A stretch of 47,135 nt of DNA, taken from contig JAFZFT010000026.1 in assembly GCA_017555765.1 (NCBI GenBank), positions 1 to 47,135 of the forward strand, read 5' to 3'. Shown piece by piece: positions 1-47,135 of the stretch; the first letter of the stretch is position 1, and each line of letters starts with the position of its first letter. The notes under the pieces were generated by a model. The model was not told the DNA's origin and did no database searches. It worked only from the letters and a program-made list of their open reading frames with translations. The translations under genes were made by a program, and so were the position numbers. The DNA comes from Clostridia bacterium. GTDB taxonomy: Bacteria > Bacillota > Clostridia > Oscillospirales > Acutalibacteraceae.

Positions 1-46
1 AACCTGTCAGGATTTACCTTGCATTGTTGTTCTTGCTCGGTTATAC

Positions 47-580
47 TCACACTACAAGAGCTACATCAGGCTCGTAGTATTCTTTATCTGCGTCCTTGAT
101 TCCGCCGGTAACGCCGAGGAACTTGTTGAGAAGACGCTTGAAGCATTCAAGACCTGTGATGATGTATCTTAACATCTGAGGATAACCATCCCTCTTCTCT
201 TCAAACACTGCATAGAGTGTTACCATACCTGTTACCTCGATAGGATCACCGGGATAATAGTACTCGCCTGTTTCTGCGTGCTGCCAACAAACAAACTCGT
301 AATCAACTGAAAGAGGAGTATCCAGTGTAACCTTTGCCATAACGGGAGCCTTGAAGGTGATTGTGGGAGAGGGCTTATACATAAGTGAAACCATCGAAAG
401 AGTCTCCATCTCGTAATGGATACCGTAGCTGAGCACTGCATCCTCACTTTCCTCCTGCTCGGGAAGACCGAGTGAGCCGCCGATACCGCCAATAACTTCA
501 TCAAGACCTGCATATCCGGTTACACCGAAGCATGATGTAAAGCAGAGAACTGCAAGAATAATTGCTATTACTTTTTTCAT
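47..580 (-). CDS. Small secreted protein with one InlB-type (Listeria-Bacteroides) repeat
   Basis: A 177-residue exported protein. Residues 1-24 form a signal peptide with a basic start (MKK) and a hydrophobic core; an FTSC at 14-17 resembles a weak lipobox, so lipidation is possible but not convincing. Residues about 70-130 match the InlB B-repeat pattern: a hydrophobic strand, then FVCW, G-x-YYYPGDP and VTLYAVFEE near the end. This fold is common in clostridial adhesins. The C-terminal 45 residues contain a basic amphipathic stretch (CFKRLLNKFLGV) like the tails of other exported proteins here. A strong AAGGAGG lies upstream of the ATG. A TATAAT (610-615, reverse strand) lies upstream, without a good -35 box. 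Binding partner unknown. Confidence 0.8.
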   Translation of the reverse strand: MKKVIAIILAVLCFTSCFGVTGYAGLDEVIGGIGGSLGLPEQEESEDAVLSYGIHYEMETLSMVSLMYKPSPTITFKAPVMAKVTLDTPLSVDYEFVCWQHAETGEYYYPGDPIEVTGMVTLYAVFEEKRDGYPQMLRYIITGLECFKRLLNKFLGVTGGIKDADKEYYEPDVALVV

Positions 581-716
581 AAAAATTACCTCCTTTTATG
601 AGTTAATACATTATACAACAGAATAAGGCTCTGTATATTTCTAAATTGTAAATATATTGTATTTTATTGGAAAAATACGGTGCCTGGGTAAAGAAAATTC
701 AAAATAAGGTTTACTT

Positions 717-745
717 TTCACTAAAAAAACATTACTATATATAAT
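717..745 (+). promoter_or_regulatory. Probable sigma-A promoter of rimI-tsaD
   Basis: TTCACT (717-722) and TATAAT (740-745) are separated by 17 bp. The -10 is perfect and the -35 matches 4 of 6. It sits 28 bp before the rimI start codon. Confidence 0.6.
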
Positions 746-773
746 AGGATAGTTTGCAGAAAGGAGCAGCGGC

Positions 774-1211
774 ATGAATATAGTACCTATGGCGAAAAAA
801 CATATTCCGGGGATAGCTCTGCTGGAAAAGGAATGCTTTTCCGAGCCCTGGAGTGAAGATGGTCTTACCTCGGAGCTTACAAACAGTCAGGCGCGGTTTT
901 TCGTCTGCGAGGAAGAGGTCGAAGTCCTCGGCTATATGGGTATGCACATCGTACTTGATGAATGCTACATCGCAAACGTTGCCGTTTATCCCCACCATAG
1001 ACGAAAAGGCATCGGTGAAGCTCTTGTAAAGTACTGTAGCGACATTGCCGAAAAGGAAAACTGCTGTTTTATTACTCTTGAGGTACGGAAAAGCAACCTC
1101 GGAGCTATTGCACTCTATGAAAAAAACGGATTTCTTACCGTTGGTGAGCGAAAGGATTTTTACTCACACCCCAAAGAAAACGGACTTATTATGACAAAGG
1201 AGCTCAGGTGA
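774..1211 (+). CDS. rimI: Ribosomal protein alanine N-acetyltransferase RimI
   Basis: A 145-residue GNAT-family acetyltransferase of the usual RimI length. RimI acetylates the N-terminal alanine of ribosomal protein S18. The acetyl-CoA pyrophosphate-binding loop is visible as RRKGIG at about residues 79-84, following a VAVYPHH strand, and the C-terminal ALYEKNGF motif is typical of the family. AAGGAG lies 7 bp before the ATG. The stop codon is 4 bp before tsaD, so the two are co-transcribed; rimI-tsaD linkage is common in Firmicutes. The usual tsaB and tsaE partners are not upstream, where a divergent secreted protein is encoded instead. Confidence 0.92.
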   Translation: MNIVPMAKKHIPGIALLEKECFSEPWSEDGLTSELTNSQARFFVCEEEVEVLGYMGMHIVLDECYIANVAVYPHHRRKGIGEALVKYCSDIAEKENCCFITLEVRKSNLGAIALYEKNGFLTVGERKDFYSHPKENGLIMTKELR

Positions 1212-1215
1212 TACA

Positions 1216-2226
1216 ATGAAAATTTTAGCTATAGAATCCTCCTGTGACGAAACTGCCGCAAGCGTTGTTGAAGACGGCAGAAAGGTACTTTCAAATGTGG
1301 TTGCTTCTCAGGTTGAGGAGCATAAAATATACGGCGGTGTTGTGCCTGAAATAGCATCGAGACGCCACGCTGAGGCTATCAGCGGCGTTGTGGACAAGGC
1401 TCTTTCCGATGCTTCTCTCACTCTCGACGACATTGATGCGGTTGCAGTAACCTATGCACCCGGTCTCATCGGCGCACTTCTCGTGGGCGTAAACTACGCA
1501 AAGGGACTCGCTTACAGTAAAAAGCTCCCTCTTATTCCCGTACATCATCTGCGCTCTCACATTGCGGCCAATTACATAACACATCAGGAGCTTAAGCCGC
1601 CCTTCTTCTGCCTCGTTGTCAGCGGCGGTAACACTGCTATGGTTGAGGTTAAGGATTATACCGACTTTAAGATTATCGGACGTACCCGTGACGATGCGGC
1701 CGGTGAGGCTCTCGACAAGGCTGCCCGCTCAATGGGTATCCCCTACCCCGGCGGTCTTAATATGGACAGACTCGCAAAGAACGGCGACAGTACTGCATTC
1801 AAGTTCCCCGTACCCAAGGTTGAGGGCTGTCCCTACGATTTCAGCTTTTCAGGTCTCAAGACCTCGGTTATAAATATAATCCACAACGCTGAGCAGAAGG
1901 GTGTGGAAATCAACAAGGCTGACCTCGGTGCATCCTTCCAGAAGGCGGTTTCCGACTGTCTTTGCAGAAATGTACTCAAGGCTATGGAGGACACGAGACA
2001 CAAAACCCTCGTTGTTGCGGGTGGTGTTTCAGCTAATTCAGTACTGAGAAAGGCTCTCACCGAGCTTTGCGAAAAGAAAAAGTATAAGCTTTACCTTCCC
2101 GAGCTTTCACTCTGCGGCGACAATGCGGTTATGGTCGGCTCACAAGGGTATTACGAATACCTGAGCGGAAATATTGCAGGGCTTGAGCTTAATGCCTTTG
2201 CGGGAAAGAATATTGAGGAGAAGTAA
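1216..2226 (+). CDS. tsaD: tRNA N6-adenosine threonylcarbamoyltransferase TsaD
   Basis: A 336-residue Kae1/TsaD/Gcp protein of typical length. With TsaB and TsaE it transfers the threonylcarbamoyl group to A37 of ANN-decoding tRNAs (t6A), in the cytoplasm. Family motifs occur in order: SSCDET near the N-terminus, the metal-binding HHLRSH, VVSGGNT, the DDAAGEALDKAAR stretch, SFSGLKTSV, ASFQKAV, VVAGGVSAN and the C-terminal CGDNAVM. It follows rimI by 4 bp and is followed by a strong terminator at 2259-2284. Nothing suggests damage. Confidence 0.97.
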   Translation: MKILAIESSCDETAASVVEDGRKVLSNVVASQVEEHKIYGGVVPEIASRRHAEAISGVVDKALSDASLTLDDIDAVAVTYAPGLIGALLVGVNYAKGLAYSKKLPLIPVHHLRSHIAANYITHQELKPPFFCLVVSGGNTAMVEVKDYTDFKIIGRTRDDAAGEALDKAARSMGIPYPGGLNMDRLAKNGDSTAFKFPVPKVEGCPYDFSFSGLKTSVINIIHNAEQKGVEINKADLGASFQKAVSDCLCRNVLKAMEDTRHKTLVVAGGVSANSVLRKALTELCEKKKYKLYLPELSLCGDNAVMVGSQGYYEYLSGNIAGLELNAFAGKNIEEK

Positions 2227-2394
2227 GGGATTCTAGGGACTAGGGATTAGGGATTAGCAGGACGGCTGAGAGCCGTCCTTTTTTGTGGCGGCAAGGTTTT
2301 GTTTTCCACAAATCTTAACCTTTTCCGAAGGAAAATATTTCACCCGCGTTGGCGCGTAACTACCGACTACTGACTACTAATCCCTATTCCCTTA
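2225..2394. repeat. MITE-like intergenic element with degenerate inverted ends and mini-hairpins
   Basis: The left end carries iterated AGGGATTAG units (2228-2257), and the right end carries the complement CTAATCCCTA (2377-2386), forming imperfect inverted termini. Inside are the tsaD terminator, a TTTTCC-GAA-GGAAAA triloop hairpin (2321-2335), a CGCG-TTGG-CGCG hairpin (2345-2356) and GACTACTGACTACTAA (2365-2380). A close variant of that last motif ends the element after metY (3938-3955). No coding potential was seen. Calling it a mobile repeat is inference. Confidence 0.45.
2259..2284 (+). terminator. Rho-independent terminator of rimI-tsaD
   Basis: A perfect 9-bp stem AGGACGGCT/AGCCGTCCT with a GAG loop, followed by six T. 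Confidence 0.85.
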
Positions 2395-2400
2395 AAAGCA

Positions 2401-2429
2401 TTGACTTATGCTAAAGATTATACTATAAT
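2401..2429 (+). promoter_or_regulatory. Sigma-A promoter of metY
   Basis: TTGACT (2401-2406), a 17-bp spacer and TATAAT (2424-2429): 11 of 12 consensus bases. No SAM or T-box riboswitch fold was recognised in the 59-base leader. Confidence 0.8.
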
Positions 2430-2488
2430 ATATAATTGATATATAATGACTTTACATTATAGAATATATATGAAAAGAGGCAAATACA

Positions 2489-3772
2489 ATGAGCGAATAC
2501 AAAATAGCTACCAAGTGTATCCACGCAGGCTACACACCTAAAAACGGTGAACCCAGACAGATCCCCATCGTTCAGAGTACAACATACAAATACGATTCAA
2601 GCGTTGAAATGGCAAAGCTTTTTGACCTTGAGGCTTCAGGCTATTTCTATACACGTCTTCAGAATCCTACCAACGATGCAGTTGCTGCAAGAATTGCCGC
2701 TCTTGAGGGCGGTGTTGCCGCAGTACTTACCTCATCAGGTCAGGCTGCAAACTTCTTTGCAATCTTCAACATCTGCTCAGCGGGTGACCACGTTGTTTCA
2801 TCAAGTGCAATCTACGGCGGTACCTTCAATCTCTTCAACGTTACTCTTCGCAAGCTCGGTATCGAATTCACCTTCGTAAACCCCGACTGCTCGGAGGAGG
2901 AGCTCAATGCCGCTTTCAAGGAAAACACAAAGGCTGTTTTCGGTGAGACAATCTCCAACCCCTCACTTCAGATTCTTGATATTGAAAAGTTCGCAAATGC
3001 AGCTCACGCTCACGGCGTACCTCTTATCGTTGACAACACCTTCCCCACACCCATCAACTGCCGTCCCTTCGAATTCGGTGTTGATATCGTGACTCATTCC
3101 ACCACAAAGTATATGGACGGTCACGCAACTCAGGTTGGCGGTGTAATCGTTGACAGCGGTAACTTCGACTGGACAAAGAGCGACAAGTATCCCGGTCTTA
3201 CAACCCCCGATGACAGCTACCACGGTATTACCTATACCGAGCGCTTCGGCAAGGGTGCATACATCACAAAGGCTGTTGTTCAGCTTATGAGAGACCTCGG
3301 CTCAATCCCCGGTCCCCAGAATGCATTCCTTCTCGGCCTCGGTCTTGAAACTCTTCATCTGCGTATGGAAAGACATTGCAGTAATGCTCTCAAGGTTGCA
3401 GAATTCCTTAAAAACAGTGATCTCGTTTCATGGGTTTCATATCCCGGTCTCGAGGGTGACGCACAGTACGATATCGCTAAGAAGTATATGCCCAAGGGTA
3501 CCTGCGGTGTTATTTCCTTCGGCGTAAAGGGTGGCAGAGAGGCCGCAACCAAGTTTATGGATTCACTCCGCCTTGCTTCAATCGTAACACACGTTGCAGA
3601 CTCAAAGACATGCGTACTTCACCCCGCTTCAACAACTCACAGACAGCTCACAGATGCACAGCTTGAGGAATGCGGTGTAAAGAGTGACCTTATCCGTCTT
3701 TCAGTAGGTATTGAGGACGCAGTGGATATCATTGCTGATATAGCTCAGGCTCTCTGTCAGGCTACAGCCTGA
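2489..3772 (+). CDS. metY: O-acetylhomoserine (thiol)-lyase / sulfhydrylase
   Basis: A 427-residue Cys/Met-metabolism PLP enzyme of full length for O-acetylhomoserine sulfhydrylases. The family makes homocysteine (or methionine, with methanethiol) from O-acetylhomoserine and sulfide. The PLP-binding lysine is in the STTKYMDGH motif near residue 207. Other family marks are YTRLQNPTNDA near the N-terminus, TSSGQAAN, VDNTFPTP and HPASTTHRQLTD near the C-terminus. The long insert around residues 230-265 (PGLTTPDDSYHG) separates this group from cystathionine gamma-synthases. AAGAGG lies 8 bp before the ATG. It is monocistronic with its own strong promoter. O-acetylserine use cannot be excluded from sequence. 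Confidence 0.93.
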   Translation: MSEYKIATKCIHAGYTPKNGEPRQIPIVQSTTYKYDSSVEMAKLFDLEASGYFYTRLQNPTNDAVAARIAALEGGVAAVLTSSGQAANFFAIFNICSAGDHVVSSSAIYGGTFNLFNVTLRKLGIEFTFVNPDCSEEELNAAFKENTKAVFGETISNPSLQILDIEKFANAAHAHGVPLIVDNTFPTPINCRPFEFGVDIVTHSTTKYMDGHATQVGGVIVDSGNFDWTKSDKYPGLTTPDDSYHGITYTERFGKGAYITKAVVQLMRDLGSIPGPQNAFLLGLGLETLHLRMERHCSNALKVAEFLKNSDLVSWVSYPGLEGDAQYDIAKKYMPKGTCGVISFGVKGGREAATKFMDSLRLASIVTHVADSKTCVLHPASTTHRQLTDAQLEECGVKSDLIRLSVGIEDAVDIIADIAQALCQATA

Positions 3773-3846
3773 CAAATGCGCAATTCCCAATCGCGGATTA
3801 AGTGAGTAGTAAAAGATAGCTTCTGCCCGCAGATTAAGGTTATAAA

Positions 3847-3934
3847 TGAATTGCCTTCGGCATGAATTGGCGTTGCCGTGAATTGACTTCGTCATGAATT
3901 GCACCTTCGGTGCATTAAATGCCTGAAGGGCATT
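3847..3934. repeat. Tandem mini-hairpin array with 16-bp period
   Basis: TGAATTG occurs at 3847, 3863, 3879 and 3895, exactly 16 bp apart. Each is followed by a different short palindrome: TGCC-TTC-GGCA (3852-3862), GGC-GTT-GCC (3869-3877), TGAC-TTC-GTCA (3884-3894) and TGCACC-TTC-GGTGCA (3900-3914). A fifth stem, AATGCC/GGCATT, closes the array at 3918-3934. Stem sequences change but pairing is kept. The 209-bp gap between metY and ychF holds nothing else but the TGACTACTGGCTACTAAA end motif (3938-3955). Confidence 0.7.
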
Positions 3935-3981
3935 CCCTGACTACTGGCTACTAAAAAATAAACATAGAGGTTAAAAAGATT

Positions 3982-5076
3982 ATGAAATTAGGTATAGTTG
4001 GCTTACCCAATGTAGGTAAGAGTACACTTTTCAATGCAATTACAAATGCGGGCGCTCAGTCTGCAAACTATGCTTTCTGCACAATCGAGCCCAACGTAGG
4101 TGTTGTTGCAGTTCCCGATTACAGACTCGACAAGCTTGCAGAGATGTATAATCCTGTAAAGTTTACTCCCGCAACAATCGAATTTGTTGACATCGCAGGT
4201 CTTGTAAGAGGTGCTTCCAAGGGTGAAGGTCTCGGTAACAAGTTCCTTTCACATATCCGTGAGGTTGATGCTATTATCCACGTAGTGCGTTGCTTCGAGG
4301 ATGACGATATCATCCACGTTGACGGCAGTGTCAATGCAAAGCGTGATATTGAAACAATCAATCTTGAGCTTATCCTTTCCGATATGGAAATGATTGACAG
4401 AAGAATTGACAGAGTTTCAAAGGCTATGAAGGGCGACAAAAGCCTCGGCAAGGAGCTCGAATTCCTTAAAAGAGTCAAGGAAGCTCTTGAAAACGAAAAG
4501 CCCGCAAGAAGCGTTGAATGTGACGATGAAGAAGCCGCAATGCTCGCAGAGGTTGCTCTTCTCACATCAAAGCCCGTTATCTATGCTTGTAATATGAGCG
4601 AAAACGATTTCGTTTCAGGCATCGATACAAACGAAAACTACAAGGCTGTATGCGAAATCGCAGAAGCAGAGGGCAGTGAGGTGCTTCCCATCTGTGCAGG
4701 TCTTGAGGCAGAGATTTCCTCACTTTCAAAGGAGGATAAGGAGATGTTCCTTACAGATCTCGGCGTAGAAAACAGCGGTCTTGATCTTCTTATCCAGAGA
4801 AGCTATAACCTTCTCGGTCTTATTTCCTACCTTACTGCAGGTCAGCCTGAGGTAAGAGCATGGACCATCAAAAAGGGTACAAAGGCTCCTCAGGCGGCAG
4901 GTAAGATTCACTCAGACTTCGAAAGAGGCTTCATCAGAGCTGAGGTTGTTGCTTTCGATACTCTTATGGAGCTCGGTTCCCTTGCAGCGGCAAAGGAAAA
5001 GGGTCTTGTAAAGAGTGAGGGTAAGGAGTACGTCATGAAGGACGGCGACATCGTACACTTCCTCTTCAATGTTTAA
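3982..5076 (+). CDS. ychF: Redox-regulated P-loop ATPase YchF (Obg family)
   Basis: A 364-residue full-length YchF/OLA1 protein, a ribosome-associated translation-factor ATPase linked to oxidative stress responses. The P-loop GLPNVGKST is at residues 6-14, G3 is [14 protein letters not shown] at about 66-79, and the G4 position reads NMSE rather than NKxD, as expected for this ATP-preferring family. A central helical coiled-coil region (about 120-190) is followed by a C-terminal TGS domain ending [18 protein letters not shown] precedes the ATG. It ends in a bidirectional terminator shared with the convergent deacetylase gene. Confidence 0.97.
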
Positions 5077-5089
5077 TAACAGCTACAAA

Positions 5090-5120
5090 AAAACTGTCGG
5101 GACATTATCCCGACAGTTTT
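5090..5120. terminator. Bidirectional terminator between ychF and the deacetylase gene
   Basis: Stem AAAACTGTCGGGA / TCCCGACAGTTTT with loop CATTA (5103-5107). An A-run before and a T-run after let it work on both strands. Confidence 0.9.
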
Positions 5121-5124
5121 TGTA

Positions 5125-7146
5125 TTATCTTTTTGCGCTGTTATAAACACTTCCCGGTCTCATATTTATACCTCTGTAGTACATAAGCTCGGAAACGGTT
5201 ACAAGCTGATAGCCGTTATCTATGAGCCAGGGTACTATAGTCTTGGTAGCCTGAGCGGTGGGAGCATAAAGGTCGTGCATAAGTACGATAGCACCGTCAT
5301 AAACGTTGTTTTTGATGTGGCTTACTGTGGTAGCGGCATTTCTGTGACTCCAGTCACGGGTATCAACTGACCACATAATTGCAGGCTTGCCCACTGCGGC
5401 AAGTGCCCTTGATGAGGTTGAACCTCCGGGAGGTCTCATAACAATTGCCGGTTCACCTGTATACTTTTTGATAAGAGCGTCAGTCTTACTCATCTCGCTC
5501 TTTATTGTAGCGTCAGTGTTTGAGGGAAGGCTGATATGACTGTAGGTATGGCTACCGATTTCACAGCCGATATCGTAAGCTCTTTCCACCTGCTTGTGAT
5601 ATGCCTCTATTCTTGAGCCGACAACGAAGAAGGTCGCTCTTGCATTGTACTGCTCGAGCACGTCAAGAATCTGAGCAGTGTATGTATCATGGGGACCGTC
5701 ATCATAGGTGAGAGCCACCATTTTCTTGTTGGGATCAATACTTGTTGTCTTGGTAGCTACACCGTAATCACTGAAGTATTTGCCGTCAACTCCCGCTCTT
5801 ACACAGTACCAATAGCTCTTGTTTTTATCGGCGGTCTTGTCATTATAGGTACTTACATCACCTACTCTTGCAAGCTTCTTCCAGCTACCGTTTTCACTGT
5901 CACCGCGATAAATATAATAGTGGGTAGCACCGGGTACCTTGAGCCATTCAACACGGTAGGCTGAACCGCTTCTTACTGCAATCTGTGCAATGGGAGGTGC
6001 CACGAAGCAGTTGCTTTCACCCTGAGTGCGGTATGCACTCTGATAGTTTCCGCGTACGGTTATAAGGGTGTATTCATAAACAACACCGTTTTTAACATTG
6101 GTGTCCGTATATTTTGTGTTGCTTCTGCCCTTAAGTGTTGCAATTCTTGTCCACTTGGTTTCGCCCTCAGCCTTTCTGTAAAGCTTATAGGAATCAGCGT
6201 AAGCTGAAGCGTACCAGCTGACTGTAAGTCCCTTTGCAGAATTTTTAACCGACACCACATCGTTAATGGGAATGAATCTGTAGCCCTCACCGCTGTTATA
6301 TGCGCTTTCAGTAAGAGAATTTTTAGCACTTACTGTGTAAGCGTAGGTGTAGCCGGGCTTCATTGTGGTATCTGTAAAGCTGTTTTTATCTGCAGTAAGT
6401 ACAGTAAGGTATGACCACTTTTCGCCTGTACCGCGTCTGTAAATTACATAGCTTTCTGCACCGCTTACCTTTGACCATTTGAGATAAATACCGCTGTTTG
6501 TTGCTTTGATGCTGCTTATTACGGGAGCCTTGAGTACATCAAGAGAAACACCCGCTGAGCTGTAGCTACTCTTGTGGTCACCGTTTCTTGCGATGACGGT
6601 GTAGGTATATTTCTTGCCGCTTGTTGCCTTTTTGTCAAGCTGACTTACCTTGCCGCTTACAGTACTGAGACTCGTCCACTTGGTTTCACCCTCAGTTTTG
6701 CGGTAAAGGGTGTATCTGTCTGCACCGGAAACCCTTTTCCAGGTTACAAGTACACCGTCAGCGGTATTTGCGGCACTGACAAGCACGGGCTGACTAAGAC
6801 GGATAATCTCTGCACCCTTTTCGCATACTCCCTCACCCTCAGCGGTAAGAGGAAGCACCGTATAGGTATAGATTTTGCCCGAAACGGCTGAAGCATCGGT
6901 ATAGGATGTTTTTTTCCATTCAGCCTCAATCACGGTATCGTTGCCTTTTTTGTCGGTGCGGATTATTTTATACCCGGTAGCATTTTCTGCAGATGACCAC
7001 TTGATGTATACTCCGTCAGCCTGATTTTGGGCACTCAGTCCCGAAAGTACGGGAGCATCAGAGTTTTCATTCACAGCACTGCCGGTATAGGCGCATACGA
7101 GCACTAAACATACCGCGACCATAAACAATGTTAAAAGTCTTTTCAT
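5125..7146 (-). CDS. Secreted Fn3-repeat polysaccharide deacetylase (NodB/CE4)
   Basis: A 673-residue exported enzyme. A signal peptide (residues 1-25) is followed by five Fn3-like domains of about 88 residues each (to about 460), each with a W-x-x-x-x-x-A-x-x-Y-x-I/L-Y/R core, then a C-terminal NodB domain. All five CE4 motifs are visible in order: TYDDGPH (metal/catalytic Asp), HTYSH (metal His pair), RPPGG, DTRDW and LMHD. It should remove N- or O-acetyl groups from cell wall or extracellular glycans. The Fn3 array probably extends the enzyme from the surface or binds carbohydrate. Unlike most Fn3 proteins here, its Fn3 domains are N-terminal. Its promoter is AGGCAA/ATTCTA at 7180-7208. 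Confidence 0.92.
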   Translation of the reverse strand: MKRLLTLFMVAVCLVLVCAYTGSAVNENSDAPVLSGLSAQNQADGVYIKWSSAENATGYKIIRTDKKGNDTVIEAEWKKTSYTDASAVSGKIYTYTVLPLTAEGEGVCEKGAEIIRLSQPVLVSAANTADGVLVTWKRVSGADRYTLYRKTEGETKWTSLSTVSGKVSQLDKKATSGKKYTYTVIARNGDHKSSYSSAGVSLDVLKAPVISSIKATNSGIYLKWSKVSGAESYVIYRRGTGEKWSYLTVLTADKNSFTDTTMKPGYTYAYTVSAKNSLTESAYNSGEGYRFIPINDVVSVKNSAKGLTVSWYASAYADSYKLYRKAEGETKWTRIATLKGRSNTKYTDTNVKNGVVYEYTLITVRGNYQSAYRTQGESNCFVAPPIAQIAVRSGSAYRVEWLKVPGATHYYIYRGDSENGSWKKLARVGDVSTYNDKTADKNKSYWYCVRAGVDGKYFSDYGVATKTTSIDPNKKMVALTYDDGPHDTYTAQILDVLEQYNARATFFVVGSRIEAYHKQVERAYDIGCEIGSHTYSHISLPSNTDATIKSEMSKTDALIKKYTGEPAIVMRPPGGSTSSRALAAVGKPAIMWSVDTRDWSHRNAATTVSHIKNNVYDGAIVLMHDLYAPTAQATKTIVPWLIDNGYQLVTVSELMYYRGINMRPGSVYNSAKR

Positions 7147-7179
7147 AGTTATTCCTTCTTCTTTCTTAATTACGACATT

Positions 7180-7208
7180 ATTCTACCATTTTTTACAGCA
7201 ACAGGCAA
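7180..7208 (-). promoter_or_regulatory. Promoter of the deacetylase gene
   Basis: Read on the reverse strand: TTGCCT (7203-7208), 17-bp spacer, TAGAAT (7180-7185). Confidence 0.6.
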
Positions 7209-7269
7209 TATATAAAATCAATATATTTATTAAAAATTTTAAGTACTTTTGTAAGTTTTTGTGAAATCC

Positions 7270-7298
7270 TTGACTTAATCATATTTGGGTAGTAGTAT
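7270..7298 (+). promoter_or_regulatory. Promoter of the lipoprotein-hydrolase-phosphodiesterase unit
   Basis: TTGACT (7270-7275), 17-bp spacer, TAGTAT (7293-7298), divergent from the deacetylase promoter in the same gap. Confidence 0.7.
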
Positions 7299-7346
7299 TT
7301 ACTCAAGGGAATATACCCTGAGTATCAAATAACGGAGGAAAATACT

Positions 7347-8672
7347 ATGAAAAAGCTTATATCCCTTCTTCTTGCGGCAGTGCTTTTATTCTCTCTTACC
7401 GCCTGCTCGGACAAAGAAGAAAAGGAAGAGGAAACAACAACCGAAACTGAGGCTGTCATCGAGACAACTGAACCCGTAGAGGAGACAACCGCTCCCACGG
7501 ATGAAAAAGAGGAAGAGGATGAAGACTTCTCTGCCGTAACCGTAATCGACAACGAATACTGTAAGATTGAGGTAACAGGCTTATCGGAAGACCTTTTCGG
7601 TACAGTACTCAATGTTACTGCTGAAAACAAAACAACCGACAAGAATCTCTTCTTCGCAACAGAGAACTGCAGTATAAACGGTGTTGCAGTTGAAAGTGTT
7701 TTCTCTGAAAATGTTACTGCAGGTAACAAAGCAGTAAGCAGCATCAGCTTTCTGGACGATAACCTCACAGAAAACGGCATCACAGAATATACAGATATCG
7801 AAATCGCCTTCCGTGTTTATGACGGTGATGACTGGACAGGCGACGACCTTGTAAAAAGAAGTGCACACATCTATCCCTACGGTGAGGATAAGGCTGAGCG
7901 CTTCACAAGAGAGGCAAAGTCTACAGATGTACCCGTCTTCGATAACGACGAGGTTTCGGCAACAATAATAGGCTGGGGTACTGATGACGTTTTCGGATAT
8001 TGCTTAAGCTTTTTCTTTGAAAATAAATCAGCAGATACAGAATACACCTTTGACATATCCACCCTCGCAGTAAACGGCGTTGAAACCATTCCTGCCGCCG
8101 CTTTTATAATTCCCGCAGGTAAAATCGGTCTTGAAAAGTGCCACATTACAGAAGGCGAGCTTACAAGCTACGGCATCACAGATTTCAATGATATCTTCTT
8201 TACAATGAGTGCATTCGAGACTGACAACTGGGAGGCTGAGGATGTAGCAAAGCAGAGCATACACGTATATCCCAACGGTGAGGAAAACGCAATACCTTTT
8301 GTAAGAGAAGCAAAAGCTGCAGACAAGATTATCGCAGACAATGATATGATTACTGTTATAGCAACAGGTGTTACTGAAAACGAGCTCTTCGACTCTCAGG
8401 ACCTTGGCTTCTATTTCATCAACAAAACCGATAAGGAGCTTATGTTTGCCATTGACGGTGTTTCCGTTAACGGAATTATGATGGATCCCCTCTTCGCAAT
8501 CAACGTTCACCCCGGCTTCTCAAGATTCGGTGAAGCCTCCTGGTACGGCAATGAACTCGAGGAACACGGCATTGATGAAATAACAGAAATAGAATTCACT
8601 ATGATTTCCCGCGATGCAAACGATTGGGATGCTGAGGACATCATAAGCGAAAAGGTTGTTTATAATCCCTGA
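7347..8672 (+). CDS. Lipoprotein with three copies of an Ig-like domain
   Basis: A 441-residue lipoprotein. The signal ends in a clear lipobox LTAC (Cys20), followed by an acidic, Thr-rich linker (to about residue 68). Three copies of a domain of about 125 residues follow. Each begins [VI]xDN[ED] plus a hydrophobic strand, contains NKT/NKS then [ST][IV]NG, and has G-I-T/D-E/D-[YF]-x-[DE]-I. Copies 1 and 2 end in H-[IV]-YP-x-GE plus a [FT]-x-REAK linker. The third copy ends at the C-terminus. The repeat resembles DUF4352-type Ig-like lipoprotein domains, but I cannot assign a family. Membrane-anchored on the outer face; function unknown. GGAGG precedes the ATG, and the next gene follows after 26 bp. 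Confidence 0.85.
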   Translation: MKKLISLLLAAVLLFSLTACSDKEEKEEETTTETEAVIETTEPVEETTAPTDEKEEEDEDFSAVTVIDNEYCKIEVTGLSEDLFGTVLNVTAENKTTDKNLFFATENCSINGVAVESVFSENVTAGNKAVSSISFLDDNLTENGITEYTDIEIAFRVYDGDDWTGDDLVKRSAHIYPYGEDKAERFTREAKSTDVPVFDNDEVSATIIGWGTDDVFGYCLSFFFENKSADTEYTFDISTLAVNGVETIPAAAFIIPAGKIGLEKCHITEGELTSYGITDFNDIFFTMSAFETDNWEAEDVAKQSIHVYPNGEENAIPFVREAKAADKIIADNDMITVIATGVTENELFDSQDLGFYFINKTDKELMFAIDGVSVNGIMMDPLFAINVHPGFSRFGEASWYGNELEEHGIDEITEIEFTMISRDANDWDAEDIISEKVVYNP

Positions 8673-8698
8673 TTTTAAAAATAAAAGGATGTGTTGAT

Positions 8699-9655
8699 AT
8701 GAAGTCAAAAATTTTAGGTCTTGCCGCTCTCGGTACTGTTGCGGCGGCAGGCTACGGTGCTCTCTGCTTTGCAGGTGACCTTCTTTTCAAAAGAGGCTGC
8801 GTACCCCCCGAAAGCTTTACTGAAAAGCTTGTAGACTGCGATAAAACCCATCTCGGTGACTATCTGCAGAAAAACCTTCAGTGGGTCGAGGATTACGGCT
8901 ATGAAAGACACTTTATGCTTTCCGACAGAGGTGAAAAGCTCGTTGCTTACCATCTCAAGCCTGAAAAGGAAAGTAACGTATTTGTTTTTGCCGCTCACGG
9001 CTACAGAAGCTACGGCAAAAAGGAATTCTGCGGCGTAGGACAGTACTATATAGAAAAAGGCTACAACCTTTTCATTGTCGACCACGTTGCTTCAGGTGAA
9101 AGCGAGGGAAAATACTGTACCTTCAGCTACAACGAAACAAAGGACTGCCTCAAGTGGCTCGATTATCTGACCGAAACCTTCGGCAAGGATATAAAGATTA
9201 TCCTTCACGGTGTTTCAATGGGTGCGGCTACTGTTATGCGTATGTCAGGAAGCGGACTTCTTCCCAAAAATGTAAAAATGACCGTTGCAGACTGCGGCTT
9301 TACAAGCGGACCCGACTTTTTCGCTTACCGCGTGAACAAAATCAATAACAGAATTCCCGCCAAGGCTCTCGTAAAGGTATGGAATGATACAAACAAAAAG
9401 AGAATTGGCTTCGACCTCTATAACGTTGAGCCTGTGAAATCCGTAAAGGGTGCTACTCTCCCCATGCTCTTTATCCACGGCGAGGAGGACGGTCTTGTAC
9501 CCTGCTTTATGGTTTATGAGCTTTACGAAAGCTGTGGCAGTGAAAACAAGGATTTACTTGTTGTTGCAGACGCTGACCACGCTCAGAGCTATATGGTCGG
9601 CAAGGAACAATACACCGCAAAGCTTGGTAGCTTCATCGATTCGTACATTGACTGA
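8699..9655 (+). CDS. Membrane-anchored alpha/beta hydrolase (serine aminopeptidase/lysophospholipase type)
   Basis: A 318-residue protein with an uncleaved-looking N-terminal hydrophobic segment (residues 5-26) and an alpha/beta-hydrolase domain. FAAHGYRSYGKKEF is the oxyanion-side HG strand, HGVSMGAA is the nucleophile elbow (GxSxG), HGEEDGLVP supplies the acid, and ADADHAQSY the catalytic His. The triad is complete, so it should be an active esterase or peptidase; the substrate is unknown. It lies 26 bp after the lipoprotein gene with AAGG upstream, so co-transcription is likely. Confidence 0.85.
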   Translation: MKSKILGLAALGTVAAAGYGALCFAGDLLFKRGCVPPESFTEKLVDCDKTHLGDYLQKNLQWVEDYGYERHFMLSDRGEKLVAYHLKPEKESNVFVFAAHGYRSYGKKEFCGVGQYYIEKGYNLFIVDHVASGESEGKYCTFSYNETKDCLKWLDYLTETFGKDIKIILHGVSMGAATVMRMSGSGLLPKNVKMTVADCGFTSGPDFFAYRVNKINNRIPAKALVKVWNDTNKKRIGFDLYNVEPVKSVKGATLPMLFIHGEEDGLVPCFMVYELYESCGSENKDLLVVADADHAQSYMVGKEQYTAKLGSFIDSYID

Positions 9656-9695
9656 GGGACAACTGAATAAAGGCTCACAGCAGTACACGACAAGC

Positions 9696-9724
9696 ATCTC
9701 CGTACAGCGTGTCTGTACGGAGAT
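9696..9724 (+). other. Perfect 12-bp hairpin in the gap before the phosphodiesterase gene
   Basis: ATCTCCGTACAG / CTGTACGGAGAT with loop CGTGT. No T-run follows, so it is not an ordinary terminator. It may stabilise or process the mRNA between the two genes. Confidence 0.6.
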
Positions 9725-9752
9725 ACCATCATAAAAACAAGGAGAAAAAAAT

Positions 9753-10805
9753 ATGTTAAAGAAAACGGTTTCGATTTTGCTTTCAGCACTTATCCTTTTT
9801 TCCTGCTTCTCACTTGCCGCAAGTGCAAAGGAGAATAAGCCCTACGGCTTCGGAGATTACGACCACGTTTTCATTATCGGTGTGGACGGTGCGGGTGCCG
9901 CATTCTCACAGACGGAAACACCCTGCTTTGATTCTATCTTCGCTGACGGAGCCGTACGACACAACTGTGCTACGGAGAGAATTACCATCAGTGCCCAGAA
10001 TTGGGGCTCAATTCTTCTCGGTGTTCCCTGCGACACTCACGGACTCACAAATGATATCTGCAAGTATGACGAGCGCAACACAAAAGATGACTCCCTCGGC
10101 TCGATTTTCCGCTACACCAGAGAGCAGTACCCTGATGCAGAGCTTGTTTCCTTCAATAACTGGTCTGCAATAAACAAGGGTATTATCGAAAATGATATCG
10201 GCGTTAAGAAAATCAACAAGGATTACGATTCACTTCTTACAGATACCATAGTTGATTACATAAACGCAGGCAACGAGCCTACTCTTATGTTTGTTCAGCT
10301 TGACGATGTTGACCACGCAGCTCACACCTACGGTGGCTTCAGCGACAACTATTATCAGGCTATCCGTACTGCTGACGGATATATCGGCAGAATTTACAAT
10401 GCGCTTGCAGAAAACGGACTTATGGAAAACGGTCTTTTCATCGTTGTTTCAGACCACGGTGAAACAAATGACGGTCACGGTGGTAATACTGTTGAGGAAA
10501 GCACAGCAGTTGTTGCCGTAAAGGGCAAATCTGTAAACAATATGACTCTTCCCGAGGGTACAAGAAACCGTGATGTTGCGGCTATCGCACTTCATGCTCT
10601 CGGAATTGAAAAGCCCGTTCATATGTTTGCAACAGTACCCTACGGACTTTTCGGTGAGGAAAAGGGAACAGATCTCTCCCCCGCCGAGCCCGAAGAAAAC
10701 GAGGACGTCTGCGGATACTGTGGTGTTATTCACAGCGGCTTCTTTGACGTGATAAGAGGCTTCTTCCATAAGATTGCACTGTTTTTCACTCAGCTTTTCA
10801 GATAA
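9753..10805 (+). CDS. Exported alkaline-phosphatase-superfamily phosphodiesterase
   Basis: A 350-residue exported enzyme with a signal peptide (about residues 1-25, ending ASA). The metal-binding pattern of the type I phosphodiesterase/nucleotide pyrophosphatase group is present: GVDGAG (Asp ligand), TISAQNWGS (Thr/Ser nucleophile region), LDDVDHAAH (Asp/His ligands), SDHGE (Asp-His) and a later GHGG (His). It should cleave a phosphate mono- or diester outside the membrane; the substrate is unknown. A CGYCG pair is followed by a C-terminal amphipathic helix (RGFFHKIALFFTQLFR) that may hold it at the membrane. AAGGAG precedes the ATG. A shorter paralogue without a signal peptide is encoded at 35954-36865. 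Confidence 0.85.
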   Translation: MLKKTVSILLSALILFSCFSLAASAKENKPYGFGDYDHVFIIGVDGAGAAFSQTETPCFDSIFADGAVRHNCATERITISAQNWGSILLGVPCDTHGLTNDICKYDERNTKDDSLGSIFRYTREQYPDAELVSFNNWSAINKGIIENDIGVKKINKDYDSLLTDTIVDYINAGNEPTLMFVQLDDVDHAAHTYGGFSDNYYQAIRTADGYIGRIYNALAENGLMENGLFIVVSDHGETNDGHGGNTVEESTAVVAVKGKSVNNMTLPEGTRNRDVAAIALHALGIEKPVHMFATVPYGLFGEEKGTDLSPAEPEENEDVCGYCGVIHSGFFDVIRGFFHKIALFFTQLFR

Positions 10806-10818
10806 CCAAAAAAAACAA

Positions 10819-10860
10819 AGCGGCAGATAAAAGTACTGAAAAATGCTTTCATCTGCCGCT
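10819..10860. terminator. Hairpin terminator after the phosphodiesterase gene
   Basis: Stem AGCGGCAGAT (10819-10828) / ATCTGCCGCT (10851-10860) around a 22-base loop. The T-run on the plus strand is weak. Confidence 0.55.
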
Positions 10861-10919
10861 GAGCTCATTTTACGCACCGTCTGAAGTACAAGTCATTGAT
10901 AAAATAAAAAAATAAATCG

Positions 10920-10948
10920 TTGACAACCGCAGTGCTATGTGGTAATAT
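10920..10948 (+). promoter_or_regulatory. Promoter of the LCAT-like lipase gene
   Basis: TTGACA (10920-10925), 17-bp spacer, TAATAT (10943-10948). Because it lies inside any longer reading of the gene, it supports the downstream start at 10992. Confidence 0.7.
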
Positions 10949-10991
10949 TATGTTACTAAATTTTGTTTTAATTTTTAAGGAGGATTTAAAA

Positions 10992-12440
10992 ATGAAAAAA
11001 CTTATTGCATTAGTTCTCGCTTTAGTTCTTTCCTTCGCTCTCTGTATGCCCGCATTTGCTGCAGAGGAAACAACAGAGGTTGTCGCATATGACGGCGATC
11101 CCATCGTTGTTGTAAGAGGTATTGACTTTGCAGGACTCGTAAAGGCAGACGGCTCAAGCGCAATCTCAATCGATGCTTTTGATGTTCTCGGCCTTATCTT
11201 CAACATCGGCGGCCACAAGGTAACCGGTAACAAGGCAGCAGGCGCACACGCTATTGCTTCCTTCGGTAAAGATCTCTTCGCAGACCTTATGGTAGATCAG
11301 AACGGCAACTCATTAAGTGATGTCAGCATCCCCAAGTTCTATGACTGCGGTGCAGATCTTGACTTAAGCGACGACAGCAAATGGGCAGACACAGCAGTTG
11401 GTCTCTTCCGTTCACTTACACGTAAGTACGGCGGCGAAAACGTATACCTTTATACATTCGACTGGAGAATGAGCCCCGACGCACTCGCTGATGACCTTAA
11501 CAACTATTTCGAAATGGTTAAGGAAAAGACAGGTGCTGAAAAGCTCGACGTTGCTGCTTGCAGCATGGGCGGTATGGTTACAACTGCTTACATCGAAAAG
11601 TACGGTTATGGTATTTTCGACAGCCTTGTATTCTTCTCACCCGCTCTTAACGGCGTTGACGTTGTAGGCTCAGCTTTCACAGGCGACCTCACAATCAGCG
11701 GTCAGGATTTAACAGAATTCCTCATCAAGAAGGTTGGCGGTAACTTCTTCGTAAACGCTATCATCAAGGTTCTTGATTTCATCGGCATCATCGACGGCAT
11801 TTCAAACTTCGTTAACGACATTCTCGCTGACTACGGCGACATCATCTATGATGAATTCCTTTGCGAAGTATTCAGAACTACATACGGTCTCTGGGGCATG
11901 GTTCCCGATGAGTACTTTGATGATGCAGTTAAATTCTTCTTCGAAGGCGTTGAAGACGAATATGCAGAAGCTCTTGATATAATCAATAATGACATCAAAC
12001 CCTTCGTAATGAGCACAGAAGAAATCATCGACGAAGTTGCTGCATCAGATGTTAAGTTAAGCTTCGTATCACACTACAACAACAAGCAGCTTCCCATCTA
12101 CTCAAAGGCATATCTCCACGGTGACGGCGTTATCGAAAGCGCAAGAACATCATTCGGTGCTACATTCGCAAACTACGGCGAAACTCTCACTGACGATCAG
12201 CTTGCAGGCGTAGCAGCAGAATTCATCTCACCCGACGGTGTTGTAAACGCTTCAACAGCACGTTATGCTGAATCAACATGGATCATCAACGGCGCTAAGC
12301 ACGTTGGCTGTAAGGATGGCAGTGATCACACTGAGTTCGCTATCTGGCTTCTCGCTCAGGACGAACAGCCCACAGTTAACAACGCTACATATCCCAGATT
12401 CATGAAGTGTGATGCAAACGAAAACTTCATCGCATTCTGA
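10992..12440 (+). CDS. Secreted LCAT-like alpha/beta hydrolase (lipase/acyltransferase)
   Basis: A 482-residue exported protein. The start at 10992 is chosen because AAGGAGG (10977-10983) lies 8 bp upstream and the product begins with a textbook signal peptide (MKKLIALVLALVLS...AFA, about residues 1-23). The fold matches lecithin:cholesterol acyltransferase/PDAT-type lipases: YTFDWRMSP (about 154-162) before the nucleophile elbow ACSMGGM (Ser191; AxSxG, as in Bacillus lipases). A C-terminal region, VGCKDGSDHTEF, supplies the likely catalytic His. The middle (about 230-360) is a long, acidic, helical cap-like insert. Likely a secreted esterase or lipase acting on lipid or acylated substrates. 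It has its own promoter and terminator, so it is monocistronic. Confidence 0.8.
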   Translation: MKKLIALVLALVLSFALCMPAFAAEETTEVVAYDGDPIVVVRGIDFAGLVKADGSSAISIDAFDVLGLIFNIGGHKVTGNKAAGAHAIASFGKDLFADLMVDQNGNSLSDVSIPKFYDCGADLDLSDDSKWADTAVGLFRSLTRKYGGENVYLYTFDWRMSPDALADDLNNYFEMVKEKTGAEKLDVAACSMGGMVTTAYIEKYGYGIFDSLVFFSPALNGVDVVGSAFTGDLTISGQDLTEFLIKKVGGNFFVNAIIKVLDFIGIIDGISNFVNDILADYGDIIYDEFLCEVFRTTYGLWGMVPDEYFDDAVKFFFEGVEDEYAEALDIINNDIKPFVMSTEEIIDEVAASDVKLSFVSHYNNKQLPIYSKAYLHGDGVIESARTSFGATFANYGETLTDDQLAGVAAEFISPDGVVNASTARYAESTWIINGAKHVGCKDGSDHTEFAIWLLAQDEQPTVNNATYPRFMKCDANENFIAF

Positions 12441-12460
12441 TTTGGCTTAAACTGAATTAA

Positions 12461-12492
12461 AACAGGCACCCTTTCGGATGCCTGTTTTTTTG
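12461..12492 (+). terminator. Terminator of the LCAT-like lipase gene
   Basis: Stem AACAGGCA (12461-12468) / TGCCTGTT (12479-12486) followed by a T-run. Confidence 0.85.
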
Positions 12493-12524
12493 TTTAAAAA
12501 GTCTTCTCCCTTATCGACATATTA

Positions 12525-12553
12525 TTGACATTGTTTTTCCGATAAGATATAAT
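12525..12553 (+). promoter_or_regulatory. Perfect-consensus sigma-A promoter of the TPR gene
   Basis: TTGACA (12525-12530), 17-bp spacer, TATAAT (12548-12553): all 12 consensus bases with optimal spacing. Confidence 0.85.
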
Positions 12554-12584
12554 AAGAGAAAACAAATGGAAATAAGGTGACAGA

Positions 12585-13409
12585 ATGAAAAGCAAGAAAA
12601 CAGTAATAGCTCTTCGCATTTTGCTTGCTCTTGCAATGGTGGGCATTATCGGTGCTTACATCTATGATATTTACGCTAACGGCACTCCAATAAGAGAAAA
12701 TATCTTCAAGGTTTTATCAATAGCCTGTGCACTGCTCGGAACTCTCGTAAGGCTTTCAGCCAAAAGAGGCAGAAGAAGTCTTGATTTCTATGAAAAGAAC
12801 TACAAAAACGAATTGGGACGCGCCTTTGCTGATGAGCCGAAGCTTCGTAAAAAGCTTATCGGTGCAGTAAGACTTTACAATGAGAACAACTTCCGCAAGG
12901 CCATTAAAATTCTCACAGAGCTTCTCGGAAAGGCTGATGCCTCATCAGACAGAATACCCGTATTACTTTTTACCGCCCTTTGCTACAGTGACATGGGCTG
13001 CTCCCCTGAAGCGGTTAACGTTTACTACCGTATGCTTGAAATCGACGGAAGAAACGACAGAATACACAGTAACCTCGGCTTACAGCTTATGAGGCTCGGC
13101 GACACCTCCCGTGCGCTCGAGCATTATGAAAAGGCCGTTGAATACAATCCCGACAGTTATTTCGCATATGTTAACAGAGGTAACTGCTATTTCAATCAAG
13201 ACGATTATGAAAACGCCGAAAAGGATGCGCTCAGGGCTCTTAAAATAAGAGGTAATGGCAAGGAAGCCGCTTCACTTCTCGCTATTCTCTCCGCACTTAA
13301 AGGAGACGAGGAAGCAAAGAAAAAATACATCCGTATATATGTAACCAACGGCGGCAACGGCGAAGGATTAAAGGCGGCAATAGCTCACTATATAACGGCA
13401 ACCGAATAA
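12585..13409 (+). CDS. Membrane protein with cytosolic TPR repeats
   Basis: A 274-residue protein. Two hydrophobic segments (about residues 8-28 and 42-58) make a membrane hairpin, followed by a basic stretch (KRGRRS) that should face the cytoplasm. Residues about 85-270 are helical TPR repeats; the clearest is HSNLGLQLMRLGD then ALEHYEKAVEYNPDSYFAYVNRGNCYF. TPRs usually scaffold protein complexes; the partner is not evident. It has a full-consensus promoter, suggesting high constitutive expression, and ends at the bidirectional terminator at 13424-13456. Confidence 0.8.
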   Translation: MKSKKTVIALRILLALAMVGIIGAYIYDIYANGTPIRENIFKVLSIACALLGTLVRLSAKRGRRSLDFYEKNYKNELGRAFADEPKLRKKLIGAVRLYNENNFRKAIKILTELLGKADASSDRIPVLLFTALCYSDMGCSPEAVNVYYRMLEIDGRNDRIHSNLGLQLMRLGDTSRALEHYEKAVEYNPDSYFAYVNRGNCYFNQDDYENAEKDALRALKIRGNGKEAASLLAILSALKGDEEAKKKYIRIYVTNGGNGEGLKAAIAHYITATE

Positions 13410-13423
13410 AATACGTTCAGATA

Positions 13424-13456
13424 AAAAATACCGTACTTTTTCAGTACGGTATTTTT
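13424..13456. terminator. Bidirectional terminator between the TPR and HAD genes
   Basis: Stem AATACCGTAC / GTACGGTATT with loop TTTTTCA, an A-run before and a T-run after. Confidence 0.9.
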
Positions 13457-13462
13457 ATTGTA

Positions 13463-13918
13463 TCAGCCTTTTAAGATCTCAATAGCCGCCTCGGCACCTT
13501 CGTTTGTAAGAGCATCGGCAAAGGCTGAGGTCTTTACAACGTGACCCTTGAGGAAATCTGCCACAAGCCACATATCGTCAAGTACGACAAAATTTTCCGT
13601 GTCGGGATTATCCTCAAGCCACTGTTTGATTTCGTTTTCTCTGTCAGGTCTTACTACAGGTGTCTTGCTGTAAATCTCAAGGCCGTAGCGGGCAAAAATA
13701 GTATTGATAAGCTGACCTGAATAATCACATTCAGCGGGATTTTTCTCCCAATGCTCTTTCCACGATGTTGAAAGTACAATCCTCGCATCGGTGCTTTCGA
13801 CTATTCTTTTAAGAAGCTCCATCTTAGTCGGGTCGATTACCACTCCCGTGTGACCGCAGTCTCTTATGTATCTGTCAGAGTTGAGTACTCCGTCAAAATC
13901 AAGAAAAATAATTTTCAT
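13463..13918 (-). CDS. HAD-like phosphatase-fold protein (SAK/RNA-repair-associated type)
   Basis: A 151-residue compact HAD-fold protein. The catalytic motif LDFDGVLNS lies at residues 6-14 (Asp7 nucleophile, Asp9 acid/base). Motif II is VLSTSWKEHW, and the C-terminal acidic motif is VLDDMW. There is no cap domain. It resembles the stand-alone HAD domains of the Swiss-army-knife RNA-repair group, and the substrate is not predictable. AAGGAGG precedes the ATG. It is second in an operon, 43 bp after the esterase gene. Confidence 0.75.
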   Translation of the reverse strand: MKIIFLDFDGVLNSDRYIRDCGHTGVVIDPTKMELLKRIVESTDARIVLSTSWKEHWEKNPAECDYSGQLINTIFARYGLEIYSKTPVVRPDRENEIKQWLEDNPDTENFVVLDDMWLVADFLKGHVVKTSAFADALTNEGAEAAIEILKG

Positions 13919-13961
13919 TTTTTACCTCCTTATGATTCGTTGCAATCGGTACTGACTGTTA

Positions 13962-14714
13962 TCAACGGGCTGAAGACTGCTTTTTCCAGAAGTCAACAGC
14001 ATGTCCGAACCAAGGCTCAGCAACTGTATTCTTTGCAAGACCCGCTCCGTGACCTATCCCTTCATATTCCTCTATTTTACACGGAACAGAGCATTTTTCA
14101 AGCGCTTCACCCAACATTTTACTGTTTACAGGCGCAACAGTAGTGTCAGCGGTGCCGTACCACATAAATGAGGGCGGATAAGTTGAATCAACATTGAGCT
14201 CAACGGAAAGCTTTTCAATCATATCAGCACTTGCATTCTTACCGAGAAGGTTATCTCTCGAGCCCTCGTGAGTATACTCGCCCATTGAAATTACGGGATA
14301 ACAGAGAATCAGCGCTGACGGCTTGGGAGTGCCCCAAGCTTCTGAGCAGTAGCTTGCGACGAGATGACCGCCCGCAGAGCTTCCCCACAGTGACCAGCTT
14401 TCAGTGTCAAGCTTCCACTCATCAGCATTGGAAAAAATCTCTTCTATTGCACGCTTAAGGTCCTGCTGAGGATGAGGATAACGTGCCTTGCTTTTCACCC
14501 GATAGTAAACCACAAAAGCATGGTAGCCAAGCTCGTTTAAAGCCTCTGCAAAGGGCTTTCCTTCGCCTGCAGAGCAAACCATACCATAACCCCCACCGGG
14601 GCAAATAACCGCAAAAGGATGGCTTTTACCGTCATTTAAAAGGTATTTCTTGAGAGCATATCGGTTTGGTCTTGCTTTATCGTAGAAGGACTGCATCACA
14701 TCTGAAACGTTCAT
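13962..14714 (-). CDS. Alpha/beta hydrolase, acetyl-esterase/BD-FAE type
   Basis: A 250-residue protein, probably cytosolic since it lacks a signal peptide. The oxyanion-hole motif is CPGGGYGM, followed by VVYYRV and YPHPQQDLKRAI as in xylan acetyl- and feruloyl-esterase-like enzymes. The nucleophile elbow is WGSSAGGH, the acid is in YGTADTTVAP and the His in IGHGAG. It probably deacylates sugar esters after uptake, fitting the CE4, GH3 and GH116 enzymes nearby. A GAGAGGTG ribosome site precedes the ATG. It is first in an operon with the HAD gene. Confidence 0.85.
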   Translation of the reverse strand: MNVSDVMQSFYDKARPNRYALKKYLLNDGKSHPFAVICPGGGYGMVCSAGEGKPFAEALNELGYHAFVVYYRVKSKARYPHPQQDLKRAIEEIFSNADEWKLDTESWSLWGSSAGGHLVASYCSEAWGTPKPSALILCYPVISMGEYTHEGSRDNLLGKNASADMIEKLSVELNVDSTYPPSFMWYGTADTTVAPVNSKMLGEALEKCSVPCKIEEYEGIGHGAGLAKNTVAEPWFGHAVDFWKKQSSAR

Positions 14715-14745
14715 ATTACACCTCTCGGATTATTTTATTATAACG

Positions 14746-14775
14746 ATTATACCATAATAGCTGTATACAATTCAA
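14746..14775 (-). promoter_or_regulatory. Promoter of the esterase-HAD operon
   Basis: Reverse strand: TTGAAT (14770-14775), 18-bp spacer, TATAAT (14746-14751). Confidence 0.6.
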
Positions 14776-14787
14776 CCCGAGTATAAA

Positions 14788-14825
14788 AAAGTTAAGCAGC
14801 CACCGGATATTTCCGATAGCTGCTA
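14788..14825 (-). terminator. Terminator of the transglutaminase-like gene
   Basis: Reverse strand: hairpin AGCAGCTATCGGA / TCCGGTGGCTGCT, then a T-rich tract. The stem resembles those after the genes at 24757 and 42125. Confidence 0.75.
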
Positions 14826-14829
14826 TTGA

Positions 14830-16686
14830 TTATTTAACCTTTACGCTCTTTACCGTACTCCAAGCGGAATATACGTATCCGCTTTCGGTTGTGATATATG
14901 TTCTTACCTTGAAGTAGTAGGTCTTGCCGCTTGTAAGACCCGTGATGTCACAGCGTGTTGTATCAGCCTTGAAGTTTGCATACTTCTTGAAGCCGCTGTC
15001 CTTGCTTGTTGAGTAGTATACTGTGTAGCCTGTTTCGCCGCTTACGTCTGAATGATATACATAAGCCTTACCCTTTGTTGATGAAGCGGTTACCTTTGTA
15101 AGCTCGGGAGTCTTTGTCTTTGTTGCTGTCCTGAGGAGTGTGTATGAGTCACTGTCATATACCTTACCCGCACTTGTTTTTCCGTAGGCAACTACTCTGA
15201 AGGTGTACTTTGTGCCCGCATAGAGGCTCTTCACTGTAAGTGATGTCCCCTCTGTTGCGCCGACTTTTACGTAAGCCTTCTTCGCCGGGCTGTAACGGTA
15301 AACTGTATACCCCGTTGCACCGGGTACTGCTGACCAGCTGAGCTTGATTGCTGATGTTGTCTGTGATGCTGACTTCACTGAAGCGGTCTTTCCCGGAAGG
15401 ACGTAGAAATATACATTCTTTGTGCCTTCATATTTGCCCATAAGAGTCACTTTGACTGTGTAGCGACCTATACTGCTTCTCTTTGAAGCAACGGTGATTT
15501 TATAGTCAACGTTCTTTGTCAGTACCTTGCCATTGGCATCCTTTACTGTTACCTTGGGAGTCTTATTCTTGCCGTCGTAGATGAATTTTGTGGCGGAAAG
15601 AGTTACAGTTACACCGCCTGCACTTTTCTGATATGCCTTTGCAGAAAGTGCGGGATAGGTAAAGCGGAAGATACCTGTACCTGAAAAATCGGTTCTCTCT
15701 GTTCTTTCTTCGGATACAGCCAAACCGTCAAAGCCGACTGTGTTGGCGTTTGCAAGAAAATAGGTATCGTAAAGCTTGCTTTTCTGATCGTCCCAGGTGG
15801 TGTCTATAAGATACCATCTGCCGTCTTCCATCTTAACGTAGTTCCACATATGTGACTCACCCGCATAACCGCTGACAAGTACGCAAGGTATGCCGAGCTT
15901 ATCGCAAAGCACCTTGAAGGACTTGGAATAGCCCTCACAGACTATTCCTTTATCACCGAGGAAGAAGGGCTCTGATGTGTGTACCTTGTGTTCCGAGGTG
16001 AGGTTGTACCAGGCATTTTTGCAGATGTAATCGTGAATGCTTTTGAGAATATCGTATCTGCTTCCGGTTGAAGTAATAGCCTTAACAGCAGCCTCAACCG
16101 CAGTATTATACTTTGAAATTTTAGCCGAGGCTCCGCTGTATATCTCTGTAGGGGTAATAGTAATGCCGCTTATCTTACCCACATAGCCGTCAGCAGAATT
16201 GCCCGAGCCTGAAACCTTATAGGATGAGTTTACTTTTCTGAGCCAGAATACTTCGGGATGGTCATAAAGAAAAGCATCCATAGCCGCCTGCATAGCATAA
16301 TCAATCTCAACACTGATTTCTTCAAGCTCATCATTCATTACAATCTTGCCGCCTGAAACTTCAGCCTTGAAGGTATATGCCTTTTTAAAGGTATGGCTAT
16401 ACTCCCCTGTCTTTTTACCTGTAGCATAGTAGCTTACCATAGAATCGTAAAGCTCTTTTGCAACACCGTCAAGCTGATTTCCGTAACAGCCGTCGAATAC
16501 CACTCTGCCGAAGAGTGCCACCTTTCCTTCAGTACTGTTTTCAGTGGTGAAAGCATCAGCGGAATTGCTTTCGAGAGTTAAGGTATAATTCTCTGCATCG
16601 GTATTCACTGCAACTACTGTATAAGCAGAGGCTATAAGCATCAGTACAACCATCAGAAGAGAAAGAATACGGTTAAATGTTTTCAT
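14830..16686 (-). CDS. Secreted transglutaminase-like protein with YDG-type Ig domain and two Fn3 domains
   Basis: A 618-residue exported protein with a signal peptide (residues 1-27). Residues about 205-320 are a transglutaminase-like cysteine-protease fold with an apparent complete triad: Cys250 in GIVCEGYSK, His279 in SHMWNYV and Asp295 in LIDTTWDD. Such domains in secreted clostridial proteins are thought to act as peptidases or cross-linking enzymes at the cell wall. Residues about 361-435 form a YDG-type Ig-like domain (FIYDGKNKTP), and 436-522 and 526-618 are Fn3 domains ending in SVKVK. This 258-residue C-terminal module is nearly the same in the PPC protein at 24757. AGGAGGT lies upstream of the ATG. 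Confidence 0.88.
   Translation of the reverse strand: MKTFNRILSLLMVVLMLIASAYTVVAVNTDAENYTLTLESNSADAFTTENSTEGKVALFGRVVFDGCYGNQLDGVAKELYDSMVSYYATGKKTGEYSHTFKKAYTFKAEVSGGKIVMNDELEEISVEIDYAMQAAMDAFLYDHPEVFWLRKVNSSYKVSGSGNSADGYVGKISGITITPTEIYSGASAKISKYNTAVEAAVKAITSTGSRYDILKSIHDYICKNAWYNLTSEHKVHTSEPFFLGDKGIVCEGYSKSFKVLCDKLGIPCVLVSGYAGESHMWNYVKMEDGRWYLIDTTWDDQKSKLYDTYFLANANTVGFDGLAVSEERTERTDFSGTGIFRFTYPALSAKAYQKSAGGVTVTLSATKFIYDGKNKTPKVTVKDANGKVLTKNVDYKITVASKRSSIGRYTVKVTLMGKYEGTKNVYFYVLPGKTASVKSASQTTSAIKLSWSAVPGATGYTVYRYSPAKKAYVKVGATEGTSLTVKSLYAGTKYTFRVVAYGKTSAGKVYDSDSYTLLRTATKTKTPELTKVTASSTKGKAYVYHSDVSGETGYTVYYSTSKDSGFKKYANFKADTTRCDITGLTSGKTYYFKVRTYITTESGYVYSAWSTVKSVKVK
14833..15606 (-). repeat. 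Copy 1 of a 258-codon surface module (YDG-Ig plus two Fn3)
   Basis: The 3' part of the transglutaminase-like gene. It aligns along its length with 24760-25530, with long stretches identical at the protein level (for example KTPKVTVKDANGKVLTKNVD). Similarity continues past the stop codon into the terminator stem (CAGCCACCGGAT). Confidence 0.8.
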
Positions 16687-16781
16687 GTTTTCTACCTCCT
16701 GTAAGAGTAATTTATATACAAGCTTAATATATCATATTATAACATCAAAAGCAAATGGGATATGATAATTTCTTTTAATAA

Positions 16782-16815
16782 AAAAGCAGATCTGCCTTCC
16801 GCAGACCTGCTTTAA
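16782..16815 (-). terminator. Terminator of the giant InlB-repeat gene
   Basis: Reverse strand: AAAGCAGGTCTGC / GCAGATCTGCTTT with a GGAAG loop, followed by TTTT. Confidence 0.8.
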
Positions 16816-16822
16816 TATGATA

Positions 16823-19800
16823 TTACTTAAACCAGCTACCGATTTTTGCAAAGAAATCCTTAATAGACTTGATGAGTCTCTGGAACCAGTTGAGTGATTC
16901 CTCAACATCGGGTACTTCGAAGTCAATATCGGGATCAATGCCGATAGCACCGATGAGCATATAGCCGTTAACAGTTAATTTGATTTCATTGTTTTCGTCG
17001 GGCTTTACAGCATTACCGTTTACATAGAAGGTGAATGAATCACCCATAATGTCACCGGCTCTGATGATAATCTCAGTACCGTTGGGAACCTCGTAGGTTG
17101 AGTTACCGAATACGATATCCCAGGTGTTACCGCCGTCCTGTGAAACCTTATACCAGCCGATGCCGTCTGTCTTACCGAAGACGATATGGTGCTCGGTTGA
17201 TGTTGAGCCGCCCTCTGAATCGTCGGGCTCTTCGGGTGTTTCGGGAACATCGGGTGTGTCGGGATCAACAGGTGTATCAGGAGTTTCGGGAACAATTTCA
17301 GTAAAGCTGTAGGTGAACACCTTAATGCCTGTACCGCTTACCTGTGTGGGAGGAGTAACATCCCATGCGCCGCCTTCGAAGCCCTCATTTGCCTTCATTC
17401 CTTCGGGAACAGTAACAGTAGCGTTGCCGTTTTCGTCAAGAGTGAGAACATAGACGATATTATCAGAGCTTCCGTTTGCCCATGTGCCGTTTTCAACCTT
17501 GAAAACAACCACATTCTGATACATATCAGGAGTGCCGTCACTTTCGTCACCGTCTTCTCCGCCGCCTATCTTATCGATATCGTAGTAGAGGCTGAGAACA
17601 ACAAGATCTTTATCATTGACGATTTCTGCACTTGCAAAAGAAATCTTTGAATTATATACATAACCCTCGAAGTTCTTAGGCTGAGCAGTTACTGTTGTAC
17701 CTACCTTACCCATGAACATTCCTACATCGGCGGTGCGATCATATCCGCCCTTATCGTTCTGCTTGTAATGTTCAACAACGTAGTAAACTTCCTTAGCGGG
17801 AGCCTTCTTAAAGCTGAAGGTGTAAATTTCTGCACCGGTGCCGCTTACCTGTGTGGGAGGAATAACATCCCATTCGCCGCCTTCGAAGCCGTCATTTGCC
17901 TTCATACCTACGGGAGCAACAAGCTCTGCAGTACCGTTGATATCATACTTGCCGTCAGTCTTAAGGTCAACAACTGTTACAATATCAGCATACTTACCGT
18001 CTGCCCAGGTACCGTTAACAACCTTGAAGATAACTATCTTCTGATACTTGTCGGGAGTGCCGTCACTTTCTGTACCGTCGTCTCCGCCACCGAAGTTATC
18101 AGCTGCATAGTAGAAGTTGATAACATTCTTTGCGTTATCTGTAGTGATTGTGATTGTCTTACCTGCTTCACTTGTAAGGGTGTAGTTTTCGATTGCAATT
18201 GCATTTTCACTGATTGTGTCTTCAAACTTTGCATCAAGAGTCTTTGCAGCTGCAAGTACTTTATTGGTACCCTCTTCAAGATAGTTTACAGTGTATTTGT
18301 AAGCGCCCTTTTCCCACTTTGCGTAAAGGTCTGTATCTGCTGCTACTGTTTCAGCAATTGCAGTAACCTTGTCGCCTGTGCATTCAGGGTTAGTGTACCA
18401 GCCGCCGAAAACATAGCCTTCACGAACGGGTACATAAGTGATTTCTGTCTCATAACTCCAGATGTGAGTGCTGTGAGAAATAACCTCTGTTTTTTCGTCA
18501 GCATAGTACTCGTGGTAATTTATGTTATAACGATTGGGAATAAGTCTTACCAGAAGTACGCCTGTGGGAGCATCGTTAAGAGGGCTGTAACGTGAGGGAG
18601 CACCGTAAACTACTGATACGGGCCACTCTGCTAAAGCTGTGGTAACCTTTTCCTCGCCTACAAGCTTTGTAAGCTTGGTAAGATTTGCCTGATAGTCGTA
18701 AAGACTACCGTCATAAAGGCTGTTCCATACCCAGTAGCCGTAATCACCGTTGTCCATACCGTCGGCACCCATGCCGATTTCAATACCGTAGGGTTCAACT
18801 GTGTGCTGACTGATTACCTTGTAATCGTTGTCTGAGCCTGTTGCCTTATACATGATTTCAACAAGTGTATCGGAAGGTCTTAAGTTCTTGCCGATGCTTG
18901 TTGCATCAACCTCAACGGGCTGGAAGTATGAAGCGGGTTTAAATGAAAGATAAGCGTTTACAAAGGTTTCCCATTTGCTATCTTCTGTATAAACTGCCTT
19001 GAAATCTTCTTCATTGTAGTCATCTGCATAATCATCGTCACCGTCAACGTAAGTTGTTGAGTTCTGATAGGTTGTGCCGTAGTTGATAGGAAGCACTTCG
19101 ATTCTGTAAGTCTTAACGGGATCAAGACCTGTGAATCTGTAATTTTCTGAAATGCCGTAAACCATTGCGCCCTTAGACCATGTAATATTTACAGTCTGTC
19201 TGTCAATGTTGTATACACCGTCATCTGTGATTTCCTGAAGTGCGATTACAGTTCTTGTTGTACGGTCTACAGGCCATACATCGACCATTTTATCACCCTG
19301 AAGGTATGAGCCTGCAACTTTTACATAACCTGTAAGAATCTGGTCCCATTTTGCATAAAGAGTGATGTTTCCTGTAAGAAGTTCACCGCTTACTGCAGGT
19401 TCCTTGAAATCGGTATCCTTATACCAGCCGCCGAATTCGTGACCTTCAAAGGTGGGAACGTAATTGTTAACATCAGGCACATAATACTCGTCTTCTTCTG
19501 TGAATGTGTTGCCGCCGTTGATTTCGCCGCCGTTTGCGTCGAAGATTACATCGTACTTTTCAACAGAAATCACACCGTGAAGTGTACCCTGCTGTGCATC
19601 TGTAGCATCGTTATAATATGCACCGTTGAGTGATGTACTGAACTTCTTACCGTCAGCGATATCACTCATAGTTGCAGTGTAGTTGCCGTCGGTATAGGTA
19701 ACGATAACAGTGTTGTCGTCCTTTGTGTGGTCCTTTTCGGTAGGTACGATAATAGTTGAATTATCATAAATGAAGCCTGTAACTACTGCACGGTAGCCAT

Positions 19801-22003
19801 AAGCATTACCCTTTGCGTCATACATCCAAACGGGGTATGAGCCTGCACCCTTACCTGTTTCGGGGTCAATATCTACACGTACACCGGGGCGTGTAGTAAG
19901 CTCTGTGCTTCTCTGCTGTGAAATGATAGCCCATTCTTTTGCAACATCATCCCAGCAAGCAATTTTAACGATTACAGCATCGGGATAAAGCTCCTTGGGT
20001 GTACCCTCTTCCATTTCAACGCTGAAATTGAGGTTGAAATCGTTGGGATTATACTGAAGCTCAATGTTGATTGTCCAGTTGCCGTTATCATCCTGAATCT
20101 TTTCAACCTTCTCAACATCATAGCCTGATTTGCTCAGAGCAACACCGAAGCTTGAGGTTGCAAGAAGACCTGAATAAGTTACATCTGTGGCTGTGTACTT
20201 TGTTTCAAGAACAACATCGCCCTGCTTAACTTCTGAAGGAGTATGAGCCTTTTTGTTTCCTTCTTCATCGGTTACTCCGTCTTTTGAGAAGTAAAGTACG
20301 TCGCCTGTTTCAACAAAAGCAGGTGTACCTTCCTTCATTTCAAGGAAGCTGACAACAAGCTTATCCTTGTCTTCGTCGTGGTCATAACCGCCGTCAGCCT
20401 TATGGTTGATTGTAACATTGATTGTAACATCAACTGCCTTTACCCACTTTGCGGTAAGTGTTATGGGAGCAGTAATTGATGATGTAACCTCTGCACCTGA
20501 AGCATAGGTTGCATTGTCATATTCCCAGCCTGCAAAAATATAGCCTTCATATACGGGAATATCTGAGGTAGCATTTACAGCAGACATACTTGAGTAAATC
20601 TCTGTTCTGCTCTTTTCACCTGACTCAAATGCACCGTCGGTTGTATCATACTTTACAGTATAGTGATGAAGGTTAAGCTCTGCATTTGCATTTTCTACGA
20701 TAAGCTCGTAGCCTCTTGCCTCGTGATAAGTACCGTTTTCAAAATGATAAGGAATATATGTACCGTTTTCAACTGTAGTTTCGTAGGTACCTGTATCGTT
20801 CTTTGTAAGAGAGATGTATTCTGTACCCGCTTTGCCCTTACGGAGTAAAAGCTCTACTTCAGCACCGTGGATAGCTGAAATGTCTGTAAGATTTCCGTCA
20901 AGATAGGTCTTTACAGTAGCCAGATAAACGGGCTTTGTTGTATCCTCAACATAACCGTAAACATACTTGGTTTTGCCATTGTCGTTGTACTCAGCACGCA
21001 CTTCTACTGTATATGTAGTATTAGGATCAAGACCTGTGAAGAGAATTGTTCCGTCAGGCTGCTGTTCACCCTTGTTACCGTTTATGAAATATTCGCAACG
21101 GTTATCAATATCAGAAACGAGGGTAAGTGTTGTTGTAGTAGTTGTTGTTTTAGGCTTTTTGAAAACATAAACGATAGGATTGGCAGTGCCGCTTGTGTAT
21201 GCGTGGAACTTACAGTATTCCTTTTTTATTGCAATACTGAGCTGAGCATCACCGGATGTTTCGTTGGTGCCTGCCTTAATGCCATTGACGTAATACTCAT
21301 TAGTGTTACGATCCACTTCCACTTTTTCAACATATATGTACTCACCGCCGTTTAAAATTGAAGCAGCTGAAACAGTACTTGCACTACAGGTAATGTGAAC
21401 AACACCGCTCTCACCGAGAAGATCGCGCACATCCATTCTGTCACCCTCGAAAAGACCGATAACAACATTGTCAAGGTCTTTATCAAGGTTATGGTCCTTA
21501 AAGTTTGTGTAGCTACCTGAGCCGAGGCTCTTGCCGCTCTTATCGAAAACCTCAACGGTAACAGTACCGTTAAGCTGACCGGTCTCAATGTCTGCACCGT
21601 AAACTGAAGCCCATGCAAAGCCAACCTCCTTGAAGGTTTTGTCATAGGTTCTGCCTGCCATACTTGTGGAGCCTGTCATATTCTTTTTATTTATTTTCTT
21701 GGCTGAGTTGTATATTTCTCTCTCTCCGTCGGTATTATTGATACCGTACATATTGTGGGAGTTATATACATACAGATATGTACCGAGTGAGCTTGTCCAC
21801 TTATATGTAAGCTCTCTCGGGTTTCCGTCATAGCCCTCAACCTTTACCTCAAGAAGCTCACTTGAGCGAAGATCAGTAACAGCTCCGCGCATAAAGCTCT
21901 CGATTGTTACTGTTACTGTGACTCCGTCTGCAGCAAAGATACTCATAGGAATCATAGTAAAGAGCATAATGACCGCTAACAAAATGCTTAATACTTTTTT
22001 CAT
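16823..22003 (-). CDS. Giant surface protein with InlB B-repeats and MucBP-like domains
   Basis: A 1726-residue exported adhesin-like protein. The start at 22003 is chosen because AGGAGG lies just upstream and the product opens with a signal peptide (MKKVLSILLAVIMLF...FAA); an in-frame upstream ATG has no such site. The N-terminal 440 residues are unrecognised beta-rich sequence with a run of Thr near 310. InlB-type repeats lie at about 448-521 (ends LTAKW), 814-884 (LYAKW) and 1158-1229 (LYAKW). Two tandem copies of a MucBP-like domain plus a second domain (DGTPDxYQ...PPTQVSGTG) span about 1238-1565. An acidic Pro-rich linker (about 1568-1600), a final beta domain and a basic amphipathic tail (RLIKSIKDFFAKIGSWFK) follow. 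No LPXTG or SLH was seen. Probably adhesion or mucin/glycan contact. Confidence 0.85.
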   Translation of the reverse strand: MKKVLSILLAVIMLFTMIPMSIFAADGVTVTVTIESFMRGAVTDLRSSELLEVKVEGYDGNPRELTYKWTSSLGTYLYVYNSHNMYGINNTDGEREIYNSAKKINKKNMTGSTSMAGRTYDKTFKEVGFAWASVYGADIETGQLNGTVTVEVFDKSGKSLGSGSYTNFKDHNLDKDLDNVVIGLFEGDRMDVRDLLGESGVVHITCSASTVSAASILNGGEYIYVEKVEVDRNTNEYYVNGIKAGTNETSGDAQLSIAIKKEYCKFHAYTSGTANPIVYVFKKPKTTTTTTTLTLVSDIDNRCEYFINGNKGEQQPDGTILFTGLDPNTTYTVEVRAEYNDNGKTKYVYGYVEDTTKPVYLATVKTYLDGNLTDISAIHGAEVELLLRKGKAGTEYISLTKNDTGTYETTVENGTYIPYHFENGTYHEARGYELIVENANAELNLHHYTVKYDTTDGAFESGEKSRTEIYSSMSAVNATSDIPVYEGYIFAGWEYDNATYASGAEVTSSITAPITLTAKWVKAVDVTINVTINHKADGGYDHDEDKDKLVVSFLEMKEGTPAFVETGDVLYFSKDGVTDEEGNKKAHTPSEVKQGDVVLETKYTATDVTYSGLLATSSFGVALSKSGYDVEKVEKIQDDNGNWTINIELQYNPNDFNLNFSVEMEEGTPKELYPDAVIVKIACWDDVAKEWAIISQQRSTELTTRPGVRVDIDPETGKGAGSYPVWMYDAKGNAYGYRAVVTGFIYDNSTIIVPTEKDHTKDDNTVIVTYTDGNYTATMSDIADGKKFSTSLNGAYYNDATDAQQGTLHGVISVEKYDVIFDANGGEINGGNTFTEEDEYYVPDVNNYVPTFEGHEFGGWYKDTDFKEPAVSGELLTGNITLYAKWDQILTGYVKVAGSYLQGDKMVDVWPVDRTTRTVIALQEITDDGVYNIDRQTVNITWSKGAMVYGISENYRFTGLDPVKTYRIEVLPINYGTTYQNSTTYVDGDDDYADDYNEEDFKAVYTEDSKWETFVNAYLSFKPASYFQPVEVDATSIGKNLRPSDTLVEIMYKATGSDNDYKVISQHTVEPYGIEIGMGADGMDNGDYGYWVWNSLYDGSLYDYQANLTKLTKLVGEEKVTTALAEWPVSVVYGAPSRYSPLNDAPTGVLLVRLIPNRYNINYHEYYADEKTEVISHSTHIWSYETEITYVPVREGYVFGGWYTNPECTGDKVTAIAETVAADTDLYAKWEKGAYKYTVNYLEEGTNKVLAAAKTLDAKFEDTISENAIAIENYTLTSEAGKTITITTDNAKNVINFYYAADNFGGGDDGTESDGTPDKYQKIVIFKVVNGTWADGKYADIVTVVDLKTDGKYDINGTAELVAPVGMKANDGFEGGEWDVIPPTQVSGTGAEIYTFSFKKAPAKEVYYVVEHYKQNDKGGYDRTADVGMFMGKVGTTVTAQPKNFEGYVYNSKISFASAEIVNDKDLVVLSLYYDIDKIGGGEDGDESDGTPDMYQNVVVFKVENGTWANGSSDNIVYVLTLDENGNATVTVPEGMKANEGFEGGAWDVTPPTQVSGTGIKVFTYSFTEIVPETPDTPVDPDTPDVPETPEEPDDSEGGSTSTEHHIVFGKTDGIGWYKVSQDGGNTWDIVFGNSTYEVPNGTEIIIRAGDIMGDSFTFYVNGNAVKPDENNEIKLTVNGYMLIGAIGIDPDIDFEVPDVEESLNWFQRLIKSIKDFFAKIGSWFK

Positions 22004-22108
22004 AAAATTTAACCTCCTCAGAAAAAAATATGAACTTTTTAAAAATACAAGGTATTCTAACATATAGCATATTACAAACCACTTACAAAATCAAGGCATA
22101 AAGGAAAA

Positions 22109-22138
22109 AAGACCGACAAAAATCGGTCTTTTTTTATG
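22109..22138. terminator. Terminator of the GH116-type gene
   Basis: AAAAAGACCGA-CAAAAA-TCGGTCTTTTT. On the reverse strand the stem is followed by T residues, and it lies just after the GH116-type stop codon. Confidence 0.85.
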
Positions 22139-22156
22139 TTTTAAATTGTTGTTTTT

Positions 22157-24619
22157 TTACTCAACTGTTATTTCCCAATCGCTAAGATTACCTTTGATAC
22201 ACTCAGCACTGTACGTACCATCGTTAACCGTAACCCTTGCCAGAATACCGGGAAGCACAAGCGGGAAGGTAATATTTTTCTTCATGGGAGAAAAGCTGAG
22301 CTTTTTCTTTTCATAATCAACCTTCATTCCCGATGCGGCAATAAGAGTAGACCAGCTTGACATAGGTCTTGTATAGTGGTGTCCGCATTCCCAATGGTCC
22401 CAGAAATGGCCTAACCTTAACTGATTGTTATGTACCGAGCCGACAACAGTATCTGAAATTTCATTATGTCCGACTGAAAGCGCGAGAGCAGAAAAAGCGT
22501 AGCTTATACCCGTCCAGACAGCTTCCGCCTGACAATTTTTGAAAGTGTGTACGGTTGTTTTTCTGTTTTCGGGCAGAGTCGCATTGACTAAGCCCTGCTC
22601 TTTATCAAAATTATTGCGGAAAATGCAATCAATTACCTTTCCGACTCTCTCATCGGAAATATTTCCGCCTATACCCATCATACGAAGGAACCACTCTCCG
22701 TCAAGCTGATCGGTCATAAGGGACTCGTCAGTTACATCACTGTTTCTCCAGAGATTATAGTACTCTCCGTTCCAGAGCTTTTCTTCAAGAGATTTCTTAC
22801 CCTTCTCTAAAATGCCGTTCCACTTATCGGAGCGGGACTTTTCCCCTACTCTGTCAGCCATAAGGGCAGCAGCCTTCAGAGCCGCAAGCCACAGTACGGA
22901 AATATATGTAGGCGTACCCGAAAAATTCCATGCGTCATAGGTGTTTCGCTTTGTATCGTAGTCGGGAAGTCCATCACCGTCGGTATCAAGAGCTTCAATG
23001 GAATCCATCGCTTTTTTAACGTTGCCCCAGAGTGAAACAAGATAGTTTCTGTCGCCCGAGAAAAGATAGTCACGCAGTACCATCAGAACAAACTGCATAT
23101 TCATATCTACACGGTCGAAGCCCTTGTCAGTACGCTTCATATCAGGCTTGAACAGATGATGTACTCTGCCGTCCTCACGCTGAAACTCTGCACCCATTTT
23201 CATCTGCTTCTTCTGTAAATCAGGGAAAAGGCTGATAAGGGAATAGGATGCGTGATAAGTAATATCCGTGGTGTGAAGTCCACAGAAGCCGAGGCCCTCC
23301 CACAGGCCGAAGTTGCCGTTTTTAAGATAAACGGAGCTCTTTACGAGGGGAGAAAGATTAGACGACCACGCATCAGGATAAATCGATGGCAGATCCGTAG
23401 AGTATAAAAGGTCTGCAAAATCTGTGGCAGATTTGAAAATACTGTCGTAATTATCCGAAAGATATCTGTTTGCTTCAAGAGAATCCTTATAAAGCTTCTC
23501 ATAATAATGACCGAGCTTTTCACCCTTTTTATCAAAACTGTTCGGGAAATACCAGGTAAGAATAAAGCGGACATTTTTCTTTTCGCCGGGCTTCAGTGTA
23601 AGCTCAGAGCATAAAGCACAACCGCCGAAATCCTTGCCGATTTTAAACAGTTGTCTGAGACAGCACCCGAGGAAAGCAATTTTATCCTTTCTCGAAGACG
23701 GAAAATCAGGATTACAGTATCTGATGCGGCTGATTATAGATTGTGCAAAGGGATACTGCAAGTACTCTTCACACAAGGCATCAAGCTTTCTTTCGCTGAG
23801 CATTACGAAATTTGCGGGTATAGCACCCGGTACGGAGCCGACCTTACTGTTTGGCAAGGAGCCCTTTTCTCTGAAGACGAAAAGCAAGGATTCCTGACTC
23901 ACACCGAATTTTGATTCTGCTATATACTCCCTCATAAAGCGGTAGTAATCAGCTGTGATGTATGACTTTTCTCCCTCTCCGCCGACAGAAAGGCAAAGAT
24001 TGCCACAAGAGGGTGATTTAGTAGATTTGGCGGCTTCTATATGTACACCCACTCCGTCACCTATTTTGTGAAGTGTATTTTTGTTTCCTTCTTTTTTGTT
24101 AGCAAAATCCGGTACGAGTGAACCGAGAAGGCTTATATCAAGATTACTGTCTGTAGGATTTTCAACCGTAAAATCCATATAAAAGCCCGGTGTTGAAGAT
24201 ACATCACTGTTATGCGGTACAAAGGGAGAAACCGCCTTCAGCTTAAGCTTACACGACAAAGCACTGTCAACGTAATTCAGCTCACACAGAGGGAATCTGC
24301 CGTCAAATTCAATCTGTTCCACCGGCTTATTCCATGCGAACATACGGTAGGTAAAATCGTCCGCTTCGGTTTTCATACCAAGCTTACGGACAATAGGCTT
24401 ACCGTCCGCCTTACTCTCCCGCACCCAGAAGGACAGTGCGCCCGTACTGCCCTCTCCGTCATCAACCTTAGCCTCGCAGCAGCTTTCGGTAATTCTCGGC
24501 TGATTGGCAACCAACCAGTAATGAAATTCTCCGTCAGGCATAAGCTCAACGCTTCCGCTTCCGATACCGCCTAAAGCGATACCACTTGTATGTGTTTTAG
24601 CAGATATAATCTTTGCCAT
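22157..24619 (-). CDS. Cytosolic GH116-type beta-glycosidase (GBA2/DUF608 family)
   Basis: An 820-residue enzyme with no signal peptide. The ATG at 24619 is preferred over an in-frame GTG 12 bp upstream, because GAGGTGG overlaps that GTG and fits the ATG. The N-terminal beta domain opens with IALGGIGSGSVELMPDGEF, the signature of the GBA2-type N-terminal region. The C-terminal (alpha/alpha)6 domain holds the likely nucleophile segment LWEGLGFCGLHTTDITYHAS and the acid/base segment TYDAWNFSGTPTYISVLWLA. Known members are beta-glucosidases, beta-xylosidases or N-acetylglucosaminidases. Cytosolic location implies it acts on imported oligosaccharides or glycosides. It has its own promoter and terminator. 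Confidence 0.88.
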   Translation of the reverse strand: MAKIISAKTHTSGIALGGIGSGSVELMPDGEFHYWLVANQPRITESCCEAKVDDGEGSTGALSFWVRESKADGKPIVRKLGMKTEADDFTYRMFAWNKPVEQIEFDGRFPLCELNYVDSALSCKLKLKAVSPFVPHNSDVSSTPGFYMDFTVENPTDSNLDISLLGSLVPDFANKKEGNKNTLHKIGDGVGVHIEAAKSTKSPSCGNLCLSVGGEGEKSYITADYYRFMREYIAESKFGVSQESLLFVFREKGSLPNSKVGSVPGAIPANFVMLSERKLDALCEEYLQYPFAQSIISRIRYCNPDFPSSRKDKIAFLGCCLRQLFKIGKDFGGCALCSELTLKPGEKKNVRFILTWYFPNSFDKKGEKLGHYYEKLYKDSLEANRYLSDNYDSIFKSATDFADLLYSTDLPSIYPDAWSSNLSPLVKSSVYLKNGNFGLWEGLGFCGLHTTDITYHASYSLISLFPDLQKKQMKMGAEFQREDGRVHHLFKPDMKRTDKGFDRVDMNMQFVLMVLRDYLFSGDRNYLVSLWGNVKKAMDSIEALDTDGDGLPDYDTKRNTYDAWNFSGTPTYISVLWLAALKAAALMADRVGEKSRSDKWNGILEKGKKSLEEKLWNGEYYNLWRNSDVTDESLMTDQLDGEWFLRMMGIGGNISDERVGKVIDCIFRNNFDKEQGLVNATLPENRKTTVHTFKNCQAEAVWTGISYAFSALALSVGHNEISDTVVGSVHNNQLRLGHFWDHWECGHHYTRPMSSWSTLIAASGMKVDYEKKKLSFSPMKKNITFPLVLPGILARVTVNDGTYSAECIKGNLSDWEITVE

Positions 24620-24663
24620 AATCCACCTCACTACAGTGACTTTTAATACTTTTTATCAAGCTC

Positions 24664-24692
24664 ATATTAACATATTTGTAAAAGCATTGCAA
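24664..24692 (-). promoter_or_regulatory. Promoter of the GH116-type gene
   Basis: Reverse strand: TTGCAA (24687-24692), 17-bp spacer, TAATAT (24664-24669). Confidence 0.55.
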
Positions 24693-24713
24693 TAATTAAT
24701 TTTACTGCTTCGG

Positions 24714-24750
24714 GCAAAAAAACAGCCACCGGATTTCCCGGTGACTGCTG
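24714..24750 (-). terminator. Terminator of the PPC-domain gene
   Basis: Reverse strand: CAGTCACCGG-GAAAT-CCGGTGGCTG followed by seven T. Confidence 0.88.
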
Positions 24751-24756
24751 AGAGAA

Positions 24757-27234
24757 TTATTTAACCTTCACGCTCTTTACTGTACTCCATGCAGAGTAAA
24801 CATAGCCGCTGTCAGTTGTGATGTAGGTTCTGACCTTGAAGTAGTAGGTCTTTCCGCTTGTAAGACCTGTGATGCTGCAGGTACTTGTATCAGCCTTGAA
24901 GTTTGCGTACTTCTTGAAGCCGCTGTCCTTGCTTGTTGAGTAATATACTGTGTAGCCTGTTTCACCGCTTACATCTGTGTGTGTAAGAGTTGCCTTACCC
25001 TTTGCTGAGGATACAACCTTTGAAAGAGTAGGTGTTGCAGTCTTTGTTGCGGTCTTGAGAAGTGCATATGAGTCACTGTCATATACCTTACCTGCACTTG
25101 TCTTGCCGTAGGCAACAACGCGGAAGGTGTACTTTGTGCCCGCATTAAGGCTCTTTACTGTAAGTGTTGTACCGGTTGTTGTACCCGCCTCAACGTAAGC
25201 CTTCTTTGAGGGGCTGTAGCGGTAAACCTTATAGCCTGCTGCACCGGGTACTGCATTCCAGCTGAGCTTAACTGCTGATGTTGTCTGAGATGCTGACTTG
25301 ACTGAATCGGTCTTGCCGGGCTTGATATAGAAGTATACACTCTTTGAGCCCTCGTAGTTGCCGATGAAGGTTACCTTAACGGTGTAGCGACCGACACCGC
25401 TTCTTGAAGAAGCAACAGAAGTCTTATAGTCAACATTCTTTGTAAGTACTTTGCCGTTGGCGTCCTTAACTGTTACCTTGGGAGTCTTGTTTTTGCCGTC
25501 GTAGACGTAGTTTGTGGTGGAAAGGGTTACGGACTTAATCTTAGAAATCTTTTCGGCTTTCTCCTCTGCACCGCAGGTTGAGCACATGTATTCAACTTTG
25601 CCGTCGGTGTCAAATGATGCCTTGGTAATATCTGCTACGAAATCATGTGCATGTGCTGAAACACCGATGTTGTAATTGATTGAAACGGGAGCAAGAGAAG
25701 CATACCTTGCTTCAATTAATACAACTATAGTTTCGTTCTTATCAAGATTCTTTAAGAGCTTCTCATAACTATCACTGTTTACACCTATAATTTCATCTAA
25801 AATTTCTCCGGATTTTGATCCGGACACTTTAATTCTCCAGCCGTTTTTAACATTATCCGAAATTTCTCTTCTGAAATACAGGTTATATACGTCTGCGCCG
25901 TTTGTTTTGAAGCTGTAATAGTCCTTGTCGTCTCCCTTGTATAAGTTTGCGTTATAAATATTATCAGCTGCAATCTTTGTAGCTGTCTCTGCAGAATCGT
26001 TTCTTTCAGCTTCCCAGAGCTCGTTTTCAGGGCATGTGTTAACACGTAAATCATATACACAGTCAAGGGGAGCTGAAGAATCATATAAGCTTGATACTCT
26101 TATAACAAAAGAACCTTTGAAGGGTAACATAAAGGTTTTACATTCAGAAATAATTCCGCTGTATGATACGATTTCCACTGATGAGCCGTAGGGATATATG
26201 CTGAGACGCCATCCGCTGCTTAAACTTGCCGAGTTTGTTTTTTCATTGGGCTTAAATGTTACAGAATAGGCCTCTGCATCAGAGCTGAAAAGATAATAAT
26301 CCACATCGTTGCTCTTATATAATGCACCGTAGTATGTTTTATCCGTTTCAATTTCTGTAGCTGTGGAAGAATCATTATTGAACTCATTTTCCCAGTAGCT
26401 GTTTTCTGTTGTATGAACAGTAAGATCATAATAGCAATCGATAGGAGCAGAGGAACTGTAACGAGGTTCTATTTTGATTAAATAGTTGCCTGTGAAAGGT
26501 AATTCGGGAGTAATGAAATTTTTAGTTACTCCATAGTATTCCTTAACAACTGTTACACCGTCATCCTGTAAAATAAAAACATTCCAGCCACTGCCCACCT
26601 TATTGTAATCTACCGACTCATTTAACTCAAAAGAAACTCTGAAGAAATCCTTATCTGCTGTGAACTTATACCAATCTATATCAGCATACTTGTATAAAGA
26701 ACCGTTGTAGGTCTTGTCTGTTTCAATTACATCAGCTGTTACGGTTGTCTGATTATTTTCAGACTCCCAATGGTCACATACTGTAGTGTGAATCTTTATA
26801 CCGTAGGTGCAATTTTTAGGAGCAGAAGAACTGTAACGAGCTTCAACCTTTATGTAATATGTTCCCTGAAGAGCAAGATTAGCTGTTACGGTACCGGACT
26901 TCTGTCCGACAAACTCTTTCACTTCTGTCACGCCGTCACCCTGATAAATTGTGATATTCCAGCCGCTTGCAATCTTGCTTGCGTCAACTACTGAAGGATC
27001 AACAACAAATTCAAAATTGAAATAATCCGCATTTGTGGTGAACTTGTACCAGTCGATATCTGTTTCGCTACTCAATGAGCCCTGATGAAGCTCATCAACT
27101 GATATCTGAGTAGCTGTATTTGTGCCGTCGTTGGGCTCGGCTTCTGTTGCCGCGTATGATACAATGCCTAAACCAAAGATCAGTACGATGACCGAAACGG
27201 CAGACATAACTAAACTTTTAAAATTTCGTTTCAT
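24757..27234 (-). CDS. Secreted protein with four PPC domains, YDG-Ig domain and two Fn3 domains
   Basis: An 825-residue exported protein. A signal peptide (residues 1-28) is followed by four PPC (pre-peptidase C-terminal) domains of about 125 residues. Each has E-x-N-x-x-x-x-x-A, [ILV]Y-K-x-x-D-[IVK]-D-[WY]-[YF] and a late [IV]EARYSSSAP-like segment. PPC domains usually accompany secreted peptidases and bind matrix or polysaccharide, but no peptidase domain is present. A short HAHDF...CSTCG linker follows, then a YDG-type Ig-like domain (from about 569) and two Fn3 domains ending in SVKVK, nearly the same as in the transglutaminase-like protein. AAAAGGAG precedes the ATG. The leader has a TATAAT (27285-27290, reverse) with no recognisable -35, suggesting an activator may be needed. 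Confidence 0.87.
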   Translation of the reverse strand: MKRNFKSLVMSAVSVIVLIFGLGIVSYAATEAEPNDGTNTATQISVDELHQGSLSSETDIDWYKFTTNADYFNFEFVVDPSVVDASKIASGWNITIYQGDGVTEVKEFVGQKSGTVTANLALQGTYYIKVEARYSSSAPKNCTYGIKIHTTVCDHWESENNQTTVTADVIETDKTYNGSLYKYADIDWYKFTADKDFFRVSFELNESVDYNKVGSGWNVFILQDDGVTVVKEYYGVTKNFITPELPFTGNYLIKIEPRYSSSAPIDCYYDLTVHTTENSYWENEFNNDSSTATEIETDKTYYGALYKSNDVDYYLFSSDAEAYSVTFKPNEKTNSASLSSGWRLSIYPYGSSVEIVSYSGIISECKTFMLPFKGSFVIRVSSLYDSSAPLDCVYDLRVNTCPENELWEAERNDSAETATKIAADNIYNANLYKGDDKDYYSFKTNGADVYNLYFRREISDNVKNGWRIKVSGSKSGEILDEIIGVNSDSYEKLLKNLDKNETIVVLIEARYASLAPVSINYNIGVSAHAHDFVADITKASFDTDGKVEYMCSTCGAEEKAEKISKIKSVTLSTTNYVYDGKNKTPKVTVKDANGKVLTKNVDYKTSVASSRSGVGRYTVKVTFIGNYEGSKSVYFYIKPGKTDSVKSASQTTSAVKLSWNAVPGAAGYKVYRYSPSKKAYVEAGTTTGTTLTVKSLNAGTKYTFRVVAYGKTSAGKVYDSDSYALLKTATKTATPTLSKVVSSAKGKATLTHTDVSGETGYTVYYSTSKDSGFKKYANFKADTSTCSITGLTSGKTYYFKVRTYITTDSGYVYSAWSTVKSVKVK
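24760..25530 (-). repeat. Copy 2 of the YDG-Ig plus two Fn3 module
   Basis: The 3' part of the PPC-domain gene, 257 codons, matching 14833-15606 almost throughout with mostly conservative changes. Its terminator also shares the CAGCCACCGGAT core. Confidence 0.8.
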
Positions 27235-27304
27235 AAAAGCGTCTCCTTTTACTTTATTTTTTCTTAAATTGTTTTTGTTAAGGGATTATACTATCGCTCT
27301 GTAC

Positions 27305-27814
27305 TCACCCCCAGTTGAATGCGGTACCGCAACCTCTGCAATTAGCTTCGCCGTACATTACAGTGCCTCCGCAAGTGGGGCATCTGTAAACCTGAGGCTG
27401 GGGAGCAGGTGCTGCTGCCGCTGCAGGCTGCTGAACTGTACCCTGTACGCCCTGTGTAACAGCAGGCTGTGAAGGTACGTACTGCTGAGACATAACAGTA
27501 GATGCAATGTATGCATCCTCTGCCTTTTTGGCTTTGATAAGCTCAATAATATCTTTAGTCAACACAATCGGGCAAGCTATCCAACCAAGGGTAACGGAAA
27601 GGAAAAACTTTACAATAAGCATATAGAAGCTGAGCGAAATGAAGATTTTACTTAACCAACGCCATCCGAAGGGGAAACCGCCGCACATGCAAGCCATAAA
27701 AATTTCAATTCCCTGAACTCCGCCACCGACTCCTGCCATGGCTATTATAAATGCTATACCGCAACCAAGTATTGCTAAATCCTTAACGAGTCTCTTTATT
27801 GCTTCACTTTTCAT
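27305..27814 (-). CDS. Small membrane protein with C-terminal zinc ribbon
   Basis: A 169-residue protein. Hydrophobic segments lie at about residues 12-32, 36-50 and 57-85, with a GWRW turn between the last two. A soluble linker rich in Gln, Pro and Ala (about 105-142) follows. The C-terminus is a zinc-ribbon pair, CPTCGG and CRGCG (about 146-166). The layout resembles bacterial TM2-like/zinc-ribbon membrane proteins of unknown role. It lies 13 bp after the lipoprotein gene, so it belongs to the same LytTR-motif operon. Confidence 0.75.
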   Translation of the reverse strand: MKSEAIKRLVKDLAILGCGIAFIIAMAGVGGGVQGIEIFMACMCGGFPFGWRWLSKIFISLSFYMLIVKFFLSVTLGWIACPIVLTKDIIELIKAKKAEDAYIASTVMSQQYVPSQPAVTQGVQGTVQQPAAAAAPAPQPQVYRCPTCGGTVMYGEANCRGCGTAFNWG

Positions 27815-27827
27815 TTTAAAAACTCCT

Positions 27828-28835
27828 TTAACCTATTTTTACAAAATCATATTCTTCGTGGCTTGAAATGTTTTCTTCCAGGCCCTCTAATGTTTCTTCT
27901 ATAGCTCCTAAAAACCAAGAAGAACACTTTTCAAAGGAGATAGTTCCGTCCGGTTTTCTTACAATTTCATTCACCGCAACTGCTTTATACTGATTCGTTT
28001 CATAAAAAGCACCCTGGTAATGAACAGAATAAAAGGTTACATATATCACAAACTTGCTACCGGGCTCTGTTGTGGCAAAGGGTTTAATCTTACCCTCATA
28101 GCAGCCCTTGAGCTCAGCTAAATTACAATAATCGTCTGACAGCTCATCGTTTATTACAAAGTTCTTGATATTTTCAAGCTCTTCAGCACTAAGCTGAGTA
28201 TATGATGTTATGTATTCACCGAGACCTGAAACCGTATAAAGCTTTTCTACCTGCGGGAAAATGAATCCGTGCTTGTATATATTCTCATTAATATGGTCCT
28301 GATATGAACCGCTGTAGGAACTGTATCCGGGTCTTTCTATTTCGATTTTAAAAACATCACCGTTTGAATAATACTCTTTTGAATAATCCTCGGTAACCAT
28401 ATAAAGACCAATTGCAAATTCATCTATCACTTCGTTGTTATAGATAATATTAAATGCTTTATCGTAATATTCATTTGCTTTAAAATAGCAGCCGTTTATT
28501 TCCTGGTAGAAGCCTTCAGGAATTTTCAGCTCAATCTGACCGCCGCCGTTACCGCCGCTGTAAACGATGAACTGCTCTATTATCGGATAAATATCCAATT
28601 CAGTACCGTCGGTTAACTGAGGCTTTTCCTCTTCTTCCTCATCGGGAACAAGACTGCTCTGGCCGAAATAATCGTCATTGTAGTCATCGCCGAACAGTTC
28701 CTCCAAGAGATAATCTTCATCTACGAGATATTCATCGTCTTTGCTTTCCTCTTTGTTACCGCATGCCGCAAAACTGAATAACACAATCAGTGATAATGCT
28801 GAAGCGAGTAAACATCTTACACTTTTCTTAAACAT
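27828..28835 (-). CDS. Acidic lipoprotein of unknown function
   Basis: A 335-residue lipoprotein with lipobox FAAC (Cys25). The first 70 mature residues are extremely acidic (D/E clusters such as DEEEEEKP). The rest is a mixed alpha/beta globular domain with several Tyr-rich segments and no family I recognise. CGGAGG precedes the ATG. It is first in an operon with the zinc-ribbon membrane protein. Its promoter carries three LytTR-like boxes (29018-29064), so it is probably controlled by the two-component system at 33770-35782. Confidence 0.8.
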   Translation of the reverse strand: MFKKSVRCLLASALSLIVLFSFAACGNKEESKDDEYLVDEDYLLEELFGDDYNDDYFGQSSLVPDEEEEEKPQLTDGTELDIYPIIEQFIVYSGGNGGGQIELKIPEGFYQEINGCYFKANEYYDKAFNIIYNNEVIDEFAIGLYMVTEDYSKEYYSNGDVFKIEIERPGYSSYSGSYQDHINENIYKHGFIFPQVEKLYTVSGLGEYITSYTQLSAEELENIKNFVINDELSDDYCNLAELKGCYEGKIKPFATTEPGSKFVIYVTFYSVHYQGAFYETNQYKAVAVNEIVRKPDGTISFEKCSSWFLGAIEETLEGLEENISSHEEYDFVKIG

Positions 28836-28976
28836 TTTAAATTCCTCCGTTTTGACTTTTGTGTCTTCCTGATTTTCCGCCTTTCGTGTACGAACGGCAT
28901 CAAATCAAGGTTGTGTTGTTTTGTAACTTTCGCCTGAGAGTAACACCGTTTTTGCCCTCTTGCTTGTTACGATTGA

Positions 28977-29064
28977 ATTATATAACTGATTTTTTCACTT
29001 TACAATAGCATTTGTAACCAGCGGTTGTTTTCTCGGGTGAACGGCAAATTAATGCATGAACGGT
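28977..29064 (-). promoter_or_regulatory. Promoter with three LytTR-like boxes, lipoprotein operon
   Basis: Reverse strand: TTGTAA (29000-29005), 17-bp spacer, TATAAT (28977-28982). Upstream boxes are ACCGCTGG (29018-29025), GCCGTTCA (29038-29045) and ACCGTTCA (29057-29064). The first two are 20 bp apart and the proximal one ends 12 bp before the -35. ACCGTTCAT fits the published LytTR consensus [TA][AC][CA]GTTN[AG][TG] exactly. Confidence 0.7.
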
Positions 29065-29189
29065 TAAATTTAACAAGATAATTCCACCTTTAAAGAGTCA
29101 TCCCATTTATAATTTTATCCGCACTGTTACAAGCATCAGGTACGACCGCAGAAAAGCTTCAATAAACGCACCCCGTCGGATAATTGAAC
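29065..29189. other. Intergenic stretch with no recognised feature
   Basis: Lies between the LytTR-type promoter of the lipoprotein operon and the terminator of the Fn3 gene. I see no ORF with a ribosome site, hairpin or repeat here. Confidence 0.5.
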
Positions 29190-29236
29190 AAAAAAAGCGA
29201 AAAGACGTGCCACCTGCAGAGTAGCACGCCTTTTCT
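29190..29236 (-). terminator. Terminator of the Fn3/CPACG protein gene
   Basis: Reverse strand: GAAAAGGCGTGCTAC / GTGGCACGTCTTTTC around TCTGCAG, followed by GCTTTTTTT. It lies about 50 bp after the stop codon. Confidence 0.85.
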
Positions 29237-29284
29237 CAAAACAACACAAAAGAAAGGAGTATCATTATGATTATTGTTTATCTG

Positions 29285-30931
29285 TCATTTAACCAGGGAT
29301 TCAAGATATTCCTGCCTGAAAACAGGATCGTTAAACTGCTTACAATCCCTCATCATGTGGAAGGTACCCTCAGGAACTGCCTCACCGCAAGCGGGGCACA
29401 CAGTATCCTTATTGAAAGGCACATCGTAGCCTCTTATGAAATACCAGCCAATCTGCTTGATAATTTTGCCGTCCTTTGTTCTGTAAGGTCCGGACCAAAT
29501 AACATTGTACGGATAACTAAAATTATCTTCGTGTGCTATTCTATAGTCCTCGTCGTAACCGGAAATTTCGAAGAAATAATAGCGCATCTCCGTAAAAAGT
29601 CTGCTTTTTGCCTCATAGTCAACCTCTTCCGACTCAAGTATACAGAAGCCTACCCAGGGACATCCGTCGAGAGTAACACAGTATGAAAGCTCATAGAATT
29701 CATCTACGAAAAGGTCATATGTATAATCCTCAATAGAGTACTGATAAACACTCTGAGCCTCTTCGTATCCCTCAATATAGAAGTCGCCTACATATTCGCA
29801 GTTAACCTCTTCCTGTGCTTCATATCCGAAGGCAGCCTTGAATTCCTTCTTTATTTCGGAAACATATTTGCTATCATTTTCGGTTGTGTATATGCTTATC
29901 CACGCAGCACACTTGTTATCGTACATAAAATGCTTTGAAGGCAGATTTTTGCTTTCATAAACACCTATAAGCTCATCGAGATTCTCTATCTTATCGACAC
30001 GAACCCGGCGCTCAGACCATTTATCGCTGTATACCTTCTTGCCGCTTACTTCTTTGTAAGCCTTTATTCTGATGTAATAAGTCTTACCGTTTTCAAGATT
30101 CTTCAGAGTTTTTCCGACAGTGGTACCGCCTGACACATTAACGGATTTCTTATTGCCGTAGTTGCTGTAGAGCGAGTAGTGAATAAGGTATCCGTCGGCA
30201 CCCTTCGTCTTATCCCAGCTTAACGCTACCGAAGTCTCAGCGGGAACAGCCTTTTTGATAACTACATCGCTCAGCTCAGAGGTTATCGTTATGGAATCCG
30301 ATGCAGAACCGAACAAGGTTCTACCGTTCAGCTTCTTGTACGCTCTGACGCTGAACACGTAAGCAGTACCGCTTTTCATATTATTAATCTGAGTACTTGT
30401 AGCGGTAAGGGTTCTGATCTTAGTCCATTCGTTTGTTTTGGCATCGTACCTGTAAACTCTGTATCCGCTTGCACCGCTGACCTTATCCCATGACAGCTTG
30501 GCTGTTTTAGTACTGAGAGGTACAAAATCAACACCGGTAACCTTTGCGGGTCTTGTCATCGCCTCAAAGGGTTCGTAAAACTTACCCCAATTAACCTTAC
30601 TGCCGCTCTTTGTATAGGGTCTGAGCTTAAAGGTGTATACCTCACCTGCAGACAAGCCCCTTACAGTATAGCTTGTTTTAGTGGTGGTAACAACCTTTGC
30701 ATATGCCTTTGTCTTGGTATTGTACTTATAAAGTCTGTAGCCCGTTGCGCCCTTGGTCGCTTTCCAGCTCAGCTTTATCGAATTTGTTTTAGTATCCTCC
30801 TGCTTTAAAACATAGCCCGTAGAAGCTGAAGCGGCATTTACAACAGTACTGAAGCATTCTGCCGCTCCGACCGATGAAAACAGCATTAGGAGAACTAAAA
30901 CCAACACCAGAGATTTTTTAATTACTTTCAT
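29285..30931 (-). CDS. Secreted Fn3 protein with unrecognised C-terminal domain and CPACG motif
   Basis: A 548-residue exported protein. The signal peptide (about residues 1-34, ending NAA) is followed by three Fn3 domains (about 36-130, 131-222 and 225-315), each with a [KL]-x-[ST]-W-[DK]-x-x-x-G-A-[ST/D]-G-Y core. Residues about 316-548 form an acidic, Tyr-rich domain I do not recognise. It ends in CPACGEAVPEG and a later Cys (MMRDC), a possible metal or redox site, so it lacks the SVKVK tail. A ribosome site (ACGGAGGT) precedes the ATG. Its promoter (30973-31040) has the best LytTR-like pair in the window. Confidence 0.8.
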   Translation of the reverse strand: MKVIKKSLVLVLVLLMLFSSVGAAECFSTVVNAASASTGYVLKQEDTKTNSIKLSWKATKGATGYRLYKYNTKTKAYAKVVTTTKTSYTVRGLSAGEVYTFKLRPYTKSGSKVNWGKFYEPFEAMTRPAKVTGVDFVPLSTKTAKLSWDKVSGASGYRVYRYDAKTNEWTKIRTLTATSTQINNMKSGTAYVFSVRAYKKLNGRTLFGSASDSITITSELSDVVIKKAVPAETSVALSWDKTKGADGYLIHYSLYSNYGNKKSVNVSGGTTVGKTLKNLENGKTYYIRIKAYKEVSGKKVYSDKWSERRVRVDKIENLDELIGVYESKNLPSKHFMYDNKCAAWISIYTTENDSKYVSEIKKEFKAAFGYEAQEEVNCEYVGDFYIEGYEEAQSVYQYSIEDYTYDLFVDEFYELSYCVTLDGCPWVGFCILESEEVDYEAKSRLFTEMRYYFFEISGYDEDYRIAHEDNFSYPYNVIWSGPYRTKDGKIIKQIGWYFIRGYDVPFNKDTVCPACGEAVPEGTFHMMRDCKQFNDPVFRQEYLESLVK

Positions 30932-30972
30932 ATCTGTGACCTCCGTAGTTTGATATTTGTTGCTATATCTAC

Positions 30973-31040
30973 ATTATGCAAATTATCAGAAAGAAGTCAA
31001 CTGTTTTTGTAATGAGTGGTTGATTTTCGGGGTGAGTGGT
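30973..31040 (-). promoter_or_regulatory. Promoter with perfect LytTR-like direct repeat, Fn3/CPACG gene
   Basis: Reverse strand: TTGACT (30995-31000), 16-bp spacer, CATAAT (30973-30978). Two identical ACCACTCA boxes lie at 31013-31020 and 31033-31040, exactly 20 bp apart, with 12 bp between the proximal box and the -35. Confidence 0.75.
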
Positions 31041-31049
31041 GAGGAAAAG

Positions 31050-31078
31050 AAAGCGGCTATCGATTGATAGCCGCTTTT
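31050..31078. terminator. Terminator of the AT-rich LRR gene
   Basis: Stem AAGCGGCTATC / GATAGCCGCTT with loop GATT, A/T runs on both sides, just after the LRR stop codon. Confidence 0.85.
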
Positions 31079-31082
31079 ATTA

Positions 31083-33533
31083 TTATTTTCCGAACAGTCT
31101 GGCGATAATCTTGATAATTTTCTTCACTGCTTCAAGGATAGAAGCGTAACCGTCAGAGATAATATTCAGAACATTTTCAAAAAAGCCCTCTTCCTCCTCT
31201 TCGGCTTCTTCAAAAGATTCATTTTCATCATCTACATTTCCATTATTTTCCGTTTCGTCAGTATTATCTTCATCTTCTTTTTTATTTTCTTCAGGCTTCA
31301 AGTAAACTGCAAATTTATAATTATAATTGCCTAATTCTTCATTGTTCATAATATCACAAAAATTTTCCAAGGTAAAAGCTTCATAACCATTATTTTCAGG
31401 GTCGGTTTCTATAATTGCAAAAATTCTGGTATTATCTGCACTTGGTACATATTCGCCTTTCAACGGATATAAGCTGGTAAATCCAAAGATATAATCCCCA
31501 ATAGGTGTGAATTCTCTGAAAACAATGTTGTAGAAATTAAGATATGAACCATAATACATAGCAGAAACAAAAACTTTGAATTCTTCTTCTGTAAACTCTA
31601 CTGTACCATCAACATATACACCAATTTTTTCTTCACCTAAAGCGAATTCATCATCAGCAGAACTCATAAATTCAAAAAGTGTATAATTAGAATATTCATT
31701 TTTTGATTTTTCCACAAACACATGCTCTGGAGCTTTGTTGCTTGAAACAGCATTTTTATTTAAATATAAATTCGCATATGAAACCACCATATTTAAGTTG
31801 GCACAATTCTTAAAAGCGCCAGACAGAATACGGGTATCATCACTATCTATTATTACAGTTGTAAGATTTTCAAAATCCGAAAAAGCATTAGATTCAACTG
31901 AAAAAATATCTTTAATAAGAATTTGTTTAGTTAAAGTTGCATACTGTGACCAGGGATGGTATGAGGTAGTTTTTATATTAGTATTTCCCGTGATACCTGA
32001 CACAATAAGAACTTCATCTTCAAAATAATAGCATAAAACATTCGCATTAACTATCAATTGATTGTTTTCATTCGTAAAAATTTCAATCCAATTATAAGCC
32101 TCACCATAACAATAAATATTAGAGGAATAATTTGAAAAAGCATTTGGTTTTATTTCTGTAAGAGTTCGATTTAATTCCACAGTTTCCAAATACGCATTGT
32201 AAGCCAAAGCATATTCCCCAATTACTGATGTATTTATATTCAAAGTGAAATTTAAATCTTTTTTACCGGCCGGATACTGAACTAATATTGATTTATCTTT
32301 ACTATATAAAACACCATTTTCATCGCAATAATAATCATTCTGTTCATCAACAAATATATTTTCTAGAGTAATACACCGACCGAAAGCCTCTTCTTCAATA
32401 GAAGCAACATTTTTAGGTATTTCAATCAACGTTAAAGAACTGCAACCTTTAAAAGCATTTTGTTCGATAATCGTAACAGAATCCGGGATAATTATATCCT
32501 TCAAATTGCTACAACCCCAAAAAGAACCTAAATTTATTGTTGTAAGGTCATCCGAAAGCTCAATATTTTTTAAGTTTTCACAATCCTGAAACATGAAATC
32601 ACCAAGAGAAGTCACCTTACTTCCTATAACGATTTCTTCGAGATATTTACAATGTCCGAATACTTCGTAGTCGCCAAATTGCTCAACACTTTCAGGTACA
32701 GTATAAATGGTTCCTTCTTTTGAAGAAGGGTATTTTACGAGTTGGGTTTTATCTTTATTGAACAATATTCCCTGTTCTGATATGTAATTTTCATTGTTTT
32801 CATCAACTATTATTTCTTTAAGACTATGCCAATCCGAAAACGCACTACTCTCTATGCCGGTTACGCTTGCAGGAATATAAATGCTTTCAACCTTATCACA
32901 ATCGTTGAATGTTGAACCGCCTATACTACGAACATTGTTGCCTATAGTAATACTTGTAGCAGCACTGCACCTATCAAACGCTCCCCGACCCAAATTTATA
33001 ACACTGTCAGGAATCACTATATTTGTAATATTCTTGCAAGCTAAAAATGCATTGATTCCTATACTTGTTACACTATCAGGAATTGTTACATTTGTAAATT
33101 CATAACAAGAAGAAAAAGCACCGTCACCAATACTCTTCACGCCATAAGGAATTGTTACATTTGAAAGAGCAGTACAACTCCCAAAGGCTCTGTCACCTAT
33201 ACGTGTCACGCCATCAGGAATTACAACCTCTTCAAGGCTGTCACAATGTTCAAACATACCATCACCTATACTTGTTATACCGACTTCAACAATGATAGAC
33301 TTGATATCAACATCATAAAAAGGTGAGTAATCAATAAAATTGCGGTAATCATACATATCACCGGTACCACTAATAACCAGCTCACCAGTTAAACTGTCAT
33401 ATGTCCAATAAACATTGTCACCGCATTGTCCTGTTGTTGCAAGGTCATCTTTTGCGCTCGCACTCATGCCAAGACACACAGCAAGGCACAGCATCAGTAT
33501 AAATGCCGCTACATAACTTATCTTTTTCTTCAC
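31083..33533 (-). CDS. Secreted BspA-like leucine-rich repeat protein
   Basis: An 816-residue exported protein. It starts at GTG; GGAGGG lies 6 bp upstream and a signal peptide follows (about residues 1-27), so the unusual start is well supported. Residues about 50-600 are BspA/TpLRR-type LRR_5 repeats of 23 residues (x-IPDSVTSIGxxAFxxCxxL). They are interrupted by blocks like ENNENYISEQGILFNKDKT, typical of the family. Such proteins bind host matrix or other bacteria, or act as surface scaffolds. A very acidic linker (about 745-790) precedes a basic amphipathic tail (EAVKKIIKIIARLFGK). The gene is visibly more A+T-rich than its neighbours. Its promoter carries a LytTR-like pair. Confidence 0.85.
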   Translation of the reverse strand: MKKKISYVAAFILMLCLAVCLGMSASAKDDLATTGQCGDNVYWTYDSLTGELVISGTGDMYDYRNFIDYSPFYDVDIKSIIVEVGITSIGDGMFEHCDSLEEVVIPDGVTRIGDRAFGSCTALSNVTIPYGVKSIGDGAFSSCYEFTNVTIPDSVTSIGINAFLACKNITNIVIPDSVINLGRGAFDRCSAATSITIGNNVRSIGGSTFNDCDKVESIYIPASVTGIESSAFSDWHSLKEIIVDENNENYISEQGILFNKDKTQLVKYPSSKEGTIYTVPESVEQFGDYEVFGHCKYLEEIVIGSKVTSLGDFMFQDCENLKNIELSDDLTTINLGSFWGCSNLKDIIIPDSVTIIEQNAFKGCSSLTLIEIPKNVASIEEEAFGRCITLENIFVDEQNDYYCDENGVLYSKDKSILVQYPAGKKDLNFTLNINTSVIGEYALAYNAYLETVELNRTLTEIKPNAFSNYSSNIYCYGEAYNWIEIFTNENNQLIVNANVLCYYFEDEVLIVSGITGNTNIKTTSYHPWSQYATLTKQILIKDIFSVESNAFSDFENLTTVIIDSDDTRILSGAFKNCANLNMVVSYANLYLNKNAVSSNKAPEHVFVEKSKNEYSNYTLFEFMSSADDEFALGEEKIGVYVDGTVEFTEEEFKVFVSAMYYGSYLNFYNIVFREFTPIGDYIFGFTSLYPLKGEYVPSADNTRIFAIIETDPENNGYEAFTLENFCDIMNNEELGNYNYKFAVYLKPEENKKEDEDNTDETENNGNVDDENESFEEAEEEEEGFFENVLNIISDGYASILEAVKKIIKIIARLFGK

Positions 33534-33567
33534 AAGAAAACCCTCCGTTTAAGTTTTTTACCTTTTC

Positions 33568-33636
33568 ATTATTGTACTCTTTCAGCAAAAAGTCAACCTT
33601 TTATGTAACGAGCGGTCAAAAATTCGACTAAAAGGT
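33568..33636 (-). promoter_or_regulatory. Promoter with LytTR-like pair, LRR gene
   Basis: Reverse strand: TTGACT (33591-33596), 17-bp spacer, AATAAT (33568-33573). Boxes ACCGCTCG (33609-33616) and ACCTTTTA (33629-33636) are 20 bp apart, with 12 bp between the proximal box and the -35. Confidence 0.65.
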
Positions 33637-33667
33637 CGTTTTTATTACTATTTTTACCCAAAAGAGT

Positions 33668-33737
33668 ACCATTCACCCGAAAAAACAACCTTTCATTTCT
33701 CAGGCTCTTGAAATATTGTTTACAAAAATGTTATACT
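33668..33737 (+). promoter_or_regulatory. Promoter with LytTR-like pair, two-component operon
   Basis: Boxes ACCATTCA (33668-33675) and ACCTTTCA (33688-33695) are 20 bp apart. Then come 12 bp, TTGAAA (33708-33713), an 18-bp spacer and TATACT (33732-33737). It is divergent from the LRR promoter and suggests autoregulation. Confidence 0.68.
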
Positions 33738-33769
33738 TTGAACACAATAAAAACCGAGGAAGTGATATT

Positions 33770-34474
33770 ATGAAAATCGCCATCTGCGAAGATGATATTT
33801 ATATGTCTGAGACTCTTAAAGGTTACGTTAAGGATTTTCTCGACAGCAAGGAAATGCTCTTTACTATCGAAACCTTCGATACTGCTGAAAAGTTCAACAG
33901 CTCAACGGAAACCTATGACCTTCTGTTTCTTGATTATGAGCTTCCCGACTCAAACGGTATGGAAATCGCAAAAAACTTAAGAAAAATCAACAAAAAAACA
34001 ACCATCATTTTCACTACATCTTTCCCCCAATATGTTTTCGACTGCTTTGATGTCGGTACTTTCCGTTATCTCGTCAAGCCTGTCAGCTGTGAAAAAATCG
34101 AAAAAGTTATGACTGACTTTATCAACAGCTTTGAGCAGTACGCTAAAATAGACATACCTACAGACGGCGGCGGAGTTGTGTTTGTAAGCTTACCTGAAAT
34201 TATGTATATCGAATCCAACGGCAGATATACAACCGTAAGAACAAACAGCACCAGCTATGTTTCCCCGAAGGCACTCGCAACCTTCCAGGCGGAAATAAAC
34301 AGCTTCCGTTTTTACCGTACACACAGAACGTTCCTTGTAAATATGAAGTACATCGCTGAAATTCACGGCAGTACCATTGTACTTACCAACGGAGAAAAGG
34401 TCTCTATCAGCAGACGAAACCTTTCTACATTCAATAATGCTTACTTCAATTTCCTTAAGTACAGCGACTTATAA
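33770..34474 (+). CDS. LytTR-family response regulator
   Basis: A 234-residue AgrA/VirR-type regulator. The start at 33770 is chosen because GAGGAAGTG precedes it, the product opens with the receiver motif (MKIAICEDD), and an in-frame upstream ATG (33716) lies before the -10 box. The receiver domain (about 1-122) has the acidic pair at Asp8-Asp9, phospho-acceptor Asp55 (LFLDYELP) and Lys103 (YLVKPVS). The LytTR DNA-binding domain (about 128-232) shows IMYIESNGRYTTV, FYRTHRTFLVN and a C-terminal SISRRNL. It should bind paired direct repeats, which occur before this gene and before three neighbouring units. The kinase gene follows after 12 bp. Confidence 0.93.
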   Translation: MKIAICEDDIYMSETLKGYVKDFLDSKEMLFTIETFDTAEKFNSSTETYDLLFLDYELPDSNGMEIAKNLRKINKKTTIIFTTSFPQYVFDCFDVGTFRYLVKPVSCEKIEKVMTDFINSFEQYAKIDIPTDGGGVVFVSLPEIMYIESNGRYTTVRTNSTSYVSPKALATFQAEINSFRFYRTHRTFLVNMKYIAEIHGSTIVLTNGEKVSISRRNLSTFNNAYFNFLKYSDL

Positions 34475-34486
34475 GGAGCGGACATT

Positions 34487-35782
34487 ATGAGCTTAACCGA
34501 TTTAAATTTAACTAACATTTTAAATATTATCGGTATTTTCTTCAGAGACCTGACAATGATTGTCAATTATCTGTTTTTAGGAAAATACCTTCTGAAGGGC
34601 GATATAAAGAAAAACAATATTCTCACCGCCTTCTCTTTGGCTTTCCTTGCTGCAGTATCAATAGCCGGTGAGATGTACATAGTTCCTAACGATCCCGACG
34701 GTCACGAATTCACAACAGTAATTTCTACGTTTATATTCGTCATCGCAATGTGTATTTATATCAGAAACATAAAGAAAGGTCAGTTTGTATTTCTTATGTT
34801 TGTGTATACAGCCATTGTAGATATGACATACACATATTTTGAGAAATTTTTACCCGAGCACCATTATGTGGAGTGCTTTATATACGTTGCAATTTATCTG
34901 TTAATAACTATTTTTGTCAAAATTTCGGTCAAAAAGGCTCCCACAAATATCTTCCCTGAAGTTATTGCTACTGTTCCGAAATGGCTTTTGTGGACTCTTG
35001 CCTTATTCTGCTTCACAAAGTACCTTACCGAAGACGGAGATCTACCTACCCTTGAAAAAATCCTCACCCCGATAGTATCCGTCGGTATTATCTGCTGTAT
35101 CATTTACTTTATGTACAGAATTTTCAGCCTCACCTATCAGCAGACGGAAATCCTCAAGGAAATGCACAACCAGAAGGTACACTCTGAAAATCTGATCAAG
35201 GGCGACGAAAACTTAAGAAAATTCAGACACGACTACCGTAATCATATGATCGCTATTAACGCTTATCTGGAAAACGGACAGACTGACAAAGCCAGAGACT
35301 ATATAAATAATATCAACTCAGGCATAAGCGATTCTCTCAATAAAATTTCTACAAGTAACTTTGTTGCTGATGCTATTCTTAACAATAAGGCTGTTGTTGC
35401 AGCTCAGGCAGGTAACAAAATCGTGTTTGACGGACAAATACCCTCTGAAGGTATAGCCGACCAGGATATTTGTACTATCCTTGCAAATGCTGTTGACAAT
35501 GCCATTGAGGCAACTGCTGATATTCCCGGTTCAACAATCAGCATTGATGCGGCAGTGCGTAGCGGTTATTTCATACTTGAAGTAACCAACCCCGTCAAGG
35601 AAAACGTTAAGATCGGTAAGAACAATACCCTTAAAACGACTAAAAAGAACCGTAATGAACACGGCATCGGCACTCAGAACATTCAGAGAGTTGTTAAAAA
35701 ATACAACGGTGCCCTCAACTTAACATGTGAAAACAAGATGTTCAGATTCGAGGTACGTCTGAATTATAATAGAAACAATTAA
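34487..35782 (+). CDS. GHKL sensor histidine kinase (AgrC/VirS-like)
   Basis: A 431-residue membrane kinase, partner of the preceding regulator. Residues about 1-215 contain roughly six hydrophobic segments and no large extracellular domain, as in peptide-sensing AgrC/ComD kinases. A short coiled linker leads to the phospho-acceptor His248 in FRHDYRNHM, the N-box DICTILANAVDNAIEA and the G-box HGIGTQNIQRVVKKY. AAGGAG overlaps the end of the regulator gene. No agrB, agrD or similar peptide gene is nearby, so the signal is unknown. The operon ends at 35788-35824. Confidence 0.92.
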   Translation: MSLTDLNLTNILNIIGIFFRDLTMIVNYLFLGKYLLKGDIKKNNILTAFSLAFLAAVSIAGEMYIVPNDPDGHEFTTVISTFIFVIAMCIYIRNIKKGQFVFLMFVYTAIVDMTYTYFEKFLPEHHYVECFIYVAIYLLITIFVKISVKKAPTNIFPEVIATVPKWLLWTLALFCFTKYLTEDGDLPTLEKILTPIVSVGIICCIIYFMYRIFSLTYQQTEILKEMHNQKVHSENLIKGDENLRKFRHDYRNHMIAINAYLENGQTDKARDYINNINSGISDSLNKISTSNFVADAILNNKAVVAAQAGNKIVFDGQIPSEGIADQDICTILANAVDNAIEATADIPGSTISIDAAVRSGYFILEVTNPVKENVKIGKNNTLKTTKKNRNEHGIGTQNIQRVVKKYNGALNLTCENKMFRFEVRLNYNRNN

Positions 35783-35787
35783 GTTTA

Positions 35788-35824
35788 AAACACCTGTTCG
35801 GGTCAGCTGAACAGGTGTTTTTCT
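35788..35824 (+). terminator. Terminator of the two-component operon
   Basis: Stem AAACACCTGTTC / GAACAGGTGTTT followed by TTCT, just after the kinase stop codon. Confidence 0.88.
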
Positions 35825-35895
35825 GTATGCCACAGCACATTTTAATACAGTACTTATTGTGGTGCTTTCGGATTAATTATTTTCCGTCAACAGCG

Positions 35896-35924
35896 TTGTC
35901 AATTCTGATTTGCTGTAGTATAAT
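35896..35924 (+). promoter_or_regulatory. Promoter of the cytosolic phosphodiesterase-GH3 unit
   Basis: TTGTCA (35896-35901), 17-bp spacer, TATAAT (35919-35924). Confidence 0.75.
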
Positions 35925-35953
35925 AGAAGTAATCTGGCAGAGGAGAGATGATT

Positions 35954-36865
35954 ATGTCACGAAAATATTCCCACGTAATAGTTATAGGTGTTGACGGTGC
36001 AGGTGCATGGTTCAAGGATGCCGACACACCGAATTTTGACCGTATCTTTGCTGACGGTGCAGTTACTTATAAGGCATTATCCTCAAAACCGACAATAAGT
36101 GCAGAATGCTGGGGCTCAATGCTTATCGGTGTAGGCCCCGAGGTGCATAAGCTGACAAACAAAAAGGTTTCACTTCTCCCCTATCCCCTGTGGTCGAAGT
36201 TTCCCACTGTTTTCCGCCGTATAAGAAAAGCTTATCCAAAAGCAGAGCTTGGCTCTTACTGTGACTGGAATCCTATTACAAAGGGAATAGCGGAAAAATT
36301 CATCGGCATTTCTCACCGTACGGCAAGAGATAAAGAGCTGACACCCCTTATCTGTGATTACATAATAAAAAAGAAGCCCGATTTCCTCTTCATTCACTTT
36401 GACAGCTGTGACGGAGCCGGGCACAGTAACGGGTACGGAACAGAGCAGCATCTGAAAACTATATCCGAAAACGATAAGCTAATCGGCGACGTTTATTCCT
36501 CTGTAGAAAAAGCAGGTATTCTTGACGATACACTTTTTATGATTATCGCAGACCACGGAGGTACCGTCGAAAACGGCAGAGGCAGTCACGGCGGCTGGAC
36601 GGACGAAGAAAAGTATGTTACATTTGCCGCTGTCGGTAAGGGTATAAACAATTCAGAAATCAGGGAAATGAATATCCGTGACCTTGCCGCAATCGTACTT
36701 TACGCTATGGGAATAGAAATTCCCGAATTTGACGAAAATGGCTGGACCTCACAGATTCCTGACGGATTATTTGAAGATTATAAGGGCGACTATCGTGATA
36801 TATCTCACCTGACAGGTGCCGCACCCCGAATTTCAAAAACACATCACACTTCAGAGCTTGTCTGA
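35954..36865 (+). CDS. Cytosolic alkaline-phosphatase-superfamily phosphodiesterase
   Basis: A 303-residue enzyme, paralogous to the exported one at 9753 but lacking a signal peptide and tail. The ATG at 35954 is preferred to one at 35948 because it lies 8 bp rather than 2 bp after AGGAG. Metal and active-site motifs are GVDGAG, TISAECWGS, FDSCDGAGHS, ADHGG and GSHGG. It should hydrolyse a phosphate ester inside the cell; the substrate is unknown. GH3 follows after 54 bp with no terminator between, so it may act on a phosphorylated or glycosylated product of the same pathway. Confidence 0.8.
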   Translation: MSRKYSHVIVIGVDGAGAWFKDADTPNFDRIFADGAVTYKALSSKPTISAECWGSMLIGVGPEVHKLTNKKVSLLPYPLWSKFPTVFRRIRKAYPKAELGSYCDWNPITKGIAEKFIGISHRTARDKELTPLICDYIIKKKPDFLFIHFDSCDGAGHSNGYGTEQHLKTISENDKLIGDVYSSVEKAGILDDTLFMIIADHGGTVENGRGSHGGWTDEEKYVTFAAVGKGINNSEIREMNIRDLAAIVLYAMGIEIPEFDENGWTSQIPDGLFEDYKGDYRDISHLTGAAPRISKTHHTSELV

Positions 36866-36919
36866 AACTTAATCTGCACCTTCAGGTTCAGTAGTGTAAT
36901 AAAACGTATGGAGGAAAAT

Positions 36920-39346
36920 ATGAATAATAAGGATATCCTCAGAAAGCTCACTATAAAAGAAAAGGCGGAGCTTTGTACGGGCAAGGACGTATGGCATCTT
37001 AACGGTGTTGAAAGGCTCGGCATACCCTCTGTAACACTCACCGACGGGCCTCACGGATTAAGCCTTAAAAAGCCTGACAGCGATGTCACCGAAGATGTTA
37101 CTGCGACCTGCTTTCCGCCTGCAGTAACCACCGCCGCTTCTTGGGACAGAGAGCTTCTTTACGCAATGGGAGAGGCTATGGGTCAGGAGTGCCTGAGCAA
37201 AAAGGTCAGCATTATTTTAGGTCCGGGTGTGAACATAAAGCGTTCACCCTTATGCGGCAGAAACTTCGAATATTTTTCCGAAGATCCTCTTGTTGCGGGC
37301 GAGCTTGCCGCAAGCCTGATAAACGGCATACAGTCAAAGGGAGTCGGTACATCTCTTAAGCATTTTGCCGTAAACAGTCAGGAAAGGCGCCGTCTTGCCC
37401 TTGACAGTGTGGTTGACGAAAGAGCGCTCAGAGAAATTTATCTGACCGCCTTTGAAATTGCCGTAAAAAAATCCCAACCCTGGACAGTGATGTCTGCCTA
37501 CAACCGTACAAACGGCGAATACTGCACCGAAAACGGATATCTGCAGAATAAAATTCTTCGTCAGGAGTGGAGCTTTGAGGGTGTAGTTATGTCCGACTGG
37601 GGCGCTGTGAACAACCGTGTCAAGGGACTTCGAAATGGCTGCGACCTTGAAATGCCCTCCTCCTACGGGTATAACACAAAGAAAATCTGTGATGCAGTAA
37701 AAAACGGCGAGCTCGAATGGGAGCACCTCAGTACTGCGGCAGACAGAATGCTCACCCTTATCGAAAAATCCCGCAAGGCACTGGGTGAATACAGCTACAA
37801 CAAGCAGGAGCATCATAAGCTTGCGGCTGAAATATACGAAAAATCTGTAGTGCTTCTCAAAAACGAGGATAATATTCTTCCTCTTTCAAAGGATAAAACT
37901 GTTGCGGTCATCGGCGAAATGGCAGAACACCCCCGCTATCAGGGCGAGGGAAGTTCAATTATTGTACCTACAAAAATCACAAACGTCCTTGAAGGTCTCA
38001 GGGAAGAGGGCTATACATTCACTTATGCACCCGCATATTCGAAAAAAGAAGATGTGCTTCATAAGGATATGCTCGAAGCTGCCCTCAGAACAGCTTCAGA
38101 GGCTGATACGGTACTTCTTTTCATCGGACTTACTGAAGAATACGAAAAAGAAGGCTTTGACAGAGCCACGATGAATCTCCCCGCTTCTCACAACCGACTT
38201 GCCGAGGAAATTTTAAAGGTAAACAAAAATGTCTGCGTTATTCTTTCGGGAGGATCTCCCGTAATTATGCCGTGGATAAATAATGTCAAGGCAGTAGTCA
38301 ACGGCTATCTCGGCGGTCAGGCAAGCGGTACAGCTATGGCGAAAATTCTTTCGGGTAAGGTCAACCCGTCGGGTAAGCTTGCCGAAACCTATCCCCTTTG
38401 TGAAAGCGACGTACCCTGCAGTGACAGCTACCCAGCAACGGTACTTACTGCAGAGCACCGCGAAAGCATTTATGTGGGATACCGCTATTATGACACGGCA
38501 GAAAAGCAAGTCCTTTTCCCCTTCGGCTACGGACTTTCTTATACTAATTTCGAATATTCGGACATCGCCCTTTCGGCTGATACAATAAAAAATACCGACT
38601 CTCTTACCGTCAGCTGTAAAATTAAAAACTGCGGCGACAGAGACGGTGCGGAAATCATTCAGCTTTATGTCAGAGACGAGGAAAGTACTGTTTTCAGACC
38701 CGAAAAGGAGCTTCGTGACTTCTGCAAGGTATTTCTCAGGTCAGGTGAAGAAAAAGAGGTTTCCTTCACTCTTTGCAAGCGTGCCTTTGCGTACTATAAT
38801 ACCAACATAAAGGATTGGCACGTTGAAGCGGGCATTTTCGAAGTGCTTATCGCTTCTTCGAGCCGTGATATAAGACTCAGCGCAAGGGTACAGGTTGATT
38901 CCACCCAAGCCGAAGCAGAGATACCCGATTACAGACAAACCGCCGTCTGCTATTACGGAGCAGATGTTAAAAGCGTACCCGATGAGCAGTACAAGGCTCT
39001 TCTCGGCAGAGATATCCCGCCGCATTTCCACTCGGAGGGTATGAAATTTACACCCGAAAGCTGCTTTGCGGATGCAAAAGGTACAAAATGGGGCAAGAGG
39101 ATAATAAGACTCATCACCCGCGGAAAATACTCCGACCCTGACGAAAAGGGCGCAGAGGAATGGAGAAGTGCATTGTTTGAAATCCCCATAAGAAACCTTT
39201 ACAACTCATACCGAAGCCCCATAACGGAAAAAACCGGAGAAGGCATACTGATGCTTCTCAACGGCGAGAACACCGCAAAGGCATTCTGCACAATCGCATC
39301 GGGACTTGCGGAAAATGTGAAAAAGATTATTAAAACGAAGGACTGA
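36920..39346 (+). CDS. Glycoside hydrolase family 3 beta-glucosidase
   Basis: An 808-residue cytosolic enzyme. The start at 36920 is chosen because an in-frame ATG at 36908 is embedded in the ribosome site ATGGAGGA. The N-terminal TIM barrel shows LTDGPHG, RNFEYFSEDP, KHFAVNSQE and the nucleophile Asp226 in VMSDWGA. The alpha/beta sandwich domain contains AVIGEMAEHPRYQGEGSS, and a Fn3-like third domain contains GAEIIQLYVRD. About 150 C-terminal residues extend beyond the usual fold. It likely releases beta-linked glucose or xylose from imported oligosaccharides. It probably shares a transcript with the phosphodiesterase gene and ends at a strong terminator. Confidence 0.94.
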   Translation: MNNKDILRKLTIKEKAELCTGKDVWHLNGVERLGIPSVTLTDGPHGLSLKKPDSDVTEDVTATCFPPAVTTAASWDRELLYAMGEAMGQECLSKKVSIILGPGVNIKRSPLCGRNFEYFSEDPLVAGELAASLINGIQSKGVGTSLKHFAVNSQERRRLALDSVVDERALREIYLTAFEIAVKKSQPWTVMSAYNRTNGEYCTENGYLQNKILRQEWSFEGVVMSDWGAVNNRVKGLRNGCDLEMPSSYGYNTKKICDAVKNGELEWEHLSTAADRMLTLIEKSRKALGEYSYNKQEHHKLAAEIYEKSVVLLKNEDNILPLSKDKTVAVIGEMAEHPRYQGEGSSIIVPTKITNVLEGLREEGYTFTYAPAYSKKEDVLHKDMLEAALRTASEADTVLLFIGLTEEYEKEGFDRATMNLPASHNRLAEEILKVNKNVCVILSGGSPVIMPWINNVKAVVNGYLGGQASGTAMAKILSGKVNPSGKLAETYPLCESDVPCSDSYPATVLTAEHRESIYVGYRYYDTAEKQVLFPFGYGLSYTNFEYSDIALSADTIKNTDSLTVSCKIKNCGDRDGAEIIQLYVRDEESTVFRPEKELRDFCKVFLRSGEEKEVSFTLCKRAFAYYNTNIKDWHVEAGIFEVLIASSSRDIRLSARVQVDSTQAEAEIPDYRQTAVCYYGADVKSVPDEQYKALLGRDIPPHFHSEGMKFTPESCFADAKGTKWGKRIIRLITRGKYSDPDEKGAEEWRSALFEIPIRNLYNSYRSPITEKTGEGILMLLNGENTAKAFCTIASGLAENVKKIIKTKD

Positions 39347-39353
39347 TTAATGC

Positions 39354-39390
39354 AAAAGCCTTTCACGGAAAACTCCGTGAAAGGCTTTTC
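39354..39390. terminator. Bidirectional terminator between GH3 and the secreted-protein operon
   Basis: A perfect 16-bp stem AAAAGCCTTTCACGGA / TCCGTGAAAGGCTTTT with loop AAAC. Confidence 0.92.
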
Positions 39391-39408
39391 TGCTAAGCTA
39401 TACTGACA

Positions 39409-40182
39409 TCACACGGGATTTTCCTTATCCCCTGTTGAAGCTGTGTTTCTTACGTTTTCGTTTATTCTTTCAACTATGTCCTGCTCGTATATATCATCGT
39501 ACATAAAGCCTGATACCGAAAGTACGGCTTCACTGCGGCGGCTCTGAAGTACACAGTCAACCGCCTTGAAGCACACTCCCTCACCATCAGCGGTACTGCG
39601 TATAGCAAGAAGGATTTCAGCCATCTTTTCAGCAGTTACTGAGTTGTCGTAAAAATATACTGTCAGCTTACCCGCTCTTTTGCCCATTTCAGCAGTATCG
39701 TACACACCGTCGAGGACAAGCTCCTCAGTTGAAATCGCATAGGCGGGAATCGACTCATCAACCGCCGCATCGGACTCTCTGAACATTATCTCACCGAAGC
39801 CGAAATCGATTTCAAAGGTAATTTTTCCGCTGTCAAGAAGCTTATCCACGCTTTCTCGGTACGCGTCATCTATGCGGCTCGCAGTATTCCACTTTTTAAG
39901 CACTGCAGATTCATAGGTGTCATAACCGATGTTACCCTTCATATCCGCATAAAGGGTAAAAGAGCTATCGGGACTTGAGGGCGATACGATATTGACATAG
40001 TAATTACCCGTTTTAAAATCATAAACGGCCTCGTCAACAGTGAAATCCTTATCGCCGTAATTTTCCTCAATATAAATTTCAGAGCTTTTCGTCACAAGAA
40101 AATCCGATATGGGATTTCCGAAGGGCAGAAAAACCACAAAAACAGAAAGAACACTCAGAAGCATTGATATAATTCTGTTCAT
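39409..40182 (-). CDS. Exported or membrane-anchored protein of unknown function
   Basis: A 257-residue protein. The start at 40182 is chosen because GGGAGG lies 6 bp upstream; a longer reading lacks a ribosome site. The N-terminal hydrophobic segment (about residues 5-23) is a signal peptide or anchor. The region from about 30 to 110 reads like a small alpha/beta domain (ENYGDKDFTVDEAVYDFKTG...YVNIVSP) loosely similar to YfjL-like secreted domains. The rest is unrecognised. It is the last gene of the NYN operon, 32 bp after the EF-hand gene. It ends in KENPV with no surface-tail motif. Confidence 0.7.
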   Translation of the reverse strand: MNRIISMLLSVLSVFVVFLPFGNPISDFLVTKSSEIYIEENYGDKDFTVDEAVYDFKTGNYYVNIVSPSSPDSSFTLYADMKGNIGYDTYESAVLKKWNTASRIDDAYRESVDKLLDSGKITFEIDFGFGEIMFRESDAAVDESIPAYAISTEELVLDGVYDTAEMGKRAGKLTVYFYDNSVTAEKMAEILLAIRSTADGEGVCFKAVDCVLQSRRSEAVLSVSGFMYDDIYEQDIVERINENVRNTASTGDKENPV

Positions 40183-40214
40183 AATAAACCTCCCGGTATA
40201 AAATATCATTTTTC

Positions 40215-40421
40215 TTAAAATCCGCCGTGCGACAATTCCGTACTGTCATCTGACAAAAGGCTGAGCGGCTCTTCATAGCTTACTGTATCCGCTGCCTTTT
40301 CATATTCCTGAAGCTGACGTGCTTCATTCATTACAACGTGATACTCAATCATACGCTCAAGCTCGTCGGTTTTGCCGTCGTGATTAAGGTCGAATGTGTT
40401 TCCGAAAATATGATCGAACAT
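40215..40421 (-). CDS. Small protein with a single EF-hand-like loop
   Basis: A 68-residue protein. AAAGG lies about 8 bp before the ATG at 40421; an in-frame ATG 9 bp upstream would abut it. DLNHDGKTDELE fits the calcium-binding loop D-x-N-x-D-G-x-x-D-E-x-E, as in EF-hands and dockerin halves, followed by a helix (ERMIEYHVVMNEARQLQEY) and an acidic tail. Only one loop is present, so it is not a full dockerin. It lies 23 bp after the NYN gene stop codon and 32 bp before the secreted-protein gene, so all three are probably one transcript. Role unknown; perhaps a calcium-responsive adaptor. Confidence 0.65.
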   Translation of the reverse strand: MFDHIFGNTFDLNHDGKTDELERMIEYHVVMNEARQLQEYEKAADTVSYEEPLSLLSDDSTELSHGGF

Positions 40422-40444
40422 ATCTCTCATCCTTTGTTAAATGA

Positions 40445-41872
40445 TTAATCCGGTATTTCTATCTTGAAATTACCCTCAGCATCAATTTTCAGCTTCAGAC
40501 CCTTGATATATTTGTTATAGAAAATTTCTTTTTCGGCAGGAGAAATCTCCGCACGGCTTTTTCTGATAACATCGTCAAAGAGCTCCTTTGCACTTCCGAG
40601 ATTGAAATTATTCTTTAAAACAGTTTCAAGTTCACTGCGGAAAACGCCCTTGAAAAAGCTGTTGTTTTCCATAGTCTTGAAGGTATCAAGGAAGCAATAG
40701 AATATGTCATTCTCTCTGAGAAGATTTTTAAAGCTGTATCCGCACTTATCACGCTCTGCCATAACGATAAACTTCGCATCGTCAACAGAGTCAATTACCG
40801 ACCAGAAGTCTGAGTCCGAAGAAGCAAGAATAATACTGTCTGCACCGTCTCTGTACACCGCCTTGGAAACACCCGCCACAAGCTTATGGTCAACCAGGGA
40901 TTTATCCTCAGCGATTCTTTCAACAGGTACCGCCTCAATCTCTATATCGGGAATAAAGTGCTTGAGATAAGTCCAGGCCTTTGTTGTGTGTACCGCATCG
41001 TAATAAATAACTATTTTGTCAATCTTATCTATATCGTAATCGGACAGGCCGTCGACAGTCGAAGCAAAAAGATAGGGATCGGCATTTTCACCGTCAACAA
41101 AAATCTGTATCTTCTTACCACGCTGCAAAAATTCGGAAATATTGTTTTTGGTAGCATCACTTGCGTCAACAACCTTGCTCTGGTCCTGAAAATATTCTCT
41201 GTTATTAAGATATGCAATCTCAAGAATATCCTTGTCAGTACAAAGAATGTAGCCGCAGGCTTCAGGGTCACGCCAATAAATATATCTCTGGTACGGATAA
41301 ACAGCCTGATTCAGCTGAAACTTTTTTGACTCTTCCTCAATATTAGCGGGCATCACAAATAGACTTCTGATATTTTTAAATTTGACCCAATCGGGAAAAT
41401 ATTTCTGTATTTTGTCTATTCTTTTTACAATTTCATTATTTATATTTTTTATATATTCGTTGATATCCCTGTGTCCCGATATTACGGAAATTTCAGCTCT
41501 GCGAAGATATCTGAAATCCTCTTCGAAAAGCTCCATCTTATCAATAGGCTTATAATCCACTGAAAAATCTCTCAATGCTCTGCTGACACTCTTAAAGTGC
41601 AGTATGAGATTGCTTCGGATATTATTCAGGTGGCGGATTGCACAGCAGTTCTCGTCTTTTTCAAGCTTCTCTCTGATTACGGTATATTCAGCTTCATCCT
41701 CGAGGTGCTTGATAAGAGTATCATGCCTTACGCCGATAAGAAATCCGATTGTAAGAGCAATACTTTTAGAATAGTTTCTGTAAGAAGATTTCTGTTCAGC
41801 AACGTGCTCTGCGTCAGGGTCTTCTTCAACAATAAGGTCCTTTAAATCTTCAAAAGATATGTTTTCCCACAT
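40445..41872 (-). CDS. NYN-domain (PIN-like) putative ribonuclease
   Basis: A 475-residue cytosolic protein. Residues about 255-400 form a NYN domain with the acidic site visible: Asp260 and Asn263 in IFVDGENADP, Asp328 in LVDHKLVAG, and Asp353/Asp355 in ASSDSDF. Family members are metal-dependent RNases or nucleic-acid processing factors. The N-terminal 250 residues are largely helical and unrecognised, and may confer target binding. AAGGAGG precedes the ATG. It is first in a three-gene operon driven by 41970-41998. The pairing of a putative RNase with an EF-hand peptide and a secreted protein is unusual. Confidence 0.82.
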   Translation of the reverse strand: MWENISFEDLKDLIVEEDPDAEHVAEQKSSYRNYSKSIALTIGFLIGVRHDTLIKHLEDEAEYTVIREKLEKDENCCAIRHLNNIRSNLILHFKSVSRALRDFSVDYKPIDKMELFEEDFRYLRRAEISVISGHRDINEYIKNINNEIVKRIDKIQKYFPDWVKFKNIRSLFVMPANIEEESKKFQLNQAVYPYQRYIYWRDPEACGYILCTDKDILEIAYLNNREYFQDQSKVVDASDATKNNISEFLQRGKKIQIFVDGENADPYLFASTVDGLSDYDIDKIDKIVIYYDAVHTTKAWTYLKHFIPDIEIEAVPVERIAEDKSLVDHKLVAGVSKAVYRDGADSIILASSDSDFWSVIDSVDDAKFIVMAERDKCGYSFKNLLRENDIFYCFLDTFKTMENNSFFKGVFRSELETVLKNNFNLGSAKELFDDVIRKSRAEISPAEKEIFYNKYIKGLKLKIDAEGNFKIEIPD

Positions 41873-41969
41873 ATATTTATCCTCCTTTTAATAAGAGTAC
41901 TGATAAGTTGTATTTTTTTCAAAACGCTGTTAATAAATTACGATTGAAGGTACAGTAATCATATTATAA

Positions 41970-41998
41970 ATTATACTACATAAAAATTTTTAATGCAA
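41970..41998 (-). promoter_or_regulatory. Promoter of the NYN operon
   Basis: Reverse strand: TTGCAT (41993-41998), 17-bp spacer, TATAAT (41970-41975). Confidence 0.7.
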
Positions 41999-42089
41999 TA
42001 AAATTCAGCCGTTTCCCGGTGTTCGGTATGACAATAAAAAGGCCGTATAATTGTGCATTATTTTTAATAAAAGCCGTCAGCAACAGTTG

Positions 42090-42119
42090 AACAGCCACCG
42101 GAAATATCCGATGGCTGTT
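42090..42119 (-). terminator. Terminator hairpin of the LRR/Fn3 gene
   Basis: Reverse strand: AACAGCCATCGGA / TCCGGTGGCTGTT, closely resembling the hairpins after 14830 and 24757. The T-run is poor. Confidence 0.65.
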
Positions 42120-42124
42120 ATATA

Positions 42125-44674
42125 TTATTTAACCTTTACGCTCTTTACGTCACTCCATGCAGAGTAAACATAACCGCTGTCGGTTTTCGCATAAGCTCTG
42201 ACCTTAAAGTAATAAGTCTTGCCGCTTGTAAGGCCTGTCTTGTAATATTTTTCCGTACCCGCCTTACAGTTGGTAATCTTGGTATATTTACCGTCCGCAC
42301 TTGTTGAGTACCATACCTGATAGCCATTTTCACCGTCGATATCGTACCAGGCAAGCGTAGCTCTGCCATTTGCAGTTGATGCCACTCTCAATGCAGGCAT
42401 TTCAAGATATGGAACGGTGGCTTTTACTCTTGTATAGGAGGATGCCCAATAGTAGCTTCCGTTATACTTGGCATAGGGTCTTATCGCAAAGGTATAGCTT
42501 GTACCGTTTGTAAGACCGCTTACTGTATAAGATGTAGCAGTTGTGGTCTTAAGAGCCTTCCAACCCTTTGAGGTCAGCCTGTAAACTCTGTATCCGGTTG
42601 CACCTGTTGCCTTTGACCACGAAAGAGTAACGTAACCCGGTCCGCTGGTTTTGATTTTACCTGTTGGTGCAGTGGGAGCAGTTTTAACACTTATTTCAGC
42701 ATACTCGTCTGCATATCTCCAGCACTCAAAGCTGTAGCCGTAAGCGTGAGCCGTACCGTAGGCATAGGCCTTTACCGCAAACTTATACTCCTTACCCGTC
42801 GCAAGCTTTGAAACGGTATATTCGGTATCCTTGAACTGCTTGATTGCCTTCCATGTACCGTCGGAATTCTGTCTGTAAACACGGTATCCCGATGCGTGAG
42901 GAACCTTATTCCACTTAAGAGTAACTGTTGTCTCCGTCACATCTGTTACCGTAAGACCTGTTACGGTGTCAAGAGCGAATCTGTTTTTATCGTCCTCTAC
43001 TGTACGAGTCAGTCCGCAAGTTTCATAATCGCACTTTGCGGTCATAGTTCCGTCATAGCAGTAGGATGCGTTGCCGTCGTAAACATAATTCGTATATGAG
43101 TGACCGATAACCGGATGCTCATAAAAGATTCTGCACCAATCCGAGGGTTTCAAAGCAGCCCATTCCTCCTTGGTACCGGCAAAATAAATTTCATCAACCG
43201 ATGAAAATGAGAAAAAATTACTGAATGCTTTATGATCAAGACTTTGTATATTTTTTCCGATTCTTACAGTCTCCAACCACGCACAGGATTCTGTTATATA
43301 TTCACCGATCTCTTTTATACTGTCCGGAAAATATATCGATTCGACTGCTCTGCAATAACGGAAGGCAAAGGCCTTTATTGTTTTTACGCCTTCATCAATT
43401 ATGATTTTCTTCGCATTTTTGCAGTAAGCAAAGGCATCTTCGCCGACAGTCTCAACATTACCGGGAATGTGTATTACCTCAAGTGCAGAACAGGTATGAA
43501 AAACAGCATCCTTGATTTCTGTGATGCCCTTTCCTATGTGCAGAGAGGTAAGTGCTGTACATCTGTAGAAAGCACTCCCTCCGATTTCTGTAACGCTGTC
43601 GGGAATAACAACAGACTTCAGGGCAGGATTCTCACGGAATGCCATTTCACCTATATATTCAAGGCCCTCATTGAGAGTAATCTTTTCAAGGTCCTTTCCG
43701 TATGAAAAGGAATTAACACCTATACGGCGTACACTACCGGGTAATATAATCTCCGTTGCCTTTGTATTGCTGACTGCTCCGTCAGCAATATTTACGGTGC
43801 CGTTTCTGACAGTTAATTTTCCTGTTGCCTCCGAGGCTACAAGATGACCGCCGACATAAAGGACATCATTTTCCCAGTTATCTCTGTTGTTGTAATATCC
43901 GCTTCCCTTAAAGGCATTCAATCCGATTCTTAAAACAGAATCAGGTACGGTAATTTCATTAAGAGTAACACAATCAGAAAAAGCCATCTCCCCTATTTTC
44001 TCAACTGAAGCAGGTACGGTATAGGACTTCAATTCTGATGCAGCCGGGAACTGAATAAGGAGAGTCTTATCAGCTGTATAAACCACGCCGTATTCATCAA
44101 CTGTATAATTTTCGTTTTCTTCATCAATAACGATTTCCCTGAGGCCGGGACACTGCGAAAAAGCTGTTTCACTAATAACAGTTACATTTTTACCTACACT
44201 TGTTCTTTTAAGATTGTCACAGTCTTTGAAAACAATCTGGCCGATATAAGTTATATGCTCCGGAAAATCGAAGCTTACTAGCGAGTCACAATTATAAAAG
44301 AAGCCGTTGGGTATTTTAGTAACTGTTGAAGGAATAGAAACCTCCTCAAGCTTTTCACAACCACTGAAGGTATAGCCTATAATTGAAGTAACCCCCTCGG
44401 GAATTACCACCTTTGTTATTTTGCTGCAACCCCTGAAGGCACCGTTTACAATTTCCACAACGGGGAAGCCATCGATTTCTGCAGGAATAACAATCTCTCC
44501 CTCAAGGCTGTTATCGACGGATTCTACTCTAAAATATGTATTATTTTTTAAACAATAGGTGATACCGTCAATAGTCACATCCTCTAAACTGTCCGCTGCA
44601 GCGTAGCCTACCGACAAAACAGCAACCAGAGCCGCAACAACGGCAACCATTAACAGTCTGCTGATTTTCTTCAT
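42125..44674 (-). CDS. Secreted BspA-like LRR protein with three Fn3 domains
   Basis: An 849-residue exported protein (the second of two adjacent ATGs is taken, 7 bp after AGGAGG; the first is also possible). The signal peptide (about residues 1-27) is followed by LRR_5 repeats to about 510, with the usual IPxSVxxIGxxAFxxC pattern and NENYTVDEYGVVYTADKT breaks. A short bridge containing CDYETCG (near 555) leads to three Fn3 domains. The last ends in SVKVK. Probably an adhesin or surface scaffold. Its promoter (44723-44789) has a variant LytTR-like pair, so it may join the same regulon more weakly. Confidence 0.87.
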   Translation of the reverse strand: MKKISRLLMVAVVAALVAVLSVGYAAADSLEDVTIDGITYCLKNNTYFRVESVDNSLEGEIVIPAEIDGFPVVEIVNGAFRGCSKITKVVIPEGVTSIIGYTFSGCEKLEEVSIPSTVTKIPNGFFYNCDSLVSFDFPEHITYIGQIVFKDCDNLKRTSVGKNVTVISETAFSQCPGLREIVIDEENENYTVDEYGVVYTADKTLLIQFPAASELKSYTVPASVEKIGEMAFSDCVTLNEITVPDSVLRIGLNAFKGSGYYNNRDNWENDVLYVGGHLVASEATGKLTVRNGTVNIADGAVSNTKATEIILPGSVRRIGVNSFSYGKDLEKITLNEGLEYIGEMAFRENPALKSVVIPDSVTEIGGSAFYRCTALTSLHIGKGITEIKDAVFHTCSALEVIHIPGNVETVGEDAFAYCKNAKKIIIDEGVKTIKAFAFRYCRAVESIYFPDSIKEIGEYITESCAWLETVRIGKNIQSLDHKAFSNFFSFSSVDEIYFAGTKEEWAALKPSDWCRIFYEHPVIGHSYTNYVYDGNASYCYDGTMTAKCDYETCGLTRTVEDDKNRFALDTVTGLTVTDVTETTVTLKWNKVPHASGYRVYRQNSDGTWKAIKQFKDTEYTVSKLATGKEYKFAVKAYAYGTAHAYGYSFECWRYADEYAEISVKTAPTAPTGKIKTSGPGYVTLSWSKATGATGYRVYRLTSKGWKALKTTTATSYTVSGLTNGTSYTFAIRPYAKYNGSYYWASSYTRVKATVPYLEMPALRVASTANGRATLAWYDIDGENGYQVWYSTSADGKYTKITNCKAGTEKYYKTGLTSGKTYYFKVRAYAKTDSGYVYSAWSDVKSVKVK

Positions 44675-44722
44675 CATAATTCCTCCTTATAACGTATTGT
44701 GAGTGTTTAAATCTACTGTATG

Positions 44723-44789
44723 ATTATAACAGAAATTACGCCGATGTGCAAGTTTTTGTCTGTTCGGTATGTTTTTCTGTCTGAATGGT
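44723..44789 (-). promoter_or_regulatory. Promoter with variant LytTR-like pair, LRR/Fn3 gene
   Basis: Reverse strand: TTGCAC (44746-44751), 17-bp spacer, TATAAT (44723-44728). Boxes ACCGAACA (44761-44768) and ACCATTCA (44782-44789) are 21 bp apart, with 9 bp rather than 12 bp to the -35. Confidence 0.45.
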
Positions 44790-44804
44790 AGAAGATGAAG
44801 AAAA

Positions 44805-44832
44805 AATCTCCCGTTCTTTTTGAGCGGGAGGG
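44805..44832 (-). terminator. Terminator after the small ORF remnant
   Basis: Reverse strand: CTCCCGCTC / GAACGGGAG around AAAAA, followed by a T-run (44801-44807). Confidence 0.75.
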
Positions 44833-44840
44833 AGTTTTAG

Positions 44841-44951
44841 TTATGCAACTGTGCACGGGTGGTCAGGAAGCCTGGGGTTGTTACCGGTGCCCATAAGGCC
44901 CATCATTTCTACGCCTGATCTCATTATTGATGAAATAACATAATAGAGCAT
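44841..44951 (-). pseudogene. 36-codon ORF, probably the 3' remnant of a lost gene
   Basis: An open stretch encodes a sensible C-terminal-looking peptide (MRSGVEMMGLMGTGNN, then PRLPDHPCTVA) ending 8 bp before a good terminator. The ATG has no ribosome site and the frame is blocked by a stop 15 bp upstream, so it looks like the tail of a larger, mostly deleted gene rather than a small gene. The parent family is not recognised. The rest of the 44678-45121 gap holds the LRR/Fn3 promoter, the next terminator and no other feature. Confidence 0.45.
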
Positions 44952-45085
44952 GTTCAAAAAGGCTTACAAACTCTAGCTTTGTCACATATTGATATTATGA
45001 AAACATCTGAACTGAATACATCGCTTGAGCTTGTATTACAGTAAGACAAAAACGTCAAATCAAATATAAAGCAAACAAAATAATT

Positions 45086-45116
45086 AGCGGATGTTTCTTT
45101 TGAAGAAACATCCGCT
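45086..45116 (-). terminator. Terminator of the partial LRR/Fn3 gene
   Basis: Stem AGCGGATGTTTCTT / AAGAAACATCCGCT with a short loop, just after the stop codon. Confidence 0.85.
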
Positions 45117-45121
45117 TTTGA

Positions 45122-47135
45122 TTATTTAACCTTCACGCTCTTTACGTCACTCCATGCAGAGTAAACATATCCACTGTCGGTTGTGATGTAGGTTCTGACC
45201 TTGAAGTAGTAGGTCTTGCCGCTTGTGAGGTTGTTTACGTATCCGTTTGTTGAGTCTGCCTTGTAGTTAGCGTACTTCTTGAAGCCACTGTCCTTACTTG
45301 TTGAATAGTAAACAGTGTAGCCTGTTTCTCCGCTTACCGAAGACCAATAAAGTCTTGCCTTACCCGCGTAGGCGGTCACCTTTGTAAGGGCGGGTGTAAG
45401 TGTTTTCGTTGCAGTATCGACTCTCGCGTACTTGCTTGCCCAATAGTAAATGCCACCTTGCTTTGTGTAGGCTTTGACGGCAAAAGTGTACTTTGTACCG
45501 GAATTAAGACCCGTTGCGGTATAGGTAAGAGCGGTTGTTGTCTTGAGCGCCTTCCATTTGCCGTTTTTCACAACATATATTCTGTAACCCGTTGCGCCGG
45601 GCACCTTATTCCACTTGAGAGTGACGCTGTCTGATGTCTGCGAGGTTGTAACCTTGTCGGTGACGCCCGGCTTTGTCAGGGTATTGAATTCACTGTAGCC
45701 CGGTGACCAGATAATCAGAGCACCTGTATTCATATATGCTCTGACCGCAAAGGTATATTTTGTGCCCGGAGTAAGGTCGCTTATTGTTGTTGAAGTTTTT
45801 TTGCCTGTAGTTCTTACCGCAATGTCCCATGTGTTTGTTGAGTGGTTTTTCACGTACACCCGGTAACCTGAAACGCCTTCTACCTCATTCCACTTGAGAG
45901 TTATGCTATTAACTGTCTGTGAAGCCCTGATGTTTTCGGGTGAGAAGAAGGTTTCGGGATTGTATCCGCAGAGTGAGGGTACATTGGCAACGCCTGAATC
46001 AAGATTTTTTGAAACAAAGGTAAGCCATTTTTCATCAGTACCCGTGTAAAGAATCTGCTTGAGGCTTTCGCAACCCGTAAGAGCATCCATACCTAATTTC
46101 AGACCGCCCTCGTACAACACAATGTATTCGAGCTTCTTGCAGTATTCAAAGGTTCCCATACCTATCCACTTTACGCTTTTCGGGATTTCAATGCTCTTGA
46201 TATTATTGCAGGAGAAGAAAGCGAAATCACCTATTTCTAAGATAGAATCAGGGAAAACAACATCTCGGAGATTATTGCAGTTTGAAAAAGATGCAGTGCC
46301 TATTTCTTTGAGCGTAGAGGGGAACTGAACGGTTTCAAGGGACTTCACACCGTAAAAGGCGTAATCGTTTATTATTGTCACACCCTCGGGGATAACAACA
46401 TTCTTTGCTATCTTGCCGTTTATATAAAGGTTATCCGCAAACCAAACGGGAGAAGAAGCATAGTCGTCCATTTCTCTGTTTTTTATAGCAAGGTATGAAG
46501 TAAAGTCATTGACATATACGTTTTCGATATTTTTGCAGTTCCTGAAGGCATAACCTTTAAAGCTCTTTACACCTGTGTTGAAGATAATATTTTTAAGTGC
46601 TGTGCACTTGTCAAAAGCATATTTACCCACTTCCATAAGTGCCTTGCCCTCGATTCTGTCACCGAAGGTAACGCTTTCAAGCTTCTGACAGTTGTAGAAG
46701 GCATTCACGCCTACAGACTTTACGCTCGAGGAAAAAACTACCTCTTCAAGATGGGTACTGCCCCTGAATGCCAGTTCACCGATTTCTTCAACGCCGTAAG
46801 AAAAGGTCAGCTTCTTAATAGCCGAGCAGCCGCTGAAGGACTGATATCCTACCTTTTTGATGCCGGGGCCTATAGTCAGCTCAACATCGGAGCAGCCTTT
46901 AAACCATCCGTCGTATTGATTTATCTCTGCCGTAGCCTGAGTCTGTCCCTCGGGAAGAGTACCGACCACTGCCACCTTTACACCGCTATTACTAAAAGCA
47001 TATCTGCCTATTACTGTCGATGCGGGGATTTCAACTTTTGTAAGGTTTTTAACGTATGCAAAAGCATAATCCGGTATTTTTTTCGTACCTTCGGGTACTG
47101 TTAATTTTGTAAGAGCTTTACCTGCGATGTATAAA
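45122..47135 (-). CDS. BspA-like LRR protein with three Fn3 domains (5' end outside window)
   Basis: The frame stays open to the window edge, giving at least 671 residues, so the real start and signal peptide lie beyond 47135. The visible N-terminal part is LRR_5 repeats (x-IPEGVTIINDYAFYGVxxL, x-FPDSILEIGDFAFFSC). The extra residues beyond 46975 continue the same repeat (TVPEGTKKIPDYAFAY). Three Fn3 domains follow, each with a Y-R-[IV]-Y or Y-T-V-Y core. The last ends in SVKVK and is nearly identical to the end of the PPC and transglutaminase-like proteins. Probably a surface adhesin or scaffold. Its promoter is not visible. Confidence 0.87.
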   Translation of the reverse strand, partial: LYIAGKALTKLTVPEGTKKIPDYAFAYVKNLTKVEIPASTVIGRYAFSNSGVKVAVVGTLPEGQTQATAEINQYDGWFKGCSDVELTIGPGIKKVGYQSFSGCSAIKKLTFSYGVEEIGELAFRGSTHLEEVVFSSSVKSVGVNAFYNCQKLESVTFGDRIEGKALMEVGKYAFDKCTALKNIIFNTGVKSFKGYAFRNCKNIENVYVNDFTSYLAIKNREMDDYASSPVWFADNLYINGKIAKNVVIPEGVTIINDYAFYGVKSLETVQFPSTLKEIGTASFSNCNNLRDVVFPDSILEIGDFAFFSCNNIKSIEIPKSVKWIGMGTFEYCKKLEYIVLYEGGLKLGMDALTGCESLKQILYTGTDEKWLTFVSKNLDSGVANVPSLCGYNPETFFSPENIRASQTVNSITLKWNEVEGVSGYRVYVKNHSTNTWDIAVRTTGKKTSTTISDLTPGTKYTFAVRAYMNTGALIIWSPGYSEFNTLTKPGVTDKVTTSQTSDSVTLKWNKVPGATGYRIYVVKNGKWKALKTTTALTYTATGLNSGTKYTFAVKAYTKQGGIYYWASKYARVDTATKTLTPALTKVTAYAGKARLYWSSVSGETGYTVYYSTSKDSGFKKYANYKADSTNGYVNNLTSGKTYYFKVRTYITTDSGYVYSAWSDVKSVKVK

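Follow-up and report, generated by a model that had tools for sequence, protein, structure and literature searches.

A LytTR two-component system with a probable autoregulated, local surface-protein regulon in a Clostridia draft genome

Four promoters in a 47,135-nucleotide stretch of a Clostridia draft genome carry paired octamers in one fixed geometry, close to the genes of a LytTR response regulator and a GHKL sensor kinase, and the reading that we favor, from the sequence and at a probability of roughly 0.83, is that of a LytTR two-component system controlling its own operon together with a short, local set of surface-protein genes. This stretch, hereafter the window, corresponds to contig C152 in a draft genome of 2.42 Mb (171 contigs, 94.6% complete). 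By its regulator, the closest named relative, at 81%, is a MAG of the Clostridia from the rectum of dairy cattle, in a search that may omit entries belonging to the genome of the window itself. What the sequence establishes directly comprises the sites with their fixed geometry, the promoter-like hexamers, the protein domains and the local confinement. To our knowledge, the control of surface proteins in uncultured gut Clostridia has been little studied.

RESULTS

Layout of the locus

The genes and terminator-like elements on which the argument draws are the following.

33770-34474, forward strand: response regulator of 234 aa, with a receiver and a LytTR DNA-binding domain (PF00072, PF04397)
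34487-35782, forward strand: GHKL sensor kinase of 431 aa, with an HDYRNH motif and HATPase_c_5 (Pfam and hydropathy scan)
31083-33533, reverse strand: BspA-type LRR protein of 816 aa with a signal-peptide-like start (PF13306, 276.8 bits)
29285-30931, reverse strand: Fn3 protein of 548 aa with a signal-peptide-like start and a C-terminal CPACG...H..RDC (PF00041)
27828-28835, reverse strand: putative lipoprotein of 335 aa with a lipobox-like FAAC, first gene of the P1 operon (sequence inspection)
27305-27814, reverse strand: 169-aa protein with hydrophobic stretches and a C-terminal zinc-ribbon-like CPTCGG...CRGCG (start 13 bp after the lipoprotein gene)
31050-31077, reverse strand: terminator-like hairpin between the LRR gene and P2 (hairpin scan)
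29199-29235, reverse strand: terminator-like hairpin between the Fn3 gene and P1 (hairpin scan)

The first-pass annotation had assigned the operon adjoining the promoters to a LytTR regulator and a GHKL kinase, and the domain scan bears this out: the LytTR domain matches PF04397 at 77.2 bits (1.1e-21, cut-off 22.6), the receiver domain matches PF00072 at 52.7 bits and the GHKL kinase domain match reaches 78.8 bits. The kinase has six hydrophobic segments in a hydropathy scan, and its gene begins 12 bp downstream of the regulator gene. The LRR gene is divergent from this operon, and the tail of its product looks amphipathic by eye. A surface-protein regulon had also been proposed, and the first genes behind P1, P2 and P3 do look exported, each having a signal-peptide-like N-terminal stretch. 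Neither the putative lipoprotein nor the 169-aa protein gave a match in the Pfam scan. Given the hairpins that separate the LRR gene from P2 and the Fn3 gene from P1, these look like separate units, in a scan that listed 11 terminator-like hairpins in 9.2 kb versus 5.9 in shuffles.

Octamer pairs and promoters

Between positions 28977 and 33737, four promoters (P1 to P4) have octamer pairs, with all eight octamers where they had earlier been placed, an octamer period of 20 bp and a gap of 12 bp from the proximal octamer to the -35 hexamer in 4/4 cases.

29038-29045, reverse strand: P1 distal octamer GCCGTTCA, lipoprotein operon (pair geometry, window-type and relatives-only models)
29018-29025, reverse strand: P1 proximal octamer ACCGCTGG (pair geometry, window-type and relatives-only models)
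29056-29064, reverse strand: third P1 repeat ACCGTTCAT, 19 bp upstream of the P1 pair (relatives-only model)
28977-29005, reverse strand: P1 -35 TTGTAA and -10 TATAAT, spacer 17 (promoter consensus scan)
31033-31040, reverse strand: P2 distal octamer ACCACTCA, Fn3 gene (pair geometry, window-type model)
31013-31020, reverse strand: P2 proximal octamer ACCACTCA (pair geometry, window-type and relatives-only models)
30973-31000, reverse strand: P2 -35 TTGACT and -10 CATAAT, spacer 16 (promoter consensus scan)
33629-33636, reverse strand: P3 distal octamer ACCTTTTA, LRR gene (pair geometry, window-type model)
33609-33616, reverse strand: P3 proximal octamer ACCGCTCG (pair geometry, window-type and relatives-only models)
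33568-33596, reverse strand: P3 -35 TTGACT and -10 AATAAT, spacer 17 (promoter consensus scan)
33668-33675, forward strand: P4 distal octamer ACCATTCA, regulator operon (pair geometry, window-type model)
33688-33695, forward strand: P4 proximal octamer ACCTTTCA (pair geometry, window-type model)
33708-33737, forward strand: P4 -35 TTGAAA and -10 TATACT, spacer 18 (promoter consensus scan)

The description of the pairs as ACC-type holds in general but not for the P1 distal octamer, GCCGTTCA. Likewise, ACCGTTCAT, which had been said to fit the published LytTR consensus exactly, is present in the window, but as the third repeat of P1 and outside the octamer pair; the consensus behind that claim is reportedly the bracketed one of Nikolskaya and Galperin. 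Counted as 9-mers, the repeats are separated by 11 bp and followed by another 11 bp before the -35 at the four promoters. Each of P1 to P4 has 10/12 consensus matches in the promoter scan of 9.2 kb, which supports them weakly because it listed 31 promoter-like sites versus 26.0 in shuffles.

A pair rule devised post hoc from the sites themselves, NCCNYTNR-N12-ACCNYTNR-N12-TTG, matched the window four times, whereas 300 shuffles that kept the dinucleotide content averaged 0.007 matches (maximum 1); without the TTG, it matched four times versus 0.22 (maximum 2) in as many such shuffles. Looser ACC-N17-ACC pairs number 22 on both strands of the window, three of these being among the four promoter sites. 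A stronger test, independent of a rule written from the sites, is the out-of-sample ranking by model R3, which was trained on 14 sites of relatives without any letters of the window. Its 18 window matches (47,135 bases, both strands, filters off) were headed by P1 (E 0.00026), P3 (0.053), P4 (0.069), P2 (0.12) and the third P1 octamer (0.27), with the next at 1.9; taken singly, P1 alone is clearly significant, and the informative point is the rank of all four sites. Over the whole genome to which the window belongs, with 150 of 1016 first-look candidates scored, the matches of R3 were confined to P1 (E 0.0136) and a single partial one (1.02). The window motif is unlike those of the relatives, which mostly have a period of 21 or a -35 one base nearer.

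The window-type model was trained on five sites, the four of the window and that of L114, a locus in a relative. It scored the four at 49.8, 49.4, 48.0 and 47.3 bits in their own genome and ten other matches at up to 17.1 (150 of 845 first-look candidates scored); the high values arise because the same sites trained the model, and it is the gap to the remaining matches that is informative, so that the recognizable regulon is local. The motif was not found at random positions genome-wide by this profile model, and the local regulon of the first-pass annotation is supported. The 17.1-bit match, on C61, was rejected as a site, lying within a glycosidase-like reading frame and having no distal octamer, as was C82:29109-29148 as a window-type site, which by eye resembles the pair of another LytTR regulator, on C13. 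That C13-like pair (L191) precedes a small membrane-protein-like gene and is a candidate for a second regulon. Across 15 genomes (E 0.05), the window-type model exceeded 40 bits only in the window's own genome (four matches) and in G021 (one, the training site preceding the orthologous regulator), and gave one weak match of 18.7 bits in G016, which has no close regulator.

The regulator and its repeat in relatives

The proposed link between regulator and motif gains from two comparisons: the pair before the regulator is kept in L114, whose regulator is 81% identical to that of the window, with the -35 at the same offset, and the repeat type tracks the clade in four regulator clades. Among 81 regions upstream of regulator homologues, the window included, 9-mers are repeated 21 bp apart in 25 versus 1.0 in 2-mer block shuffles and 20 bp apart in 9 versus 2.0, the next largest distance being 12 (10/81 versus 3.8). 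In a tree of 24 regulators, 14 rows of which (3 + 3 + 6 + 2) were classed by eye, ACCGTT-type pairs with period 21 characterize the clade L116/L119/L124, a period of 20 and a -35 one base nearer characterize L121/L126/L128, GTTCCCG-type repeats characterize L117/L118/L120/L125/L127/L129, and the window with L114 has a repeat type of its own; L115 and L037, outside these four clades, have period 21. Two genomes (G004 and G019) each hold one regulator from each of the first three clades (L116-, L121- and L117-type), and the repeat type therefore follows the regulator and not the genome. Conservation of the site before the regulator, and co-segregation of repeat type with regulator clade, are also established as far as sequence comparison goes, and the kept pair, the clade co-segregation and the LRR neighbor described below argue that the link of regulator to site is more than proximity.

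Flanking sequences contain further copies of a regulator's own repeat, 14 versus 1.9 expected at up to 2 mismatches (cross-locus control) and 26 versus 8.5 at up to 3, counted over the 34 of 81 loci whose regulator has a repeat by the rule used. Eight of the 26 copies lie 2.09-2.19 kb past the regulator start, at about the end of the kinase gene (gene list of L037 checked). At L115 (8671-9261, genome G020), three ACCGTT-type pairs were seen within 600 bp behind the kinase gene, and by the ORF rule used no gene was found within 460 bp of the first of them. In Roseburia faecis and other, mostly Lachnospiraceae, loci (L060, L092, L096, L097 and L107), a LytTR pair lies about 2.1-2.5 kb past the regulator start. 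The products of the genes behind that pair we take to be FlxA-like, and a CCGAAA-like element at some of these loci is presumably reminiscent of sigma-28 promoters. In distant relatives, the architecture is kept with another output.

Model R2 had 20 hand-picked training sites, with weaker candidates (L035, L036, L122, L130 and others) left out, and the genome association covered 30 same-genus genomes drawn from a larger group, with 150 candidates scored per genome. At E <=0.001, 11 of the 30 had sites (30 in total): 9/11 genomes with a close regulator, defined as E 1e-35 or better by a line set after the list was viewed, versus 2/19 without one (Fisher p 1.8e-4). In the same 30-genome search, a close regulator was unaccompanied by such a site in G001 and G008, and sites occurred without a close regulator in G009 and G011. 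Seven genomes had supplied training sites; among the other 23, the figures are 2/4 versus 2/19 (p 0.12), and the association at p 1.8e-4 leans on the training data.

The LRR neighbor and the predicted targets

The partnership with an LRR gene is the least expected part of the system. A BspA-type LRR gene lies within 1.5 kb of the regulator-kinase locus at 18/19 loci with readable flanks, the window included; it is divergent from the regulator at 11 of them and follows the kinase at 7, and L116 has none. Farther out than 1.5 kb, there were eight LRR stretches in 169,897 bases. The count leaves out L039 (its regulator is that of L120), L114 (145 bp of sequence before the regulator) and L118 (195 bp of sequence behind the kinase and no LRR in 4 kb upstream; 18/20 if included), as well as the distant regulators L123, L130, L131 and L132, with no LRR match in the stretches covered, and L133 (25% identity), which has an LRR match behind its kinase. 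Among the matches listed in our limited literature search, there was no paper that connects BspA-type LRR genes with LytTR systems.

Other first genes behind the sites also tend toward the cell surface. In the window and relatives together, 15/19 have a hydrophobic signal-peptide-like or membrane stretch at the start by a crude hydropathy test that has no background rate; the count leaves out the regulator's own promoter, L189 and L190, and L115:8671 yielded no ORF by the rule used. A domain scan of eight predicted target genes in relatives found surface-type domains in seven (LRR_5, Fn3, RicinB lectin, List_Bact_rpt, M23 or dockerin) and a GLUG motif in the remaining one. Individual targets seem to turn over: for the window lipoprotein, 8 related genomes gave no match, in a search that had no positive control. 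In G021, neither the Fn3 nor the LRR gene had a clear orthologue with a site, the best matches being 39% over parts, and an LRR start 51% identical on G021:C283 had no site by the pair rule in the 1.5 kb examined.

Some features recur in these proteins. By eye, secreted proteins (31083-33533 and 16823-22063 in the window; L119, L126 and L178) often end in a short amphipathic-looking tail, preceded in several predicted targets by a CxWCGxxH knuckle. Zinc-ribbon-like cysteine pairs occur at the C-terminus of the window proteins 29285-30931 and 27305-27814 and at the N-terminus of the predicted targets L182 and L183 of G019.

DISCUSSION

The octamer pairs may be real LytTR sites and yet serve, in full or in part, a different LytTR protein encoded in the genome, as a shared regulon. 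There are three LytTR domains in the genome (window, C13 and C89), and the C13 promoter has a related pair, ACCATTCA/ACCATACA, at 13.3 bits in the window-type model. However, that pair has a period of 21, a -35 offset of 39 and a different spacer, it scores 34 bits under the lowest window site, and the repeat type is specific to the regulator clade in all four that were examined; we regard a shared regulon as improbable.

A second question is the sign of regulation, and here comparison with known LytTR systems is instructive. PMC6193735 describes LytTR operons with 9-bp repeats mostly 12, sometimes 11 or 13 bp apart and mostly 10 bp from the -35, with SMU_1070c arranged as 9-11-9 followed by 11 bp; the window's geometry (9-11-9, 11 bp to the -35) is that of SMU_1070c and falls within the range of Tables 2 and 3 there. 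The LytTR Regulatory Systems (LRS) set out in the same paper likewise have autoregulatory direct repeats a few base pairs upstream of the -35, but their partner is a membrane inhibitor protein, whereas in the window it is a kinase, with a receiver domain in the regulator. An LRS assignment was rejected, as the partner has HATPase_c_5 and the HDYRNH motif and is not a membrane inhibitor. PMC2766830 states the LytTR rule as a 12-bp distance between 9-bp repeats, reports 10-bp repeats 11 bp apart for SilA, which activates, and describes the sil locus as an autonomous unit, thus a precedent for a local LytTR regulon. PMC4227749 places AgrA repeats immediately upstream of that system's own P2 and P3, and PMC4064291 holds that the exact distance from repeat to repeat is crucial and that AlgR sites need not be repeats. 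The systems in these three sources (PMC4227749, PMC2766830 and PMC4064291) share with the window a receiver-LytTR regulator with a kinase beside it and, close before the regulated promoters, imperfect direct repeats of about 9-10 bp at a distance of 11-12 bp. Repression of P1 to P4 in place of activation is conceivable, as the sign is not given by sequence alone, but each of the four pairs ends 12 bp before the -35, where activators sit in published LytTR systems (PMC6193735 and PMC2766830), and no pair overlaps a -35 or -10; we hold repression to be very improbable.

As is typical of LytTR response regulators, the window combines a LytTR domain, a receiver, an adjoining kinase and direct repeats of about 9 bp, spaced 11-13 bp apart and just before the -35. 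Given the published placements, the site type, the geometry, the autoregulation and the local confinement are therefore of a known kind. The targets differ: agr-type systems act on a peptide quorum-sensing locus, whereas those in the window are LRR, Fn3 and putative lipoprotein genes, the P3 product being of the same type as BspA-like (LRR_5) surface proteins (PF13306, 276.8 bits).

Right after the proximal octamer, P1 to P3 share TTACAWA (29005-29045, 31000-31040 and 33596-33636), which is absent from P4 and L114 and possibly marks a second determinant or common ancestry. This shared element, together with the several Fn3 and LRR genes of the window, would suit a promoter segment copied among surface-protein genes whose octamers have no present regulatory role. 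Against such copying, the genes behind the four promoters are unlike (putative lipoprotein, Fn3, LRR and regulator), many letters between octamers and promoter vary while the distances are constant, the regulator's own site is kept in L114, and relatives have such pairs before other genes, which leaves little room for it. That ACC-rich half sites lined up with ordinary promoters by chance has a negligible probability, common as ACC-N17-ACC pairs are (22 in the window on both strands), in view of the shuffle test (4 versus 0.007), the genome-wide bit gap and above all the out-of-sample R3 ranking, which largely refutes it.

Our results thus leave the autoregulated two-component system as the preferred explanation, and for its workings we infer that the regulator is phosphorylated, binds the sites and activates the promoters instead of repressing them, with positive feedback and in response to a cue. 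The kinase (34487-35782) would sense an extracellular cue and phosphorylate the regulator (33770-34474), which would bind the octamer pairs as a head-to-tail dimer. Bound 12 bp from the -35, the phospho-regulator would activate a sigma-A-type promoter, whose -35 starts 40 bp downstream of the first base of the distal octamer. Its own operon (P4) would be activated too, giving positive feedback, and the three further activated promoters would serve exported proteins, namely LRR, Fn3 and the lipoprotein operon.

A more speculative extension, which we consider unlikely, is that the LRR surface protein is part of the sensor as well as of the output. The LRR protein, or its amphipathic-looking C-terminal tail, might signal contact at the surface or a bound ligand to the kinase. 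The kinase might in turn raise the level of the LRR protein and of other, rapidly changing surface proteins. Its basis is that the LRR gene is all but fixed beside these LytTR kinases, with no AgrB or peptide gene recognized: AgrB (PF04647) had 0 matches in the window's own genome (94.6% complete), in a search whose control matched 1/14 genomes and 0/14 above cut-off, and inspection of the ORFs of at least 20 aa at 33200-36000 revealed no obvious peptide gene. If true, a contact-driven feedback switch would stand in place of a peptide quorum switch.

Regulator, probable site, spacing rule and targets can all be read from the DNA of this locus. Related rules hold in the paralogous systems of relatives, and regulons can therefore be predicted for genomes not yet grown, while the nearly constant LRR neighbor points to a testable sensor-output pair.
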